Source of the DNA: Bradymonas sediminis
GTDB lineage: Bacteria; Myxococcota_A; Bradymonadia; Bradymonadales; Bradymonadaceae
Length of the DNA stretch: 64,000 nt
Assembly (NCBI RefSeq): GCF_003258315.1
Contig: NZ_CP030032.1
Coordinates: forward strand, 224,001-288,000
Reading direction: 5' to 3'
Shown in pieces: positions 1 through 64,000 of the stretch (its first letter is position 1; every line of letters starts with the position of its first letter). The translations under genes and the position numbers were made by a program. The notes under the pieces were generated by a model. The model made no database searches. It had not been told where the DNA came from and worked only from the letters and a program-made list of their open reading frames with translations.

Positions 1-440
1 GTCGGGTGATGGGCAATGAGATTCGCACGCCCGAGATCAGCCTGGCGTCGAGCCAAATCTCGAGCCACCCGGAGCTTCGCCAGGCGCTGCTGCAGATCCA
101 GCGCGACCTGGGCGAGCGTGCGTCCAGCGTGTTGGAGGGGCGAGATATCGGCACGGTGGTCTTTCCCAGGGCCGACGTGAAGATCTTTTTGACCGCGTCC
201 AATGAGATTCGCGCCCAGCGCCGGGTCGACCAGATGCGCGAGCGCGGCGAGGCCGCTGAGCTGGAGCAGGTCCTGGCCGAGATCGTCGAGCGCGACCGCC
301 GCGACTCCGAGCGCGCCGCCGCGCCGCTCAAGCGCGCCGATGACGCCGTCGACATTGACACGTCGACGCTCGATATCGACCAGGTCGTGGCGAAAATACT
401 CGAGGTGGTCACCAATGGCGGGTTTGCAGATCAGCGCTGA
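1..440 (+). CDS. cmk: (d)CMP kinase, C-terminal part (5' truncated by window)
   Basis: Transfers phosphate from ATP to CMP or dCMP, a cytoplasmic step in pyrimidine nucleotide supply. The reading frame is already open at base 3, so the gene begins outside the window. Visible parts are the RTPEIS segment, an EGRDIGTVVFP stretch typical of the CMP-binding part of bacterial Cmk, and the following KIFLTAS and RAQRR segments of the lid/ATP side. The N-terminal P-loop is not in view. The ATG at 6 is internal to the enzyme and not a plausible start. It ends 67 bp before galU on the same strand. Family assignment is firm; completeness cannot be judged. Confidence 0.9.
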   Translation, partial: RVMGNEIRTPEISLASSQISSHPELRQALLQIQRDLGERASSVLEGRDIGTVVFPRADVKIFLTASNEIRAQRRVDQMRERGEAAELEQVLAEIVERDRRDSERAAAPLKRADDAVDIDTSTLDIDQVVAKILEVVTNGGFADQR

Positions 441-507
441 GTTGATTACAACCAGCCATTGATTTCTAATTTGCTGAAATATATTTGCCGCTTAAAGGAG
501 CGCTTTT

Positions 508-1395
508 ATGAATAAAAAACCCGTACGCAAGGCTGTTATCCCTGTCGCTGGCTTCGGAACGCGCTTACTTCCGGTGACCAAAGCGGTGCCCAAAGAGCTG
601 CTTCCCATCGTCGACCTTCCGGCCATTCAGGTCATCGTCGAGGAGTGCATTCAGTCCGGGATCGAAGAGGTCATCTTCATCACGGGGCGCGGCAAGGGCG
701 GGATCGAGGACCATTTCGACTATAATTACGAGCTTGAGAGCCTGCTGGAGGAGCGCGGAAAGCTCAAAGAGCTTGAGCGTGTGCGCGAGATCAGCGGCAT
801 GATTCGCACGATCGCGGTGCGCCAGAAGAAGCCTCTTGGGCTGGGCCACGCCATCTTCTGCGCGCGTGAGTTGGTCGGCGACGAGCATTTTATGGTGCTG
901 CTGCCCGACGATATTATCTCCAGCACGCCCACCTGTACTCGCCAGATGATCGACGTCTTTGAGCGTTACGGACAGGCGGTCGTGAGCCTGATGCGCGTGC
1001 CCAAGACACAGACCCATCATTATGGCATCGTCACCGGCGAGGCCTGGTCGCCCGGGCTGCACCGTATTCGCACGTTGGTCGAGAAGCCGGCGCCCGAGAT
1101 CGCGCCCTCCGACCTGGCGATTATCGGCCGCTATTTGCTGCCGCCAGATATCTTCAAATATCTCGAAGGCGCGCGCCCCGATGAGTCCGGCGAGATTCAG
1201 CTCACCGACGCCCTCGCTCGCCTCGCGCGTGAGCGCGCTCTGGTCGGCTTTGAGTTCGAGGGCCTGCGCCACGACGTCGGCGATAAGCTCGGATTCCTGA
1301 CCGCGAATATCAGCTACGGCCTGCAGCATCCCGAGATCGGTCCGCGCTTTCGTGAGTATATGAAGGAGCGCATCGCTGCTGGAGATTTCGATTGA
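508..1395 (+). CDS. galU: UTP-glucose-1-phosphate uridylyltransferase
   Basis: Makes UDP-glucose from UTP and glucose-1-phosphate, the cytoplasmic entry point to UDP-sugars for envelope and exopolysaccharides. The 295-residue protein has the usual GalU length. The N-terminal nucleotide-binding signature is clear (GFGTRLLPVTK then PKELLPIVD), followed by LPDDII in the central domain, VEKP, and an ESGEIQLTDA segment typical of GalU near the C-terminus. An AAGGAG ribosome site lies just before the ATG. The stop overlaps the next gene's TTG start. UDP-glucose from this enzyme could feed the polysaccharide locus at 8.6-14.3 kb; that link is inference. Confidence 0.95.
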   Translation: MNKKPVRKAVIPVAGFGTRLLPVTKAVPKELLPIVDLPAIQVIVEECIQSGIEEVIFITGRGKGGIEDHFDYNYELESLLEERGKLKELERVREISGMIRTIAVRQKKPLGLGHAIFCARELVGDEHFMVLLPDDIISSTPTCTRQMIDVFERYGQAVVSLMRVPKTQTHHYGIVTGEAWSPGLHRIRTLVEKPAPEIAPSDLAIIGRYLLPPDIFKYLEGARPDESGEIQLTDALARLARERALVGFEFEGLRHDVGDKLGFLTANISYGLQHPEIGPRFREYMKERIAAGDFD

Positions 1396-2045
1396 GTTTG
1401 AGCCCGACCGCGACGCGCCTGGCGACTCTATTGCTGGCAGCGCTGCTCCTATGGGCGGCGCCTGCCGGGGCGGCGATGCCTCCCTTAGATGTTGCTCAGG
1501 CGCGTCAGGCGTCTCTTCGTGGGGCGCTAAAATCGGGAGCTTCGGTCGATATTTCGGTCACCGTTCTCGGCACGAAACTACAGAGTTTCAGCGCCTCGAG
1601 CCTGCGTTTGGGCGCGTCTAAAAAGCTTGAATTAGCGGCATCCGCTTCGGATCCCGAAAAGAAACCATCGACCCTGGTCATCGACGCGAATGCGCCGATG
1701 CCCTGGTCGGTGGTTTTTTCGTTGCTCTCGGCCGCCGATCCCCTGGCCTCACTCCAGACGACGCATGGCGCGATTGACGCCGGACAGCGCAAAATCGACA
1801 CGCTCGAAGATGGTTTTGTCTACCATTATGGCGCGTCGCCGCAGGTTGTATTGAGCCGGGACTTCTCCCTGATGCGCCGCGTCCTCGTGCATGCGCAGGG
1901 CGTCGATTGGGAGTTTAGGCTCAGCGGTGATTTAGGCGTCGGCGGGCTCCCGGAGCGCGTCGATATTTTGCGCGCCGGGGCCCCCTTTGCCAATATGCGC
2001 CTGTCACTTTCTGGCCAGTCTAACTCCCCGAAATCTAAGCGATAA
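1392..2045 (+). CDS. Secreted protein of unknown function, coupled to galU
   Basis: A 217-residue protein beginning at a TTG that overlaps the galU stop codon (ATTGA), so translation is probably coupled. The N-terminus is a signal peptide: a hydrophobic run LATLLLAALLLWAAPAGA with an AxA-type cleavage region near residue 28. The mature part is rich in alternating hydrophobic/polar residues, suggesting beta structure, and ends with a basic tail (PKSKR). It faintly recalls periplasmic LolA-like carriers in size and beta content, but no signature residue supports that. I do not recognise a family. Predicted location is periplasm or outer envelope. Confidence 0.7.
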   Translation: MSLSPTATRLATLLLAALLLWAAPAGAAMPPLDVAQARQASLRGALKSGASVDISVTVLGTKLQSFSASSLRLGASKKLELAASASDPEKKPSTLVIDANAPMPWSVVFSLLSAADPLASLQTTHGAIDAGQRKIDTLEDGFVYHYGASPQVVLSRDFSLMRRVLVHAQGVDWEFRLSGDLGVGGLPERVDILRAGAPFANMRLSLSGQSNSPKSKR

Positions 2046-2071
2046 GTCGCACTCTCCTTATATCCGAGAGC

Positions 2072-4717
2072 TCATTCGATCTCGCGTCGCTTGAGCAGCA
2101 AGGAGTTGCTGACCACGCTGACGCTCGACAGGGCCATGGCGCTGGCGGCGAAGGCCGGAATCAGCAAACCAAACGCCGCCACCGGCACCAATACCGTATT
2201 ATAGAAGAAGGCCCAGAAGAGGTTCTGTTTGATCTTGGCGTAGGTCGCCTTCGAGATCTCAACGGCGCGTCGCACGCCTTTGATATCGCCGGAGATCAGC
2301 GTGATATCAGAGGCCTCGATGGCAACGTCGGTGCCGGTGCCGATCGCGATGCCCAGGTCGGCCTGGGCGAGCGCGGGGGCGTCGTTGATGCCGTCGCCGA
2401 CCATGCCGACGATGCGCGCCGGGCTGCCGTCCTGGGCGCCGCGATTCTGCAGTTTTTGCACCGCCGACGCCTTATCCTGCGGGCGAACGCCCGCCTGGAT
2501 AAATTCGGGCGAGATGCCGACCTGGGCGCCCACCGCGCGGGCGGTTTCTTCATTGTCGCCGGTGATCATCCAGACCTCGATGTCGCGCTCCTGGAGCCAC
2601 TTCACGGTGTCGGCAGATGCCTGCTTAATCTGGTCCTGAATCGCGAAGAGGCTGAGCAATTGATCGTCTTCGGCCAGGGCGACGACCGTCTTGCCCTCGC
2701 GCTGCAAGGTCGCGATTTCGTCGCGATAGTCAGCCGCGTTCGCCACGCCGCCTTCGTCCTCGAGGATCCAGGTCGGCTTTCCGATGCGCAGCGCGCGCCC
2801 GTCGATGCGCCCGCGCACGCCTTCGCCGGCCACCGCGCGGAACTCGGCGACGGCGTCCAATTTGAGCCCGCGCTCTTCGGCGGCGCGAATGATCGCCTGG
2901 GCGATCGGATGCTCGCTGCCCGACTCGAGCGCGGCGCCCAGGCGCAGCGCCTCGGCCTCGTCGATCTTCGGGCGCAGGTCGCTCAGCGCCATCTCGCCGG
3001 TCGTTAAGGTGCCGGTCTTGTCGAAGATGATCGCGTTGACCTTGCCTGCGTGCTCCAGGGATTGGGCGTCGCGAATCAGGATTCCCAGCCCCGCCGCCTT
3101 GCCGGTTCCGACCATCAGGGCGGTGGGTGTGGCGAGCCCCAGAGCGCAGGGGCAGGCGATGATGAGGACCGCGATGGTCGGCAAAATCGCGACCGTGAGG
3201 CTCCCCTCAAGGAAGAGCCAAACCGCGAGTGTCACCAGCGCGATGGCGATAATCACCGGCACGAAAACCCCCGAGATCTTATCGGCCAACCGCTGGATGT
3301 CCGCCTTTGATTCCTGTGCTTTTTCAACGAGTTCGATGATCTGGGCCAGCGCGGTTTCGCCGCCGATGCGGGTCGCGCGCACCACGAGGCGCCCGTCGGT
3401 GTTGATGGTCGAGCCGATGACCTCATCGTCGACCCCGTGGGAGACCGGCACCGATTCGCCCGTGAGCATCGAGGTGTCCACGTCCGCCTGTCCCTCCACG
3501 ATAATCCCGTCGGTCGGGATCTTCTCGCCGGGTCGCACGAGCATCTCATCGCCGACCTGAATCTGGTCGACGGGGACCTCGACCCAGGCGTCGTCGCCGT
3601 CGCCGCGGCGCACCCGGGCGGTGCTCGTGCCCAGGTTGAGCAGCGCCTCGATGGCCGCGCCGGCGCTGCCCTTGGCGCGGGCTTCGAGCCATTTACCCAC
3701 CGAGATCAGGGTGAGGATCATGGCGGCGCTGTCGAAGTAGATATTGCCGTCGGCCAGCGTGGTGCCAAAGACAGCGGCGATGGTGACGACCATCGAGAAG
3801 AGCCACGCCGCGCTGGCGCCCATGGCCACCAACGTGTCCATATTCGCGCCGAAATGCTTCAGGCGCCGCCACGCGCCGACAAGGTAGGGCTTGCCCACGA
3901 AGAGGTAGACGATGGTGGTCAGATACGCGGTGATGAGCAGGCGGCCGAGGTTCGCGCCGGCGCTCAGCTCCAGGTCAAACCACATCGGCCCCATCTGCAC
4001 AAAGAGGATCGGGATGGTCAGGATAAGCCCGGTCACCCAGCGCAGCTTCCACAGCCGCGCCTCTTCGGCGCGGCGCTCAGTCAGCTTGCTACGCTGTGAG
4101 TCCTCGGATTTTTGCGTGGCCCGACTGCCCTGTGCGGCGCCGTCTTCGCGCAACATGCTCGCGTCGATCTCGCGCACATCATAGCCGGCCGACTCGACCG
4201 CGTCGCGCAGGGTCTTCAGCATCGGCTGGACCGACGCGTCGTCTTTGGACGGTCGCTCCAGCGTGACCGTCGCGCGCTCGGTGGTCAGGTTGACGCGCAC
4301 CTCGGAGACTCCGTCGACGCGCCCCAACGCCTTCTCGACGCTGCCCACACACGACGCGCAGGTCATGCCGCCGACGTCGATGCGAACTTCGGCGGCGCTA
4401 CTTTTTTGAGGCGCTTTGGGCGCGGGCTTCTCGACCGGCGAGGGCGTTGATTCGGTCGGTTTAAATAAAAGCGGCGGGGCATCGCCGTCGGCCGGCTGCG
4501 CAGGGTAGCCGGCCTCGGTCACCGCGCGCGCGATATTCTCAGAGATCTCATCGGCGTTCGCTTCTTGCGCCTCCGATAGAGTCACGCGCGCCGAGTTTTC
4601 CTCGTGGCTCACCTCAATCAGGGGGAACTCGTCGAGCCCCTCAATGGCCTTGGACACGCGCCCGCTGCATTTTCCACAGGTCATTCCCTCGATATCGAAA
4701 TGCAAAGTTTGTGTCAT
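2072..4717 (-). CDS. copA: Copper-translocating P1B-type ATPase with two HMA domains
   Basis: Inner-membrane ATPase that exports Cu(I), 881 residues. Two heavy-metal-associated domains come first, with Cys14/Cys17 (MTCGKC) and Cys120/Cys123 (MTCASC), separated by a Pro/Lys-rich linker. The membrane metal site is the CPC motif at Cys522/Cys524. The actuator TGES motif, the phosphorylation motif DKTGTLT (Asp566) and the hinge [10 protein letters not shown] are all present. The C-terminus ends in the SSVSVVSNS segment common in CopA. No metal-responsive regulator or copper chaperone gene is adjacent. The gene is convergent with the secreted-protein gene, 26 bp away. CPC specifies Cu(I)/Ag(I) rather than Zn/Cd by family knowledge. 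Confidence 0.95.
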
Positions 4718-4856
4718 TTCAACTTACTCAACGATTATAAGAAGATTGATAAGAAGCAGTATTCGCTCGATCATTTTGGGCATAAATAAACCCCGGTCGG
4801 GCAACAAACAGGGTGCGCGATTCCTTCCGAAGGTTCACGATAGTTCGCTTGTGCGA

Positions 4857-5190
4857 CGCGGCCAGCCCCCAGGCTGCGCCCAGGGGCTTAGGTGGTGGTT
4901 GTTTTGGGGGCTTTGCAGGAGCGTAACTGCGAGAGCCGACCACTCCGAATTGATCGATGATTGGCCCCCCAAGCGCAGCTTGGGGGGCAGGCGTGTATGC
5001 GCCGGGGGGCCGCGTCGCGAGCCGACCACTTTGCGAGAGCGAAACTGCGAGAGCCGACCACTTTGCAGATACGCGACGAGCCCCCGGCCGCTGGACGCGG
5101 CCAGCCCCCAGGCTTCGCCCAGGGGCTTAGGTGGTGGTTGTTTTGGGGGGGCTTTGCAGGAGCGAAACTGCGGGAGCCGACCACTCCGAA
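4857..5190. repeat. Intergenic repeat block: two direct copies plus palindromes
   Basis: The 494-bp space between copA and the lgt-like gene holds no convincing gene. Copy 1 (4857-4949) and copy 2 (5097-5190) are about 94 bp long and differ at only a few positions. Each begins GCGGCCAGCCCCCAGGCT, contains a GC hairpin, and ends near GAGCCGACCACTCCGAA. Between them is a separate perfect palindrome (arms GCCCCCCAAGC and GCTTGGGGGGC around GCA, 4963-4987), and the short word GAGCCGACCACT recurs at about 5020 and 5053. The same family occurs in inverted orientation at 46319-46565. ORFs running through the block are low-complexity artefacts. Confidence 0.85.
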
Positions 5191-5211
5191 ATGGTGGGGT
5201 AAGTGTGTGTT

Positions 5212-6159
5212 CTACTCAGATTTTGGCTTCTCGCCATTGGGATTGGGGTGTTCGAATTTCTCCCAGGTGACCGGTTCTTTTTTCATCGCGCGGCTCAGAA
5301 TAATCACGCCCGCGGTGAAGATACCCATGGACACAAATTGCGCCGGAGTCAGGTCGAAATAGCGTTTGTCGCCGCCGTAGGTATAGACCTCGGCCTGGAC
5401 CTGGAGGATGTCCAGGAAGAATTGGACGAAGCCGTTGACGTCGATGGTGCCTTCGGCCGACTGCGGCCAGACGCGCAAGAAGTCCAGGGTGAAGCGAATC
5501 GGCGCGTACATCACGAAGAGCAGGCCCAGGAAGAAGCCCTTGGGGCGCGGCTTGCGGTCCAGGATGACGAAGGTCGCGACGATGACGCCCCACCACATCA
5601 TCTCGTAAAAGCCAAGGTCGTGGCGGATGGTGCCGTCGGGGAAGAGCAGCGCCAGCGGCCAGCCGTCCGGGGCCAGGCCGCCGGGGTGGTCGTGGACCGA
5701 AGCACAGCCCATGCGCCCGAAGAACCAGGCGAAGGGCAGGGCCCACGCGGCGTGGTCGGCCCATTTGAGCAGGTCCATATCGGGGTGCATCTTCTTCCAG
5801 ATAAACACGGCGATGATACCGCCGAGCAGGCCGCCGTAGCTTGAGATCGACCCCCAGACCTGAAAGATAATCCACGGGTTTTCGGCGAGCTGTTCGGGCT
5901 GGTAGAAGACGACGTCGAAGACGTGGGAGAAGCACCAGCCAAAGGCGATCAGGAAGAAGCCAAAGTTCTGGAAGGATTCCCCGCTAAAACCCATCTTCTG
6001 CTCGGCGCGCCGGCTGCCCATCGTCAGCGCCAGGAGCAACCCGATGGCCACCAGCATCCCGAAGGAGTGGATCTGCAGGGGCATATTGAAGCCCGGCACA
6101 TTGTCGATCAAAGTCCACGGCCCAAATTGCCAATAGGGCAGGGCGGCAAGGATGTTCAT
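5212..6159 (-). CDS. lgt: Prolipoprotein diacylglyceryl transferase family membrane protein (divergent Lgt)
   Basis: Lgt attaches diacylglycerol from phosphatidylglycerol to the lipobox Cys of prolipoproteins in the inner membrane. The 315-residue protein has many hydrophobic helices and family landmarks in order: HSFGMLVAIG near the N-terminus, SSYGGLLGG, GRMGCASVHDHPG (Arg149-Cys152) and RFTLDFLR near the C-terminus. The canonical enzyme has HGG where this has YGG, and GRxGN where this has GRMGC, so two usually conserved residues differ. The ATG at 6159 is preferred over an upstream TTG because GGAG sits 6 bases before it. It may be a true Lgt of a divergent clade or a paralogue with another acceptor or substrate. 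Confidence 0.8.
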   Translation of the reverse strand: MNILAALPYWQFGPWTLIDNVPGFNMPLQIHSFGMLVAIGLLLALTMGSRRAEQKMGFSGESFQNFGFFLIAFGWCFSHVFDVVFYQPEQLAENPWIIFQVWGSISSYGGLLGGIIAVFIWKKMHPDMDLLKWADHAAWALPFAWFFGRMGCASVHDHPGGLAPDGWPLALLFPDGTIRHDLGFYEMMWWGVIVATFVILDRKPRPKGFFLGLLFVMYAPIRFTLDFLRVWPQSAEGTIDVNGFVQFFLDILQVQAEVYTYGGDKRYFDLTPAQFVSMGIFTAGVIILSRAMKKEPVTWEKFEHPNPNGEKPKSE

Positions 6160-6384
6160 AATCAGCTCCAAACGCAAAAAACAACGAAGAGGTTAGGGGA
6201 GTTGCTAACTCGGTTATTCGCGCGCACTCGTACCGTAGTTGAGACCGTAGCTCAACAGAACACGCAAGACCGAGCGCGCGAAAGATTCGTAGGCGATGGC
6301 CGCGCACGCTAAAGTTAAGGTCCGATGGCGATCACACGACTCCAAACACGCTCGGGGGCGAATTTATTTGCGGGGAGCTGGATT

Positions 6385-6834
6385 TTATTTGGAACGCATG
6401 CGTTCGGCGCGCTCCATCTCGTGGGCTAAATAGTCGCCCCAGGTGCTGATACGCCGGCCGGTGAGGCGCTCAGGGGCGTCTTCGTCGGGTTGCGCGTCGG
6501 CGCTGCGCCGCGCGATCGCCAGGCCCACCCAGGCCGCGCGCTGTGCTTCCTCGGAGCTCAAGCCTTCGTCGGGCAGCGCAATCGTCGGGTCTCCAGATGC
6601 GGTTGCGATGCCGTAACCTCCGTGCCCATAGCGATGACGATGGTATCCAAATCCCCCACATCCGCTGACATGGCCCGTGCCCGAGATCCCCATTCCGCCC
6701 ATCTCTAATTCGTATTTAGCCCGGAGTTCTTCATCGCTTAAGTCGAAGTCCTCGTCGATATGACCGCAGCCGGCCGAGCAGATCGAAGCGATAAGAATGC
6801 ATCCAAACGCATACCAATAATTTGGCGAGTTCAT
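6385..6834 (-). CDS. Small lipoprotein with Gly/His-rich segment
   Basis: A 149-residue predicted lipoprotein. The start at 6834 is chosen because AGGAG stands just upstream and because it gives a proper signal sequence (MNSPNYWYAFGCILIASICSAGC) ending in a lipobox-like SAGC. After the Cys comes an acidic stretch (EDFDLSDEE), then a Gly/His-rich segment (GFGYHRHRYGHGGYG) that could bind metal, then a helical C-terminal part ending in a charged EMERAERMRSK. Upstream extension of the frame to 7092 runs through a repeat and is rejected. No known family is recognised. Being next to the Lgt-like gene may be coincidence. Confidence 0.7.
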   Translation of the reverse strand: MNSPNYWYAFGCILIASICSAGCGHIDEDFDLSDEELRAKYELEMGGMGISGTGHVSGCGGFGYHRHRYGHGGYGIATASGDPTIALPDEGLSSEEAQRAAWVGLAIARRSADAQPDEDAPERLTGRRISTWGDYLAHEMERAERMRSK

Positions 6835-6989
6835 TGGGTTCTCCTCCGTGAATTGTCTTAATTGTATAGACAAATGGGGAGGGTGATGGTTCCCGGCGGA
6901 TGGGGAGTTTTTTGAGCGAGTTTTGCGGGGCGCTTCTGATGGGCGTCGCATCGCGAACCAAGAACGCCCCGGTAGCGCAACAGAAATCC

Positions 6990-7140
6990 TCCGCCCTGCA
7001 GGGGGGAGGTGCCTGCGCAGCAGGGGGAGGGGGGAGTTGCGAGTTGGCTGGGTGTTGCAGGTACGCAACGCAACGCACCGCCTCGCAGGCACGCAGCCCC
7101 CCTTCTGTCGCTTCGCGACATCTTCCCCAGAGGGGAAGAT
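6990..7140. repeat. G-rich and palindromic intergenic repeat
   Basis: The 361-bp space between the lipoprotein gene and aroC carries purine-rich GGGGGAGG runs (6999-7035) followed by two abutting hairpins: TGTCGC/GCGACA at 7106-7120, and a perfect 9-bp stem ATCTTCCCC/GGGGAAGAT with loop AGA at 7120-7140. It is unrelated in sequence to the repeat block at 4857-5190. I see no gene here. It resembles the mobile palindromic units scattered through many bacterial genomes; that is impression, not a database result. Confidence 0.6.
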
Positions 7141-7195
7141 CTACAGTTGCTCCTGCGGGCGCTTGTGGTGGGCGAGTTTTGCCGGGCTTAGCTGC

Positions 7196-8245
7196 CTACG
7201 ACCGCAGGTCACCCACCCGATCCAGCGCCGTATTCAAATAAAGATCTGCCAACACAAGCGCGACCATCGACTCGAGCACCGGGACGGCGCGCGGGACGAT
7301 GCACGGGTCGTGGCGGCCGCTGGTCGCCATCGAGCCCACGGTGCTCGCCGGCTTAAAATACGCCAGCAGGCGGATGCGCTCGCCGTTGGTGATGCCGCCC
7401 TGGATGCCGTTGGCGGCCGGGCTGATGCCGGCGTCGGCGCCCGCGCCGCTGACGCCGGTGTGGAAGTCGATGCCGCGCATGGTGGCGTCGTGGGCGGCGT
7501 CGCCCAGGGTGCAGCCGACGACTGCGCCCACGCTCATGATGGCGTTGGGCAGCAGGTTTTTGGCCTTGCGAAAGACCGGCTCGCCAAGCCCCATCGGGAG
7601 GCCGTCGATCCACAATTCGATGATGCCGCCGCGTGAGTCGCCCTGTTCCTTGCAGGCGCGCAGCTCGGCCGAGATTGCGTCGGCGACGGCCGGGTCCGGG
7701 CAACGGGTTTCGTGGGCGTCGACCTTCTGGCGGGTGAGGTCGGCCGGGACGTCCTCGGCGCGCAATTGCCCGATCTGGCGGGTGAAGCCGACGATGCTCA
7801 CCTCGGGCGGCAGGATCTTCTCGGCGACCACGCCGCCGATGACCCGGCAGAGGGTCTCGCGCCCCGAGGCGCGCCCGCCGCCGCGGTGGTCGCGGTGGCC
7901 GTATTTCTCCTGCCAGACGCGGTCGGCGTGGCCGGCGCGGTAATAATTCGGGTCGTAGTCGCGGCTTCGGGCGTCGCGATTATGCACTAATACGCAGATC
8001 GGGGTGCCCAGGGTCTCTCCGTCGAAGACACCGCTTAGAATCTGGGGTTCGTCGGCCTCGGCGCGCCCGGTGGTGATGCTCGATTGCCCCGGGCGGCGGC
8101 GGAAAAGCTGGGCGCTGAAGTCGTCTGCGTCCAGCGCGATGCCCGCCGGGCACCCGTCGATGACCGCGCCCATCGCGGGCCCGTGGGATTCACCGAAGGT
8201 CGTCAGGGTCAGCAGATTTCCAAAGATATTTCCGCGCATAATCAT
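7196..8245 (-). CDS. aroC: Chorismate synthase
   Basis: Last step of the shikimate pathway: converts EPSP to chorismate with reduced FMN, in the cytoplasm. Family signatures are present in order: TTFGESHG close to the N-terminus, GRASGRETLCRVIGG in the middle, and the RHDPC plus PRAVPV segment near the C-terminus. About 349 residues from the ATG at 8245 (MIMRGNIFGN) matches the family length. The frame is open further upstream to 8326, but those residues have no counterpart in the family. A second in-frame ATG is 6 bases downstream (8239). It stands alone, not in an aro operon. Confidence 0.95.
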   Translation of the reverse strand: MIMRGNIFGNLLTLTTFGESHGPAMGAVIDGCPAGIALDADDFSAQLFRRRPGQSSITTGRAEADEPQILSGVFDGETLGTPICVLVHNRDARSRDYDPNYYRAGHADRVWQEKYGHRDHRGGGRASGRETLCRVIGGVVAEKILPPEVSIVGFTRQIGQLRAEDVPADLTRQKVDAHETRCPDPAVADAISAELRACKEQGDSRGGIIELWIDGLPMGLGEPVFRKAKNLLPNAIMSVGAVVGCTLGDAAHDATMRGIDFHTGVSGAGADAGISPAANGIQGGITNGERIRLLAYFKPASTVGSMATSGRHDPCIVPRAVPVLESMVALVLADLYLNTALDRVGDLRS

Positions 8246-8587
8246 ACCCGCAAAATTTAGCAAAGATGTGGTGAGCGCATGTCTTCCCAACCGGGGGGGG
8301 AGTCCACGCGGGAGCAGTACTGCCACGAATGGGCCCGATTCTCAATTCCCGCCCGGGCTTTTGTGGTCGGCGCCGGGAGGGCGTGGGGCGCGCCTTAATA
8401 TATTGAAAAATTATCGAAGATTGCCCGTGAATGATTATAAAAAGGGGCGTTAACTTATGATTTCGTTGGTGTTTTTTAGGCTGCGGAATGCCCTAATATT
8501 GTGCTCTCAGCCGCCCGATGATAGGTTAAGCCCGCACTTCTTCGGTTAGGTAGCGTTATTTGTGATTTAGGATAGGGAAGTGACTTC
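8246..8587. other. Divergent intergenic region, no gene seen
   Basis: 342 bp between the divergent starts of aroC and the GT2 synthase gene. It should hold promoters for both directions. The part from about 8400 to 8570 is clearly richer in A+T than the neighbouring genes. I could not pick a promoter with confidence and saw no convincing hairpin or small ORF. A GGGAAG ribosome site at about 8575 serves the downstream gene. Confidence 0.5.
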
Positions 8588-9871
8588 ATGCTTACAGCGA
8601 TCGTTCATCTCTTGATCCTCATTATCTTCGCGAACCGCTATTTCGTCGGCTCGTTCTTGAAGGAGGTGACCGCTAAAAAGATGAATGAGCGCGTTGAGGA
8701 TTGGGAGCCGCAGGTGAGTATTGTGGTGCCGATGTTCAACGAGGGCGAGCGCATCGTCGGGACCATCAATAGCCTGGCGAATCAGGATTATGCGCCCGAT
8801 AAGTTGGAGATCATCGTGGTCGACGACCAGTCGACCGACGACAGCTATCGTTGGGCGACCGAGGCGGCGGCCAAACACCCGAATGTGCGCGTGATTCAGA
8901 ACCCGGTCAATATGGGGAAGCGGCGCGGGATCAACCGCGCGGTGCGCCAGGCGGAGTCCGAGATCATTGTGTCGGTCGACTCCGACGTAGTGGTCGAGGA
9001 TGACGCGGTGCGAAAGCTGGTCGCGTGTTTTGTCGAAGACGATATCGCGGCGGTCGGCGGGCGGGTCAATGTGCTCAATAAGAATGAGAATTGGCTCACG
9101 CGCATGCAGACCATCAAATATTATTTCGGCTACGAATACCTCAAAAATGTCGAGCGCGCCCATCGGCGCGTGATGTGTTTGTCCGGGTGCTTGACCGCCT
9201 ATCGCCGCCACGTGCTCGTCGAGCTCGAGCCGGTGCTCGAGGACCGAAACGTGATGGGCATCCCCATCAAATACGGCGAAGATCGCTTTTTGACCCGCCA
9301 TATTATCAAGGCCGGCTATAAGACGGTGCTCACCCTCGACGCGGTCAGCCACACCATCGCCCCGCCGACCCTCAAGGGGTATTTTAGCCAGCAGATTCGC
9401 TGGCGGCGCTCCAACCTGGTCGATTATATGGGCGGGCTGAGCCATGTGTGGAAATTGCCGCCGCTTGTATCCCTGCATTATTATTCACTTTTTGCGCTTT
9501 TGCTGGTCTATCCGGCGGTTGTGTTCGACTCCCTGGTGCGCGGATCGTTTTGGAATATGGCGATGATCCATCTGGCGATGTTGGCCGGTTTCGGGACCAT
9601 GTATCATATCCAAACCCTGGCGCTGCCCAAGGAAGACAAGGTCCACCCGCTGAACTTTTTGTGGATGGGCATTGTTATGCCGGTGACCTATGTGGCGCTG
9701 ACGCCGCTGGCGATCTTTACCCTGGACTCAGGCTCCTGGGAGACGCGCGGCCATAAGGCCAACCGCAATGATAAATTGCCCGATGATGTGGCGCTTGATG
9801 ACTTGACGCCCGACGAATCGCTGCCCGACGAAGCTCTGCCAGGCGCCGAATTACCCTCGCCGAACCCATGA
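8588..9871 (+). CDS. Processive family 2 glycosyltransferase (hyaluronan/chitin/alginate-synthase type)
   Basis: Inner-membrane polysaccharide synthase, 427 residues. After one N-terminal membrane helix, the GT-A catalytic domain shows PMFNEGE, IVVDDQSTDDS, the metal-binding DSD, the acceptor-side GED (KYGEDRFLT) and the processivity motif QQIRWRRS. Several membrane helices follow and an acidic tail (DDVALDDLTPDESLPDEALP) ends the protein. These motifs define processive beta-glycan synthases that use UDP- or GDP-sugars and push the chain across the membrane. The exact sugar cannot be read from sequence. It is the first gene of a three-gene run with the adaptor at 9902 and the envelope protein at 11098. 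Confidence 0.88.
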   Translation: MLTAIVHLLILIIFANRYFVGSFLKEVTAKKMNERVEDWEPQVSIVVPMFNEGERIVGTINSLANQDYAPDKLEIIVVDDQSTDDSYRWATEAAAKHPNVRVIQNPVNMGKRRGINRAVRQAESEIIVSVDSDVVVEDDAVRKLVACFVEDDIAAVGGRVNVLNKNENWLTRMQTIKYYFGYEYLKNVERAHRRVMCLSGCLTAYRRHVLVELEPVLEDRNVMGIPIKYGEDRFLTRHIIKAGYKTVLTLDAVSHTIAPPTLKGYFSQQIRWRRSNLVDYMGGLSHVWKLPPLVSLHYYSLFALLLVYPAVVFDSLVRGSFWNMAMIHLAMLAGFGTMYHIQTLALPKEDKVHPLNFLWMGIVMPVTYVALTPLAIFTLDSGSWETRGHKANRNDKLPDDVALDDLTPDESLPDEALPGAELPSPNP

Positions 9872-9901
9872 TTCCCAGGCTCAACGCCCCGGAGATTCAC
9901 G

Positions 9902-11035
9902 ATGTTTAAAGTGGACCGAAGCATTATCGAATTGCTCAATAAATTCTTCACCGACGCGTATAAAATCCTCGGTTTCGTCATCCTCACGGCGATTCTGGTG
10001 GGGTTGGTGTCGTATTTTACGCTCAACCTCTTCTACCTGACCAGCACCCATTGGGTGGCGCCGGTGATCCTGTCGTCGAATCACGAGAAGGTCATTCAGC
10101 TCAACGGCGAGCTGACCGGCCACGCCCATCGCCACGACCGATTGCTGGCTGAGCGCGGCGAGATTAAGGCGCGCGCGACCTATACCGAGCACGCGCTTCG
10201 GGCGCAGGAGTCCTTCCGGATGCAGCTGCGCTCGGCGGTCAAATCCGAGCTGGAGGGGCGGCGCAGTGAGTTGGCCAAGGTGAATAACCTGATGGGTGAT
10301 TTTCACAAATCCGGCAAGCTCAGCGAGGAGGCGCTCAAGAATTATAAGGACCTGAGCTACGAGCAGTTGGCCGAGGAATATAAGGCGAATCTGATCGACC
10401 GCCAGGCGTTCGTCGACGGGACCTATTCGCTCACCCAGGTCGACAACGCGCGGTTAAATCGCGAGGCGCGAAAGATCCAGGCGGCCGCCCGTCGCGAGCA
10501 GCTCACCCGCGAGGTCGCGGCGCTCGAGAGTGTTCTTGAGGAGCCCGAGCAGGGTGAATTGCCCACCGAGGTGCCCGCCGAGCCCAGCACCCCGCTGACC
10601 TTCGAGGTCCTGGCGATGCTGCGCGACTACCGCGCGTCTTCGCTGGAGGCGTCCAAATTGCGCGCCGAGCATGCCTCGGTCGATGAGCGCATCGCGATGC
10701 TCGACGCGTCGATCGCGCGCTACGAGAAGATGGAGGCCGAGATCAAGAGCTCGCCGTATCTGCGCGCGATGGACGCCAAGGTCACCATCGCGTTCGTCCC
10801 CTACGAGAACCTCGAGGGCGCCCAGGCCGGCAGCAAGGTTTATGGCTGCTCGCTGGGTCTGGTATGGTGCCGCCAGGTGGGCGTGATCGAGCAGGTGCTC
10901 GAGGGCGAGGTCACCGCCAGCCACCCGCTCTATAGCGAGCAGGTGCGCGGGCAGATGGTCGAGCTGAAGTTGGATGACCCGACCTGGGCCGAGAAGAAGG
11001 CGCTGTTCACCGGGAGCGCGCCGTTCTTTATCTGA
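9902..11035 (+). CDS. Membrane-anchored periplasmic adaptor with coiled coil (HlyD/Alg44-like)
   Basis: A 377-residue protein with a cytoplasmic N-terminus, one membrane helix (about residues 24-48) and a long charged helical region (about 60-300) full of E/R/K/A heptads, consistent with a coiled-coil hairpin. The C-terminal 80 residues look like the beta-barrel of membrane fusion proteins (TIAFVPYENLEGAQAGSKVYG, then GEVTASHPLYSEQVRGQMVELKL). This is the architecture of HlyD-type adaptors and of the C-terminal part of alginate protein Alg44, but no PilZ domain is present. It follows the synthase by 30 bp with GGAG before the ATG, so the two are almost surely co-transcribed. A role in carrying the polymer across the periplasm is inference. 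Confidence 0.7.
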   Translation: MFKVDRSIIELLNKFFTDAYKILGFVILTAILVGLVSYFTLNLFYLTSTHWVAPVILSSNHEKVIQLNGELTGHAHRHDRLLAERGEIKARATYTEHALRAQESFRMQLRSAVKSELEGRRSELAKVNNLMGDFHKSGKLSEEALKNYKDLSYEQLAEEYKANLIDRQAFVDGTYSLTQVDNARLNREARKIQAAARREQLTREVAALESVLEEPEQGELPTEVPAEPSTPLTFEVLAMLRDYRASSLEASKLRAEHASVDERIAMLDASIARYEKMEAEIKSSPYLRAMDAKVTIAFVPYENLEGAQAGSKVYGCSLGLVWCRQVGVIEQVLEGEVTASHPLYSEQVRGQMVELKLDDPTWAEKKALFTGSAPFFI

Positions 11036-11097
11036 GCGTCGTCTCACCGTTTGTATCGCACACGCTATTCTATTGATTGAATTGTTTTCGAGTCATT

Positions 11098-12924
11098 ATG
11101 CCTATTTTGTGCCGTCGGGCTCTTTGTATTGGAATCTTCATCGTCGCTGCCGGGGGGCCGAGCGCCGCGTTCGCTCAGTCGCCGGATGACACCTCCGCCG
11201 AGCACCTCGACGCGTATTGCACCTGGCGCGGGGCGCAGGCCGACGCCGAGCAGAGCCTGTTGTGGGCGCCCGACGTGGTCGCCTGGTCCTGGGGGGACGG
11301 GCTCTATGATAGCGGGGAGTTGGTCGATAACGGGGCGCTTCGCGGGCGCATCTTGGCGGGTATCCGCTACGATTTTAGCGACCTATACCGCGGGTTTTTG
11401 CTCGGCGACGAGGCCGAAGCGGCGTGTGCGCGCTATCGGGCGATGTCGCGATTTGAGGCGGCCCTTGAGCGCAGCGGTCATATCGGCCAGCGCGCGGCGC
11501 TCGAAGCCCAGCAAAAGGTGCTCGCCGAGGCGATTCCGCAGGCAAAAGAGGTGATCGAAGGGCTCAAAGCGGCGGTCGCCGGAAAGCGCGCGTCGGACCG
11601 CGAGCTTCGCGCCATGCAAATCCGCCTGGACACCCTTGAGCGCATGGCTCAGAACACCCGCGACACCCTGGTTCAATTGGGCGACGCGCCCGCGAAATCC
11701 CCGGATATTCACGCCTTATTGGACGCCTTCTTGACGGCTGATTCTGCGTATCAGCGCGCCCAGGCGAAGACCCAGCGCGCGGAGTCCTGGGAGCTCAGCC
11801 TGGCCGCGGGTTATTCGCATCGCTTCGGTGACACCACCTCGGCGCCGGTTTTTGCAGGCGGCACATTCTCTTTTAATATCGGCCAGTTATGGGCCGGCGC
11901 TGCGACCGAGCGTGCGATTGACGCGCATGAGGTTTGGCAGGAGAAGCGCCCGGGGGGCCCGAGCGGGAAGTTGCGGGAGTTGGTGCGCGCGCATCAATTT
12001 TCGGCCCGCGCCGACCGCGAGAAATTGCAGGCCAACGCGCTGATGCTGGCGGACCTCGAGGAGCGCCTGGAGCGCCTCGCCCCGCTCAAAGGCCAGGAGG
12101 CGGTTTCTTTTCGGAACCTGGTGTGGTTCGACTACGCACAGTTGCTGGCCGAGACCGCGCCGGTCGCCGAGCGGCTCAAAGAAATGGAGGCGTTTCTGCG
12201 GACGATGGAGGCGCGCGAGGCCGCGCGCGATGAGGATAACCCGCAGGAAGACGCGACGACCTATGTGACGCGTCGCTTCGCGCTCGCCTATAAGCCCACG
12301 CCGCTCAGCGAGATTAAGCGACCCGCGACGCCCCAGGAGGAGCTGAAGAAGTTGACTTCGTATAACCCACGCTCCCTCGACCTTATCCTGGGCAACGTCG
12401 AGCATGAGGTGTCGGGCTCGAATGATTTCGCGATTAAGGTGCCCAAGCTGCGCGTCGAATTGCCGGGCTCCGATGGCCGCCTGGGCCTGGTTCGCTTCAC
12501 CTATGATGGCCCCAGTGAGGAGACCGTGGACTTCGCCTCGGGCCGCTCGCGCGCCCAGATTGGGCTGAAGCTGCGCGCCCAGGATAGCTGCAACGTCCTC
12601 TATGTGATGTGGCGAATCGACCCGGACCAGCGCATCATGGTGTCGAGCAAGTCGAACCCGGGCCAACACCTAAATCGCGAGTGTGGCAACGCCGGCTACG
12701 CGAACCTGCGCCCGACTTCGGTGACCCATCCGCCGCTGGTCAAGCCCGGCGCGACCCACACGCTCGGCGCCTATCTCAAGGACGACGTGTTGCAGGTCTT
12801 CGTCGACGATAAGCTGGTGTGGAAGGGCGATGTGGGCACGCTCTCCTACGACGGCGTGACGGGACTGCGCAGCGATAACGGTGTCTTTAGCGACGTCACG
12901 ATCTTCAGCAAGCCGCGAGAATAG
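11098..12924 (+). CDS. Secreted envelope protein: helical/beta N-terminal part plus jelly-roll C-terminal domain
   Basis: About 608 residues from the ATG at 11098; an upstream in-frame TTG at 11077 would lengthen an already good signal peptide (ALCIGIFIVAAGGPSAAFAQ). Residues 30-430 are rich in long helices with a beta-like stretch (WELSLAAGYSHRFGDTTSAPVFAGGTFSFNIGQLWAG) resembling barrel strands of TolC-type outer-membrane proteins. The last 200 residues look like a concanavalin-type jelly roll (IGLKLRAQDSCNVLYVMW; LRSDNGVFSDVTIF at the end), a fold often used to bind sugars. With the synthase and the adaptor it completes a plausible inner membrane-periplasm-outer membrane polymer export path. 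Outer-membrane location is inference. Confidence 0.65.
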   Translation: MPILCRRALCIGIFIVAAGGPSAAFAQSPDDTSAEHLDAYCTWRGAQADAEQSLLWAPDVVAWSWGDGLYDSGELVDNGALRGRILAGIRYDFSDLYRGFLLGDEAEAACARYRAMSRFEAALERSGHIGQRAALEAQQKVLAEAIPQAKEVIEGLKAAVAGKRASDRELRAMQIRLDTLERMAQNTRDTLVQLGDAPAKSPDIHALLDAFLTADSAYQRAQAKTQRAESWELSLAAGYSHRFGDTTSAPVFAGGTFSFNIGQLWAGAATERAIDAHEVWQEKRPGGPSGKLRELVRAHQFSARADREKLQANALMLADLEERLERLAPLKGQEAVSFRNLVWFDYAQLLAETAPVAERLKEMEAFLRTMEAREAARDEDNPQEDATTYVTRRFALAYKPTPLSEIKRPATPQEELKKLTSYNPRSLDLILGNVEHEVSGSNDFAIKVPKLRVELPGSDGRLGLVRFTYDGPSEETVDFASGRSRAQIGLKLRAQDSCNVLYVMWRIDPDQRIMVSSKSNPGQHLNRECGNAGYANLRPTSVTHPPLVKPGATHTLGAYLKDDVLQVFVDDKLVWKGDVGTLSYDGVTGLRSDNGVFSDVTIFSKPRE

Positions 12925-12938
12925 GCGTCTAAAACACG

Positions 12939-12981
12939 AGAAAGCCCCGAGCATCCAGGTGATGCTCGGGGCTTTCTTTTT
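12939..12981 (+). terminator. Rho-independent terminator after the polysaccharide operon
   Basis: A perfect 17-bp stem (arms 12939-12955 and 12961-12977, AGAAAGCCCCGAGCATC and its complement) with a 5-base loop, followed by a T run. It lies just after the stop codon at 12924 and before the convergent dehydrogenase gene, so it may serve both strands, though the T run is better on the + strand. Confidence 0.9.
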
Positions 12982-13011
12982 GGGGCGTCGCTGCCGCCTA
13001 TCCGACGTCTC

Positions 13012-14316
<1,305 letters not shown>

Positions 14317-14598
14317 TATTAACTCGGGTTTCAAGAAAGTGAGCGTTGGAACAGCAGCGAAATATAGCAAAGCCGCGCTGGGGTGCATAGTTTAGCGCGC
14401 CCCGAATCCAGCATTTAAATGCCTATATTTGGTGCTTTTTATCCCGCATCAATGCCTTCACCGCGGGCGTCTGGGCGGGCTCAATCCACGAATTTTTATA
14501 TATGGAATTGCCGCGCAAGCGGCGGCGGTGTGCTCGGATGGCGGGAGGCGAAGATGGCGAGGGCCCGGGCGCGTTGGGAGGCGCGCCCGGGCTTTGGG

Positions 14599-17500
14599 CT
14601 AGGCTGTCTCACTCTTGATGCAGACGACCTCATCATCCTTGATCTCGACGCGCATCGCGCCGCCGCGGGTGACCTCGCCGGAGAGGATGAGCCGGGCGAC
14701 CGCGCCTTCGATGAGGCGTTGGATGGTCTGGCGCATCGGGCGAGCGCCGAGCTCCGGGTCGAAGCCGCCGTGGTCGATGAGGAAGTCGATGATCGAGGGG
14801 CTGAACTCGAGGGTGATGCCGCTCTCGTCGAAGAGGCGGCTCTTGCTATCTTCGAGTTGCAGCTTGGCGATGCTGGCGATCTCGTCGCGCTCAAGCGGCA
14901 AGAAGACGAGCTTCTCGTCGATGCGATTCCACAGCTCGGGGCGGAAATGCCCGCGCGCGGCGCCCAGGACATCGTCGGTCATCTTGCGGGACTTGTCCCC
15001 CGAGCTCGACGCGCTGTCGCCGCCAAAGCCGATGCGCCCGCGCGAGGCGCGCGCGTTTTGCTCGCTGAAGACCTCGGCGCCCAGGTTACTCGTCATGATG
15101 ATGACGGTGTTGGAGAAGTTGACGTTGCGGCTTCGCCCGTCGGTCAACTGACCCTCGTCGAAGAGCTGCAGGAGGATATTGAGCACGTCGGGGTGAGCCT
15201 TCTCGATCTCGTCGAGCAGCACGATCTGATAGGGCCGGCGGCGCACGGCTTCGGTGAGCTGGCCGCCCTGTTCGTGGCCGACATAGCCGGGAGGCGCGCC
15301 GAGCATGCGGCTGACCGAATGGGCCTCCATAAACTCCGACATATCCAGGCGGACCACGGCGTCGCGGTCGTGGAAGAGGAAGTCGGCCAGGACCTTGACC
15401 ATCTCGGTTTTACCGACGCCGGTCGGCCCCAAAAAGAGCAGGCTGCCGATGGGGCGACGACCGCGGAAGCCGGCGTAATTGCGCCGGATAAGATCCGAGA
15501 GCGTCCCGATGACTTCGCGGTGGCCGATGACCCCGTCTTGCAGGTGCGTCTCCATATCGAGGAAGCGCTGGCGGTCGCCCTGGCTGAGGCGCCCGGGCGG
15601 GATGCCGGCCATCTCGGCGACGATTTCTGCGACCAATTCGCGCCCGACCAGCGACTCGCCGGTGCGCGCGGCGCGGCTGCCGGCCAGGTCCAAAACGCCG
15701 ATGGCTTTGTCCGGCAGGCGGCGCTGGTAGATATAGCGGTGGCTTAAGCGCACCGCGGCGTCCAGGGCCGCGTCGTCGTAGCGCACGCCGTGGTGTTTTT
15801 CGTAGTGGCCGCGGATGCCGTCGGCGATATGGCGCGCGGTGTCGATATCGGGCTCGTCGACGAAGACCAATTGGAAGCGGCGTACAAACGCCGGGTCGGA
15901 CTCCACGAATTTTCGGAATTCGTCGTGGGTGGTCGCGCCGATGCAGGGGAAGCGGCCGCGGGCGAGCGCGGTCTTGAGCTCACCGGCGGCGTCGGTGCCG
16001 TCGCCGCCGCCGCCCGCGGTCATCCATGAGTGCATCTCATCCAAGAAAACGATGACGTCGCCGCCGGCGGCCTCGACCTCGTCTTTGATGCCGATGAGGC
16101 GCTCGGAGAAGGAGCCGCGAAGATGGGTGCCGCTGAGGATGCGCCCCAATTCGAGCTCGATGATGGCGCGCTTGCCCAGGCGGTTGCCGTCCTGGGCGAG
16201 CTTGACGAATTCGCGCGACAGCCCCTCGACGATGGCGGTCTTGCCGACGCCTGCTTCGCCGACGAGCACCGGGTTATTCGAGCGGCGTTTCCCCAGGACA
16301 TCGATAAGTTGCAGGATCTCGGCGTCTCGTCCGACGACCCGGTCGACCCGGCCACGCGCGGCCTGGGCGGTGATATTGCGGCCAAATTTGACCAGGTTCG
16401 GGTATTGATCTTTGTCGAGTTCGTAAGACGCGGCCAGATCTTCGTTGGGCTCAAGCGGGTCTTCGAGGCGGATGCCGTCGACGCCGGCTGCCTTGTCGGC
16501 GGCGGGCTTCTTTTTCTTGGAGACTTTTCGGGCGACGACCGGCGCAGCTTCGGAGGGCTCGTCCAGATTGTCGACTTCGTCGGTGCACGCGTCATCGGTC
16601 GGCGCCGTGGTTTTAGGCGCGTCGAGCTTGCCGAAGAGGCGCTCGGCCAGGTTGCGCGTGGTCTCCTGGGCGTCGGCGATGGCCGCGGCGGCGTTCGGAT
16701 TGGTCTTGGCGCGCGGCGTCTCTTCGGGGGCTTCGGGCGTCGCCTCGGGCGTTGGTTTCGGCGCGGGCTTTGCGGCCGGTTTGGGCGTCACCTTGGCTGC
16801 CGGTTTACGGATCGGCGCGACGGGTTTTGCAGGCTTTGGCGGCGTGTCGGCGCGCGGCGTGATGCGCGGCTTTGGGGTCGGCGCGATGTCTTTTTCGGGC
16901 GGCGCGGGCGTCTCTGTTTTGCGCGCGTCGACCGGTCTCGAGGTTCTTGCGCTGCTGCTGGGCCGGCGAGGGCCGCGGGTGGCGCGGGTCGCGGAGTCGC
17001 GGCCAAAGCGCGGCTTGATCGGCTGGCTGCGAATCGGCGTGGGCGCTTCGGGCCCGCGGCTTTCGAATTCCTGGGCGGTCGTGGTCTCGACAGAGGTCTG
17101 CATCTGGCGCGGCGCCCTCACCCCGAGGGAGGGATGAAATCCGATGGAGCTGGGCGCGTCTTCGCGCATCTTCGCCGCCGGTTTATTATCGAAGCTTCGC
17201 GTGGCGTGAACCGCGCTGCTGTCGACCGAACGCAGCCGGCGCGGCAGCGGGGTTGAGCCGGTGGCGTAGCTCATCACCGAGGCGCGAATGGCGCTGACGT
17301 TGACGCCGTTTTCTTTGAGAAATTTCACCGCGAGGCTGGAGGACTCGCGCACCAGGGCCGCCAAGATATGCAGGCACCCGACCGCGTCGGCCCGTGAGCC
17401 CATGGCGATGCGCTCGCCGCGGGCGTAGACCCGCTCCAGGATCATCGGCGCTTCGACCGCCTTGGGGCCGAGATCGTCCGTTTTTTGCTGGATTGTCCCA

Positions 17501-17661
17501 ACGGTGATATCACGGTCCTCGAGGAAGACCGCGGCACGGTTCGGGACGCTAAAAAGTGCGAGCAAAAGATGCGCCGAAGAGGCCGGCTGGGAGGCGCGCT
17601 CGGCGCGCTCCTGGGCGTCATCGAGCACCGCTCCAAGTTCACTGCTTAGAGGAAGACTCAT
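14599..17661 (-). CDS. ClpA/ClpC-like double AAA+ unfoldase with a long Pro/Ala-rich linker
   Basis: ATP-driven protein unfoldase, 1020 residues from the ATG at 17661 (GGAGG lies 11 bases upstream; the open frame to 17991 is not Clp-like). Residues 1-145 form the double Clp_N domain. Residues about 150-400 are a low-complexity Pro/Lys/Thr/Ala linker not found in ordinary ClpA or ClpC. AAA-1 has Walker A GEAGVGKT (Lys474) and VIVFLDEMHSW. AAA-2 has GPTGVGKT (Lys751) and IVLLDEIEKAHPDV. There is no long middle domain as in ClpB. A GRIGFGG loop in AAA-2 sits where ClpA/C/X carry the ClpP-docking IGL/IGF loop, so a ClpP partnership is likely by inference. No clpS or clpP is adjacent. Confidence 0.85.
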   Translation of the reverse strand: MSLPLSSELGAVLDDAQERAERASQPASSAHLLLALFSVPNRAAVFLEDRDITVGTIQQKTDDLGPKAVEAPMILERVYARGERIAMGSRADAVGCLHILAALVRESSSLAVKFLKENGVNVSAIRASVMSYATGSTPLPRRLRSVDSSAVHATRSFDNKPAAKMREDAPSSIGFHPSLGVRAPRQMQTSVETTTAQEFESRGPEAPTPIRSQPIKPRFGRDSATRATRGPRRPSSSARTSRPVDARKTETPAPPEKDIAPTPKPRITPRADTPPKPAKPVAPIRKPAAKVTPKPAAKPAPKPTPEATPEAPEETPRAKTNPNAAAAIADAQETTRNLAERLFGKLDAPKTTAPTDDACTDEVDNLDEPSEAAPVVARKVSKKKKPAADKAAGVDGIRLEDPLEPNEDLAASYELDKDQYPNLVKFGRNITAQAARGRVDRVVGRDAEILQLIDVLGKRRSNNPVLVGEAGVGKTAIVEGLSREFVKLAQDGNRLGKRAIIELELGRILSGTHLRGSFSERLIGIKDEVEAAGGDVIVFLDEMHSWMTAGGGGDGTDAAGELKTALARGRFPCIGATTHDEFRKFVESDPAFVRRFQLVFVDEPDIDTARHIADGIRGHYEKHHGVRYDDAALDAAVRLSHRYIYQRRLPDKAIGVLDLAGSRAARTGESLVGRELVAEIVAEMAGIPPGRLSQGDRQRFLDMETHLQDGVIGHREVIGTLSDLIRRNYAGFRGRRPIGSLLFLGPTGVGKTEMVKVLADFLFHDRDAVVRLDMSEFMEAHSVSRMLGAPPGYVGHEQGGQLTEAVRRRPYQIVLLDEIEKAHPDVLNILLQLFDEGQLTDGRSRNVNFSNTVIIMTSNLGAEVFSEQNARASRGRIGFGGDSASSSGDKSRKMTDDVLGAARGHFRPELWNRIDEKLVFLPLERDEIASIAKLQLEDSKSRLFDESGITLEFSPSIIDFLIDHGGFDPELGARPMRQTIQRLIEGAVARLILSGEVTRGGAMRVEIKDDEVVCIKSETA

Positions 17662-18143
17662 CCTTGTCGTTGCCTCCGGACGGCGGGCAGATACGTGCGA
17701 TGCCCGGAGCTTAAGCGCTCCGAGCGCGTATCTAAAAATATATTTCTGAAATAATGCAATCTGAAAATCAGGGTGAGATCGTGGCGGAGTCGAGTCTTCG
17801 AAGCATCCATAAGGCGCTCTCCGAAGGAGCGTTCGACGCGCGCAAATATACAAGATTTGGGCCTGCGGAAGATAACACATCGGCCGAATTCTCGTAAAGC
17901 TGGAAAGCCAAAGTTGGGCCGTCCGCGCCTTAAGTAGATCGGTGATTGAGCCTTGACAAGGCCTGCGTGCTTTGGCGCTTCTATTTGCCAAGAATTCGGG
18001 CGAATGGGTTTGGATATCCGAGCGGTATCATGAGTGAATTAATTGTGCTTTTGGGTTTGAGCCGGGTAGAATAGAAGCGCTACTTATCGCGATTCTGGAG
18101 TAGATATCGCGTTCTAGAACCCCAAATTTGCCGCAGATATACA
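17662..18143. other. Divergent intergenic region, no gene seen
   Basis: 482 bp between the divergent clp-like gene and the kinase fusion gene. It is A+T-richer than its neighbours. TTGACA at 17953-17958 is a possible -35 element for the kinase direction, but no convincing -10 follows at 16-18 bp. The frame of the Clp gene stays open through part of this stretch, without family similarity. No hairpin with a T run was seen. Confidence 0.45.
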
Positions 18144-21100
18144 ATGCCGAAAACAATTCGACTGGGTCCATTTGAACTAAGCCATGTCATCGGACGCGGG
18201 GGGATGGGCGAGGTCTGGCGGGCGGTGCATCGCGCCGACGGGCTGGAAGTTGGGATCAAGGTGCTGACCAGCCAGGGGGCGCACCAGGAGGAGTTCGTGC
18301 GCCTGTTTCGCAACGAGATTCGCGCGGTCGCAGCCCTCGATCATCCCGGCATTGTGCGGGTGTTGGACATGAACGCGGTGGACGCTGCGGCCCAGCGAAG
18401 CTCGGGCGGGCGCCTGAGCGCCGGCAGCCCCTACCTCGTGATGGAGTTGGCCAAGCGGGGCTCGCTGGACCGCTATGTGCCCAATACCACCTGGCCGATT
18501 ATCCGACATGTTTTGCTCAAGGTGCTCGACGCGCTGGCCCACGCGCACGCGCGCGGCGTGGTGCACCGCGATCTAAAGCCCCAGAATTTGCTGGTGGGCT
18601 GTGACGCCGACGACCCGCTCGGCCTCAAGATCGCTGATTTTGGGCTCGCCCATCCGATGGATCTCACCGGGCGCACCGGCCAATTCGAGCAGGGCTGGGG
18701 GACGCCGCATTATATGGCGCCCGAGCAATTTCGCGGTCAATTCCGCGACTATGGCCCCGCCACCGACCTCTACGCCCTGGGCGTGGTCGGCTGGGAGCTG
18801 ACCACCGGGGCGCTGCCATTTGATAGCGATAGCCCCGTCGAGTTGAGCGCCCTGCATTTGCATCGAAAGTTGCCGGTTTATCGCCCGCGCCTCGAGGTCC
18901 CCGCGGGCTTTGAGGGGTGGCTGCGTCGTTTGCTGCAGAAGGACTTTCGGGAGCGGTTTCCCAGCGCGGCCCACGCGGCGTATTCGCTGCGGGTTATCCT
19001 GGGAAACAACCCGGCCTTCGACGTGGCGGATGACTATGATATCGCCGGCACCGGCGAGCCGCCTCCGGGCCTCTCCCAGCAATTAAAGAGCCAGGGGAGC
19101 ACGCATCTGCTGCGCCCGAGCGCGGATGCCGGGGACAACACGACGCGCCACGGCGTCGCCGATACCACGCGTCTGATCGACTTCGGAGATCCTGATGGCG
19201 ACGATATGCTCCAGGTGATCGAGGAGATGGACGCGGCGACCCGGGCGGTCTCGCCGGGGGCGGTAGCCGCGGGCTATTTTGAGCAGGAAGCGCCTGGGCG
19301 CGACGCCGCCCAAAATGCCGAAGATGAGGAGGTGGGCGAGGCCCTGGCCGAGATCGTATCGCCGCAGCCGCCGGTGCAATGGGAAAAACGCGGGCGCATC
19401 GAGCCTGCGCCGCAACTGCTGGGCGCCGGTCTCGGGCTCTTCGGGTTGCGCACCGTGCGCATGGTCGACCGGCAATCGGAGCGCGACGCGCTATGGGCGA
19501 CGCTTCGCCAGATGCACCGCGACTTTCAGCCGCGGGTCGTAATTTTGCGCGGGAGCACCGGGACGGGCAAGTCGCGCCTGTCGCGCTGGCTCTGTGAGCG
19601 CGCGTCCGAAGTCGGCGCGGCCAAGGTCCTGACGGCGACGCATTCGCAGATGGACTCGCCCAGCGACGGGCTCGCTGCGCTCTTTGCCCGCCACTATGGA
19701 TGCGTGGGTTTAAATCGCCACGAGACCGAGCGCCGGCTGCGCACCATTTTAGAGGCCGAAGGGGTCACCGAGCCCTACGAGTGGCGCGCGTTGACCGAGT
19801 ATATTTCGCCATTTAACAGCAACCTGGCCGCCAATGATCCGTCGGTTGAGCGCGTGCGGTTGACCTCGGAGGCGCAACGCTTTTCGCTGCTACGCCGCGC
19901 GGTCGAGCGCGTGGCGCGCAAGCAACCGCTCATCATCTGCTTTGAGGATATTCATTGGAGCGCGGAGTCGTTGGCCTGGATGCAATTTTTGATGGCCGGC
20001 GATGCTATCCGGGTGCCGATTATGCTCGTCGCCACCGCGCATGAGGACCTGCTGGCCGAGTGCCCCAGAGAGCGAGAGTCGCTCGAAGCATTGGCCAAAT
20101 TAGAGTGCGCGCAGACCCATCGTATCTTGCCGCTGAACGCGGAGGATACCGCCGAACTGGTGCGACGACTTCTGCTGCTCGAGGGAGGTCTGGCCGAGCA
20201 GGTCGAGGAGCGCTCCGGCGGAAACCCGCTCTTCGCCGTGCAACTGGTCGGCGATTGGGTGAGCACCGGGAAGTTGAAGGTCGGCGAGCGTGGGTTTTGC
20301 CTGGAAGAGGGCGGCGAGGTGACGATTCCCGATGGGGTCCACCAAATCTGGCGCGCCCGGCTTAAATATGTGCTCGACCGAAGCGCCAACCCCGACCATA
20401 CCCGCCAGGCGCTTGAGCTTGCCGCGGCGTTTGGGGTGGCGGTGGATCGCGCTGAGTGGCGCCACGCCTGCGCGGCCGCGGGGCTCGCGGTCGACGAAGC
20501 GCTTGAAGACACGCTCTTTGAGCACGCCCTCGCCCAGCCGGGGCGTGATGACGCAAGCGATCGCCAGTCTCGCACCCTGGTTGATTCCGGCTGGCGTTTC
20601 GCCCATCGCATGTTGCGCGAGAGCCTGCAACGCCTGAGCGTCGAAGCCAATCGCTGGGAGCTGCTCAACTCGATTGGCGCCGATACCCTCGACGCGCTGT
20701 ATCCGGAGTCTGCGGCCCATGCGGAGCGCCGGGCGCATTATCTTCGCCAGGCCGGGCGCCTTGCTGAAGCCGCGGTTACGCTGATGTCGGCCGTGCGCTA
20801 CCGCAGCCAGCGCAGCGAGTTATCGCGGGCGCATGAGCTGCTCGACGAGCTCGAAGCACTCCTCGATACGCTGGAGGCCAACGCCGCGCTGATGCCGGCA
20901 TCCCTTGCGCTCCCGAGGGATTGGTTGAGCCGCGAGCGCGCGCGTGGCTGGCTGCATCGCTCCGAGATTTTCGGATGGTCCGGGCGTTTTAAGCGCGCGC
21001 TAAAATTTGGCAATCTGGCCGCAGATGCGGCCGAGAAGTTGGGCAGCGTGAGCCTTATTTCGCCGGCTTATTGTGCCCTGGCAAACGCCCATCTTCACCT

Positions 21101-21890
21101 GGGCAATTACGACGTCGCGCAGAGCGCTTTCGAGCGGGCGCGAGAGGCCGAGCGCGCCGCGGTGCCGCAACTTCCCGCCTATCAACGCGGGCTGAGCACG
21201 CTGGGGCTCGCCCGGGTTCGGATCGCGCTGGGCGCGTTTGGGGACGCCCAAGAATTGCTTCATGGGGCGCGCGAGATCTTCGAGGAGTGCGGCGATTCGC
21301 AATCGTTGGCGCGCTGCTATAACGCGCTGGGTGACGTCGCCCGAAAGGTCGGCGAGCTTGAGCAGGCGCGCGCTTATTCTGTAGAGGCGCGCGGGCTCTT
21401 TGCCAGCGGCGGAAACCAGATCGGCGTGGCCGATTGTCTCAATGATCTCGGGGAGTTGTATTATCTTCTGGGCGACCCGCAGGCCGCGGAGTCCCATGTC
21501 GAGGATGCGCTTCGACTCTATGAATCGATCGGCTCCAAGCGCGCGATGGGGGTGCGGCTGAACCTCGCGCTGTTGTGGATCGAGCGGCGCGAATTCGAGC
21601 GCGCCCGCCAATTGCTGGTCAACGCGCGCGACCATTTTGAGCGCGAACGCCAGCGCAGCGACCTCGCCCACGCGAGCATCTTATTGCTCGCGTGCGCGGC
21701 CCATCATCATGATTGGGTGATCTGGAACGCGCTCTTTGCCCAGGCCGAGGAGCTTCGGCGAAGCACGGGGATGCGTGACCCGCATATCGCCCGGGCGGCG
21801 GCGGTCGCCGCGCAGGTCACCGAGTCCGCCGGTGACCCCGCGCGCGCGGCGAAGGCGCGGGCGCTTAGCGAGGCGTTTGAGTGCGAATAA
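18144..21890 (+). CDS. Ser/Thr protein kinase fused to an AAA-type ATPase and C-terminal TPRs
   Basis: A 1248-residue cytoplasmic signalling protein. Residues 1-285 form a Hanks-type kinase: glycine loop IGRGGMGEVW, Lys in VGIKVL, catalytic HRDLKPQN (Asp143), DFGLAHP and GTPHYMAPEQ. After a 150-residue acidic linker comes an ATPase module with Walker A GSTGTGKS (Lys476) and a Walker B-like LIICFEDIHWS, resembling the regulatory ATPases of LuxR/MalT and NACHT/STAND proteins. From about residue 880 on, helical repeats of TPR type continue to the end. No membrane helix is visible. Such kinase-STAND-TPR fusions are a known type in myxobacterial genomes. The stimulus and substrates are unknown. 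Confidence 0.88.
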   Translation: MPKTIRLGPFELSHVIGRGGMGEVWRAVHRADGLEVGIKVLTSQGAHQEEFVRLFRNEIRAVAALDHPGIVRVLDMNAVDAAAQRSSGGRLSAGSPYLVMELAKRGSLDRYVPNTTWPIIRHVLLKVLDALAHAHARGVVHRDLKPQNLLVGCDADDPLGLKIADFGLAHPMDLTGRTGQFEQGWGTPHYMAPEQFRGQFRDYGPATDLYALGVVGWELTTGALPFDSDSPVELSALHLHRKLPVYRPRLEVPAGFEGWLRRLLQKDFRERFPSAAHAAYSLRVILGNNPAFDVADDYDIAGTGEPPPGLSQQLKSQGSTHLLRPSADAGDNTTRHGVADTTRLIDFGDPDGDDMLQVIEEMDAATRAVSPGAVAAGYFEQEAPGRDAAQNAEDEEVGEALAEIVSPQPPVQWEKRGRIEPAPQLLGAGLGLFGLRTVRMVDRQSERDALWATLRQMHRDFQPRVVILRGSTGTGKSRLSRWLCERASEVGAAKVLTATHSQMDSPSDGLAALFARHYGCVGLNRHETERRLRTILEAEGVTEPYEWRALTEYISPFNSNLAANDPSVERVRLTSEAQRFSLLRRAVERVARKQPLIICFEDIHWSAESLAWMQFLMAGDAIRVPIMLVATAHEDLLAECPRERESLEALAKLECAQTHRILPLNAEDTAELVRRLLLLEGGLAEQVEERSGGNPLFAVQLVGDWVSTGKLKVGERGFCLEEGGEVTIPDGVHQIWRARLKYVLDRSANPDHTRQALELAAAFGVAVDRAEWRHACAAAGLAVDEALEDTLFEHALAQPGRDDASDRQSRTLVDSGWRFAHRMLRESLQRLSVEANRWELLNSIGADTLDALYPESAAHAERRAHYLRQAGRLAEAAVTLMSAVRYRSQRSELSRAHELLDELEALLDTLEANAALMPASLALPRDWLSRERARGWLHRSEIFGWSGRFKRALKFGNLAADAAEKLGSVSLISPAYCALANAHLHLGNYDVAQSAFERAREAERAAVPQLPAYQRGLSTLGLARVRIALGAFGDAQELLHGAREIFEECGDSQSLARCYNALGDVARKVGELEQARAYSVEARGLFASGGNQIGVADCLNDLGELYYLLGDPQAAESHVEDALRLYESIGSKRAMGVRLNLALLWIERREFERARQLLVNARDHFERERQRSDLAHASILLLACAAHHHDWVIWNALFAQAEELRRSTGMRDPHIARAAAVAAQVTESAGDPARAAKARALSEAFECE

Positions 21891-21899
21891 ACGCCTCGC
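21868..21899. terminator. Hairpin overlapping the kinase stop codon
   Basis: An 11-bp perfect stem (GCGAGGCGTTT at 21868-21878, complement at 21889-21899) encloses the end of the kinase gene and lies between two convergent genes 21 bp apart. No strong T run follows on either strand, so calling it a terminator is tentative. Confidence 0.4.
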
Positions 21900-21911
21900 C
21901 GGTGGGATGAA

Positions 21912-23858
21912 TTAGGCGCGCTCGGCCAGGTCTTCCCAGCGCTCCATGACCTCCATCAGCTCGTCGTCGAGCGCGCTCTGCTCTTCGGCGAGGACGCGCA
22001 TGGCCTCGTGGTCGGTCGGGTTGGCGGCCATTTCTTCGGCGATCTGGGCGCTGCGCTTCTCAATCGCCTCGATGCGCTTCTCGCAGGCGGCGAGTTCTTT
22101 TTTCTCTTTATAGCTAAGCCCGGTGGCGGATTTGGAGGATTGTTCGGCCTCCTGACGCGCGGCTTCGGCGGCCTTTTCGGCGTTGCGGGTGGCCTTGCGG
22201 TCGGCGGCTTCCAGGGATGCCTGCTCTTTTCGGTACTCGTACCAGGGCGAGTAGGAGCCGGGGAATTCCTCGATGGTGCCGTCTTCGCCGAAGACCAGCA
22301 GGTGGTCCACGGCGCGGTCCAAGAAGTGGCGGTCATGGCTGACCACGATGAGCACGCCGCTGAAGGCGTCGAGATAATCCTCGAGGATGCCAAGGGTCTC
22401 GACGTCGAGGTCGTTGGTCGGCTCGTCGAGCAGCAAAAAGTTCGGGCTGCGCATCAACTGACCGAGCAAGTACAGCCGGCGGCGCTCGCCGCCGGATAGT
22501 TTCTCGATCACATCCCATTGGCGCTCGCGGCTAAAGAGAAACTTCTCGAGCATCTGCGTGGCCGTGAAGAACCCCTCGGTGGTCTCGATCTTATTGGAGA
22601 TATTCAGGATATAATCGTGAACGCGCTCCGCCGGGTCCAGGTTGCTCGACTGCTGGTCATAATAGCCAAAGACGATGGTCTCGCCGACGTCGATGGTGCC
22701 CGAGTCGGCGGTGGTGCGCCCGGTGATGATATCGAGCAGGGTCGATTTGCCGGCGCCGTTTGGCCCGACGATGCCCAGGCGGTCGTTGCGCGCGAAGTTA
22801 TAGGAGAAGTCTTTGATGACGACTTTTTCGGGCTTCTCTTCGCTGCCGTCGGCGCCGCCGGCCTGGCGGGGCCATGACTTGTGGATATTTTCGAGCACCA
22901 CCGTCTTTTTGCCCAGGCGGCTCTCGACGGTGTCGATCTCGACGTCGCCGCGCTGCTCGGTGAGGTGGGTCGTGTTGATCAACTCGTGGGCGCGCTCGAC
23001 GCGCACCTTGCTCTTGGAGGTTCGCGCCTTCGGTCCACGACGCAGCCACTCAAGCTCGCGCCGGGCGAGGTTTTTGCGCTTGTCCTCGCGCTTTTGGAGC
23101 ATCTCGTAGCGCTGGTCGCGCTTCTCCAAAAAGGTCGAATAATTGCCCTCGTAGCGGTGCAGGGTCTGGTCGGCCAACTCAACGATCACCTCGCAGACCC
23201 GCTCAAGGAAATAGCGGTCATGGGTGACCATCAAGAGGCCGCCGGTGCGATTGGTCAGGTAGTCCTCGAGCCACTCGATGGTGTCGACGTCCAGGTGGTT
23301 GGTGGGCTCGTCGAGGATGAGCAAGTCCGAGGGGCGAATCAGCGCGCGGCTCAGCGCCACGCGGCGGCGCTGGCCACCCGACATGGTGCCGATGCGCTGG
23401 TCCAGGTCGACGATCCCCAGCTTGGTCAGGATGGTCTTCGCGTCATTCTCCAGCGTCCATCCGCCCAGGGCGTCCATCTGCTCGCCGAGCTGTCCCATCT
23501 TCTCGATGAGCGCCTCGCTATAGTCGCCCTGGGCCATCTTTCGGGCGAGCTTCTCGTAGGCGCGCACGACCTCAAAGACCGGCGGACCTTCGTCGAGCAC
23601 TTGCTCCAGGGCGGTCAGCTCCTCGTTGAGCTCGGGCGCCTGGTCGAGGACCTCGATGCGCAGGCCTTTTGAGGTCGAAATCTCGCCGGTGTCGGCCTGG
23701 TGGCGCTGCGAGATGATCTTCAAGAAGGTCGATTTTCCGGCGCCGTTGACTCCGATGACGCCGATCTTGTCGCGCTCGTTGATCGTCAGGTTCACGTCTT
23801 CGAAGAGCGTGCGAACGCCGTAGGCTTTGGAGATATTTTCGGCGGTCAACAGGACCAT
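21912..23858 (-). CDS. uup: ABC-F family ATPase, Uup type
   Basis: Soluble protein with two ABC ATPase domains and no membrane part, about 648 residues. Domain 1 has GVNGAGKST and the signature [14 protein letters not shown] with LDEPTNHLD; domain 2 has [24 protein letters not shown] and [10 protein letters not shown] charged linker lies between, and the C-terminus is a coiled coil ([19 protein letters not shown]), the Uup hallmark. Family members act on ribosomes or branched DNA; the exact role here cannot be told. ATG at 23858 is chosen; an in-frame GTG two codons upstream (23864) is possible. Confidence 0.9.
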
Positions 23859-24090
23859 AATCACTTCAAGGGGTACGGGGGCTGTGAATGTGAGCGCTCG
23901 ATGATGCGCTTTGGGCCAGTGATCGTTGAAAATCGGTGCAGGTGCAAGGGTGCGTTAGGTGTTTGGCCGCCAAATTTGGTTTCCGCCCCAAATCGTATAT
24001 GACGGATGACTGAATAATCGCGGCGTATCTGCTATAGAAGCTGCCCGAGCCAGCGGCTCGTTTCAATCAACCCGAGAGTCGGAATCAGAG

Positions 24091-24744
24091 ATGATAGATT
24101 TAGGAAGACAATTGGCTGGCCTTCGGCGGCGGGTGTTGCTCGCCTTGGTGATGCTCGCGACGCTTTTGTTATTCGCGGGTTGCGAGGACAAGGGGCCGTA
24201 CCCGCTGGAGCTCAGTGATTATCAGACGGCGGTGCTCGGCCTGGATTTTAAGACGCTGCCCGCCAGGGGGCTGGTCGACCAGAAGGGCGAGGCGTTCTCC
24301 TTCGCGAATTATTGGGCCGACGGCAAGCCGGTGATGATGACCGAGATTTATACAAATTGCCCGATGCCGGATATGTGCCCGATGCTGATGGCGAAGGTCG
24401 CGCGCGCGCAGACCATCCTGGCAGAACAGGGCGTGAAGCCGCAGGATTATCGCGTGCTCATCCTGTCGATGGACCCGGAGAATGACCCGCCCGAGGCGAT
24501 GCTCAGCTACGCCCAGGTGCACGGGCTGCGCATGGAGAACGTGACCCTGGTGACGGGCAATAAACAGACGCTCGACGCGGTTATGAAGAAGCTCGAGGTC
24601 GGCATTCGCATGGCGCCCGACGGCGAGCTCATCCATAGCATGCGCACCTATGTCATGGACGCCGAGGGCAAGATCGCCGCGGGCTTCCGCCAGTCCGGCT
24701 GGAAGCCCGAGGAGCTCGCGACCCGCCTCAAAGGGCAGCTTTGA
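24091..24744 (+). CDS. SCO1/SenC-family copper chaperone/thiol lipoprotein with a CX5C site
   Basis: A 217-residue thioredoxin-fold protein probably tethered to a membrane: the N-terminal hydrophobic run ends in LLFAGC, a lipobox. The metal/thiol site has Cys90 and Cys96 in [12 protein letters not shown], followed by a late His182 ([11 protein letters not shown]) at the position of the copper-ligand His of SCO proteins. Standard SCO has CX3C; this has CX5C, a variant spacing. SCO proteins deliver copper to cytochrome oxidase or reduce its cysteines. No oxidase gene is nearby, so the partner is unknown. The hydrolase gene starts 52 bp downstream on the same strand. Confidence 0.82.
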
Positions 24745-24796
24745 TCCGTTCGTCCTAAATTCGTTATTTATCGCATATTCAACGTCGAAAATTATT

Positions 24797-25882
24797 ATGA
24801 TTAACAAATCAAAATTAGTCGTCTGCTCGGGTGTTTTGAATCTTTTGCTGGCCGCGGGCTGTGCTTCGGCGCCCCAGGCCGAGGACGCGCAGGCGCCGGT
24901 GGAGCAGGCGCAGGCGGGAGAGGCTGCGGATACCTCAGCCGATGCGCCGACCAAGGGTTTTGACGCGCGCCTTAGCACCTATGAGTATCCCTATGAGGTG
25001 AGCTTCTACACATTTGAGACCCAGGGCCAGACGCTTGAGATGGCCTATATGGACGTCAAACCGGAGACGCCAAATGGGCAGATTGTGGTGCTCTTGCACG
25101 GCAAGAACTTCGCGGGCGCCTATTGGAAGAATACGATCGAGGCGCTGGTCGCGCAGGGTTACCGCGTGGTGGTGCCCGACCAGATCGGCTTCGGAAAATC
25201 GACCAAGCCCGAGCTGCTCCAATATAGCGTGCAGGGTCTGGCCGATTATACCCACCAATTGCTGGCGTCGATCGGGGTCGAGAAGGCCAGCTTCGTGGTC
25301 CACTCGATGGGCGGCATGATCGGCGCGCGCTACGCGCTGATGTTCCCGGACGCGGTCGACAAGCTCGTGATGGTCAACCCGATCGGGCTGGAGGATTGGA
25401 AGTTGAAGGCGCCGTATTTGAGCGTCGACGAGTGGTACGCGCGCGAGCGCAAGAAGACGGCCGATGATATCCGCAGCTATATGACCGACAGCTATTTTGA
25501 CGGGCAGTGGAAGCCGGAATACGAGACGTTGATCGACGTGCCGGTGGGTTGGATCGACGGGCCGGATTATGACCTGATCGCGTGGAACTCGGCGCTGACC
25601 TACGAGATGATCTTCTCGCAGCCGGTGGTCTACGAGTTCGGCAATATCAGCGCGCCGACGCTGCTGATCATCGGCGACCGCGACCGCACCGCGCTCGGCA
25701 AGGGCGACGTGTCGCCCGAGGTGCGCGCGACGATGGGGCTCTACGGCGAGCTCGGCAAGAAGACCGCGGCGGCGATTCCGGGCGCGCAATTGGTGGAATT
25801 CGAAGGCATCGGGCATATCCCGCAATTCGAGGCGTGGGACCGCTATATCGCGGCGTTGTCGGCGTTTTTAAAGGCTGAATAA
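24797..25882 (+). CDS. Alpha/beta hydrolase lipoprotein
   Basis: A 361-residue predicted lipoprotein of the alpha/beta-hydrolase fold. Signal sequence [22 protein letters not shown] ends with LAAGC; then a 30-residue Ala/Gln/Glu linker. The core has the oxyanion segment [12 protein letters not shown], the nucleophile elbow VHSMGGMIG (HSMGG rather than strict GxSxG), the acid in IGDRDRT and the His in [10 protein letters not shown], so the catalytic triad looks complete. The ATG at 24797 is preferred to the longer frame from 24650, which overlaps the SCO-like gene. Substrate is unknown; ester or amide hydrolysis at the envelope is likely. Confidence 0.85.
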
Positions 25883-25949
25883 CTTTGCGCAAGGCGGCGA
25901 GATATCTGTGATTGTGTCTCGTCTTCATGCGCGTCACGGAGGTTAATCG

Positions 25950-26930
25950 ATGGGTGTTGGGCATTCGCATGAAGGGGCACATTCTCATGATGAATCACAC
26001 GGCCACGCGCACGATCATGGGCATGGCCACGAACATGGGCATGGACACAGCCATGCGCCGAAGGCGACGAGCGAGAATGTTCGTCGCCTGAGGTGGACCC
26101 TTTTATTGGTGCTCATCTATATGACCGTCGAGGTGGTCGGCGGTCTGTTGAGTAATTCGCTGGCGCTGCTGGCCGACGCGGGGCATATGCTCTCCGACGC
26201 CGCCTCGCTCGCCCTGGCGCTGTTCGCGATGTGGATTGCCCAACGCCCGGCCAGCCCGGCGCAGACCTTCGGCTACCACCGGGCTGAGATCCTCGCCGCG
26301 CTGGCCAACGCGGTGACGCTGGTCGGTGTGTCGATCTATATCGTCTTTGAGGCGGTGCAGCGCTTCTATGCGCCGGCCGAAGTCCACGGCAACCTGATGA
26401 TGGGCGTGGCGGTGGGCGGCCTCTTCGTAAACCTGATCGGGCTATGGCTTTTGCATAGCGGGAAGTCCGATAACCTCAATATGCGCGGGGCCTGGCTGCA
26501 CGTGCTCGGCGATATGCTGGGCAGCGTGGGGGCGATTATCGCGGGCCTGCTTATCTGGGGCTTCGGTTGGCATTGGGCCGACCCGGTCGCCTCAATCATC
26601 ATCGCGGTGCTGGTCTTATGGTCGGCCTGGCATCTTCTGAAGGCGACGCTTTCGGTGCTGATGGAGTTTTCGCCGCCGCATATCGACGTTGCCAAAGTGC
26701 AGGTGGCCCTGGCGAAGATGCCGGGCGTCACCGGCGTGCATGACCTGCATATCTGGACCATCACGAGCGGGAAGGTCGCGCTGTCGGTCCATATTGATGT
26801 GGAAAGTCTGGAGGGGTATGCGGAGTTGATGAGTGAGATCCGCCACCATATGGATGATGCGTTCGGCATCAGCCACTGCACGGTGCAGGTCGAGCCGCCG
26901 GAGTTCACCCACGAGCCGCAGTGCTTCTGA
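25950..26930 (+). CDS. czcD: Cation diffusion facilitator (Zn/Co/Cd efflux)
   Basis: Inner-membrane H+-coupled metal exporter of 326 residues. The first 35 residues are a His-rich tail (repeated HGH, HSH), a likely metal buffer. Six membrane helices follow, with the metal-site residues in helix II (ALLADAGHMLSDA, giving the H and D ligands) and in helix V (GDMLGSVGAI). The cytoplasmic C-terminal domain (VTGVHDLHIWTITSGKVALSVHI) is the CDF dimer domain. Zinc is the most common substrate of this CzcD-like group; specificity is inference. GGAGG lies 8 bases before the ATG. Confidence 0.93.
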   Translation: MGVGHSHEGAHSHDESHGHAHDHGHGHEHGHGHSHAPKATSENVRRLRWTLLLVLIYMTVEVVGGLLSNSLALLADAGHMLSDAASLALALFAMWIAQRPASPAQTFGYHRAEILAALANAVTLVGVSIYIVFEAVQRFYAPAEVHGNLMMGVAVGGLFVNLIGLWLLHSGKSDNLNMRGAWLHVLGDMLGSVGAIIAGLLIWGFGWHWADPVASIIIAVLVLWSAWHLLKATLSVLMEFSPPHIDVAKVQVALAKMPGVTGVHDLHIWTITSGKVALSVHIDVESLEGYAELMSEIRHHMDDAFGISHCTVQVEPPEFTHEPQCF

Positions 26931-26955
26931 GCCTGCGGCCCGCGCGAGTTACGAG

Positions 26956-27918
26956 TCAGGCGCGCTTGAGTCCGGAGCGCAGGAATCTGAGGCCCAGGAG
27001 CGCCGCGAATCCGACAAAAAAGACGGGGATTGACCGGCGCCCGCCGGGCGTCGTCGAGCACAAAAAGAGGTCGTCGTCGTTCCCCGGGTCGACGATACCA
27101 TCGTCGACATGACCCTCGTTGGGGTTCGGGTTCGGGTTGGGGTGGATATACGGGTTGTCGCAGGTGCGCTCGGCGACGAAGCTGGGGGGATAGCTCGCGC
27201 AGATCCCGTCGACATCGTCGGGCGCCAGATCGCGTTTCATGGTCTCGCCGAGGTCCGCGCTTGCGTACATGGTGGCGCGCGGCACGGTCGAGTGGTCCAT
27301 GCCGACGAAGTGGCCGACTTCGTGCACCAGGGTGTTCTTGAGATCGGCGAGGTTCGGGTCGACCGGATCACCGACGTTGAGGTGATATATCTCGGAGTTA
27401 ATCTCGAGGTCGGCGTCGACGATCTGGCCGGTGCGCGGGTTATAAGTGACGCTGGTGAGCGCGAAGGTCAGGTCGCTGGCGACCTGGTCCCAGCCCGAGT
27501 CGCGGAAGACGACCAGGTTGGTGTTCTGGGCCGAGGAGGACTGCTCGTAGCCAATCGCGCTCTGGGCGGTGATGCCCTCGTAGGTCAGCAACATATCGCT
27601 GCAATTATCGGGCAGGTCGAAGCCCGGGCACTCCACCTGATTCCACGCCTCGAAGGACTCAAGGATCGTGTCGAGGATTGGCTGGCTGAGGCCGGGCGGG
27701 GCGGTGGAATTGGCGGTGCCCCTGTCGTTGATGACAAAGGTCGCCTGGGCCCCGGGCCACAACACAGGCAGCGGGGTCTCGCCGGACTGGCAGGCGTAGG
27801 GCCCGCTGCGCGTGCACGTCAACGTCTGCTGATAGGCGTCGGCAGGCATGGGCAGCGCCGCGACAAAAAGAAGCGACAGCGGCAGCGCCGTCGCGATATT
27901 TTTTGTGAAGATTTTCAC
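26956..27918 (-). CDS. Matrixin-type zinc metalloprotease with MYXO-CTERM-like tail
   Basis: A secreted protease of 320 residues. A signal peptide (MKIFTKNIATALPLSLLFVAALPMPADA) precedes the catalytic domain. The zinc motif HEVGHFVGMDHS supplies His199, His203 and His209, and MYASADL a few residues later gives the Met-turn, as in matrixins (M10). A low-complexity NPNPNPNEGH linker leads to a C-terminal tail of the sorting type: a Cys (LFLCSTTPGG), a hydrophobic helix (IPVFFVGFAALLGLRFL) and a basic end (RSGLKRA). That layout fits MYXO-CTERM cell-surface proteins. It is convergent with the CDF gene, 25 bp apart. Confidence 0.88.
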   Translation of the reverse strand: MKIFTKNIATALPLSLLFVAALPMPADAYQQTLTCTRSGPYACQSGETPLPVLWPGAQATFVINDRGTANSTAPPGLSQPILDTILESFEAWNQVECPGFDLPDNCSDMLLTYEGITAQSAIGYEQSSSAQNTNLVVFRDSGWDQVASDLTFALTSVTYNPRTGQIVDADLEINSEIYHLNVGDPVDPNLADLKNTLVHEVGHFVGMDHSTVPRATMYASADLGETMKRDLAPDDVDGICASYPPSFVAERTCDNPYIHPNPNPNPNEGHVDDGIVDPGNDDDLFLCSTTPGGRRSIPVFFVGFAALLGLRFLRSGLKRA

Positions 27919-28223
27919 CGATGCATCTCCTAATTAGCAAACCCTCATCGCGCATTTTAATAGCGATTCAACACTGCGCGTAATGCATCATTGGCGAAAA
28001 CGAATTCGATGTCCAATCGCCGCGCTCAGAATTCTATTTTGTCGGCGGCGAGCGGGTGGGTCCGGTTTCGAGGAAATTTGGCAGGCGTGCGTATAACTTA
28101 TACAGAAAGCTTGGCACGGCGGCCAAATATTTTAGGTTTTTTGCGCAGATACGCATCACCGGTGTGAGTAAAAGGCAATTTTACGTGACAAGATGGTCGT
28201 ACTTATGGCATGATGCGCGCAAC

Positions 28224-28237
28224 TGAATGAGCATTCA
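28224..28237. promoter_or_regulatory. Palindromic operator upstream of acyl-CoA dehydrogenase
   Basis: TGAATG-AG-CATTCA, perfect 6-bp arms, 30 bp before the dehydrogenase start. The arms match those of operators known for TetR-type fatty-acid regulators (for example the Bacillus FadR site, which has the same arms with a longer centre). A possible promoter (GTGACA at 28185 and CATGAT-like -10 about 17-18 bp on) precedes it. The rest of the 349-bp space back to 27919 shows no gene. Regulation by acyl-CoA-responsive repressor is inference. Confidence 0.5.
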
Positions 28238-28267
28238 TTCTTTTTCCCACCACACATAGAGGTTACC

Positions 28268-30034
<1,767 letters not shown>

Positions 30035-30099
30035 TCGGATTGGGTCGCTGAGGGGCTTGGAAAAATCCCTCAGCGACCGACCGCTTCAGAATATCGAGA

Positions 30100-30137
30100 G
30101 CACCAAAAAAGCCCCCTTTCGGGGGCTTTTTTGGTGC
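30100..30137. terminator. Strong bidirectional rho-independent terminator
   Basis: A perfect 17-bp stem (30100-30116 and 30121-30137) with loop TTTC; the arms contain A6 on one side and T6 on the other. It lies between the acyl-CoA dehydrogenase gene and the convergent 172-residue protein gene and should work in both directions. Confidence 0.92.
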
Positions 30138-30175
30138 CAGGTGCACGCTGGGATTCGACGCCAATCAGGGCGTCA

Positions 30176-30694
30176 TCAGAGCTGCATAATCACGCGTTGG
30201 CGGTAGCCGCGATATTCCTGCGTCTTGCGCAGGTGTCGCAGGAGCTCGTCGTAGTCGGCCTTCTCCAGGGACTTCTCCAGCGCGGTCTTGATCTTTCCGC
30301 CTTGAATGGGGCCGGCCTTATCGAAGAACCCCGCGAGCGTCTGCGTGGCAGCGCGGATGTCTTCGGCTTCGATTTGCTCGGCGCATTGCTTTGCGATCTT
30401 GGTGATATCTTTTGGGGTGATCGGGCCGGCCTTCGACGACTTGGAGGTCGAGGTCGACTTTGGCGCCGGCTTTTTGTCGGGCGTCGAGGCTGCTTTGACC
30501 TCGGGGCTCGGCGCGGCGCTGGCCGCTTCGACAGGGGCGGCGCCGCTTTGGCGGGCTACACCGAGGGTGAGCAATTCGAGCGCCATATCCGAGAATGTAC
30601 GGTTCGAGTCGGTGGCGAGTTCCTTGATTTTCTCAATCAATTCAACACCTTCGCGGTCCCGCGAGCGAATAACAAGTTGCGCCTTATACTCCAT
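30176..30694 (-). CDS. Uncharacterised protein, possible ribbon-helix-helix N-terminus
   Basis: A 172-residue soluble protein. The first 48 residues (MEYKAQLVIRS strand, then two helices ending LALELL-like) look like a ribbon-helix-helix DNA-binding module, a low-confidence inference. A linker of Ala/Pro/Ser/Lys follows (about 52-92), then a second helical domain (ITPKDITKIAKQCAEQIEAED to the end) that is charged and ends RQRVIMQL. An AAGGA site precedes the ATG. I recognise no family. It may be an accessory nucleoid or regulatory protein. Confidence 0.6.
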   Translation of the reverse strand: MEYKAQLVIRSRDREGVELIEKIKELATDSNRTFSDMALELLTLGVARQSGAAPVEAASAAPSPEVKAASTPDKKPAPKSTSTSKSSKAGPITPKDITKIAKQCAEQIEAEDIRAATQTLAGFFDKAGPIQGGKIKTALEKSLEKADYDELLRHLRKTQEYRGYRQRVIMQL

Positions 30695-30834
30695 ACTTCC
30701 TTACTCCCAACTGCTAAATGAAATTTTATATGCTCAAAAGCCAAGCGCCAAGCCAGGGTGATCGTCACGGATATTGGTCGGATTGATACTGGTCAGCGCT
30801 GAGGGGGGCATCTTCATGCGATGATGATACTACT

Positions 30835-30944
30835 GGCGAGGGTGCGAGAGGGCAACCACTCAGCGGAGCGAGTTGCCCAAATAGCCTCGATGCACGATGC
30901 ACTGGTTGTCAGAGCAGCGCACGTTGCGCCGCGGGCCGGTGCGC
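30835..30944 (+). ncRNA. Candidate structured RNA ahead of a terminator
   Basis: A gene-free 322-bp space carries three possible hairpins in a row: GGGCAAC/GTTGCCC (30850-30878), a tandem GATGCAC word at about 30889-30902, and GCGCAC/GTGCGC (30917-30944). These run directly into the terminator at 30945-30986, so a transcript of roughly 100-150 nt ending there is possible. No promoter was confidently found and it matches no RNA family I know. Alternatively it is only the leader or readthrough zone of neighbouring genes. Confidence 0.3.
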
Positions 30945-30986
30945 AAAAATAGAGCGGCGGCGCCATGCCGCCGCTCTATTTTTTGA
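30945..30986. terminator. Rho-independent terminator
   Basis: A perfect 17-bp stem (30945-30961 and 30967-30983; arms AAAAATAGAGCGGCGGC and complement) with a 5-base loop and T run on the + strand, A run on the other, so usable both ways. It sits just downstream of the YtxH-like gene (minus strand) and at the end of the candidate RNA (plus strand). Confidence 0.88.
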
Positions 30987-31016
30987 GTGTGCGCAAGGCC
31001 TACTCGGGCGCGAGAT

Positions 31017-31379
31017 TTACTCGGCCTGAGAGGCGCTGGTTGCTTTCTTCATGTCGCCATCTTGAGCGATGGAGGCCACGTTCACGTCGTTTCCGCGGGC
31101 GCGCAATTGCTCGTAGCTATCGTAGCCTTTCTCGCGCAATTGGCCGACCTGGCTGCGCAGGTCCGAGCGGATCTCCTCGCCGCGCTTGGGTGCGAAGAGG
31201 ACGCCGAGCGTGGCGCCAAGGGCGATGCCGGCGCCGAAGATACCCAGGGCCGGCAGCATCATATCCATGGTGCTGCGCTTGTGCTCAAGGCCCATGCGGT
31301 CGAGCAGGTTGTTGACCGAGCTCTCGTAGGTGCTGCTCACGGTGTCATTAAGAGTGTTCATCGACTTTTTCCAGTCCAT
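31017..31379 (-). CDS. YtxH-like small membrane protein
   Basis: A 120-residue protein starting at the ATG at 31379, chosen for the AAGGAG site 6 bases upstream; the longer frame to 31433 lacks one. A single membrane helix (about residues 42-63, MMLPALGIFGAGIALGATLGVLFAP) is followed by KRGEEIRSDLRSQVGQLREKGYDS, the pattern of YtxH/general-stress membrane proteins. Last of a run of small envelope-associated proteins on this strand (33174 down to 31017). Function of the family is poorly known, often stress-induced. Confidence 0.7.
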   Translation of the reverse strand: MDWKKSMNTLNDTVSSTYESSVNNLLDRMGLEHKRSTMDMMLPALGIFGAGIALGATLGVLFAPKRGEEIRSDLRSQVGQLREKGYDSYEQLRARGNDVNVASIAQDGDMKKATSASQAE

Positions 31380-31488
31380 ACCATCTCCTTTCGAGCGCAA
31401 TAGCGAAACCAACTGTTGGGGGGAAATATCCATAAATTTAATGCCTTATCTAGAAGGTAATTTGAGTGCGATGCGGCCAATCGGCCGC

Positions 31489-31821
31489 TTATTCACCGCT
31501 TGAAAAGGGCGGCGGCGAGGACGGAACCCCGGCGGTCAGATGTTTAAGCTGCGAGCTGGCGATCGGAATGATCAAACCCTTGAGCCCGATGCGCACGATG
31601 CGTCGGGTGAAGGGGGTAAAGAGTCCGCCACCGAGGATATAGCCGACGCCCGCGGCAGCTGCGACCACGGCGAAGGGGTTGTCCTGGTAGAGCTGCTTGG
31701 GCGACAGGTCTTCGCGCACGCGGTCATAGAGTTGCTGAGCATCGTTGATAACACGTTTCGAATTGTCGATCAGCGTCTGGCTATCGTCGATGAGTTGGTG
31801 TGCTGGGTGGTCAGCGGTCAT
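31489..31821 (-). CDS. Small protein with helical N-terminus and membrane segment
   Basis: 110 residues from the ATG at 31821 (CGGAG 8 bases upstream). The N-terminal half is an amphipathic helix (HQLIDDSQTLIDNSKRVINDAQQLYDRVRED); then QDNPFAVVAAAAGVGYILGGGLFTPFTRRIVRIGLK, which resembles the NP-x-hydrophobic-helix ending of DUF883/ElaB-type inner-membrane proteins. It has a long positively charged stretch after the membrane helix and a Pro/Ser tail. Its neighbours on both sides are similar small membrane-anchored proteins. Confidence 0.6.
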   Translation of the reverse strand: MTADHPAHQLIDDSQTLIDNSKRVINDAQQLYDRVREDLSPKQLYQDNPFAVVAAAAGVGYILGGGLFTPFTRRIVRIGLKGLIIPIASSQLKHLTAGVPSSPPPFSSGE

Positions 31822-31892
31822 AGCGTAGGCTCCGAGAAGACGGCGGTTTTTCAAAGTTCTGAGCGGGTTGGGTTAATTGCGTGCGCCGATAC

Positions 31893-32222
31893 TTAGACCA
31901 GCCAGCGTTTTTTAGCGAGCTTGCCGAGCAGATAGCCCACGCCGATCGCCCCTGCCACGCATAGAGCCGGGTTCTCGCGGATAAACTCGACCGCCTGGTC
32001 ATTGATCGTGCGCAGTTGGTCGCGGGCATCATCGTAGCGAGCCTCCATTTCATGGAAGCCCTCTTCGATGCGCTCCTGGACGTCGCGGGCGCGCTCGCGA
32101 AGGTCGGCGCCGTCTTCGCCAGCGGCGGCGGCCGCCGCGTCGAAGTCCGCCGGGTCAAGGGCGACGGGGTCGCCCAAATTTACGCCCAGGTTCGCGCCAG
32201 ATTTTGGAGAATCAATGCTCAT
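31893..32222 (-). CDS. DUF883/ElaB-YqjD-like inner-membrane protein
   Basis: A 109-residue protein with an Ala/Asp-rich N-terminus, a charged helix (LRERARDVQERIEEGFHEM onward) and a C-terminal membrane segment introduced by RENPALCVAGAIGVGYLLGKLAKKRW. That ending is the hallmark of the ElaB/YqjD family, whose E. coli members are stationary-phase inner-membrane proteins some of which bind ribosomes. It starts 71 bp upstream of the next gene on this strand. A 260-bp gap with no gene separates it from 32483. Confidence 0.72.
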   Translation of the reverse strand: MSIDSPKSGANLGVNLGDPVALDPADFDAAAAAAGEDGADLRERARDVQERIEEGFHEMEARYDDARDQLRTINDQAVEFIRENPALCVAGAIGVGYLLGKLAKKRWLV

Positions 32223-32482
32223 ATTTCAGACCTTTTATTTTCGCGTTGTGTTTCAGTGACCCGGGCGAGCGCAATCGGCGTGCCCGCCTCAGTCTGCGGA
32301 GTGCTTTTTAAGACGCGCCACGGGTTAAACCGTCGAATCAAACCGCGTGATATCGAAGATTCGCTTGGTAACTCGACAGGGCGCATCGCCAAAAATGAAC
32401 TCCGGTAAAAAATGGACCCCGAATCCGATAAGTCAAGCGTTTGCCCGAGAAAAACTTCGTTTTAAGCGGGCATGTGGCTCAT

Positions 32483-32776
32483 TTAGCGCACGCCGAGATA
32501 GAAGCCCAGGGCGAGGGCGATGCCGACCAACTCACGGGGGTGCTCGTCGACCCAGGCCCGCCAATCCAGGGTCTCCTCGATATTGAGCTGGATATCATCC
32601 AGGCTCTCGCTGATTTGTTGGCGGGCGGTGTCAATCGACTCGCGCAGCTGGGCGGTATGGGCGTCGAGGTGTCGCTCCGGCGCGGCGCGCCGAATTAATT
32701 CCGAGGCATCGGTTCGGGCGAGAGCTCGGCCGGTGCCGGGGATTTTTTCGAGTTCGCCGCGATCTGTTGTAGCCAT
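32483..32776 (-). CDS. Small membrane-anchored protein (DUF883/DUF3618-like)
   Basis: 97 residues; AAGGA precedes the ATG. A Basic N-terminal part is followed by an amphipathic helix (LRESIDTARQQISESLDDIQLNIEETLDW) and a C-terminal hydrophobic stretch (RELVGIALALGFYLGVR) that ends the protein. This layout is like DUF3618 or ElaB-like proteins. The start lies 82 bp inside the 3' end of the preceding DUF1469-like gene in another frame, so the two are likely translated from one message. Confidence 0.6.
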   Translation of the reverse strand: MATTDRGELEKIPGTGRALARTDASELIRRAAPERHLDAHTAQLRESIDTARQQISESLDDIQLNIEETLDWRAWVDEHPRELVGIALALGFYLGVR

Positions 32777-33174
32777 TGTTTGTCCTTGTTGATTTCGTCG
32801 CCAAGTTGGGCGAGGTCAACCGCTTTCTCAGCGCGTAATTCGTTACTATATTTGCGCCCCATCACCGCCGCGACGCCCAGGTGCAAGAGCGCGATGACCG
32901 CGGCGCAAATCCAGGCGGCCAGCCACCCACCCAACCAGCCGGCCAGCAAGATCGCTGTGGCGAGCAAGAAGAGGTAGCCGACGCCGGCGATGAGGGCACA
33001 CGCGCCCAAAATCGCCATGCGTTTGGTCGCGGCCTTTAGGTCCTGGGTCGCCTCATAGCGGGCCAACTCGATATGCTGCTTGACCAGGGTCGACACGCCG
33101 TCGGCGAGTCGCTCGAAAGCCGGCTTGAGACCGTCGAGCCCGTTCGTGGTGCGCTTTCGATTGTAGTCGCTCAT
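32695..33174 (-). CDS. Phage-holin-superfamily/DUF1469 membrane protein
   Basis: 159 residues from the ATG at 33174, which has GAGGGG upstream; the frame open to 33279 has no support. The N-terminal cytoplasmic helix (LVKQHIELARYEATQDLKAATKRM) leads to two adjacent membrane helices (ILGACALIAGVGYLFLLAT and LAAWICAAVIALLHLGVAAV), then a charged tail. This is the DUF1469/'putative actinobacterial holin-X, holin superfamily III' layout; despite the name such chromosomal proteins are not phage lysis genes. First gene of the small envelope-protein run. Confidence 0.72.
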   Translation of the reverse strand: MSDYNRKRTTNGLDGLKPAFERLADGVSTLVKQHIELARYEATQDLKAATKRMAILGACALIAGVGYLFLLATAILLAGWLGGWLAAWICAAVIALLHLGVAAVMGRKYSNELRAEKAVDLAQLGDEINKDKQWLQQIAANSKKSPAPAELSPEPMPRN

Positions 33175-33229
33175 GGGGTCGATCCCCTCGGTTGGGTCAT
33201 ACGTTATCGGGATTGCTCGGCGCGCGGCG

Positions 33230-33703
33230 TCATTCCGTGATCGTAACGGTCGCCAGGTCGAGCTGCTCGATGGTCTCACCGGCGTTGCTCGTCACGCTCG
33301 CCCCGATATTGTAGAGGCCGGGCTCGAGGCCCTGGAACCAGGTCTTGGCGACCCCGTGCAAGATGACCGCGCCGGTGTCCGCCGTGATGCTATCTTTTTG
33401 CGCATCACGCGGGGAGTCCGGCGGGATCTGGATAAAGACGTCCGCCTCGACAATCTCGCCCTCGAAACCGTCGATAATAATCGAGACGTTCATGGTCCCA
33501 TTATAGCGGTTGACCTGGATGGTCGACGGGCTCAGGTTGACCGACACGATTGACGGGCCTTCTTCGAGGGGGACACAGGCGGTCAGCGAAAAGAGCATGC
33601 CCAGGGCGCCTAAGAGCAGCGCCATTCGCAAGATGCCGACCTTCGTGTGGTGCCCCTGACCAAGATCACCTGCGGCGCGATGATGCGAGCTAAAATACAG
33701 CAT
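33230..33703 (-). CDS. Lipoprotein with one Ig-like beta domain
   Basis: 157 residues. A hydrophobic segment MALLLGALGMLFSLTAC ends in a lipobox (LTAC). From there a beta-rich domain of about 110 residues (SIVSVNLSPSTIQVNRYNGTMNVSIIIDGFEG...) resembles a single immunoglobulin-like or PapD-like fold. The ATG at 33703 has GAGGA 5 bases upstream but gives an unusually long 26-residue n-region; a start at 33625 gives a normal signal peptide but has no ribosome site. Function unknown. Confidence 0.65.
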   Translation of the reverse strand: MLYFSSHHRAAGDLGQGHHTKVGILRMALLLGALGMLFSLTACVPLEEGPSIVSVNLSPSTIQVNRYNGTMNVSIIIDGFEGEIVEADVFIQIPPDSPRDAQKDSITADTGAVILHGVAKTWFQGLEPGLYNIGASVTSNAGETIEQLDLATVTITE

Positions 33704-33904
33704 ATCTATGTCCTCAATGACTCGTGAAATAGCCGTCTATTCGAAATTCTACTAAGAATTTAAGGGGCGTTTCAACATGATTGATCTGTTTTGACCCTGC
33801 TCCACTTATAGGTCGCTTCCTCCCAATATTGCAACGTCGGTGCAGATATCAAGTTTGGGCGCGTGGCGCCGATTACGCGGGCTGGGCCGGGCGTGTGCGC
33901 GCGC

Positions 33905-35806
33905 TCAGAGCGCGCGCCGGGCGATGGTGTCGAAGTCGAAGGGGCTGACCTGCCAGGCGTCGTAGGGGATTTCGACGAGTTGGTACGGCGAGTTCTGCCA
34001 CTTTTTTCGATTCGACTCGGGCGACGCCAGGCGAAGCGGGGGCGCCTGGGGCGCGGCGAGGCTAAGCGTCCAGCCGCAGACCTCGTCCAGGGGGGAGTCC
34101 CAGCGGCGAAGCTCGGCGACGGTCAGCCGGTCCCAGCGCCAGGTATCGTCGTTGAGCGAGAGCGCCTGCTTGTCGAAGCGCAGGGAGGCTTCTTCGCGCA
34201 CGTCGGCGTGGCGCATGATGACGAGTTTGGTGCCCAACCATTTGGTGCGCCATCGCCGCAGCGCCGGCAGCAGCAGCAGCCACGCCAAGGATGCGGAGAC
34301 CGCCGAGAACGCCCAGGACCATTGCTCAAACGGGTTGGCGCCGGCGCCGGCCAGGTGGAGAACGCTCATGACCGCCATGGTTGCGAGTACCGCTGCGGGC
34401 GGCAGCAAAATCGCGATAACTTCGAGTAATCCCGCGCGTTCAAAGCCCGGGCGGATTCGGAAGCACTGGGTATAAGTCGCCTCGTCCGAGAGCAAGCCGG
34501 TCGCGATGGGCGTAGTGACGGGTGCGGTCGGCATCGCGGCGAGGCTGGGCATCTCGTCGGTGAAGGCCGGCGATGGGTCGGTTTGCCGTGGCGCGGGTTC
34601 CGGGGCCGCCACGTGACCGACCGAAGGCGTCTCCTGGCGCGTGTACATCCGCTGGGTGGACGTGCGCGGCGCGGCGGCGTCGTCTGTCGCGCTCTCGTCG
34701 GCGGGCTCCGAATAATTGCTGACTGAGACGGATTCAAAGGGCGCGGTCACCGGGTCAGAGGTGGGCTCGTCGAGCGGGATGATCCCCGGCACGAACCCCC
34801 CCGGTGGGAGGGTGTTGAAGTCGTCGTGCGCGGGCTCAACCGCGAATTCGTCCACATCGTCTGCGGCCCGTCCGGGGATGAGCGTGTCTTCCAGGAGCGC
34901 GTCGACATCAGCGCCGCGTCCGTATTCGCTGGGGCGGCTCAGATCGAGGGTGGGTCCGGCGTCGTCGACCTCAGCGGGGCCCTTGGGCTGTGCCGGCTGG
35001 GCGCGGTGCGGGGCGTCGGGCCACTCAAAGGGGGCCAGTTGCGGCTCAATCGCGGCGTTCGCGCCGACCAGGCCGGCGCGTGCGCGCATCAATAGATCGG
35101 CGAGCTCGCGCAGGCCTGATTCCGTGGTGGTCAGGCCCTCGTGGACCAGCGCCGTCAGGGGTTGCCAGCTCGCCTGCAAGTAGGCTGCGCGTCGGCGCTG
35201 ATCTTCCCAGAGATCGGCGATCTCCTGGCGCGCGCTGCCGCCGCGCCCGATATCTCCGTTGCCGACCAGTTCTTCGAGCGCCTCGACGTCGCTCTTTCGC
35301 TGGCTCTCCAGGTCGAAGAGCACGGCGTCCAGCCAGGCGTCGAGGGTCGCGCGCGCGTCTTCGCTCACCCGACGCGCCTCGCGGATCAACGCGTTCAGAT
35401 AGAAGGTTGTTTCGGTATAAAGCTCGACCAGGCGCTGGGTGCGGGTGTCATCATCGAAGTCGGCGTCGACGAAGCCCTCGTCGATAAATGTCTCGATGCG
35501 CCCCGCGGCCAGGGCGACCGTGCGCGGGCCCAGGATGCCGTGCTCGGCCGACGCGGCCGGGGGCGTGTCGGGGTCGGCGTGGGTCTCGATGGCCACCGGT
35601 CGCAGGTGGAAAAGTGCACGCACCTGGGCCGGAGTGATCTCCAGCCAGGTCGGCAGCGCGTCGCTATTCTGGCGCAAGCGCTGCTCATAGTCGGGAAGAA
35701 TATCCATCAACTCGGAGCGCATATCATCGAGGTCTTCTTCGAGACCCTCGTGGGCGCGCCGCAGGATATCTGCCCGCCGTGCATCATCGGAAAAATTACT
35801 CGCCAC
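33905..35806 (-). CDS. Large protein of unknown function with two membrane helices
   Basis: 633 residues starting at a GTG. The first 270 residues are charged helices (ILRRAHEGLEEDLDDMRSEL and similar), then a long acidic Pro-rich disordered region (about 275-440). Two hydrophobic helices follow (about 460-480, LLEVIAILLPPAAVLATMAVMS, and 495-515, FSAVSASLAWLLLLPAL), and the last 110 residues (WLGTKLVIMRHADVREEASLRFDKQALSL...) read as a beta domain of the bacterial-PH type. No enzyme motif is evident. Topology suggests both ends in the cytoplasm. I do not recognise the family. Confidence 0.6.
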   Translation of the reverse strand: MASNFSDDARRADILRRAHEGLEEDLDDMRSELMDILPDYEQRLRQNSDALPTWLEITPAQVRALFHLRPVAIETHADPDTPPAASAEHGILGPRTVALAAGRIETFIDEGFVDADFDDDTRTQRLVELYTETTFYLNALIREARRVSEDARATLDAWLDAVLFDLESQRKSDVEALEELVGNGDIGRGGSARQEIADLWEDQRRRAAYLQASWQPLTALVHEGLTTTESGLRELADLLMRARAGLVGANAAIEPQLAPFEWPDAPHRAQPAQPKGPAEVDDAGPTLDLSRPSEYGRGADVDALLEDTLIPGRAADDVDEFAVEPAHDDFNTLPPGGFVPGIIPLDEPTSDPVTAPFESVSVSNYSEPADESATDDAAAPRTSTQRMYTRQETPSVGHVAAPEPAPRQTDPSPAFTDEMPSLAAMPTAPVTTPIATGLLSDEATYTQCFRIRPGFERAGLLEVIAILLPPAAVLATMAVMSVLHLAGAGANPFEQWSWAFSAVSASLAWLLLLPALRRWRTKWLGTKLVIMRHADVREEASLRFDKQALSLNDDTWRWDRLTVAELRRWDSPLDEVCGWTLSLAAPQAPPLRLASPESNRKKWQNSPYQLVEIPYDAWQVSPFDFDTIARRAL

Positions 35807-36055
35807 GCTTGGTACTCATCGGGAAAAAGTCGTGATTGCCCACGGGTTCATCGCCACAGTGTCGCACGCTTTGGGCGGGGCGCAAGATCTTCGCGCAACC
35901 CGAGCAGCGGGCGGAATATGGGCACATATTTTTTGAATCAAGAGGGGCGTTTCGAAAAGATTTCGCACGCCTCCCTATATCGCACCCACTATATAGGGGG
36001 ACAAGGATCGTTTCGTCCAGATGGCGCAGGCATTGCCATGATCTGGCCGGTCGAT

Positions 36056-37444
36056 TTAGTTCGTCGGGCAGGGGTGCTCGCCGCCATGATAGGCGTCGAG
36101 CAGGGCGGGCTCGGGGTGGGAACGCGCGCCAGGAGCGCTTGCCTCACCGGTGTGAGTCTCGGCGGCGCGAAGCTCGACGCGAAAGTGACAATTGGGCAGA
36201 CGATTCCACAGAATATGCGTGCCGGGCTCGAAGATATTGGCGGCCGATGAGACGGTCGAGGTCGGGGCGGTATCCGGTCGGCTATCCGGCGTGTGAGCAT
36301 CGGCGGAGTGCAGGCGCATGGAGGAGAATTGAACGCGAACTCCGTGGCAACCCGGAGCGACGTCGAACTCGACGTCGATGGTGTCGCCCTCGGCGGCCTG
36401 GCTCAGGTCGGAGGTCGGCGGGAGCAGAACCCCGTCTCGCCCGATCCAATAGCGGATCATGCGGATGCGATCGGCCGGGTTGGCCGGGCAGCTTGTGGGG
36501 TTGCAGGTCCGCGGGATCTTTGCGGATTCGTGGTCTCTTGAGCGCGCCACCAGGCCGAAGTCGCCCAGGTAGAGGTCCTCGAAGCTTAGCAGCGGCTCGG
36601 CCCGGGCGGGCGTTGCCTGGCCTGGCACCTGCGCCGCGGGGAGCGCGCCCGACAGGTCGCGCACTTGCACGTCGACGTGGGCCGCCTGCGTGTTCGCGGG
36701 CAGCAGGATGCACTCGGTGCGGCTTGATTCGCCGTCGAGGCGCTGGCGCCCGACGGTGGGCGTGGGCGTGGGCAGCAGTCGGTCGCTGTGGCTGCGCAGG
36801 GTCCACTCTAATTTCAGCGGGTCGCCGTCGGGGTCGTGAGCCGTGGCGCAGACCTTGGTGCTCGAGCAGCTCGCGTCGCTGGACAGGGGCGTGACCTCGA
36901 TCGGGTCCAGGCGCGGGGCCCGGTTTAGGATCTCCTGCAGGCGCACGCCCGCGTGGTCATCGGGCGCCTCGCACTCGCTTAAGATCACATAACTCTGCGA
37001 CTCGCCGGACTCCAAAAAGCTATTCGGGGTGTCGGCCGGCTCGCAGCTCCCCAGCGCCACGCCTGCCTGGTCGACCACCTGGGCGCGCACCCGGTGGCAC
37101 CCCGGCGTGACCTGCCAGGTGATGTCCCCGAATCGGTGCGCCGCTTCGGGGCGCAGCTTGAAGTCAGAATACGCGCGAAACCGGCGAATCGAGTCCGCCC
37201 ACAGCGGGATCGTGACGCTCTGGATCGGCCCGCGCGACGCGCATTCAAATAGCTCAAAGCGCATCGCCGCCCCGCGCTTGACGCCCACCCCGTAGAAGGG
37301 CGCGCCCCCAAGCACCTGCAGGGTCGCGCGCTGCGGCTCGCCTATCGACCGAAGCCAGTGGTGGCTGCCCATCCCGCCGCTCAGGAGCAGAGCCAATGCA
37401 GCCAGCAGCAGCGCGAGTCCATAGAGTACGGTTTTGTTGAGCAT
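36056..37444 (-). CDS. Secreted or anchored protein with Ig-like repeats, unknown function
   Basis: 462 residues; GGAGGGG stands 4 bases before the ATG. A single hydrophobic segment (TVLYGLALLLAALALLLSGG) is either signal or anchor. The rest is extracytoplasmic, with two similar halves: each has a CHRVRAQV or CHGVRVQF segment after a D(I/V)xxxVxPG or DVAPG stretch, and the middle carries a DPDGDPLKLEWTL motif of PKD/cadherin-like domains. Twelve or so cysteines suggest disulfides. It ends HPCPTN. Possibly a two-domain adhesin-like or sensor ectodomain; function unknown. Confidence 0.62.
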   Translation of the reverse strand: MLNKTVLYGLALLLAALALLLSGGMGSHHWLRSIGEPQRATLQVLGGAPFYGVGVKRGAAMRFELFECASRGPIQSVTIPLWADSIRRFRAYSDFKLRPEAAHRFGDITWQVTPGCHRVRAQVVDQAGVALGSCEPADTPNSFLESGESQSYVILSECEAPDDHAGVRLQEILNRAPRLDPIEVTPLSSDASCSSTKVCATAHDPDGDPLKLEWTLRSHSDRLLPTPTPTVGRQRLDGESSRTECILLPANTQAAHVDVQVRDLSGALPAAQVPGQATPARAEPLLSFEDLYLGDFGLVARSRDHESAKIPRTCNPTSCPANPADRIRMIRYWIGRDGVLLPPTSDLSQAAEGDTIDVEFDVAPGCHGVRVQFSSMRLHSADAHTPDSRPDTAPTSTVSSAANIFEPGTHILWNRLPNCHFRVELRAAETHTGEASAPGARSHPEPALLDAYHGGEHPCPTN

Positions 37445-37842
37445 TGACCCCTCCGCGGAGCTTCTTTCAGATTGGTTTCCACGCCGGCGCTACCCTTACA
37501 AAAAGCGCCGCCGCGTCGTGGAGGCGTCACCGCGGCGCATCCGTGCGGGTGAATTTCTCCTGAAAATTAGTGCCTGATTAGAAGATGCACGCGCTCGCGC
37601 GTCCGAGAAGGGGCGGGGCGAAATATTTTTCCGGCGCCCACTGGTCCCAAAGGCCCCGAAAAAATCGGTCATTCGCCTGCTTCTGCGGTTGACCTTGGGG
37701 GCTCGGAAGTGTGATCTATTTCGAGATTTATCCGGGCGCGTAGCGAATCGATCCGTTTGCGCTCGCGCGCGCGATAGAAATTGTGCGCACCGACCAGCCC
37801 CACCGGCTGATTCGGGCCAGGTCGAGAACCGTTGGAAGGGTG
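37445..37842. other. Divergent intergenic region, no gene supported
   Basis: 398 bp between the divergent secreted protein and PEGA-kinase genes. A weak promoter-like pair, TTGACC at 37689 and TGATCT at 37712 (17-bp spacer), points toward the kinase. ORFs in this space on the minus strand have no family features. A GGAAGGG ribosome site at about 37834 fixes the kinase start. Confidence 0.4.
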
Positions 37843-40224
37843 ATGCCAGAAGAGACACAACAACTCGGGCGATACGAGCTCATCAAGCGCATCGCTGTGG
37901 GCGGGATGGGGGTGATCTACCTGGCCAAATCCCGCGGGGCGGGGGGCTTTGAGAAGACGGTTATTATCAAGAAGATCCTCGAGCACCTGGCCGATGAGCC
38001 CGAGTTTATCACCAAATTTCTCGACGAGGGGCGCACCGTTGTGCACCTCACCCACGGCAATATCGTGCCCGTCTTCGATATGGGCTCGCAGGGCGGTGAG
38101 TATTTTATCGCCATGGAATACCTGCCCGGGCGCGACCTGCGCGACGTGCTTAAGCGCCTGCGCGATAGCGGGGAGCTGATGCCGATGTCGCTGGCGGTGT
38201 TCATCGCCATCGAGGCATGCAAGGGCCTGGACTACGCGCATCGTTGCACCGGCGAGGACGGCCAGCCCCTGGGGATTGTGCACCGGGATGTCAGCCCGTC
38301 GAATATCCTGATTTCGCGCGACGGTGAGGTCAAGATCATCGACTTCGGCATCGCCCGGGCGACCGGCCGGGTGGCCAAGACCATGACCGGGCGGATTCAG
38401 GGGAAGGTCTGCTATATGAGCCCGGAGCAGGCCACCGGCAAGTCGGTCGACAGCCGCAGCGACATCTTCTCGATGGGCGTGGTGCTCTACGAGATGCTCA
38501 CCGGGGTGCGGGTATTTCAGGGCGATAGCGACCTGCAGAGCCTGGACTATGTGCGCCAATGCGAGGTCGCGCCGCCGAGCAGCATCAACCCGGAGATTCC
38601 GCCCGAGCTGGACGCCATCGTGCTGCGCGCGCTGGTCGCCGACCGCCAGGCGCGCTACCAGAGCATCGAGAAGTTGCACGTGGCGCTGCTGGAGTGGCTC
38701 TACGGGCGCGGGCGCGCGGTCACCAGCCAGCAATTGGCCGAGTTCGCCGGCGAGCTGTTTCCCGAGGGGTTTGAGCGCAGCGAATTGCGCCGCGCGCGTG
38801 ACCCGTCGAGCCTTGGCTCCTCGGAGGTTGAGCCCGCCCGGCTTAACCTCGACGACGCCCTCAACGCCGAATTCGCGAAGTTGGGCGCGCTCGATACCCT
38901 CGAGCAGCACAGCCAGTGCACCGCCTCGGCCCAGATCGACCCGCTGAGCCTGACCGCTGATAAGACCGGCGAGCAGACGCCCGCCCCGCCCGCGCCGACC
39001 GCGGACCCGCAGCGCGACGCGCTCGATGATGCGCCTGAGATTGCTGATGAATCCGACGAGCAGGAATCCGGCGACGCGCCCTCGGCGTCGCATCTGCTCG
39101 TGGACCCCGCGCCCGCGCCAAATGGCGAGCGCGGCTTTAAGCGCTGGATGTTTGTCGCCCTGCTTGTGGGGAGCGTGGTCGGCGTGGCGGGGCTCTATTT
39201 CTTTTTGCTCAATGACCAGGGGACGGTCGAAATTCGCACCGAGCCGCCCGGCGCGAGCATCCGGGTCGACGGGGTGAAGGTGTCGGGGGCGACCACGCCG
39301 CATACCCTGGAGCTGCAGGCCGGTGAGCATATCATCGACCTTCGAAAAGATGGTTTTGTTGAGCAAAATTTGTCGCTGAAGGTGGGCGCGGGAGAACGCC
39401 TCGTGTTGGACGGCGACACCATCGTGTTGCGCCCGCTGGTGGCGGGACCCGGAGGCGTGCGGCAGGCGTGGATCACCGCGACCCCGGATGACGCCACGAT
39501 CACGATCGATAACGGGGCGCGCGTGGAGCGCGGGCAGGCGAAGATCAAGGTCGCGCCCGACGCGCAGGTGCTGGTTTCGGTGAGCCATCCGGGGTGTGAG
39601 ACCCGCAATGAGGTGGTTACCTATGAGCGGGCCAGCCGGGCGCTGCCGGTCGAGTTGGAGTGCGACGCTCCCGACGCGGGCCAGGCCCCGGCCGATGCTG
39701 CTTCGCGCGCCGCGCGCCCCGACGCACCGGGGCAGGGCGGCGCGAATACCGTCGTAGACAAGCCGACTTCGTCGCCCGAAAGAACCGGCGCGACCTTCAC
39801 TACGCTTCGCTTTCTTAGCGAGCCCCCGGGCGCCAAATTCAAGCTCGACGGCGAGCCGGTTGAAGGCGCCGTTCGGCTGAAAGTGGGGCGCGACCTTCGG
39901 CTCGAGGCAGCGCTCGCCGGGTATAAGCCCGCGCAGAAGACCCTGCGCGTCAGCCGCGCCATGGGGGGGACCTATCGAGTGAAGTTGGAGAAGGCGCCGG
40001 CCGGCTGCGTGTTGATCCGGCCGCGCGCCGGCCAGCAGGTCGAAGTCGTCATCGACGGCGACTCGGTGGGGCGCACCGCCGGCGCACGTTTTGACGTGCC
40101 CGCCGGCGCCCATAAGGTGGAGCTTGTGTGGGGCGACAAATCCCGCAGCGTCTATGATATAACGGTGTCGCCCGGCGATGCCTGCACCGGCCCTCTCGGG
40201 TTTGAGCCCGCGCCAACCCCATAA
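37843..40224 (+). CDS. Membrane Ser/Thr protein kinase with extracytoplasmic PEGA repeats
   Basis: 793 residues from the ATG at 37843 (GGAAGGG upstream). The kinase domain (about 10-285) has IAVGGMGVIYLAK, the Lys of VIIKKIL, catalytic HRDVSPSN (Asp149), IIDFGIAR and CYMSPEQATG. A disordered acidic region follows, then one membrane helix (about 435-456, WMFVALLVGSVVGVAGLYFFLL). The extracytoplasmic part has PEGA-type domains: GTVEIRTEPPGASIRVDG, a related ITATPDDATITIDNG and FLSEPPGAKFKLDG. PEGA is thought to contact surface or cell-wall components. The neighbouring FHA-activator gene, 116 bp downstream on the same strand, may be its partner; FHA binds phosphothreonine. Confidence 0.9.
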   Translation: MPEETQQLGRYELIKRIAVGGMGVIYLAKSRGAGGFEKTVIIKKILEHLADEPEFITKFLDEGRTVVHLTHGNIVPVFDMGSQGGEYFIAMEYLPGRDLRDVLKRLRDSGELMPMSLAVFIAIEACKGLDYAHRCTGEDGQPLGIVHRDVSPSNILISRDGEVKIIDFGIARATGRVAKTMTGRIQGKVCYMSPEQATGKSVDSRSDIFSMGVVLYEMLTGVRVFQGDSDLQSLDYVRQCEVAPPSSINPEIPPELDAIVLRALVADRQARYQSIEKLHVALLEWLYGRGRAVTSQQLAEFAGELFPEGFERSELRRARDPSSLGSSEVEPARLNLDDALNAEFAKLGALDTLEQHSQCTASAQIDPLSLTADKTGEQTPAPPAPTADPQRDALDDAPEIADESDEQESGDAPSASHLLVDPAPAPNGERGFKRWMFVALLVGSVVGVAGLYFFLLNDQGTVEIRTEPPGASIRVDGVKVSGATTPHTLELQAGEHIIDLRKDGFVEQNLSLKVGAGERLVLDGDTIVLRPLVAGPGGVRQAWITATPDDATITIDNGARVERGQAKIKVAPDAQVLVSVSHPGCETRNEVVTYERASRALPVELECDAPDAGQAPADAASRAARPDAPGQGGANTVVDKPTSSPERTGATFTTLRFLSEPPGAKFKLDGEPVEGAVRLKVGRDLRLEAALAGYKPAQKTLRVSRAMGGTYRVKLEKAPAGCVLIRPRAGQQVEVVIDGDSVGRTAGARFDVPAGAHKVELVWGDKSRSVYDITVSPGDACTGPLGFEPAPTP

Positions 40225-40340
40225 GCACCGCCACGAGATTTGCCAGCGAAATCAGCCCTTGGATGCCTCGATGGTTTAAGGTCCGGGGCTTTTGCGCTAA
40301 GGCATTGTTTTTCCCCCTGAGTTCTTGAGGAAATCAGTCA

Positions 40341-41729
40341 ATGAGCGACACGACCAGAACCGTTTTTTTAGATAGTGGCGAGCAATTACTCGAGCTGCAA
40401 AAATACCAGCTGCGCGTGGTGGGCGGCGAGGGCGAGCACGCCCAGGCCCATGTCTTTGAGGCGCGAAAGGTTCAGATCGGCAGCTCCCCCGAGAATGACC
40501 TGGTGCTCGATGACCCGGCGGTGAGCCGCTTTCACGCGGTGATCGAGGTCGATGAGCGCGGGTATTTGCTGCGCGATACCGGCTCGAAGAACGGCACCTT
40601 CGTGGGCAAGCTGGGGGTGCGCGAGATCTATCTGAGCGACGGTTGTGTGTTCCGGGTCGGAAATACCGAGGTCAACTTCACGATCACCGAGGTCCCGGCC
40701 GAGGTTCATTTCTCCAATAAAACGCACTTTGGCAAGATGCTCGGCGGCAGCCTGGTGATGCGCGAGATGTTCTCGATGCTCGAGCGGGTCGCGCCCACCG
40801 ACGCCACGGTGTTGATCGAAGGCGAGTCGGGGACCGGCAAGGAGTTGGTCGCCGAGGCGCTGCACGCGCATAGCGCGCGAAAAGACGGGCCGTTTATCGT
40901 CATCGATTGCTCGGCCATCGCGCGCGATCTTATCGAGTCGGAGCTCTTCGGGCATATCAAGGGGGCGTTCACCGGCGCGACAGGCACCCGCCAGGGCGCG
41001 TTCGAGGCGGCCGACGGCGGCACGCTTTTCCTCGATGAGCTCGGGGAGTTGGACCGCGATCTGCAGCCGAAGCTTTTGCGCGCCCTGGAGAAGCGCGAGA
41101 TCAAACCGGTCGGCAGCAACACCACGATCAAGACCAATGTGCGGGTGGTCGCCGCCACCAACCGCCGCCTCATCCACGAGGTCAAAGAGGGTAATTTCCG
41201 CGAAGACCTCTATTTCAGGCTCGCCGTGATCAAGGTCGAGATGCCGCCGCTTCGCGAGCGCCCGGAGGATATCCCGGTGCTGGTCGAGCATTTCCTGGGC
41301 GCCGCCAACGAGATGGCGGGGCGCGACGGGGTGGACGTGAGCTATAAGACCATGGAGAAGCTCAAGCGCCACAGGTGGCCGGGCAACGTGCGGGAGCTCA
41401 AGAATTTCGTGGAGCGCGCGGTGCTGTTAACCCACGGCGACCAGATCGAGACGCGCTTTTTGCAGAGCCGCGAGCCGGTCGATGAGAAGCCGCCGGTGGT
41501 GCTGGAGTCGGCCGCCTCGATGGCAGGCCTGGCCCTGGAGCAGGGCCTGCCGTTTAAGGACGCGAAGAACCGGCTGATCGAGGAATTTGAGAAGAGCTAT
41601 TGGATGCGGCTTCTGGAGCAGAGCGACGGCAATGTCTCCGAGGCAGCGCGCATCGCAGGCGTGCACCGAAAGAGCGTCGAATATATTCTGAAGAAGCTTG
41701 ATATCTCGCGCGACGACCTCGGCAGCTAA
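40341..41729 (+). CDS. FHA-domain sigma-54-dependent transcription activator
   Basis: 462-residue bacterial enhancer-binding protein. N-terminal FHA domain (about 28-115) with IGSSPENDLVLDDPAVSRFHAVIE and GSKNGTFVG, the phosphothreonine-recognition signature, in place of the usual receiver domain. The AAA+ domain has Walker A GESGTGKE (161-168), the sigma-54 contact loop GAFTGA (208-213), DGGTLFLDEL and REDLYFRLAV. A Fis-type helix-turn-helix (GNVSEAARIAGVHRKSVEYILKKL) ends the protein. It presumably reads kinase signals, most simply from the PEGA kinase upstream. The GAFTGA loop is intact, so it should engage sigma-54. Confidence 0.92.
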   Translation: MSDTTRTVFLDSGEQLLELQKYQLRVVGGEGEHAQAHVFEARKVQIGSSPENDLVLDDPAVSRFHAVIEVDERGYLLRDTGSKNGTFVGKLGVREIYLSDGCVFRVGNTEVNFTITEVPAEVHFSNKTHFGKMLGGSLVMREMFSMLERVAPTDATVLIEGESGTGKELVAEALHAHSARKDGPFIVIDCSAIARDLIESELFGHIKGAFTGATGTRQGAFEAADGGTLFLDELGELDRDLQPKLLRALEKREIKPVGSNTTIKTNVRVVAATNRRLIHEVKEGNFREDLYFRLAVIKVEMPPLRERPEDIPVLVEHFLGAANEMAGRDGVDVSYKTMEKLKRHRWPGNVRELKNFVERAVLLTHGDQIETRFLQSREPVDEKPPVVLESAASMAGLALEQGLPFKDAKNRLIEEFEKSYWMRLLEQSDGNVSEAARIAGVHRKSVEYILKKLDISRDDLGS

Positions 41730-41741
41730 GGCCGAGGTCGT
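41713..41741. terminator. Hairpin across the activator's stop codon
   Basis: A perfect 11-bp stem (ACGACCTCGGC at 41713-41723, complement at 41731-41741) spans the stop codon, between convergent genes. No T run follows, so termination activity is uncertain. Confidence 0.4.
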
Positions 41742-41767
41742 GCGTTGATGAGGGTGTGGGGCGGGGG

Positions 41768-42469
41768 CTATTTTTTGAAGCGAATGCCCCAGACCCGCCA
41801 GAGCGCCTCGGCGGCGATATTCGGGCTCATCTTCGAGACGCCGACGGTGCGATCGGGGAAGACGATCGGGATCTCCAGCAGGCGATAGCCGCGCTTATAG
41901 GCGCGGTATTTCATCTCGATCTGGAAGACGTAGCCCGAGGCCTCGACCCGTTCGATGTCGATATCGCGCAGCACCCCGGCGCGCCAGGCGACGAAGCCGG
42001 CGGTCAGGTCCTGCACATCAATCCCGAGGATCGTGCGCGCGTAGATGCCCCCGCCGCGCGAGATCACCTTGCGCACCACGCCCCAGTCCTCGGTGCCTCC
42101 GCCGGCGACGTAGCGCGACCCCACCACGACATCGTATTTCTCGAGCTGAGCGATCATCTCCGGCAGGTATTTGGGCTGGTGGCTGAAGTCCGCGTCCATC
42201 TCGATGATATAATCGTAGCCCGCGTCCAGCCCCCACTCGAAGCCGGCGATATACGCCTTGCCCAGGCCGGCCTTTTCCTTGCGATGCAGCACATGAATGC
42301 GCGGGTCGGCGGCGGCCAACTCGTCGGCGATATCTCCGGTGCCGTCGGGGGAGTTATCGTCGATGACCAGCACATGAACCTCCGGCACCACCTTGGCGAT
42401 GGCCGCGATGATCGGGCGGATATTCTCGGCTTCATTATAGGTCGGCATGCAGATCAGCGTTCGCGGCAT
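41768..42469 (-). CDS. Polyprenol-phosphate mannosyl/glycosyl transferase (GT2, DPM1-like)
   Basis: 233 residues; the ATG at 42469 has GGAG 5 bases upstream, better than an in-frame GTG two codons earlier. GT-A fold motifs: MPTYNEAENI, LVIDDNSPDGT, EMDADFSHQP (metal DxD), then VGSRYVAGGG and the ISRGGGIYARTILGIDVQDLTAGF segment typical of dolichol/polyprenol-phosphate mannose synthases. It has no C-terminal membrane helices, as in the DPM1-type soluble form. The product would be a lipid-linked sugar donor for periplasmic glycosylation. Confidence 0.9.
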   Translation of the reverse strand: MPRTLICMPTYNEAENIRPIIAAIAKVVPEVHVLVIDDNSPDGTGDIADELAAADPRIHVLHRKEKAGLGKAYIAGFEWGLDAGYDYIIEMDADFSHQPKYLPEMIAQLEKYDVVVGSRYVAGGGTEDWGVVRKVISRGGGIYARTILGIDVQDLTAGFVAWRAGVLRDIDIERVEASGYVFQIEMKYRAYKRGYRLLEIPIVFPDRTVGVSKMSPNIAAEALWRVWGIRFKK

Positions 42470-42627
42470 AGACACTCCAAATAGCTCCGCCCGGGGCGGT
42501 TCAATACAAATAAATAATAGTGCGATTCGCGCGAATACGGCAAATATTGGCGCCCGCGTGCTCGCGATTATTATGGCGTGTCAAACGCAAAGCAAGCCCG
42601 CAATCGAGAAGACTTGCTCGTCGGCGA

Positions 42628-43590
42628 TTACTCGGCCGGGGCGTCGGCGCTCGAAGCCTCGTGATGGTAGGCGGCGGCGGGGGGATCGGATTGATTCGCG
42701 GCGACCAAGAGCCCCGCAGCGAGCGGCGTGGCGACCAGCGCCGCGCTCGCCAGCGCTGCGCGCCAGGAGGTCATTCGCTTGATCGGGTTTTGCCCGCTCA
42801 CCCACAGCATCAGCGGCGAGGCGGCGACGAGCAAGGTGGCGAGGGTCTGGGGGTGATTTAGGGCATCGGCGAAGGCCGGGACGTCGGCGCTTGTGAAATA
42901 GCCGTAGGCGAGCAGCGCGCTAAATAGCAGGCCGAAGACGGTGCTGCCGCCACGTGATACCCGAAGCCCCGGGCGAAGCCACGCGACGACGAGCGTCGCG
43001 GTCGCGGCCGCCGTCATCACACCCATCAATTGGCCGACGCGCGCGCTTCCCGTGAGCACCAATACTGCCGCGCCGCCGGCGCTCATCAAGGTCATCGCAA
43101 GGGGAACCATCGCCCCGGGACGCTCTTGGGCGGCGCGATCCAGCGCGTTCATCAGCGCGTTGCTCCCGAGCGTCAGCCCGCCGAGCCATATCCAGGCGCT
43201 CGCCCCGTCCCAATGGTGCTCGACCATAAACCCGAGGGTCAGCCGGAAGGTCAGCAGCGCGAGCCCCAGGCGAAGCGCTGCGCGCAGGCCGTCATTCGTG
43301 TGGCGAATACCCTCGATGACCCCGACCCCCACGGCCACCAACGCCATATAAAAGAGCCAATGCATCGCGTTGCCCGGCAGGAAGTCTGGGGCCCCGACAA
43401 GCGCCAGGAAGCCTGCGCCGAAGGCCAGCCCGAAGCCGCTGGCCGCGGCCCAGGGGCGCACGCCCGGGGGCGCGTCATCGCTGCGGTCTTCTTTGCCTGC
43501 GATAAGCGCGCCGATAAGTAGCGCGATCCCCATGACCAGGGCGGGCAAGATACCCCCAAAAAAGAGCTGCGCTGCGATGAAGTCCATCAT
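42628..43590 (-). CDS. Polytopic membrane protein, unknown function
   Basis: About 320 residues from the ATG pair at 43588-43590 (MMDFIAAQ). A longer TTG-start frame to 43632 is possible but runs into a hairpin. At least nine hydrophobic helices are separated by short loops (GILPALVMGIALLIGALIAG; GAFLALVG; AIGVIEGI etc.), with a Ser/Ala/His-rich C-terminal tail. No transporter signature is recognised. It follows the YceI gene and its terminator on this strand and precedes the glycosyltransferase gene by about 150 bp. Confidence 0.62.
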   Translation of the reverse strand: MMDFIAAQLFFGGILPALVMGIALLIGALIAGKEDRSDDAPPGVRPWAAASGFGLAFGAGFLALVGAPDFLPGNAMHWLFYMALVAVGVGVIEGIRHTNDGLRAALRLGLALLTFRLTLGFMVEHHWDGASAWIWLGGLTLGSNALMNALDRAAQERPGAMVPLAMTLMSAGGAAVLVLTGSARVGQLMGVMTAAATATLVVAWLRPGLRVSRGGSTVFGLLFSALLAYGYFTSADVPAFADALNHPQTLATLLVAASPLMLWVSGQNPIKRMTSWRAALASAALVATPLAAGLLVAANQSDPPAAAYHHEASSADAPAE

Positions 43591-43626
43591 TGAATCCGGG
43601 GCGGGCGTCGAAAAAAATCGAGCTTT

Positions 43627-43670
43627 AAACAAAGGTGCGCCGCGCGGTCAATAGCCCCGCGCGGCGCACC
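43627..43670 (-). terminator. Rho-independent terminator of the YceI gene
   Basis: A perfect 14-bp GC stem (43634-43647 and 43657-43670; arms GGTGCGCCGCGCGG and complement). On the minus strand it is followed by TTTGTTT, a fitting T-rich tail, so it should stop transcription from the YceI gene before the membrane-protein gene. Confidence 0.75.
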
Positions 43671-43694
43671 TCTTCGAAGCAATGAAAGCGGGGC

Positions 43695-44333
43695 TTATTT
43701 CGCTTCTTGCACGCTCTCGATGGAGAGAATCAGCTTCACGTTATCGCTGATGCCGCCGCCGACCATAAAGTCCATGCCGAAGTCGGTGCGGTTGATGTTG
43801 AACGTCGTGTAGAAGCCGCGCGTGACGGTTCCCTTGGGGTCGGTCATCGAGCCGGTCATCTGCACGATCGTGCTGACCTCTTTGGTCTGGCCATGAATGC
43901 TCAGGTCGCCGGTAACCGTAAAGGTGTTGGCGCCGCGCTTCTTCACCGAGGTGCTCTTAAAGGTCATCTTCGGGAATTGCTTGACGTCGAAGAAGTCCGC
44001 ACTCTTAAGATGGGCATCGCGCTTGGCGTTTCCAGTGCTGACGGTGTCGGTGAGGACTTCGACGTTGAAGCTCATCTTCTCGGGGTTGGCCGGGTCGTAT
44101 TTGATCTCACCCGATTTGCCGTAGAACTCGCCGAACACATAGGCCGAGTTCTTATGCTTGACGCGGAAGAGCATATTCGAGTGCACCGGGTCGACCTTAA
44201 GGGTCTCGGCTTTCTGCTCGGCGACCTTCTGCTGGGGGGCGGCCTCTTGGGCAAACGTGGTGCTGCCCATGCCAATCAGAAGGCTCGCGGACAGAAGGCT
44301 CGTGGCGATGAGTTTGAATTTGGAAGTCTTCAT
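43695..44333 (-). CDS. yceI: YceI-family periplasmic lipid-binding protein
   Basis: 212 residues with a signal peptide (LIATSLLSASLLIGMGSTTFA). The YceI lipocalin-like fold is seen in VDPVHSNMLFRVKH (the usual DxxHSxxxFxVKH opening), VSTGNAKRDAHLKSADFFDVKQFPKMTF, and LSIHGQTKEVS with the final MDFMVGGGISDNVKLILSIE. The family binds polyisoprenoid or other lipids in the periplasm. A GGAG stands before the ATG. A role in polyprenol handling next to a polyprenol glycosyltransferase is possible but may be chance. Confidence 0.92.
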   Translation of the reverse strand: MKTSKFKLIATSLLSASLLIGMGSTTFAQEAAPQQKVAEQKAETLKVDPVHSNMLFRVKHKNSAYVFGEFYGKSGEIKYDPANPEKMSFNVEVLTDTVSTGNAKRDAHLKSADFFDVKQFPKMTFKSTSVKKRGANTFTVTGDLSIHGQTKEVSTIVQMTGSMTDPKGTVTRGFYTTFNINRTDFGMDFMVGGGISDNVKLILSIESVQEAK

Positions 44334-44797
44334 AGGTCTACTCCAGGTGTGAAAATAAAAATAAATAAGACCATCTTGGCCGTCGTGGGCTTGGATGTTC
44401 GAACCCGCACGAGGGTTTCAAATAGATTGTTTCGAGCCCGCATTTTGTCAGCGAAGTGCTCGAAAATCGAGACGAATTCGGGATGCGTGCGACTTCTCGA
44501 CTTTAGGTCCAAGCGTTGCTATAAGCGCAGCGCAAATCGGGCCGAGCGGAAATTTCCGCGAGACCTCGCATGTCATCCAAACGTCTGACGAATAAGTCTT
44601 CGAAAGAAAAATTGAATTAATTTGCTTCACGAATACTTATAGGAGCGCGGACGTTTTGGCCATCGCGTAAAATCGATTTGCGAGACCTGACTTTCGTCTG
44701 GGCCCTCAACAGCCCGACTTGATTCGATATTCCTTAATCACAAACAATTGCTCGAACCAAGCCTGAAAAGGTTGAGCACCGCCGAAGAGTTGTAGCT
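44334..44797. other. Divergent intergenic region, no gene seen
   Basis: 464 bp between divergent yceI and panD starts, A+T-richer than the genes. I saw no hairpin with a T run, no convincing promoter pair, and no small ORF with a ribosome site and coding look. It must hold the promoters for both genes. Confidence 0.4.
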
Positions 44798-45205
44798 ATG
44801 CTCCGTAAAATGATGCGCAGTAAAATTCACCGTGCCACCGTCACCCACGCCGACCTCGACTACGAAGGGAGCGTGACGATCGACGTAGACCTCCTCGAGG
44901 CGGCGGACATTATTCCTTATGAGTGGATCTGCATCTGGAACTGCACCCAGGGTACCCGCCTTGAGACCTACGTGATCCCGGGCGACCGCGGCTCCGGCGT
45001 GATCTGCGTCAACGGCGCAGCGGCTCACCTCAACGCGCCCGGCGACATCGTCATCCTCTGCACCTACGTGCAGATGGAAGACGAGCAAGCGCGCAAGCAC
45101 CACGGAAAATGCGTGCGCGTGACCGCCGACAATAAGTTGCTGGGCATCGAGCCCGAGATTGCCGGCCCGCGCATGCCCGCCAAATACGACGCAGAATCCC
45201 TCTGA
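44798..45205 (+). CDS. panD: Aspartate 1-decarboxylase
   Basis: Makes beta-alanine for pantothenate and CoA from aspartate. The 135-residue proenzyme has the family opening ([21 protein letters not shown]) and the self-cleavage pair Gly24-Ser25, whose Ser becomes the catalytic pyruvoyl group; that numbering agrees with the usual PanD and supports the start at 44798. [22 protein letters not shown] and [14 protein letters not shown] complete the core. The dus gene begins 10 bp after its stop, so the two are likely co-transcribed. Confidence 0.95.
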
Positions 45206-45215
45206 GCACCACGAT

Positions 45216-46289
45216 ATGGGCATCTCATTCGACAATTTAGCGCCGCCCCGATGGGGCGGTGAGGTGCCCGACCGCGTCGAGCGCCCAGCCTGTCGGCTGG
45301 GCCCCGACCTGGTGATCGACCCACCGGTGGTTCTGTCTCCGATGGCGGCGGTCACCAACCCCCCGTTTCGCATGATTTGCCGCGAAATGGGCGCCGGCAT
45401 GGTCGTCACCGAGATGATCCATGCGCGCCTTCTGCTCGAAGGCGATGAGCGCACCCTCCAATTTCTCGATCTTCGAAAGAACGAACATCCCGTGGGCGTC
45501 CAGCTCTTTGGCAACGACCCGGTCATGCTCGCCGAGGCCGCCGCGCGCGTGGTGGAAGAGGGCGCCGACTCGGTCGACCTGAATATGGGGTGCCCGATGA
45601 AGAAGATCGTGACGAGCGGCTGCGGCGCCGGCCTGCTCAAGAACACCGATCTCATCTACGAAATTTTTAAGACCATGGGCGACGCGGTTGACGTGCCGCT
45701 CACCGGCAAGATCCGCGCGGGCTGGGAAGACAGCAACGCGGTCGACGTCGGCCTTGCCATGCAAGACGCCGGCGCGAGCGCCGTGACTATTCACGGGCGA
45801 ACCCGCGGCGAGATGTACGACGGCCACGCCGACCTCGGCGTCATCGCTGAGCTTAAGCGCGCCGTCGACCTGGTCGTCATCGGCAACGGCGACGTGCGCG
45901 ACTGGCAATCCGCCCGGCGCATGTTCCACGCCACCAATTGTGACGCGGTCATGGTCGCGCGCGGGGCGCTTGGCAACCCCTGGGTGTTCCGCGAGATCAA
46001 AGCCGACCTCGACGGGCTCGCGATTCCCGCGCCGCCCGACCTCGACGACCGCCGCCGCGTGCTCACCCGGCATGTCGAGCTTTATGTCGAGACCTTCGGC
46101 GTCGAGCGCACGACCTTCGAGATCCGCAAGCACCTGCTGTGGTATTTCCGCGGCAGCGCCGGCGAGAAGGTGCTGCGCAAGGCGTTGCGCGGGCTCAAGA
46201 CCCAGGCGGATATCCTCGAGGCGTTGGACGCCGCGTGCGAGGCGTGTCGCCTCGCCTCCCCAGAACCCCCCATACAAGCATCCAGCTAG
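45216..46289 (+). CDS. dus: tRNA-dihydrouridine synthase
   Basis: Flavoenzyme reducing uridine to dihydrouridine in tRNA D-loops. 357 residues from the ATG at 45216; the longer frame from 45159 overlaps panD. The TIM barrel shows LSPMAAVTNPPFR, NMGCPMKKIVTSGCGAGLLK with the catalytic Cys, KIRAGW, VTIHGRTRGEMYDG and VIGNGDV; the C-terminal helical domain follows. The pattern is DusB-like (DusB/Nif3-type bacterial). A tail rich in Pro/Ser leads into the repeat area. No fis gene follows as in E. coli. Confidence 0.93.
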   Translation: MGISFDNLAPPRWGGEVPDRVERPACRLGPDLVIDPPVVLSPMAAVTNPPFRMICREMGAGMVVTEMIHARLLLEGDERTLQFLDLRKNEHPVGVQLFGNDPVMLAEAAARVVEEGADSVDLNMGCPMKKIVTSGCGAGLLKNTDLIYEIFKTMGDAVDVPLTGKIRAGWEDSNAVDVGLAMQDAGASAVTIHGRTRGEMYDGHADLGVIAELKRAVDLVVIGNGDVRDWQSARRMFHATNCDAVMVARGALGNPWVFREIKADLDGLAIPAPPDLDDRRRVLTRHVELYVETFGVERTTFEIRKHLLWYFRGSAGEKVLRKALRGLKTQADILEALDAACEACRLASPEPPIQASS

Positions 46290-46318
46290 GCCCCAGAACC
46301 CACCAAATAGGCAATCAA

Positions 46319-46565
46319 CTAAGCCCCCAGGCGCAGCCTGGGGGCTGGCCGCGTCCAGCGGCCGGGGGCCGTCGCGAACCTGCAAAGTCGTTGCTACACG
46401 ACGTTGTGAACTTGCAAAGGGGTCGGTTCGCGGTGGTTGCGGATCGGCAAAGTGGTCGGTTCGCGGTGCGCCAGTCCAGCGAAGCGGTCCCCAGTGGAAC
46501 GAACTAAGCCCCCAGGCGCAGCCTGGGGGCTGGCCGCGTCCAGCGGTCGGGGGCCGTCGCGAACC
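46319..46565. repeat. Intergenic repeat: 62-bp direct repeats around a hairpin
   Basis: Two copies (46319-46380 and 46504-46565) of a 62-bp unit differ at one base. Each contains a perfect 11-bp stem AGCCCCCAGGC/GCCTGGGGGCT with a GCA loop, followed by GGCCGCGTCCAGCGG and GGGGGCC. The unit's reverse complement is almost the same as 5071-5130, so this is a dispersed family. Between the copies lies a unit containing two GGTCGGTTCGCGG words (46421-46467), the complement of the GAGCCGACC words of the first block. No gene is supported in 46290-46590. Confidence 0.85.
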
Positions 46566-46590
46566 AGGACAACTCAACAAACCCGAATAG

Positions 46591-46632
46591 AAAAGGGCCC
46601 GAGACTTCAAAAGTCTCGGGCCCTTTTTCAGG
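46591..46632. terminator. Strong bidirectional rho-independent terminator
   Basis: Perfect 17-bp stem (46591-46607 and 46611-46627, AAAAGGGCCCGAGACTT and complement) with loop CAA, A run before and T run after. It lies between the convergent dus and the FG-GAP gene and can stop both. Confidence 0.93.
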
Positions 46633-46646
46633 TCAAGCCGGTTGGA

Positions 46647-49600
46647 TTAGTTCATCCAACGACGGCGGCGCGCCAGGGCGAGTCCGCCGAGGGCCATCGC
46701 ACCGAACAGCATGCCGGGCGTCAGCGGTTGCCCTTCGGCACCGCTGCTGCAGGAGCAGCCCGAGCCGGCGAGGTCGCCGCCAAGCTCGTTCACGTCTCCG
46801 GCGTCCACGCCTGCATCATCACCGGCGTCCACGCCCGCGTCGCTTTCAGCGTCGGGGCCGGCGTCCGGTCCGGCGTCGGTCTCCGGGCCCACGTCTTCGC
46901 TGACCTCAGCCGGCGTCACGCGCACGTTGTGCGTGGCGGGGTTGCTATTTACGCGGCCGTCGTTAACCACCAACAAGAAGGTGTAGGTGGTCGGCGAGGT
47001 GACGTCGGTCGGGAAGGTCAGCTCGTAGTCCTGTGCGCTGGCGTCCCCAAGATCGGGGGCCGGCTCGCCGGAGACCAGGCTCCAGGTGTAGAGCAAGTTG
47101 TCGCCTTCGGGGTCGGAGCTGTCCGCCGCGCTCAAGGTGATCATCTCACCGGCCTCGGCGGTCGTCGGGCCGGTGATAACGGCCGACGGCTTGGTGTTCG
47201 GGCGCGCCGTGACGAGGACACTGGTGTCACTCGGGGCGCTGTCCACGGTGCCGTCGTTTACGACGAGTTGGAATTCCAGCACGTCCTGGTCGTTGGCCGA
47301 GTTCGGCACGTCGAACTCCGGCGTCGCCGAAGTCGCGTCGACGAAGGTCACCGGCTCGCCGCTGGTTTGAGTCCACGCATAGGTGAGCGTGTCTCCGTCG
47401 GGGTCGCTACTGGCGGTGCCGTCGAGCGTCACGGTGCTGCCCATGGTCGCGATCTGGTCGGCGCCAGCGTCGGCGGTCGGCGCGCGGTTAGCCGTGCTGC
47501 ACAGGTTGGTGTCGCTGTCGCACCAGGCGCCGGCGGCGCACTGGTTATCCCGGGTGCAACTGGTGCGGCACGTGCCAGCGTCACATTTGAAGGGCGCGCA
47601 ATCGACGGTGGTCGGCACCAGGCACACGCCGCTTCCGTCGTTGCTGGGGTCACCGTCGCAGAAGCCCGCGGCCACGGCCTCGGTCTCCGACACACACGCC
47701 GCCGGCTCACACTGAGTGGTCGTCGGCAGACCTTCGGTCTTGCACACGCCGTCGGTCGGGTCACAAACGCCAATCGTACACGCCTGCGCCGGGTCAAGGG
47801 CGCAATCTTTGACGGTTCCGACACACGCGCCAGCGACGCAGACGTCGTTCTCGGTGCAGAGGTTGCCGTCGTCGCAGGATTTCGCCAGGGCGTCGTCGAC
47901 GTTCATCCAACCGTCGATGCTACCGCCGGAGGTGTCGCACACCTGGCAGCTATTATTGGGGTTGACGTCGCCGTCCTGGTGGAACTCGCCGTCGGCAAAG
48001 CAGGTGGGTCCGCCGAGGTAGAAGAAGACCTGGCCTGCATCAGTGAGCGTTCCACCGCTGCCGTCGTCGACGTCGGCAAGATAGGCGCCAACGAGGAAGT
48101 CATCGTAGCCATCACCATTGACGTCGCCGGCGCCGCTGACGCTGCGACCGAATCCTGAACCAGCCTGGGTGCCTTTGCCGGTCCAACTCGGCGTCTGAAG
48201 CAGTCCTGCTGCGGTGCCGGGGAAGAGGTATGCCGCGCCTTGTTCGTTGAGGTTGTCGGTATGCTTGAAGGCGCCGACGAGAAGATCGGCGTAGCCGTCT
48301 GCGTTGAGGTCGCCCGCAGAGCTAACGAAGGAGCCGAAGCGCTCGTTAGCCGTAAAACCATTAATAATAGCGCTATCACCGGGGAAGCCTGCGGCATCGC
48401 CGTAAAATACGTACACGCGGCCGACGTCGTTTTGGGTGGGCGAGTCGAAGAGGTTTGCGCCGAAGACGAGATCGTCGACGCCGTCGCCGTTGAAGTCGTC
48501 GATGGTTAGGGATAGGCCGTGGAAGCTGCTGGCTTGGCTTCCTTCGAATTTCCAATCTTCCGTGGTGGAGGGGCCAGCGGTATCGCCAAGATATACTTTT
48601 ATTTGACCAGAGTTGTTTGCGAATTGACTGTTCCAATAAGGAGCAGACACAGCAATATCATCACACAGGTTGGCGTCGCCATTTAAGTTCCCAACAGCCA
48701 AGTCGAAAGCAAAATAGATTACGCCAACAGGGGCGTCAACGCTCCAATCGGAGGCAGCCGAAAAGCTAGTCCCATCACCATAATAAGCGACGATACTTCC
48801 ACGGCCGCTGTTTCTACCCCGAGCGCCAACAACAAGGTCGGTTAGTCCATCACAGTTTACGTCTCCGCTTGCGAGAGACGCGCCAAGTTGGTCACTAAGA
48901 TTGCCTTGTACTGTATAAACTGGCACAGGATTTAGCGCAGGGTCTACAATAGCCGTCGTATCCTGGCCGCCAAATACAAATACTTTTCCCGTCAGCCCAT
49001 TTGAAAAAGGCGCACTCACTGCTACGTCAGCAAAGTTGTCTCCATTAATGTCACCTAAAGACTCAATCGATGTTCCCATTTCGCCATTAATTAGATCAGA
49101 CTCAATAGCGATTGAAGCAGTTGATGAGAGTCCTGTGGCAGACCCGAGAAAGATTATAATACGCCCTTCTTTAGTCTCGCCATTCGCAAACTTTGGCTCT
49201 CCGATCACAACATCATCGAAACCATCATTATTGAGGTCGCCGGCTTGGTTGACGATATAACCAAATTGGCTGTTAGGGTTTTCACCATCCACTATTGTTT
49301 CAGGGCTATTCAGAAGTGGGTCAATATCAAGCGGATACACGGCATCGCTATCATCGATGGCGTATCCAAATTGATCGTCTTCAACGAAAAAGTCTGCCGG
49401 CAGTCGACGAGATTCGGCGTCGTAGACGACAAGATCACGTAATTGAAAGCGTGTCTTGCCATCCTTGTCGATTTGAATGGTATTTGTTGACACATCCAGC
49501 GAGTGCATAAATCCCTCCGGAGCGTTGTATTTGAGAATTAGCAGGCCTTTGCCTTCGGGGGACTTCCTTACTTTATATGCTTGCTTGATGCCCTGAGGGC

Positions 49601-50111
49601 GGCGCTCGTAAATCGCCGTAAAATTCGCCTCCGCGTAATTATATCGAACGCTCGTGGAGTCGAATTGGACCTCAGGCGTTTTTAAGTCGCGGACGTTGCC
49701 CTCGCGGCCAAATAGCGGGTTGCCAAGTGTATAGGGTGAGACCTCGGGTTTGGCGACACCGTCGACGCCAAAAGAAGGGATGGATGAGAGGGCGAGCGTA
49801 CCGTCGGCCAAAAATTCGATATTGGCGTTAAGCGCCAGCGACGTCGCTCTCGCCGAGGCGTGGGTGATGTCGAATTTGTCCATGAACCCCGCCTGGGCTG
49901 GGGCGGGACTGGACTCTTTGGGCGTGGGCACTACTTGCTCTTTTAAATCTTTCGATTCAACAAGTGCGGCCGAAGCGGATTGAATCTCCGCGGTCGACGA
50001 ATCGTCACTACCACACGCGGCGCTGGACGCGATAATGGATGCCGCTAGGGCCAATAGTGATAATCCACGCTGTGCGCGACCATTTTTTCTGGCAATGCAA
50101 TGCATAAACAT
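46647..50111 (-). CDS. Giant surface protein: FG-GAP repeats, Cys-rich region, PKD-like domains, MYXO-CTERM tail
   Basis: 1154 residues; GAGGGAG precedes the ATG at 50111. A signal ends at a lipobox-like SAAC (Cys33). After a beta-rich 200-residue part come seven FG-GAP/integrin-alpha-type repeats with calcium loops such as GDLNNDGFDDVVIGEP and GDVNGDGYDDFLVGA. Then a Cys-rich segment, two K319/PKD-type Ig domains (APTADAGADQIATMG..., TYAWTQTSG), an acidic Asp/Ala spacer (DAGPDAGPDAESDAGVDAG), and a C-terminal GSGCSCSSGAEG plus hydrophobic helix and RRRRWMN. That tail is of the MYXO-CTERM type. Function is probably adhesion. It is divergent from the lasso cyclase, 53 bp away. Confidence 0.9.
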   Translation of the reverse strand: MFMHCIARKNGRAQRGLSLLALAASIIASSAACGSDDSSTAEIQSASAALVESKDLKEQVVPTPKESSPAPAQAGFMDKFDITHASARATSLALNANIEFLADGTLALSSIPSFGVDGVAKPEVSPYTLGNPLFGREGNVRDLKTPEVQFDSTSVRYNYAEANFTAIYERRPQGIKQAYKVRKSPEGKGLLILKYNAPEGFMHSLDVSTNTIQIDKDGKTRFQLRDLVVYDAESRRLPADFFVEDDQFGYAIDDSDAVYPLDIDPLLNSPETIVDGENPNSQFGYIVNQAGDLNNDGFDDVVIGEPKFANGETKEGRIIIFLGSATGLSSTASIAIESDLINGEMGTSIESLGDINGDNFADVAVSAPFSNGLTGKVFVFGGQDTTAIVDPALNPVPVYTVQGNLSDQLGASLASGDVNCDGLTDLVVGARGRNSGRGSIVAYYGDGTSFSAASDWSVDAPVGVIYFAFDLAVGNLNGDANLCDDIAVSAPYWNSQFANNSGQIKVYLGDTAGPSTTEDWKFEGSQASSFHGLSLTIDDFNGDGVDDLVFGANLFDSPTQNDVGRVYVFYGDAAGFPGDSAIINGFTANERFGSFVSSAGDLNADGYADLLVGAFKHTDNLNEQGAAYLFPGTAAGLLQTPSWTGKGTQAGSGFGRSVSGAGDVNGDGYDDFLVGAYLADVDDGSGGTLTDAGQVFFYLGGPTCFADGEFHQDGDVNPNNSCQVCDTSGGSIDGWMNVDDALAKSCDDGNLCTENDVCVAGACVGTVKDCALDPAQACTIGVCDPTDGVCKTEGLPTTTQCEPAACVSETEAVAAGFCDGDPSNDGSGVCLVPTTVDCAPFKCDAGTCRTSCTRDNQCAAGAWCDSDTNLCSTANRAPTADAGADQIATMGSTVTLDGTASSDPDGDTLTYAWTQTSGEPVTFVDATSATPEFDVPNSANDQDVLEFQLVVNDGTVDSAPSDTSVLVTARPNTKPSAVITGPTTAEAGEMITLSAADSSDPEGDNLLYTWSLVSGEPAPDLGDASAQDYELTFPTDVTSPTTYTFLLVVNDGRVNSNPATHNVRVTPAEVSEDVGPETDAGPDAGPDAESDAGVDAGDDAGVDAGDVNELGGDLAGSGCSCSSGAEGQPLTPGMLFGAMALGGLALARRRRWMN

Positions 50112-50164
50112 AACTCCCTCGCTGACTTAACAGCATTTATTTTGGTCAATATTCTGAGTGTAAG

Positions 50165-52144
50165 ATGGGTCAATCAGGATCGCATCTTTTTCTGAATTAT
50201 GGCACAAGAGCAAGGTGGAATGAAATTTTTCCCGCAATACCCCTCACTCAAAGCGAGTCTGCCGTGGATATAGGTGTCATATTTCGAGAGCAAGTGCAAA
50301 GAGAGAGGCCATTAGACGCCGTCGCGGCAATCTCAGCCTCCGATGAGTGGTCCGTACACCATATTCAATCGGGTGGGGTAAGCTTCGATTTAATTCTGGC
50401 GCGGAGCACGCCGGCAGGTCTTAGTTGTGGCTGGACAAAGGTCCATGGCGGATGGACCGCGTGGGTCGCCGAGCGGACCACGTTGCTGGAACTACGCCGG
50501 GCGCTATCCGCAACACCTTCGATGGATGACGCAGATATTATGCGTGCAGCCATTGAGTGCTGGGGGTTTGGGGCCATTAAACATACGGATAGTGTTTGGG
50601 CTGGTATGATTTGGCGGGAGCACGAACAAGAACTTTGTTTTTTTCGAGATCGCATCGGCATGGTGCCGACTTTTTATTCGCGCGAATCGTCTCAGAATTC
50701 CGAATTCGGTGTGTTTTCGACATCGGTGGCATTAATTCAGCACTTATATCCAAAATCGCGTGACATTAATCTGAACAGGCTTCGAAAATTTCTACTAAAC
50801 AAGTCAGATTGTCGACGTGACGATTTTTTTGAAGAAATCTCCCGGCTTCATCCAGGCGAGTCCTGGCACTGGCGACCTTATAAACAACCACCTCGAATAG
50901 AACGATATTGGCATTTTAATAATGAATCTCAGCGTTTTGATGATAGAGAGCAACTTGCTGATGTTCTATTGAGCAGACTTAAAAATATTGTTGGCGATTA
51001 TTTTGAAGCCAAGTATTTTCCCCTTACTCTTGTCAGCGGCGGCGTTGACTCTACGCTTCTTCTTTCATTGCAGATTGAGCAACAGCAAAGGCTCGGCTTA
51101 GGCGATAATCGGGTAGATGCGGCGACCATGGGCTTCCCCTCGTTTCCGACCGTCGACGAGAGTTATTGGGTCAATCACCTCCAAGAACACATCGGCCATT
51201 CTGTTGCGACGGTAAATGTTGAAGATAAATGGCCAATGCGTGACCCCGAAGTTTTTACGAGATATCCCGAGTTAGGCCCAAGTTTTCATCCGGGTGAGGA
51301 TTACGAAACAACTTTCATACATCGAGCGCTCAAAGAAGACTCCTCCAGATCCGTATTCTGGGGGGTTGGCGCCGATCAACTTTTTGTAGTTAATGAGAAC
51401 CGCATTCTGAAGTCATTATTGAATTCATCGGATGTGAGTTTCGATGTGCGTCTTACAAAAGCTCATCGTCGGTTCGGGACCAAACGAATCGCAAGTCATC
51501 TGCTCGGGAGAACGTCCGCTGCAAAGCCACTCCGGATTCTACGAGATAAATCCGATTCCTTTTTCGGACGACAAGCTAATCCTTGGCACAACCCAGAACG
51601 TTGGGTGTCTTTTGAGGCTACGGGAACTGTCAATCCGTCAAATTCAAATATTAGAGATGTAAAGCCTGAGCAATCATTTTTATCACGTCATCTATGGGAG
51701 TTGGTAATTCGAGGGTTTCGCCGGAAATCATTGTATTTGGGCAGGTCACATCATCTACCATATCTCCGGGCGGATTTCGTGAAGGTTGTTCTGGGGAGAA
51801 AGCCACATTCGCTGCATAAAAGTGCCACGCTTCAGAAATCTCTACTGCGTGACATCGCGCGAAATTATGTGCCTGAGTCTATTCGCCTGCGACCCAAAGG
51901 AGGCGTCTTTTCAAAGTTTGTCGAATCAGGCGTAGGCGGTCGCGAGTATACGCGGATCGAGGCATTGTTCTCGGGGGAGTCAGCCCTTGCAGATAACCAA
52001 TTAATAGAGCCGAAAGTTTTTTTGGACACATTTGCGGCGTATCGGAGTTTCTGTTGGTCTCATCAGGGGAAGCGCCAGACTGCTGCAGAAATGATTCTTT
52101 GGAGAACGATTGCAGGAGAGTTATGGTGCCGTCGAGTCAGTTGA
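50165..52144 (+). CDS. Lasso-peptide cyclase (asparagine-synthetase-like macrolactam synthetase)
   Basis: Closes the macrolactam ring by activating an Asp/Glu side chain as AMP ester and attacking with the new N-terminus of the core. 659 residues. The N-terminal half is a degenerate glutaminase domain with no N-terminal catalytic Cys (Met-Gly start), as expected of cyclases rather than true AsnB. The synthetase half has the ATP pyrophosphatase loop SGGVDST (residues 291-297), a GFPSFPTVDESYWVNHLQE segment, WGVGADQLFV (AsnB GEGADELF) and a helical C-terminus. It is A+T-richer than flanking genes. The gene precedes the precursor by 66 bp, so the two likely share a message. Confidence 0.88.
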   Translation: MGQSGSHLFLNYGTRARWNEIFPAIPLTQSESAVDIGVIFREQVQRERPLDAVAAISASDEWSVHHIQSGGVSFDLILARSTPAGLSCGWTKVHGGWTAWVAERTTLLELRRALSATPSMDDADIMRAAIECWGFGAIKHTDSVWAGMIWREHEQELCFFRDRIGMVPTFYSRESSQNSEFGVFSTSVALIQHLYPKSRDINLNRLRKFLLNKSDCRRDDFFEEISRLHPGESWHWRPYKQPPRIERYWHFNNESQRFDDREQLADVLLSRLKNIVGDYFEAKYFPLTLVSGGVDSTLLLSLQIEQQQRLGLGDNRVDAATMGFPSFPTVDESYWVNHLQEHIGHSVATVNVEDKWPMRDPEVFTRYPELGPSFHPGEDYETTFIHRALKEDSSRSVFWGVGADQLFVVNENRILKSLLNSSDVSFDVRLTKAHRRFGTKRIASHLLGRTSAAKPLRILRDKSDSFFGRQANPWHNPERWVSFEATGTVNPSNSNIRDVKPEQSFLSRHLWELVIRGFRRKSLYLGRSHHLPYLRADFVKVVLGRKPHSLHKSATLQKSLLRDIARNYVPESIRLRPKGGVFSKFVESGVGGREYTRIEALFSGESALADNQLIEPKVFLDTFAAYRSFCWSHQGKRQTAAEMILWRTIAGELWCRRVS

Positions 52145-52210
52145 CAAAGTTGGAGCGGAACTTCACAGTGCGTGAAGTTGGAATGATCAGCCCGTAATTT
52201 GGAGATGGAA

Positions 52211-52366
52211 ATGAAAAAAGCTAAAAACAAAATCAGTCGAAAGCTAATTTATAAAAAACCTCAACTAACTTATCATAGTACACTTGCAGCAATTATTCGT
52301 GGCACCAGCGGTAACGAAGTCGACGGCAGCACTCCTGCGGACCGTGGGAATAATCCGGGTGATTAA
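52211..52366 (+). CDS. Lasso-peptide precursor (51 residues)
   Basis: Too short for ordinary gene calling. GGAG stands 6 bases before the ATG; an in-frame ATG two codons up (52205) is too close to it. The N-terminus is basic (MKKAKNKISRK). The leader carries YKKPQL at residues 14-19, the YxxPxL motif read by PqqD-like recognition proteins. Counting as in known leaders of this type, where the core starts 17 residues after the Tyr, the core begins at Gly31, and Asp38 is core position 8: ring GTSGNEVD, tail GSTPADRGNNPGD. The residue at leader -2 is Ile29, where Thr is usual. The core ends in Asp and lacks bulky aromatic residues. Ring assignment is inference. Confidence 0.82.
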   Translation: MKKAKNKISRKLIYKKPQLTYHSTLAAIIRGTSGNEVDGSTPADRGNNPGD

Positions 52367-52381
52367 CCGGGCTACGCTTTC

Positions 52382-54085
52382 GTGAAACATTCAGAACTAA
52401 CCGCCTCAACCGCCCTGCCAAAACACACCCCATTCCTCCCCTCAGCGATCTTCCAATCGCTGTCGATCCTGGCCCAGCTCACCACCCCCTTCCTCTTCAA
52501 GCTGATCATTGACGAGGCCATCGGGGGCGGTGAGCTGGACCTGTTGTGGCTATACGCCGGCCTCAGCGCCGCCGCCTTCGCCCTGGCGTCCTTCTTCCGT
52601 TTCGCCGCGCGTTGGTCCGCCGAAAAACTCGCCGCCGACTTCTGGCTAAAACTCCGCAGCCGTACCTTCGAGCACCTCGTCAATCTCCCCATGGCGCGCC
52701 ACGGCGCGCAGCAGGCTGGCGACCTGATCGCCCGGGTGCAATACGACACCTATTCCCTGCGCAACTTATATACAGGTGTATTTCCCGCCATCGTCGAGCT
52801 GCTCGTCGGCAGCGCGGTGACCATGGTCGCCTTGCTCTATCTTGAGCCCATGATGACCCTGGTCGCGCTCGGGGCCTTCCCGATCATCTTTCTGATCGCC
52901 TGGGTCTTCCGCGACAAGATCGGTCCGCTGACCAAGCGCGTGGCGACCTACCAGGGGAAGGTCTACGCCGGCGTGACCGAAGGTCTCAACGGTCTTGAGT
53001 CGCTCAAGACCTACGACGATCGCGGCAAATTCGCGGCGCAATTGCAAAAGGACGGCGAGGGCCTGCGCGACGCGCAGCTTGAGCTTGCGCGCTTCCAGGC
53101 GATGCTCTTTCCCCTGCTTAACTTCGCGATCGCGCTCATATTGCTCGGCGTCCTGGTGGCTGGCGGGCAGATGGTGATAGAGGGGGCGCTCTCGGTCGGG
53201 ACATTGGTCGCCTATTATTATTATGTGTCTCGCAGCCTCGGCCCGATCCGCGGGGCGACCGGGATCTTCTTTGGCTGGCACCGCGCGCAGGCCGCGCGCG
53301 CCCGGCTCGATGAACTCTTCGCGGTGAAGGATTCACTGCCGCACCCCGACCCGCCCGAGCCCATTCCCGACTCGACCCCGGATGCGCCCGCGACCTTTGC
53401 TTTTGAGCATGTGTCGTTTGAATATGAGGCCGGTAATCCGGTGCTTCGCGATGTGTCGTTCGAACTCGCGCCCGGCGCGCGCGTCGCCCTCCTGGGGGCT
53501 TCTGGCAACGGAAAGAGCACGCTCGGCAAGTTAGTCGCGCGCCTCTATGACCCGCTCGAGGGGCAGATCACTTACGCCGGGCGCCCGCTGACGCAATTCG
53601 AAGAAGCGACCTGGCGCACCATGATCGGCTATGTCGGCCAGGAGGTCTTCTTATTCCATGGGAGCATTGCCGATAATATCCGCTTCGGCGCTTTGAGGGA
53701 GGTGAGCGATGCCGAGGTTGAGCGGGTCGCGCGCATCGCGCGGGTCGACGCGATTGCCGACGGCAAGACCGACGGCCTCGACGCCCAGGTCGGCGAGAAG
53801 GGCGTGAAGTTGTCGGGCGGCCAGCGAAAGCGCATCGGCCTTGCCCGCGCGCTCATCCGTAACCCGCGCATCATCCTCGTCGACCAACTCGCCGCCGACC
53901 TCGAGGCCGATCTTTGCCGGGCGATCTTCGACGATCTGCGCCGTGAATTCCCGCATGTTGCGATCCTCCACGTCGGCCACCGGGTCCCCGCGGGCTTTGA
54001 GGCCGACGCCGTCTACTGGATCGAGCGCGGCATACTGGCGCCGTTTTCTGACGTCGAGCGGGTCGCCGAGACCCAATTTGCCTAA
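52382..54085 (+). CDS. ABC exporter of the lasso cluster, with Gln at the Walker B catalytic site
   Basis: 567-residue half-transporter: membrane domain (about 20-300, six hydrophobic helices) and ATPase domain. Walker A GASGNGKST (372-380), Q-loop GYVGQEVFL, signature LSGGQRKRIGLARAL and the H-loop LHVGHR are present. At Walker B the usual DE is DQ (Asp501-Gln502: IILVDQLAADLE), and the following SALD loop is altered (AADLE). That pair would be expected to slow or stop ATP hydrolysis in a homodimer, by comparison with engineered Glu-to-Gln ABC proteins. No other ABC gene is adjacent. The start is a GTG 15 bp after the precursor stop. Presumably exports and confers immunity to the lasso peptide. 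Confidence 0.85.
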   Translation: MKHSELTASTALPKHTPFLPSAIFQSLSILAQLTTPFLFKLIIDEAIGGGELDLLWLYAGLSAAAFALASFFRFAARWSAEKLAADFWLKLRSRTFEHLVNLPMARHGAQQAGDLIARVQYDTYSLRNLYTGVFPAIVELLVGSAVTMVALLYLEPMMTLVALGAFPIIFLIAWVFRDKIGPLTKRVATYQGKVYAGVTEGLNGLESLKTYDDRGKFAAQLQKDGEGLRDAQLELARFQAMLFPLLNFAIALILLGVLVAGGQMVIEGALSVGTLVAYYYYVSRSLGPIRGATGIFFGWHRAQAARARLDELFAVKDSLPHPDPPEPIPDSTPDAPATFAFEHVSFEYEAGNPVLRDVSFELAPGARVALLGASGNGKSTLGKLVARLYDPLEGQITYAGRPLTQFEEATWRTMIGYVGQEVFLFHGSIADNIRFGALREVSDAEVERVARIARVDAIADGKTDGLDAQVGEKGVKLSGGQRKRIGLARALIRNPRIILVDQLAADLEADLCRAIFDDLRREFPHVAILHVGHRVPAGFEADAVYWIERGILAPFSDVERVAETQFA

Positions 54086-54284
54086 TCCATGGGCGTCGGG
54101 TTTGAACTGCGCCGAAGCGTGTCTACCCTAAGTGGAATCGCAGGCATCGGTCGCGCGTTGTATATCCGTGTGATCGTGGCGATATTATTAGACATAGAAA
54201 TATGCGATGAATCTCGGCGAGTGGATCGTCGAGCGGCGCTGAGCCCGCGCGCGTATTCATGGTACTGAAATGAGGGAGACTCCG

Positions 54285-54578
54285 ATGACGGAAAATCTAT
54301 TTCCACGCGACGCTGTGTTTTCGATCCGCGAGGATCTTGTGGTCGAGCAGGTCGATGACGAATTTTTGGTGTTGGATCTGCGTGGGAACGAGTATTTCGG
54401 TCTGAACGCGGTGGCGCGCCATATCTGGGCGGCGATCGACGCCGGGGATTCCCTGGCTGCGATTGCCGACTCGGTGTGTGAGCGCTTCGAGGTCGAGCGC
54501 GAGCGCGCCGCGACCGATGTGGCTGACTTTATCGCGAATTTACTCGAGCAACGACTCGTCAGTCGCGTCGATGCCTGA
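54285..54578 (+). CDS. PqqD-like recognition protein (lasso B1, RRE)
   Basis: 97 residues from the ATG at 54285, which has GGGAG 6 bases upstream; an earlier in-frame ATG at 54270 lacks a site. The fold is the PqqD/RiPP-recognition-element winged helix: VVEQVDDEFLVLDLRGNEYFGLNAVARHIWAAIDAG, then helices to EQRLVSRV. In lasso systems this stand-alone module grips the YxxP motif of the leader and delivers it to the protease. The 199-bp gap upstream from the exporter suggests a separate promoter could exist here. Confidence 0.88.
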   Translation: MTENLFPRDAVFSIREDLVVEQVDDEFLVLDLRGNEYFGLNAVARHIWAAIDAGDSLAAIADSVCERFEVERERAATDVADFIANLLEQRLVSRVDA

Positions 54579-54595
54579 GCGCATGCAGTAGTTTT

Positions 54596-55618
54596 ATGGA
54601 AAATACAGATCGATTGGTGCGCTATCGCGCGTTTGGGCGCGATATCGACGGCCCGGCAGGGCTCTCCTTGAGTCCGGCGCCGGCTGAGGCTGCGCCCGGC
54701 GAGGTCCCGGTGCTGCGTCTGCAGCCCGATGCTTCGTTGCGCGTGTTTATCGACGAAAATCTCCCGCCGCTCCTTCACAATGTCGAGGATTATCCAGGCG
54801 GCCCCAAGTTTTATGTTTGGCAGGAGGGCGAGGCGGTAGGCGTTCAATACGACCGCTGGCGCACGCGTTTGATCCCCGGCGAGGGACGCATCGACTTTGC
54901 GGAGCTTCCTCCCAGCGGCCCCAAGCGTGTCGAGGATGCCGGAGATGAATACGGGCGTTTTCGCTTCTCCCTGGCGATGGAGAGAGTCTTCCTGCCGCTA
55001 TACGCGCTCTTTTCGATGCCCGACGCGGTCGCCCTGCATGGCAGTGCGGTCGTGCTCAATGGCGAGGCGTTCTTATTCATTGGGCGATCGGGCGCCGGAA
55101 AATCCACGACCGCTTACGAATTTGTGCGTCGCGGGGCGACGCTATTGGCCGACGACTTGATCGTCGCCGATGTCGCCCGCGGCATCGCCCTCGGCGGCGC
55201 CCCGACGCTTCGCCTGTGGAAGGGGGAGGGCGCTCTCCCCGAGGCGCAGGAGGACCGAAGTCTATGGCGGCACGACGCGTCGAAGCGCTGGTTTCGCATC
55301 CCGGCGGAGCGAGGCGCCGCGAGCGCGGTGCCGATCGCGGCGATCGTCATGCTCGATCCTGACACCCTTGGTGGCCAGCGGGATGTGCTCCCTGGGCTTG
55401 AAACGTCACCCCAGCGCAAGGCGCTGACCGATCTTCTGGGGCAGACCTTCGACCTATCCCACGGGACTCCTGAGTGGATGGTCGCTCGTTTTCGAAACAC
55501 CGCGCGTTTGATTCGCGAATATCCTTTCTATCACTTTCGCTATGTGAAATCGGCTGATGGAAAGCCAACGCATATGGATGCTCTCTATCAGGCGATCGTT
55601 GGCCTCGCCTCAAAATGA
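54596..55618 (+). CDS. HPr-kinase-like kinase of the lasso cluster
   Basis: 340 residues. The C-terminal two thirds match the HPr kinase fold: ALHGSAVVLNGEAFLFIGRSGAGKSTTAYEFVRRGATLLADDLIVADV, containing the P-loop GRSGAGKST. It starts 17 bp after the PqqD-like gene and likely belongs to the same message. In paeninodin-type lasso clusters such kinases phosphorylate the C-terminal Ser of the precursor. Here the precursor ends in Asp, so the target would be another Ser/Thr (core positions 2, 3, 10 or 11) or not the peptide; this is inference. Confidence 0.8.
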   Translation: MENTDRLVRYRAFGRDIDGPAGLSLSPAPAEAAPGEVPVLRLQPDASLRVFIDENLPPLLHNVEDYPGGPKFYVWQEGEAVGVQYDRWRTRLIPGEGRIDFAELPPSGPKRVEDAGDEYGRFRFSLAMERVFLPLYALFSMPDAVALHGSAVVLNGEAFLFIGRSGAGKSTTAYEFVRRGATLLADDLIVADVARGIALGGAPTLRLWKGEGALPEAQEDRSLWRHDASKRWFRIPAERGAASAVPIAAIVMLDPDTLGGQRDVLPGLETSPQRKALTDLLGQTFDLSHGTPEWMVARFRNTARLIREYPFYHFRYVKSADGKPTHMDALYQAIVGLASK

Positions 55619-55666
55619 TCGAATGCACCGAGGCGCGATTTGCCAGCGATTTAGCACGGAGATTTG

Positions 55667-56107
55667 ATGAAGCCGATTCACCCAATAGCGCAAGCCGAGA
55701 TGCTCGTGGAGGTCGCGATCGCACGCGTGCTCAGTGAGTTTCTCAGCATCGAGGACCTTCTACGGTTAGTCGGCGAGGCTGCGAGGATCGCGCAGCAGTG
55801 GCCAGCGCGATCGTGCGTGGCGTCGCCCTCGGCGGAGGCCATCAACGAAACTGCTGCCTTGAGCGAACTGCTCGCCCACCGCGCCTCTCGCCTCGTGCCG
55901 GGCGCGCAATGTCTGCAGCGCGCACTCGCCGGCCGCGTGTGGCTCGCTCGCCGCGGGATCGCCTCAGAGATCGTGGTCGGTTTTAGAAAGCGCGGCGTGC
56001 TCGAAGGGCACGCGTGGTTGGAAGTGATGAGCCCGGATGGATTAATCGAACTATTTAACAATGCGGACGATGGGTATCGTGAGTCGTTCCGCGAGGTAGC
56101 CGCTTGA
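55667..56107 (+). CDS. Lasso-peptide leader protease (B2, transglutaminase-like)
   Basis: 146 residues from the ATG at 55667 (GGAG 6 bases upstream). The transglutaminase-like fold carries a cysteine-protease set: Cys82 in PGAQCLQRALAGRVWL, His115 in EGHAWLEV, and an acid, perhaps Asp124 (SPDG). This is the small PF13471-type B2 layout, half the size of the fused McjB. It should cut between Arg30 and Gly31 of the precursor if the core assignment is right. Its stop overlaps the next gene's TTG start (TTGA), so translation is coupled. Confidence 0.87.
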   Translation: MKPIHPIAQAEMLVEVAIARVLSEFLSIEDLLRLVGEAARIAQQWPARSCVASPSAEAINETAALSELLAHRASRLVPGAQCLQRALAGRVWLARRGIASEIVVGFRKRGVLEGHAWLEVMSPDGLIELFNNADDGYRESFREVAA

Positions 56108-57282
56108 ACGCACCCTGCAACGAAAAATTGGCGTCGACGCGCCTATTTCCCGAAGACTGCCCGACGACCTCGCTGGTGCTCGAGCGAATCGTCGAGGGGA
56201 GCGCGCTCTGCGCCGGTGATATTGCCCATGAGCGCCTATTAACCGATGCCGATGCCGCGGGATTTTTGCCGGTGCTCTACCGCTATCTTCTGTCGACCGG
56301 ACGCGATGTTCCCGGCCGGTTTCGCCAGAGTTGGCTCGTGCATATCGCACGCCTTGCCCTCTATCGGGCGGAGCTTCGCCGCGTGCTGCCAATCATCGAG
56401 GCGTTCAGTCCCGTTGTTCTGCTCAAAGGGGAGGGGCTCTCCTTGCTGCTCTTTGGGGACGCTCGGCTGCGCAACACGACGGATATGGATCTTCTGATCG
56501 ATCCGCGTCAGCTAGGGCCGATCGTCGAGGCCCTCGGTGAGATTGGGTACCACACCCTCGGCGACGGCAAGACGAAGCCCTGGGCATATAACCAGCTTCT
56601 GTTGGTGCATGAGGATTGCGGGACCCTGATTGAGTTGCATTGGCGCATCGCCTTCCCTCACCTCAAGAGTCCGCCGATCGGCGACTTGTTGGAAGATACG
56701 ATCGCGGTTGAGTTGGACGGCGGAGCGCTCCCGGCGCGATCGCTTCGGCCCGAACTACTCTTGCTGCAACTTTGTTTTCATTTTCATCAGCACCACGGCT
56801 TCTATAAGGGGCTGCTCGATATCGCGGGTTGGATCGATCGCTTCGAATCAACCGCCGACCTCGACGAAGTACGCGCTCTCACGCGGCGCTACGAGATCGA
56901 CGGCGTACTCCAATGGGGGTTGCATGCGTTGGAGCGATTCACGGGCGTGCGATCGCGCCTGTATGATCCTCACGCGAATCTATTCGCGAAATCGTGGGCG
57001 GCCTGGTCCGCCCTCGAGATGGAGCGACGCTATATCTTTATGGCGTCGCCCAACGCGATCGACCGCTGGTGGCGCGATCCGCGAGTGACGACACAGATCG
57101 CCGGTGTTCTGGCGGACGCGCTGAGCATGACGGTGGCGGACGGCGCGCTCAACCGCCTGCGCGCCGTGCTGAGCCCTGTTTTGCTCGGTCCCCACCGGGT
57201 TGGGCGCGTAAATTTTGCGATATTAGAGGGAATTGGGGCCTTTGGAAGGGAGGAGCTCTACGAGCGTCGAATCCTCGGATAA
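56104..57282 (+). CDS. Nucleotidyltransferase-fold protein of the lasso cluster
   Basis: 392 residues starting at TTG inside the preceding stop. The nucleotidyltransferase signature is clear: LLKGEGLSLLLFGDARLRNTTDMDLLID with Asp127/Asp129 as metal ligands, matching the uncharacterised PF14907-like family that accompanies lasso and other RiPP clusters. A helical C-terminal half follows. In the pseudomycoidin cluster a similar gene has been linked, as I recall, to further modification of the phosphorylated peptide. Function here is unknown. Confidence 0.78.
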   Translation: MNAPCNEKLASTRLFPEDCPTTSLVLERIVEGSALCAGDIAHERLLTDADAAGFLPVLYRYLLSTGRDVPGRFRQSWLVHIARLALYRAELRRVLPIIEAFSPVVLLKGEGLSLLLFGDARLRNTTDMDLLIDPRQLGPIVEALGEIGYHTLGDGKTKPWAYNQLLLVHEDCGTLIELHWRIAFPHLKSPPIGDLLEDTIAVELDGGALPARSLRPELLLLQLCFHFHQHHGFYKGLLDIAGWIDRFESTADLDEVRALTRRYEIDGVLQWGLHALERFTGVRSRLYDPHANLFAKSWAAWSALEMERRYIFMASPNAIDRWWRDPRVTTQIAGVLADALSMTVADGALNRLRAVLSPVLLGPHRVGRVNFAILEGIGAFGREELYERRILG

Positions 57283-57291
57283 ACCCCTTGC

Positions 57292-57319
57292 TTGACAACT
57301 CATCGAAAGTACGTATTGT
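57292..57319 (+). promoter_or_regulatory. Candidate sigma-70 promoter of the rpsL operon
   Basis: TTGACA (57292-57297) and TATTGT (57314-57319) with a 16-bp spacer, about 200 bp before the rpsL start and just after the last lasso-cluster gene. The downstream 200 bp would be a long untranslated leader. Only the hexamers are visible evidence. Confidence 0.55.
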
Positions 57320-57518
57320 CTCGCCTCCTAAAGTTCGCTCGGCCCGAGTGCGCGGATTGGTAATAGGAAGATGGGTGTTTGGGGCGCGAAAGTTTATCTT
57401 TTTCGCTCAATTATATCTTCAATAAGACAAGTGACGCTTGAACCGGGCGCACGAATGATTTAATAGCGCGAGCCAGTTACTGTGCTCACTCCATGTGAAT
57501 CTCATAGGTAGAATTCAG

Positions 57519-57890
57519 ATGCCAACGATTAACCAGCTCGTCCGCAAAGGACGTCTACAAGTCAAGAAAAAGACCGACGCTCCGGCCCTTAAAGGATGCC
57601 CGCAGAAGCGTGGGGTGTGCACTCGCGTGTACACGACCACCCCTAAAAAGCCGAACTCCGCTCTTCGTAAGGTCGCGCGTGTGCGTTTGACCAACGGGAT
57701 CGAAGTCACCAGCTATATTCCGGGTGAGGGTCATAACCTCCAGGAGCATAGCGTGGTGCTTATTCGCGGCGGTCGAGTCAAAGACCTCCCGGGTGTTCGT
57801 TACCATATCGTGCGTGGCACGCTCGACGCCATCGGCGTCCAAGAGCGTCGTCAGGCCCGTAGTAAATATGGCACCAAGCGCCCTCGCTAA
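57519..57890 (+). CDS. rpsL: 30S ribosomal protein S12
   Basis: 123 residues from the ATG at 57519 ([11 protein letters not shown]); the longer frame from 57495 is not S12-like. Signature segments include [58 protein letters not shown]. The usual site of streptomycin-resistance change, [10 protein letters not shown], reads with Lys as in sensitive ribosomes. First gene of the str operon, followed by rpsG after 78 bp. Confidence 0.97.
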
Positions 57891-57959
57891 TTAGCGCGAG
57901 TCGAATACGTGCAATTTAATTTGGGCGGCCGTCTTTTGCGGCCGCCACACTACAGTTGA

Positions 57960-58439
<480 letters not shown>

Positions 58440-58472
58440 GCTCAGCTGATTGAGTGCCGGTGCTGGCAACTA

Positions 58473-58545
58473 AAGATTCGCCCTGCGCGTCGTATGAGGG
58501 CTCCCTAATCGGAGTCAGTTCGCATGGCCCAAAGGGCGAATTTTT
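58473..58545 (+). terminator. Terminator- or attenuator-like structure after rpsG
   Basis: A long-range stem: AAGATTCGCCCT (58473-58484) with AGGGCGAATTTT (58533-58544, ending in a T run), enclosing a small GGCTCC/GGAGTC hairpin at about 58499-58516. The stem has one G-T pair. Following T's suggest partial termination between rpsG and fusA; the big loop makes this uncertain. Confidence 0.45.
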
Positions 58546-58617
58546 GCGTGTATAGTCGAGTATTTTCGCATTATTGGAATGCTCGGCCGCAGCACCACGT
58601 TACTCAGCGCCGAACCC

Positions 58618-58637
58618 AATGGGATTTCGATCCCGTT
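58618..58637 (+). promoter_or_regulatory. UUCG-tetraloop hairpin in the fusA leader
   Basis: AATGGGAT-TTCG-ATCCCGTT: an 8-bp stem with one T-G pair closed by the very stable TTCG tetraloop, in the 400-bp gap before fusA. A T-rich tract (GTTTATATAAGTTTTTGAG) follows within about 20 bp. Could be a transcript-stability or regulatory hairpin, or a weak terminator. The rest of 58440-58839 shows no gene. Confidence 0.45.
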
Positions 58638-58839
58638 GTTTATATAAGTTTTTGAGTTTTTTGGGGAACCCTGCCCGCGCAGTCTTGCGCGAAGCCTGGG
58701 AGCTGCATAGAACTCAGATAATCTCATCCGTGTAGTCGCATCTTTCTGAGTCCCACACGTCGTGCGGGCGCCGATGAAGAATCGCGTTGCGGGTAAATCG
58801 AAATAGACCAAATTTCTCAGACATAAGGCAGGCAACAAC

Positions 58840-60981
<2,142 letters not shown>

Positions 60982-61046
60982 TCCTGATGGTCGGTCCGCG
61001 CGCAATTTAGACGCGCGGGCCGACTGCCAGAGCGAGTTTTAAAGGG

Positions 61047-61084
61047 AAAGTGCCCGAAATCTTTGGATTTCGGGCACTTTTTTG
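61047..61084 (+). terminator. Rho-independent terminator after fusA
   Basis: 15-bp perfect stem (61047-61061 and 61066-61080, AAAGTGCCCGAAATC and complement) with loop TTTG followed by T's. It separates fusA from tuf, which therefore needs its own promoter in 61085-61309 (a TTGAAA at 61105 is the only weak hexamer I noted). Confidence 0.92.
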
Positions 61085-61309
61085 TATTTGGGGGTGTTGG
61101 ACGGTTGAAATTTTATAAACGTTAGGTAAAACGCCATCGCGACGGATAACTGGGAATATCGGTTTTACCGTTGGTGGATGAAAATAAATTTTTTTGAACA
61201 CGACGCTCTGCGCTAATGACCGGTTCCCGGCAAGAGTTGAGCGACGCTAACCCTTAGGAGTGATCGCCCACGGTGATCGCTCATGCACTCAACGGATAGG
61301 ATACCGAAA

Positions 61310-62506
61310 ATGGCTAAAGAAAAATTTGAGAGAAATAAGCCGCATCTTAACATCGGCACGATCGGTCACGTCGACCACGGCAAAACCACGCTGACCGCGG
61401 CCATTACCCGCGTCATGAGTGACATCAACGGCTCCAACTCGAGCGTTGACTTCGACAAAATCGACAAGGCTCCCGAAGAGCGCGAGCGTGGTATCACCAT
61501 CTCGACCTCGCACGTTGAGTACGAGACGGCCAACCGTCACTACGCTCACGTCGACTGCCCGGGCCATGCTGACTACGTCAAAAACATGATCACCGGTGCT
61601 GCGCAGATGGACGGCGCGATCCTGGTCGTCTCCGCCGCTGACGGCCCGATGCCGCAGACCCGCGAGCATATCCTTCTTGCTCACCAGGTCGGCGTCCCCG
61701 CCATCGTCGTCTTCTTGAACAAAGCCGACATGGTCGACGACGAAGAGCTCATCGAGCTGGTCGACATGGAAGTTCGCGAACTTCTCGACAAATACGACTA
61801 CCCGGGCGACGACACCCCGATCATCCCGGGTTCGGCTCTCCTCGCCCTCAACGGCGAAGACAGCCCGCTCGGCGCCGAAGCCATCGTCAAATTGATGGAC
61901 GCCGTCGACGAGTATATCGAAGAGCCGGAGCGTGAGACGGACAAGCCGTTCCTTATGCCCATCGAGGACGTCTTCTCGATCTCGGGTCGTGGTACGGTCG
62001 TCACCGGTCGCATCGAGACCGGTATTGTGAAGGTCGGCGAAGAAGTCGAGATCGTTGGTCTCACCGAAAAGCCCACCAAGACCACCGTCACCGGTGTCGA
62101 GATGTTCCGCAAATTGCTCGACTCGGGTCGTGCAGGCGAGAACGTTGGCTGCCTGATTCGTGGCATCAAGAAAGAAGACGTCGAGCGCGGCCAGGTTCTG
62201 GCCAAGCCCGGCTCGATCACCCCGCACACCAAGTTCGAGGGTGAGGTCTATATCCTCAAGAAAGAAGAGGGTGGTCGTCACACGCCGTTCTTCGACGGAT
62301 ATCGCCCGCAGTTCTACTTCCGTACAACGGATATCACGGGTACCGTGCATCTTCCGGAAGGATCCGAGATGGTTATGCCTGGCGACCGCGTCACGGTTAC
62401 CGGCGAACTGATTAACCCCATCGCCATGAGCGAAGGTCTTCGCTTCGCTATCCGCGAAGGTGGACGTACGGTCGGCGCCGGTGTGGTCACCAAGATCATC
62501 GAGTAA
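61310..62506 (+). CDS. tuf: Translation elongation factor Tu
   Basis: GTPase bringing aminoacyl-tRNA to the ribosome. 398 residues from ATG at 61310 (AGGA 8 bases upstream); the longer frame from 61283 is not EF-Tu-like. Motifs: [58 protein letters not shown], and the barrel domains with [23 protein letters not shown]. Only one tuf is in the window; other copies cannot be excluded. Confidence 0.97.
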
Positions 62507-62516
62507 GTTGAAATGA

Positions 62517-62609
62517 GGGGTCTGCGGAGGTCAACATACGGCGCCCGCAGGCCCCAAATATTGGAAACAAGGGTTCTTTTTAGATCACTCTTGATCTGAA
62601 GAAACCCTT
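62517..62609 (+). promoter_or_regulatory. Two-hairpin leader upstream of rpsJ
   Basis: Hairpin 1: GGGGTCTGCGG (62517-62527) with CCGCAGGCCCC (62545-62555), 11 bp with one G-T pair. Hairpin 2: AAGGGTTCTTTTTAGATCA (62569-62587) with a near-perfect partner at 62592-62609, loop CTCT, no following T run. Both lie in the 259-bp gap between tuf and rpsJ. They may terminate tuf transcripts or form an autoregulatory leader for the ribosomal operon (in E. coli L4 controls the S10 operon through such a leader). Confidence 0.5.
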
Positions 62610-62765
62610 GCTGTAGGGTCCGCGCTCCTACCGGGACACGGTTGGATTGATTGAGACCGTCGCATGCTCCTTTCGCAATGTTTTATTGCCGCGTCGGGAA
62701 GCAGTTTCGCTTCGAGTATATGTTCATATCTGCGCAGTTCGGCTGACGTAGGATCAGGGTATTTC

Positions 62766-63074
62766 ATGGCAAACGATAAAATTCGCATCAAGCTTAAAGC
62801 GTACGATCACACGCTTCTCGACGCATCGACTGCAGATATTGTCGATACCGCGAAGCGCACTGGAGCTCGGGTAGCCGGGCCGATTCCTTTGCCCACGCGC
62901 ATCAAGCGTTGGACGGTCCTTCGTAGTCCGTTCATCGACAAGAAGTCGCGCGAGCAATTCGAAATGCGTACGCACAAACGTCTACTTGATATTCACGACT
63001 CGACCCCTGCTACGCTGGAGGCGCTTGGTCGTCTTAGCCTGGCCGCGGGCGTTGAGATTGAAATCAAGACCTGA
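62766..63074 (+). CDS. rpsJ: 30S ribosomal protein S10
   Basis: 102 residues from ATG at 62766 ([15 protein letters not shown]), standard length; the longer frame from 62664 is not S10. Core: [39 protein letters not shown]. Also a NusB partner in antitermination. The next gene is rplD, 111 bp on, with no rplC (L3) between. Confidence 0.97.
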
Positions 63075-63185
63075 TCTGACGCTGTGTAGCCGGCGGGCAT
63101 TGGGCCTTCCGGGTGCCGTTCAGGTCAATTCACCTCACTCTTTCGCGCGGCTGAGCCTTAGTCAGGTCGGCGCAGGAGTTTCAAG

Positions 63186-63836
63186 ATGAAGATTAACGTT
63201 GTTGATCAAAAAAACGAAAAAGTCGGAGAGGTAACCCTCGACGACGCCATTTTCGCTGCCCCGGTGCGCAAGCATCTCTTTTGGGAAGTGGTGAACTGGC
63301 AGCGTGCTCGCCGTCGTGCGGGTACGCAGAAAGTTAAGACGCGCGCCGAAGTTAGTGGCGGCGGCAAGAAGCCCTGGCGCCAGAAAGGAACCGGTCGTGC
63401 CCGTCAGGGTACCATCCGCGCTCCTCACTGGGTCGGTGGTGGCGTCGTCCACGGTCCGTCTCCCCGCGATTTCAGCTTCTCGATGCCGAAGAAAAAGCGC
63501 AAAGCCGCTTTGCGTTCGGTTTTGAGCCTTAAGGCACGTGACGGCAAGTTGATTGTCGTCGACGACCTGACTTTTGCTGAGACCAAAACGAAATTCGCCA
63601 TCGGCGTTCTCAATGCACTCCAGGCGCCCAGCGCGCTTCTAGTCGATGCGACGAGCCGCGATGAGAAGACCCAGACGGTCGTGCACAACGAGTCGCTTCG
63701 ACTCTCCGTGCGCAACCTCAAGGACGCGAAATACCTCGCCTCCGAGGGCCTCAACGTCGAAGACGTTCTGCGCTTCGATACTCTCGTAATTAGCCAGACG
63801 GCGCTTGACCAAATTCATGAGGTACTTAAGCGATGA
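63186..63836 (+). CDS. rplD: 50S ribosomal protein L4
   Basis: 216 residues. Signature segments: the extended loop [25 protein letters not shown] that lines the exit tunnel, and [29 protein letters not shown]4 in E. coli also represses its own operon. Normally preceded by L3; here it follows S10 directly. Its stop overlaps rplW's ATG (ATGA). Confidence 0.96.
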
Positions 63837-64000
63837 CTACTCCATACCAGATCATCCTTCGTCCTGTGATGACAGAAAAGAGCACCGCGCTCTCCGAGCT
63901 GGAGAACCAGGTGACCTTCCGGGTGAAGGAAGACGCTACGAAGCCTCAGATCAAAAAGGCCGTTGAGAAACTCTTCGGCGTTAAGGTCGTGCGCGTGAAC
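63833..64000 (+). CDS. rplW: 50S ribosomal protein L23 (3' truncated by window)
   Basis: Only the first 56 residues are in the window: [20 protein letters not shown], then a [26 protein letters not shown] core that is typical of L23, the tunnel-exit protein that binds trigger factor and SRP. The ATG overlaps the L4 stop, so translation is coupled. Too short for the ordinary gene calling because the window ends at 64000. Confidence 0.93.

Follow-up and report, generated by a model that had tools for sequence, protein, structure and literature searches.

The bsf lasso-peptide cluster of Bradymonas sediminis: a conserved chromosomal slot and an apparent exchange cassette

Results

Identity of the cluster

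The seven plus-strand ORFs at positions 50165-57282 of the window, i.e., of the whole stretch of 64,000 nucleotides analyzed from the single-contig genome of Bradymonas sediminis (5,045,683 bases), form a genuine cluster for a knotted (lasso) peptide; this cluster was already named bsf in B. sediminis FA350 and partly characterized in 2023 (Duan et al., 2023; PMC10368454). It is almost certain that the locus is best explained as this published cluster, with the maturation route and the slot and cassette evolution proposed below. According to the ORF list of the window, all reading frames are intact (Table 1). As described in an earlier note on this DNA, the genes lie on one strand. Profile matches assign them to the families named there, and relatives carry the same cluster. 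The same note had called the cluster previously unnamed, which is wrong because it is the published bsf: PMC10368454 prints codon-optimized bsfA, bsfB1, bsfB2, and bsfK, and comparison of the translations revealed 100% identity to the window proteins over 53, 102, 146, and 340 aa, respectively, at the positions given in Table 1. The sequences compared showed no difference between FA350 and the window, and the flanks (FG-GAP protein, ribosomal proteins) are alike. Additionally, lasso clusters had been listed for almost all Bradymonabacteria in a study from 2020. With the cluster itself already described, finding it again is of little consequence; what stays of interest are the cassette and the exporter. 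The literature searched contained no report of the fixed slot, of an exchangeable cassette or of the exporter Gln, and the accessible part of the text of PMC10368454 holds no discussion of a cassette or a Walker B Gln.

Table 1. Features of the bsf locus and its surroundings (positions of the window).
Feature	Position	Strand	Description	Basis
FG-GAP/PKD surface protein	46647..50111	-	1154 aa, divergent, adjoining bsfC	
Proposed exchange cassette	48280..52366	.	low-GC tract: FG-GAP N-terminal half + C + A	composition, identity steps
bsfC	50165..52144	+	AsnB-like lasso cyclase (659 aa), SGGVDST ATP-pyrophosphatase loop, without N-terminal catalytic Cys, GC3 44%	profile, alignment, tree
bsfA	52205..52366	+	precursor (53 aa), YKKPQL leader, Ile(-2)-Arg(-1), GC3 32%	identical to published BsfA; motif control
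Core peptide	52301..52363	+	GTSGNEVDGSTPADRGNNPGD (21 aa), predicted Gly1-Asp8 macrolactam, Ser3 phosphorylated by BsfK	sequence; PMC10368454
bsfD	52382..54085	+	ABC exporter (GTG start, 567 aa)	ORF, profile matches PF00664/PF00005
Asp-Gln (DQ) of BsfD Walker B motif	53882..53887	+		motif alignment
bsfB1	54270..54578	+	PqqD-like RRE (102 aa)	profile matches; published identity
bsfK	54596..55618	+	HPr-kinase-like kinase (340 aa): His148, GRSGAGKST, Asp186-Asp187	profile matches; published identity
bsfB2	55667..56107	+	Cys/His leader peptidase (146 aa)	profile matches; published identity
bsfN	56104..57282	+	NTP_transf_5 nucleotidyltransferase (392 aa)	profile match
rpsL	57519..57890	+	start of rpsL-rpsG-fusA block marking the fixed slot	

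Cyclase and precursor

BsfC matches PF00733 (3.6e-19) and has the features of an AsnB-like cyclase, namely an SGGxDS motif and no glutaminase Cys. Its score against the NCBIfam lasso-cyclase model NF033535 (60.7 bits) is far under the cut-off of 525, its identity to most relatives is only approximately 25-30%, and a comparison with solved structures yielded no sequence match. Patterns back-translated from BsfC found no related locus, the cyclase being too divergent for this approach; relatives were therefore gathered by whole-genome searches. The precursor-paired cyclases among these relatives lack the N-terminal MCG of AsnB. Since the cyclase tree is long-branched and gives no placement among lasso cyclases, no specific donor is claimed for bsfC.

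The precursor BsfA carries the YxxPxL leader motif as YKKPQL at -17 to -12, and its core combines Gly1 with Asp8, in agreement with the pattern of Gly/Ala1 and Asp/Glu at positions 7-9. Thr at leader position -2 is usual in lasso precursors, though not essential; BsfA has Ile at this position and the relatives Ile or Val. The earlier note had given the precursor 51 residues, a length that is obtained from the inner ATG at 52211, whereas the published form has 53 aa and starts at the ATG at 52205. A strict pattern (Tyr or Ile at -17, Pro at -14, Leu at -12, Ile/Val at -2, Gly1, and Asp/Glu8) was matched by 12 of 38 small ORFs lying immediately 3′ to a cyclase, compared to three out of 2253 other small ORFs, and these three look like lasso precursors themselves, located in loci without a cyclase directly upstream. 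All recovered cores of relatives contain Gly1 and Asp8, except for a near-identical pair (L061/L062) with Glu8, while their tails vary. This conservation supports the Gly1-Asp8 ring anticipated in the earlier note and shows that relatives of the small ORF do adjoin orthologous cyclases, the lack of which the note had named as a possible refutation. Ser3 is present throughout the set of PMC10368454, with Thr in one case; exceptions in the wider set are L060 (Pro3), L059 (Gly3), L066 (Tyr3), and L075 (Gly3). In L060 (positions 8592-9536 and 11627-11800), a kinase with Glu in place of Asp187 accompanies a core that has no Ser3 but a C-terminal Ser.

Processing enzymes and exporter

B1 was identified as a PqqD-type RRE by PF05402 (63.3 bits, cut-off 23.4), K by Hpr_kinase_C (2.2e-9), B2 as a leader peptidase by NF033537 (55.8 bits, cut-off 33) and PF13471 (1.3e-14), and N by PF14907 (1.3e-28). 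The B2-type domain is the only one in the whole genome, and the published start of BsfB2 is the ATG at 55667. According to the published experiments, BsfK phosphorylates Ser3 of the BsfA core, BsfB1 speeds this reaction and is needed by B2, and B2 removes the leader by cleavage behind Ile(-2)-Arg(-1), which leaves the 21-residue core; the authors proposed Gly1-Asp8 as the ring and ascribed no known role to BsfN (PMC10368454).

The roles of these genes are those of a kinase-type lasso pathway, as claimed in the earlier note, yet bsf is not a textbook kinase cluster because its core ends in Asp (...NPGD) and, in the published experiments, was phosphorylated on Ser3 rather than on a C-terminal Ser as in PadeK/PsmK-type systems. 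Paeninodin (pade) and ThcoK/SyanK share with BsfK an HPr-kinase-like enzyme with a His-Lys-Asp-Asp motif that acts on the precursor, but these kinases target a C-terminal Ser and kinase identity is below 21% (PMC10368454). The pseudomycoidin (psm) cluster likewise combines a kinase with a nucleotidyltransferase; in contrast to the Asp-ended, Ser3-phosphorylated BsfA, PsmK targets the C-terminal Ser, where PsmN leads to the addition of a hexose. The other named Bradymonadales clusters pcy, mmv, llb, lss, and lvt share the YxxPxL leader, Ile(-2), Gly1/Asp8, and B1-K-B2 with bsf, whereas some of them lack D or N and their cores differ (PMC10368454).

BsfD is a type I ABC exporter with intact Walker A (GASGNGKST), signature (LSGGQ), and H-loop (GHR) motifs that lacks the catalytic Glu. 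Canonically, Walker B contains Asp-Glu and the Walker B/D-loop reads DEATSALD; BsfD and eight relatives have DQ[LM]A[AT]DL[EQ] instead. Gln thus replaces the catalytic Glu in nine of nine exporters checked (window, L060, L068-L072, L074, and L087) and, being common to all of them, is a conserved trait rather than a sign of decay. Among 284 genomes of the phylum, this exporter type was found only in the family of the window at E <= 1e-100. A DNA pattern of the motif occurred on six contigs in 84,980 species, of which one belongs to Lujinxingia, four are MAGs labeled Myxococcales, and one stems from an uncultured proteobacterium. A literature search with narrow terms yielded no natural Glu-to-Gln exporter. 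No TonB receptor was recognized among the large ORFs of the window, as had been noted before; five are encoded elsewhere in the genome.

Chromosomal slot and proposed exchange cassette

In the order, 21 of 26 genomes contain a B2-family match and 21 of 26 a cyclase-type match. The complete order C-A-D-B1-K-B2-N is found again in L071 and C-A-D-B1-K-B2 in L060 and L068-L070, while other relatives lack D or N. Hence the gene order, which the earlier note considered unusual, does differ from textbook clusters but recurs within the family and is normal there. Ten loci (L059, L060, L063, L064, and L067-L072) lie directly before rpsL-rpsG-fusA, and most of them have an FG-GAP protein at their other end; in L074, rpsL is divergent. 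Across the family, the lasso cluster occupies a single chromosomal slot that lies between the FG-GAP surface protein and rpsL-rpsG-fusA. No repeats of note were found at the locus, and matches to promoter and terminator patterns exceeded the level of shuffled sequence only slightly.

A second conserved slot, beside smc and a uridine-kinase-like gene, holds a C-A pair in L065, L073, L076, and L078. D, B1, K, and B2 are absent from its vicinity, and the cores are mostly much alike (GASWKG.DS.GEL...). These smc-side pairs, together with G014 and G015, may represent split pathways. A split pathway with C-A away from B1-K-B2 had also been considered for genome G008, but its two loci (L066 and L064) each break inside an FG-GAP gene at a contig end; more likely they form, across two contigs, one inverted FG-GAP-C-A cassette at the rpsL slot.

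The FG-GAP/PKD protein has a lipobox-like N-terminus, a MYXO-CTERM-like tail (GSGCSCSS...RRRR), a variable N-terminal half, and a conserved C-terminal half. In the window, its GC3 is 36-44% in codons 200-500 compared to 80-88% in the C-terminal part; in comparison to the low values of C and A (Table 1), GC3 rises to 80% in D, 70% in K, and 71% in N, and the low-GC tract stops at the A/D junction. Compared to L071, the FG-GAP protein reaches 54-68% identity in its C-terminal half and 22-46% in the N-terminal one; the values for C, D, and N are 26%, 48%, and 52%, respectively. Two Lujinxingia species share 90-99% DNA identity in the cassette and 78-93% in its flanks, whereas a third has 54-67% in the cassette and 76-90% on either side. 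Between the Lujinxingia loci L068 and L069, D (90%), B1 (92%), and the FG-GAP C-terminus (77-89%) are similar, as opposed to C (45%), A (46%), and the FG-GAP N-terminus (48-67%). For L068 and L070, C and A are 99% identical and the FG-GAP N-terminus 92-95%, compared to 90% for D and 79% for K. Their DNA identity jumps from 80 to 98% inside the FG-GAP gene (L068 ~5400-5460, window ~48280) and declines again near the beginning of D (9600-9720); along this stretch, the comparison of L068 with L069 shows the reverse.

Judged from these sequence comparisons, namely three Lujinxingia species and the composition of the window, the FG-GAP N-terminal half, C, and A appear to be an exchangeable allelic block that is swapped between species, with sharp edges, the left one mapped from Lujinxingia and the right one at the A/D junction. 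The identity pattern observed is what would be expected if such a block of ~4 kb had been exchanged through recombination within conserved flanking sequence.

Discussion

Maturation would start with phosphorylation of Ser3 by BsfK, assisted by BsfB1, followed by release of the core by B1 and B2, both of which are published steps. With ATP, BsfC would then activate Asp8 and close the Gly1-Asp8 ring, with the tail inside it. BsfN may modify the phosphate by attaching a further group, by analogy with PsmN in pseudomycoidin, and BsfD would export the finished product. The locus would stay in one slot with a constant processing set of D, B1, K, B2, and sometimes N, while the exchangeable cassette (FG-GAP N-terminal half, C, and A) would set the core peptide. 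Joint travel of C and A would be expected of a cyclase that has to suit its own core, whereas B1, B2, and K recognize the leader and the first part of the ring.

That the ring closes and is threaded is a prediction, since neither the native strain nor any of five heterologous hosts (E. coli, Schlegelella, Burkholderia) yielded a detectable mature lasso peptide (PMC10368454). Alternatively, the product could be a phosphorylated peptide of another shape, linear or an unthreaded ring, considering that only the linear phosphorylated core was seen (PMC10368454) and that, apart from Arg, no evident bulky plug residue occurs in the tail GSTPADRGNNPGD. We regard this as improbable, because every precursor found retains Gly1 and Asp/Glu8 despite variable tails, as a ring requires. 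A decayed pathway, in which BsfC or BsfD no longer works, would account for a cluster that is silent in the native host and without product in the five others (PMC10368454), and might be seen in the Gln of BsfD and the high divergence of BsfC. It is nevertheless improbable: the frames are open throughout, in vitro activity has been shown for K, B1, and B2 (PMC10368454), BsfC retains SGGVDST, and the exporter Gln is common to all nine family members checked. That the cyclase is an ordinary asparagine synthetase next to a chance ORF has a negligible probability. Its best NCBIfam score is indeed to asn_synth_AEB (88.7 bits), yet this is under the cut-off of 267, and BsfC has no N-terminal catalytic Cys. 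The earlier note had named grouping with AsnB as a possible refutation; however, eight MCG-type AsnBs form their own clade with support 100 that does not include bsfC. Moreover, the precursor is conserved beside orthologous cyclases, and BsfA is cut and phosphorylated by the products of neighboring genes (PMC10368454).

The best new lead is the hypothesis that the FG-GAP protein, set aside as presumably uninvolved by the authors of PMC10368454, is the partner of the peptide. On balance, it is somewhat probable that the FG-GAP half is merely carried along, without any role with the peptide, and that the breakpoints lie where homology resumes. Breakpoints need conserved flanks, which the FG-GAP C-terminal half and D supply, and the smc-side C-A pairs have no FG-GAP neighbor. 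On the other hand, the FG-GAP gene and C point away from each other at most loci on the rpsL side, and this gene goes with C-A elsewhere (L075) or in inverted form (L066 with L064). It seems rather unlikely, and is put forward as a conjecture, that lasso peptide and FG-GAP N-terminal half are a matched pair (e.g., a peptide with its receptor or immunity protein), exchanged together with the cyclase between Bradymonadales species as one cassette.

Two questions are added to the published work by these observations. One is how a peptide exporter uses ATP with a conserved Gln in place of the catalytic Glu. The other is whether a lasso locus diversifies by swapping cyclase, precursor, and half of a surface protein while its leader-processing enzymes stay constant, which could hint at the role of these peptides in predatory bacteria. 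If FG-GAP protein and peptide are indeed a matched pair, this would point to strain-specific recognition in these predators.
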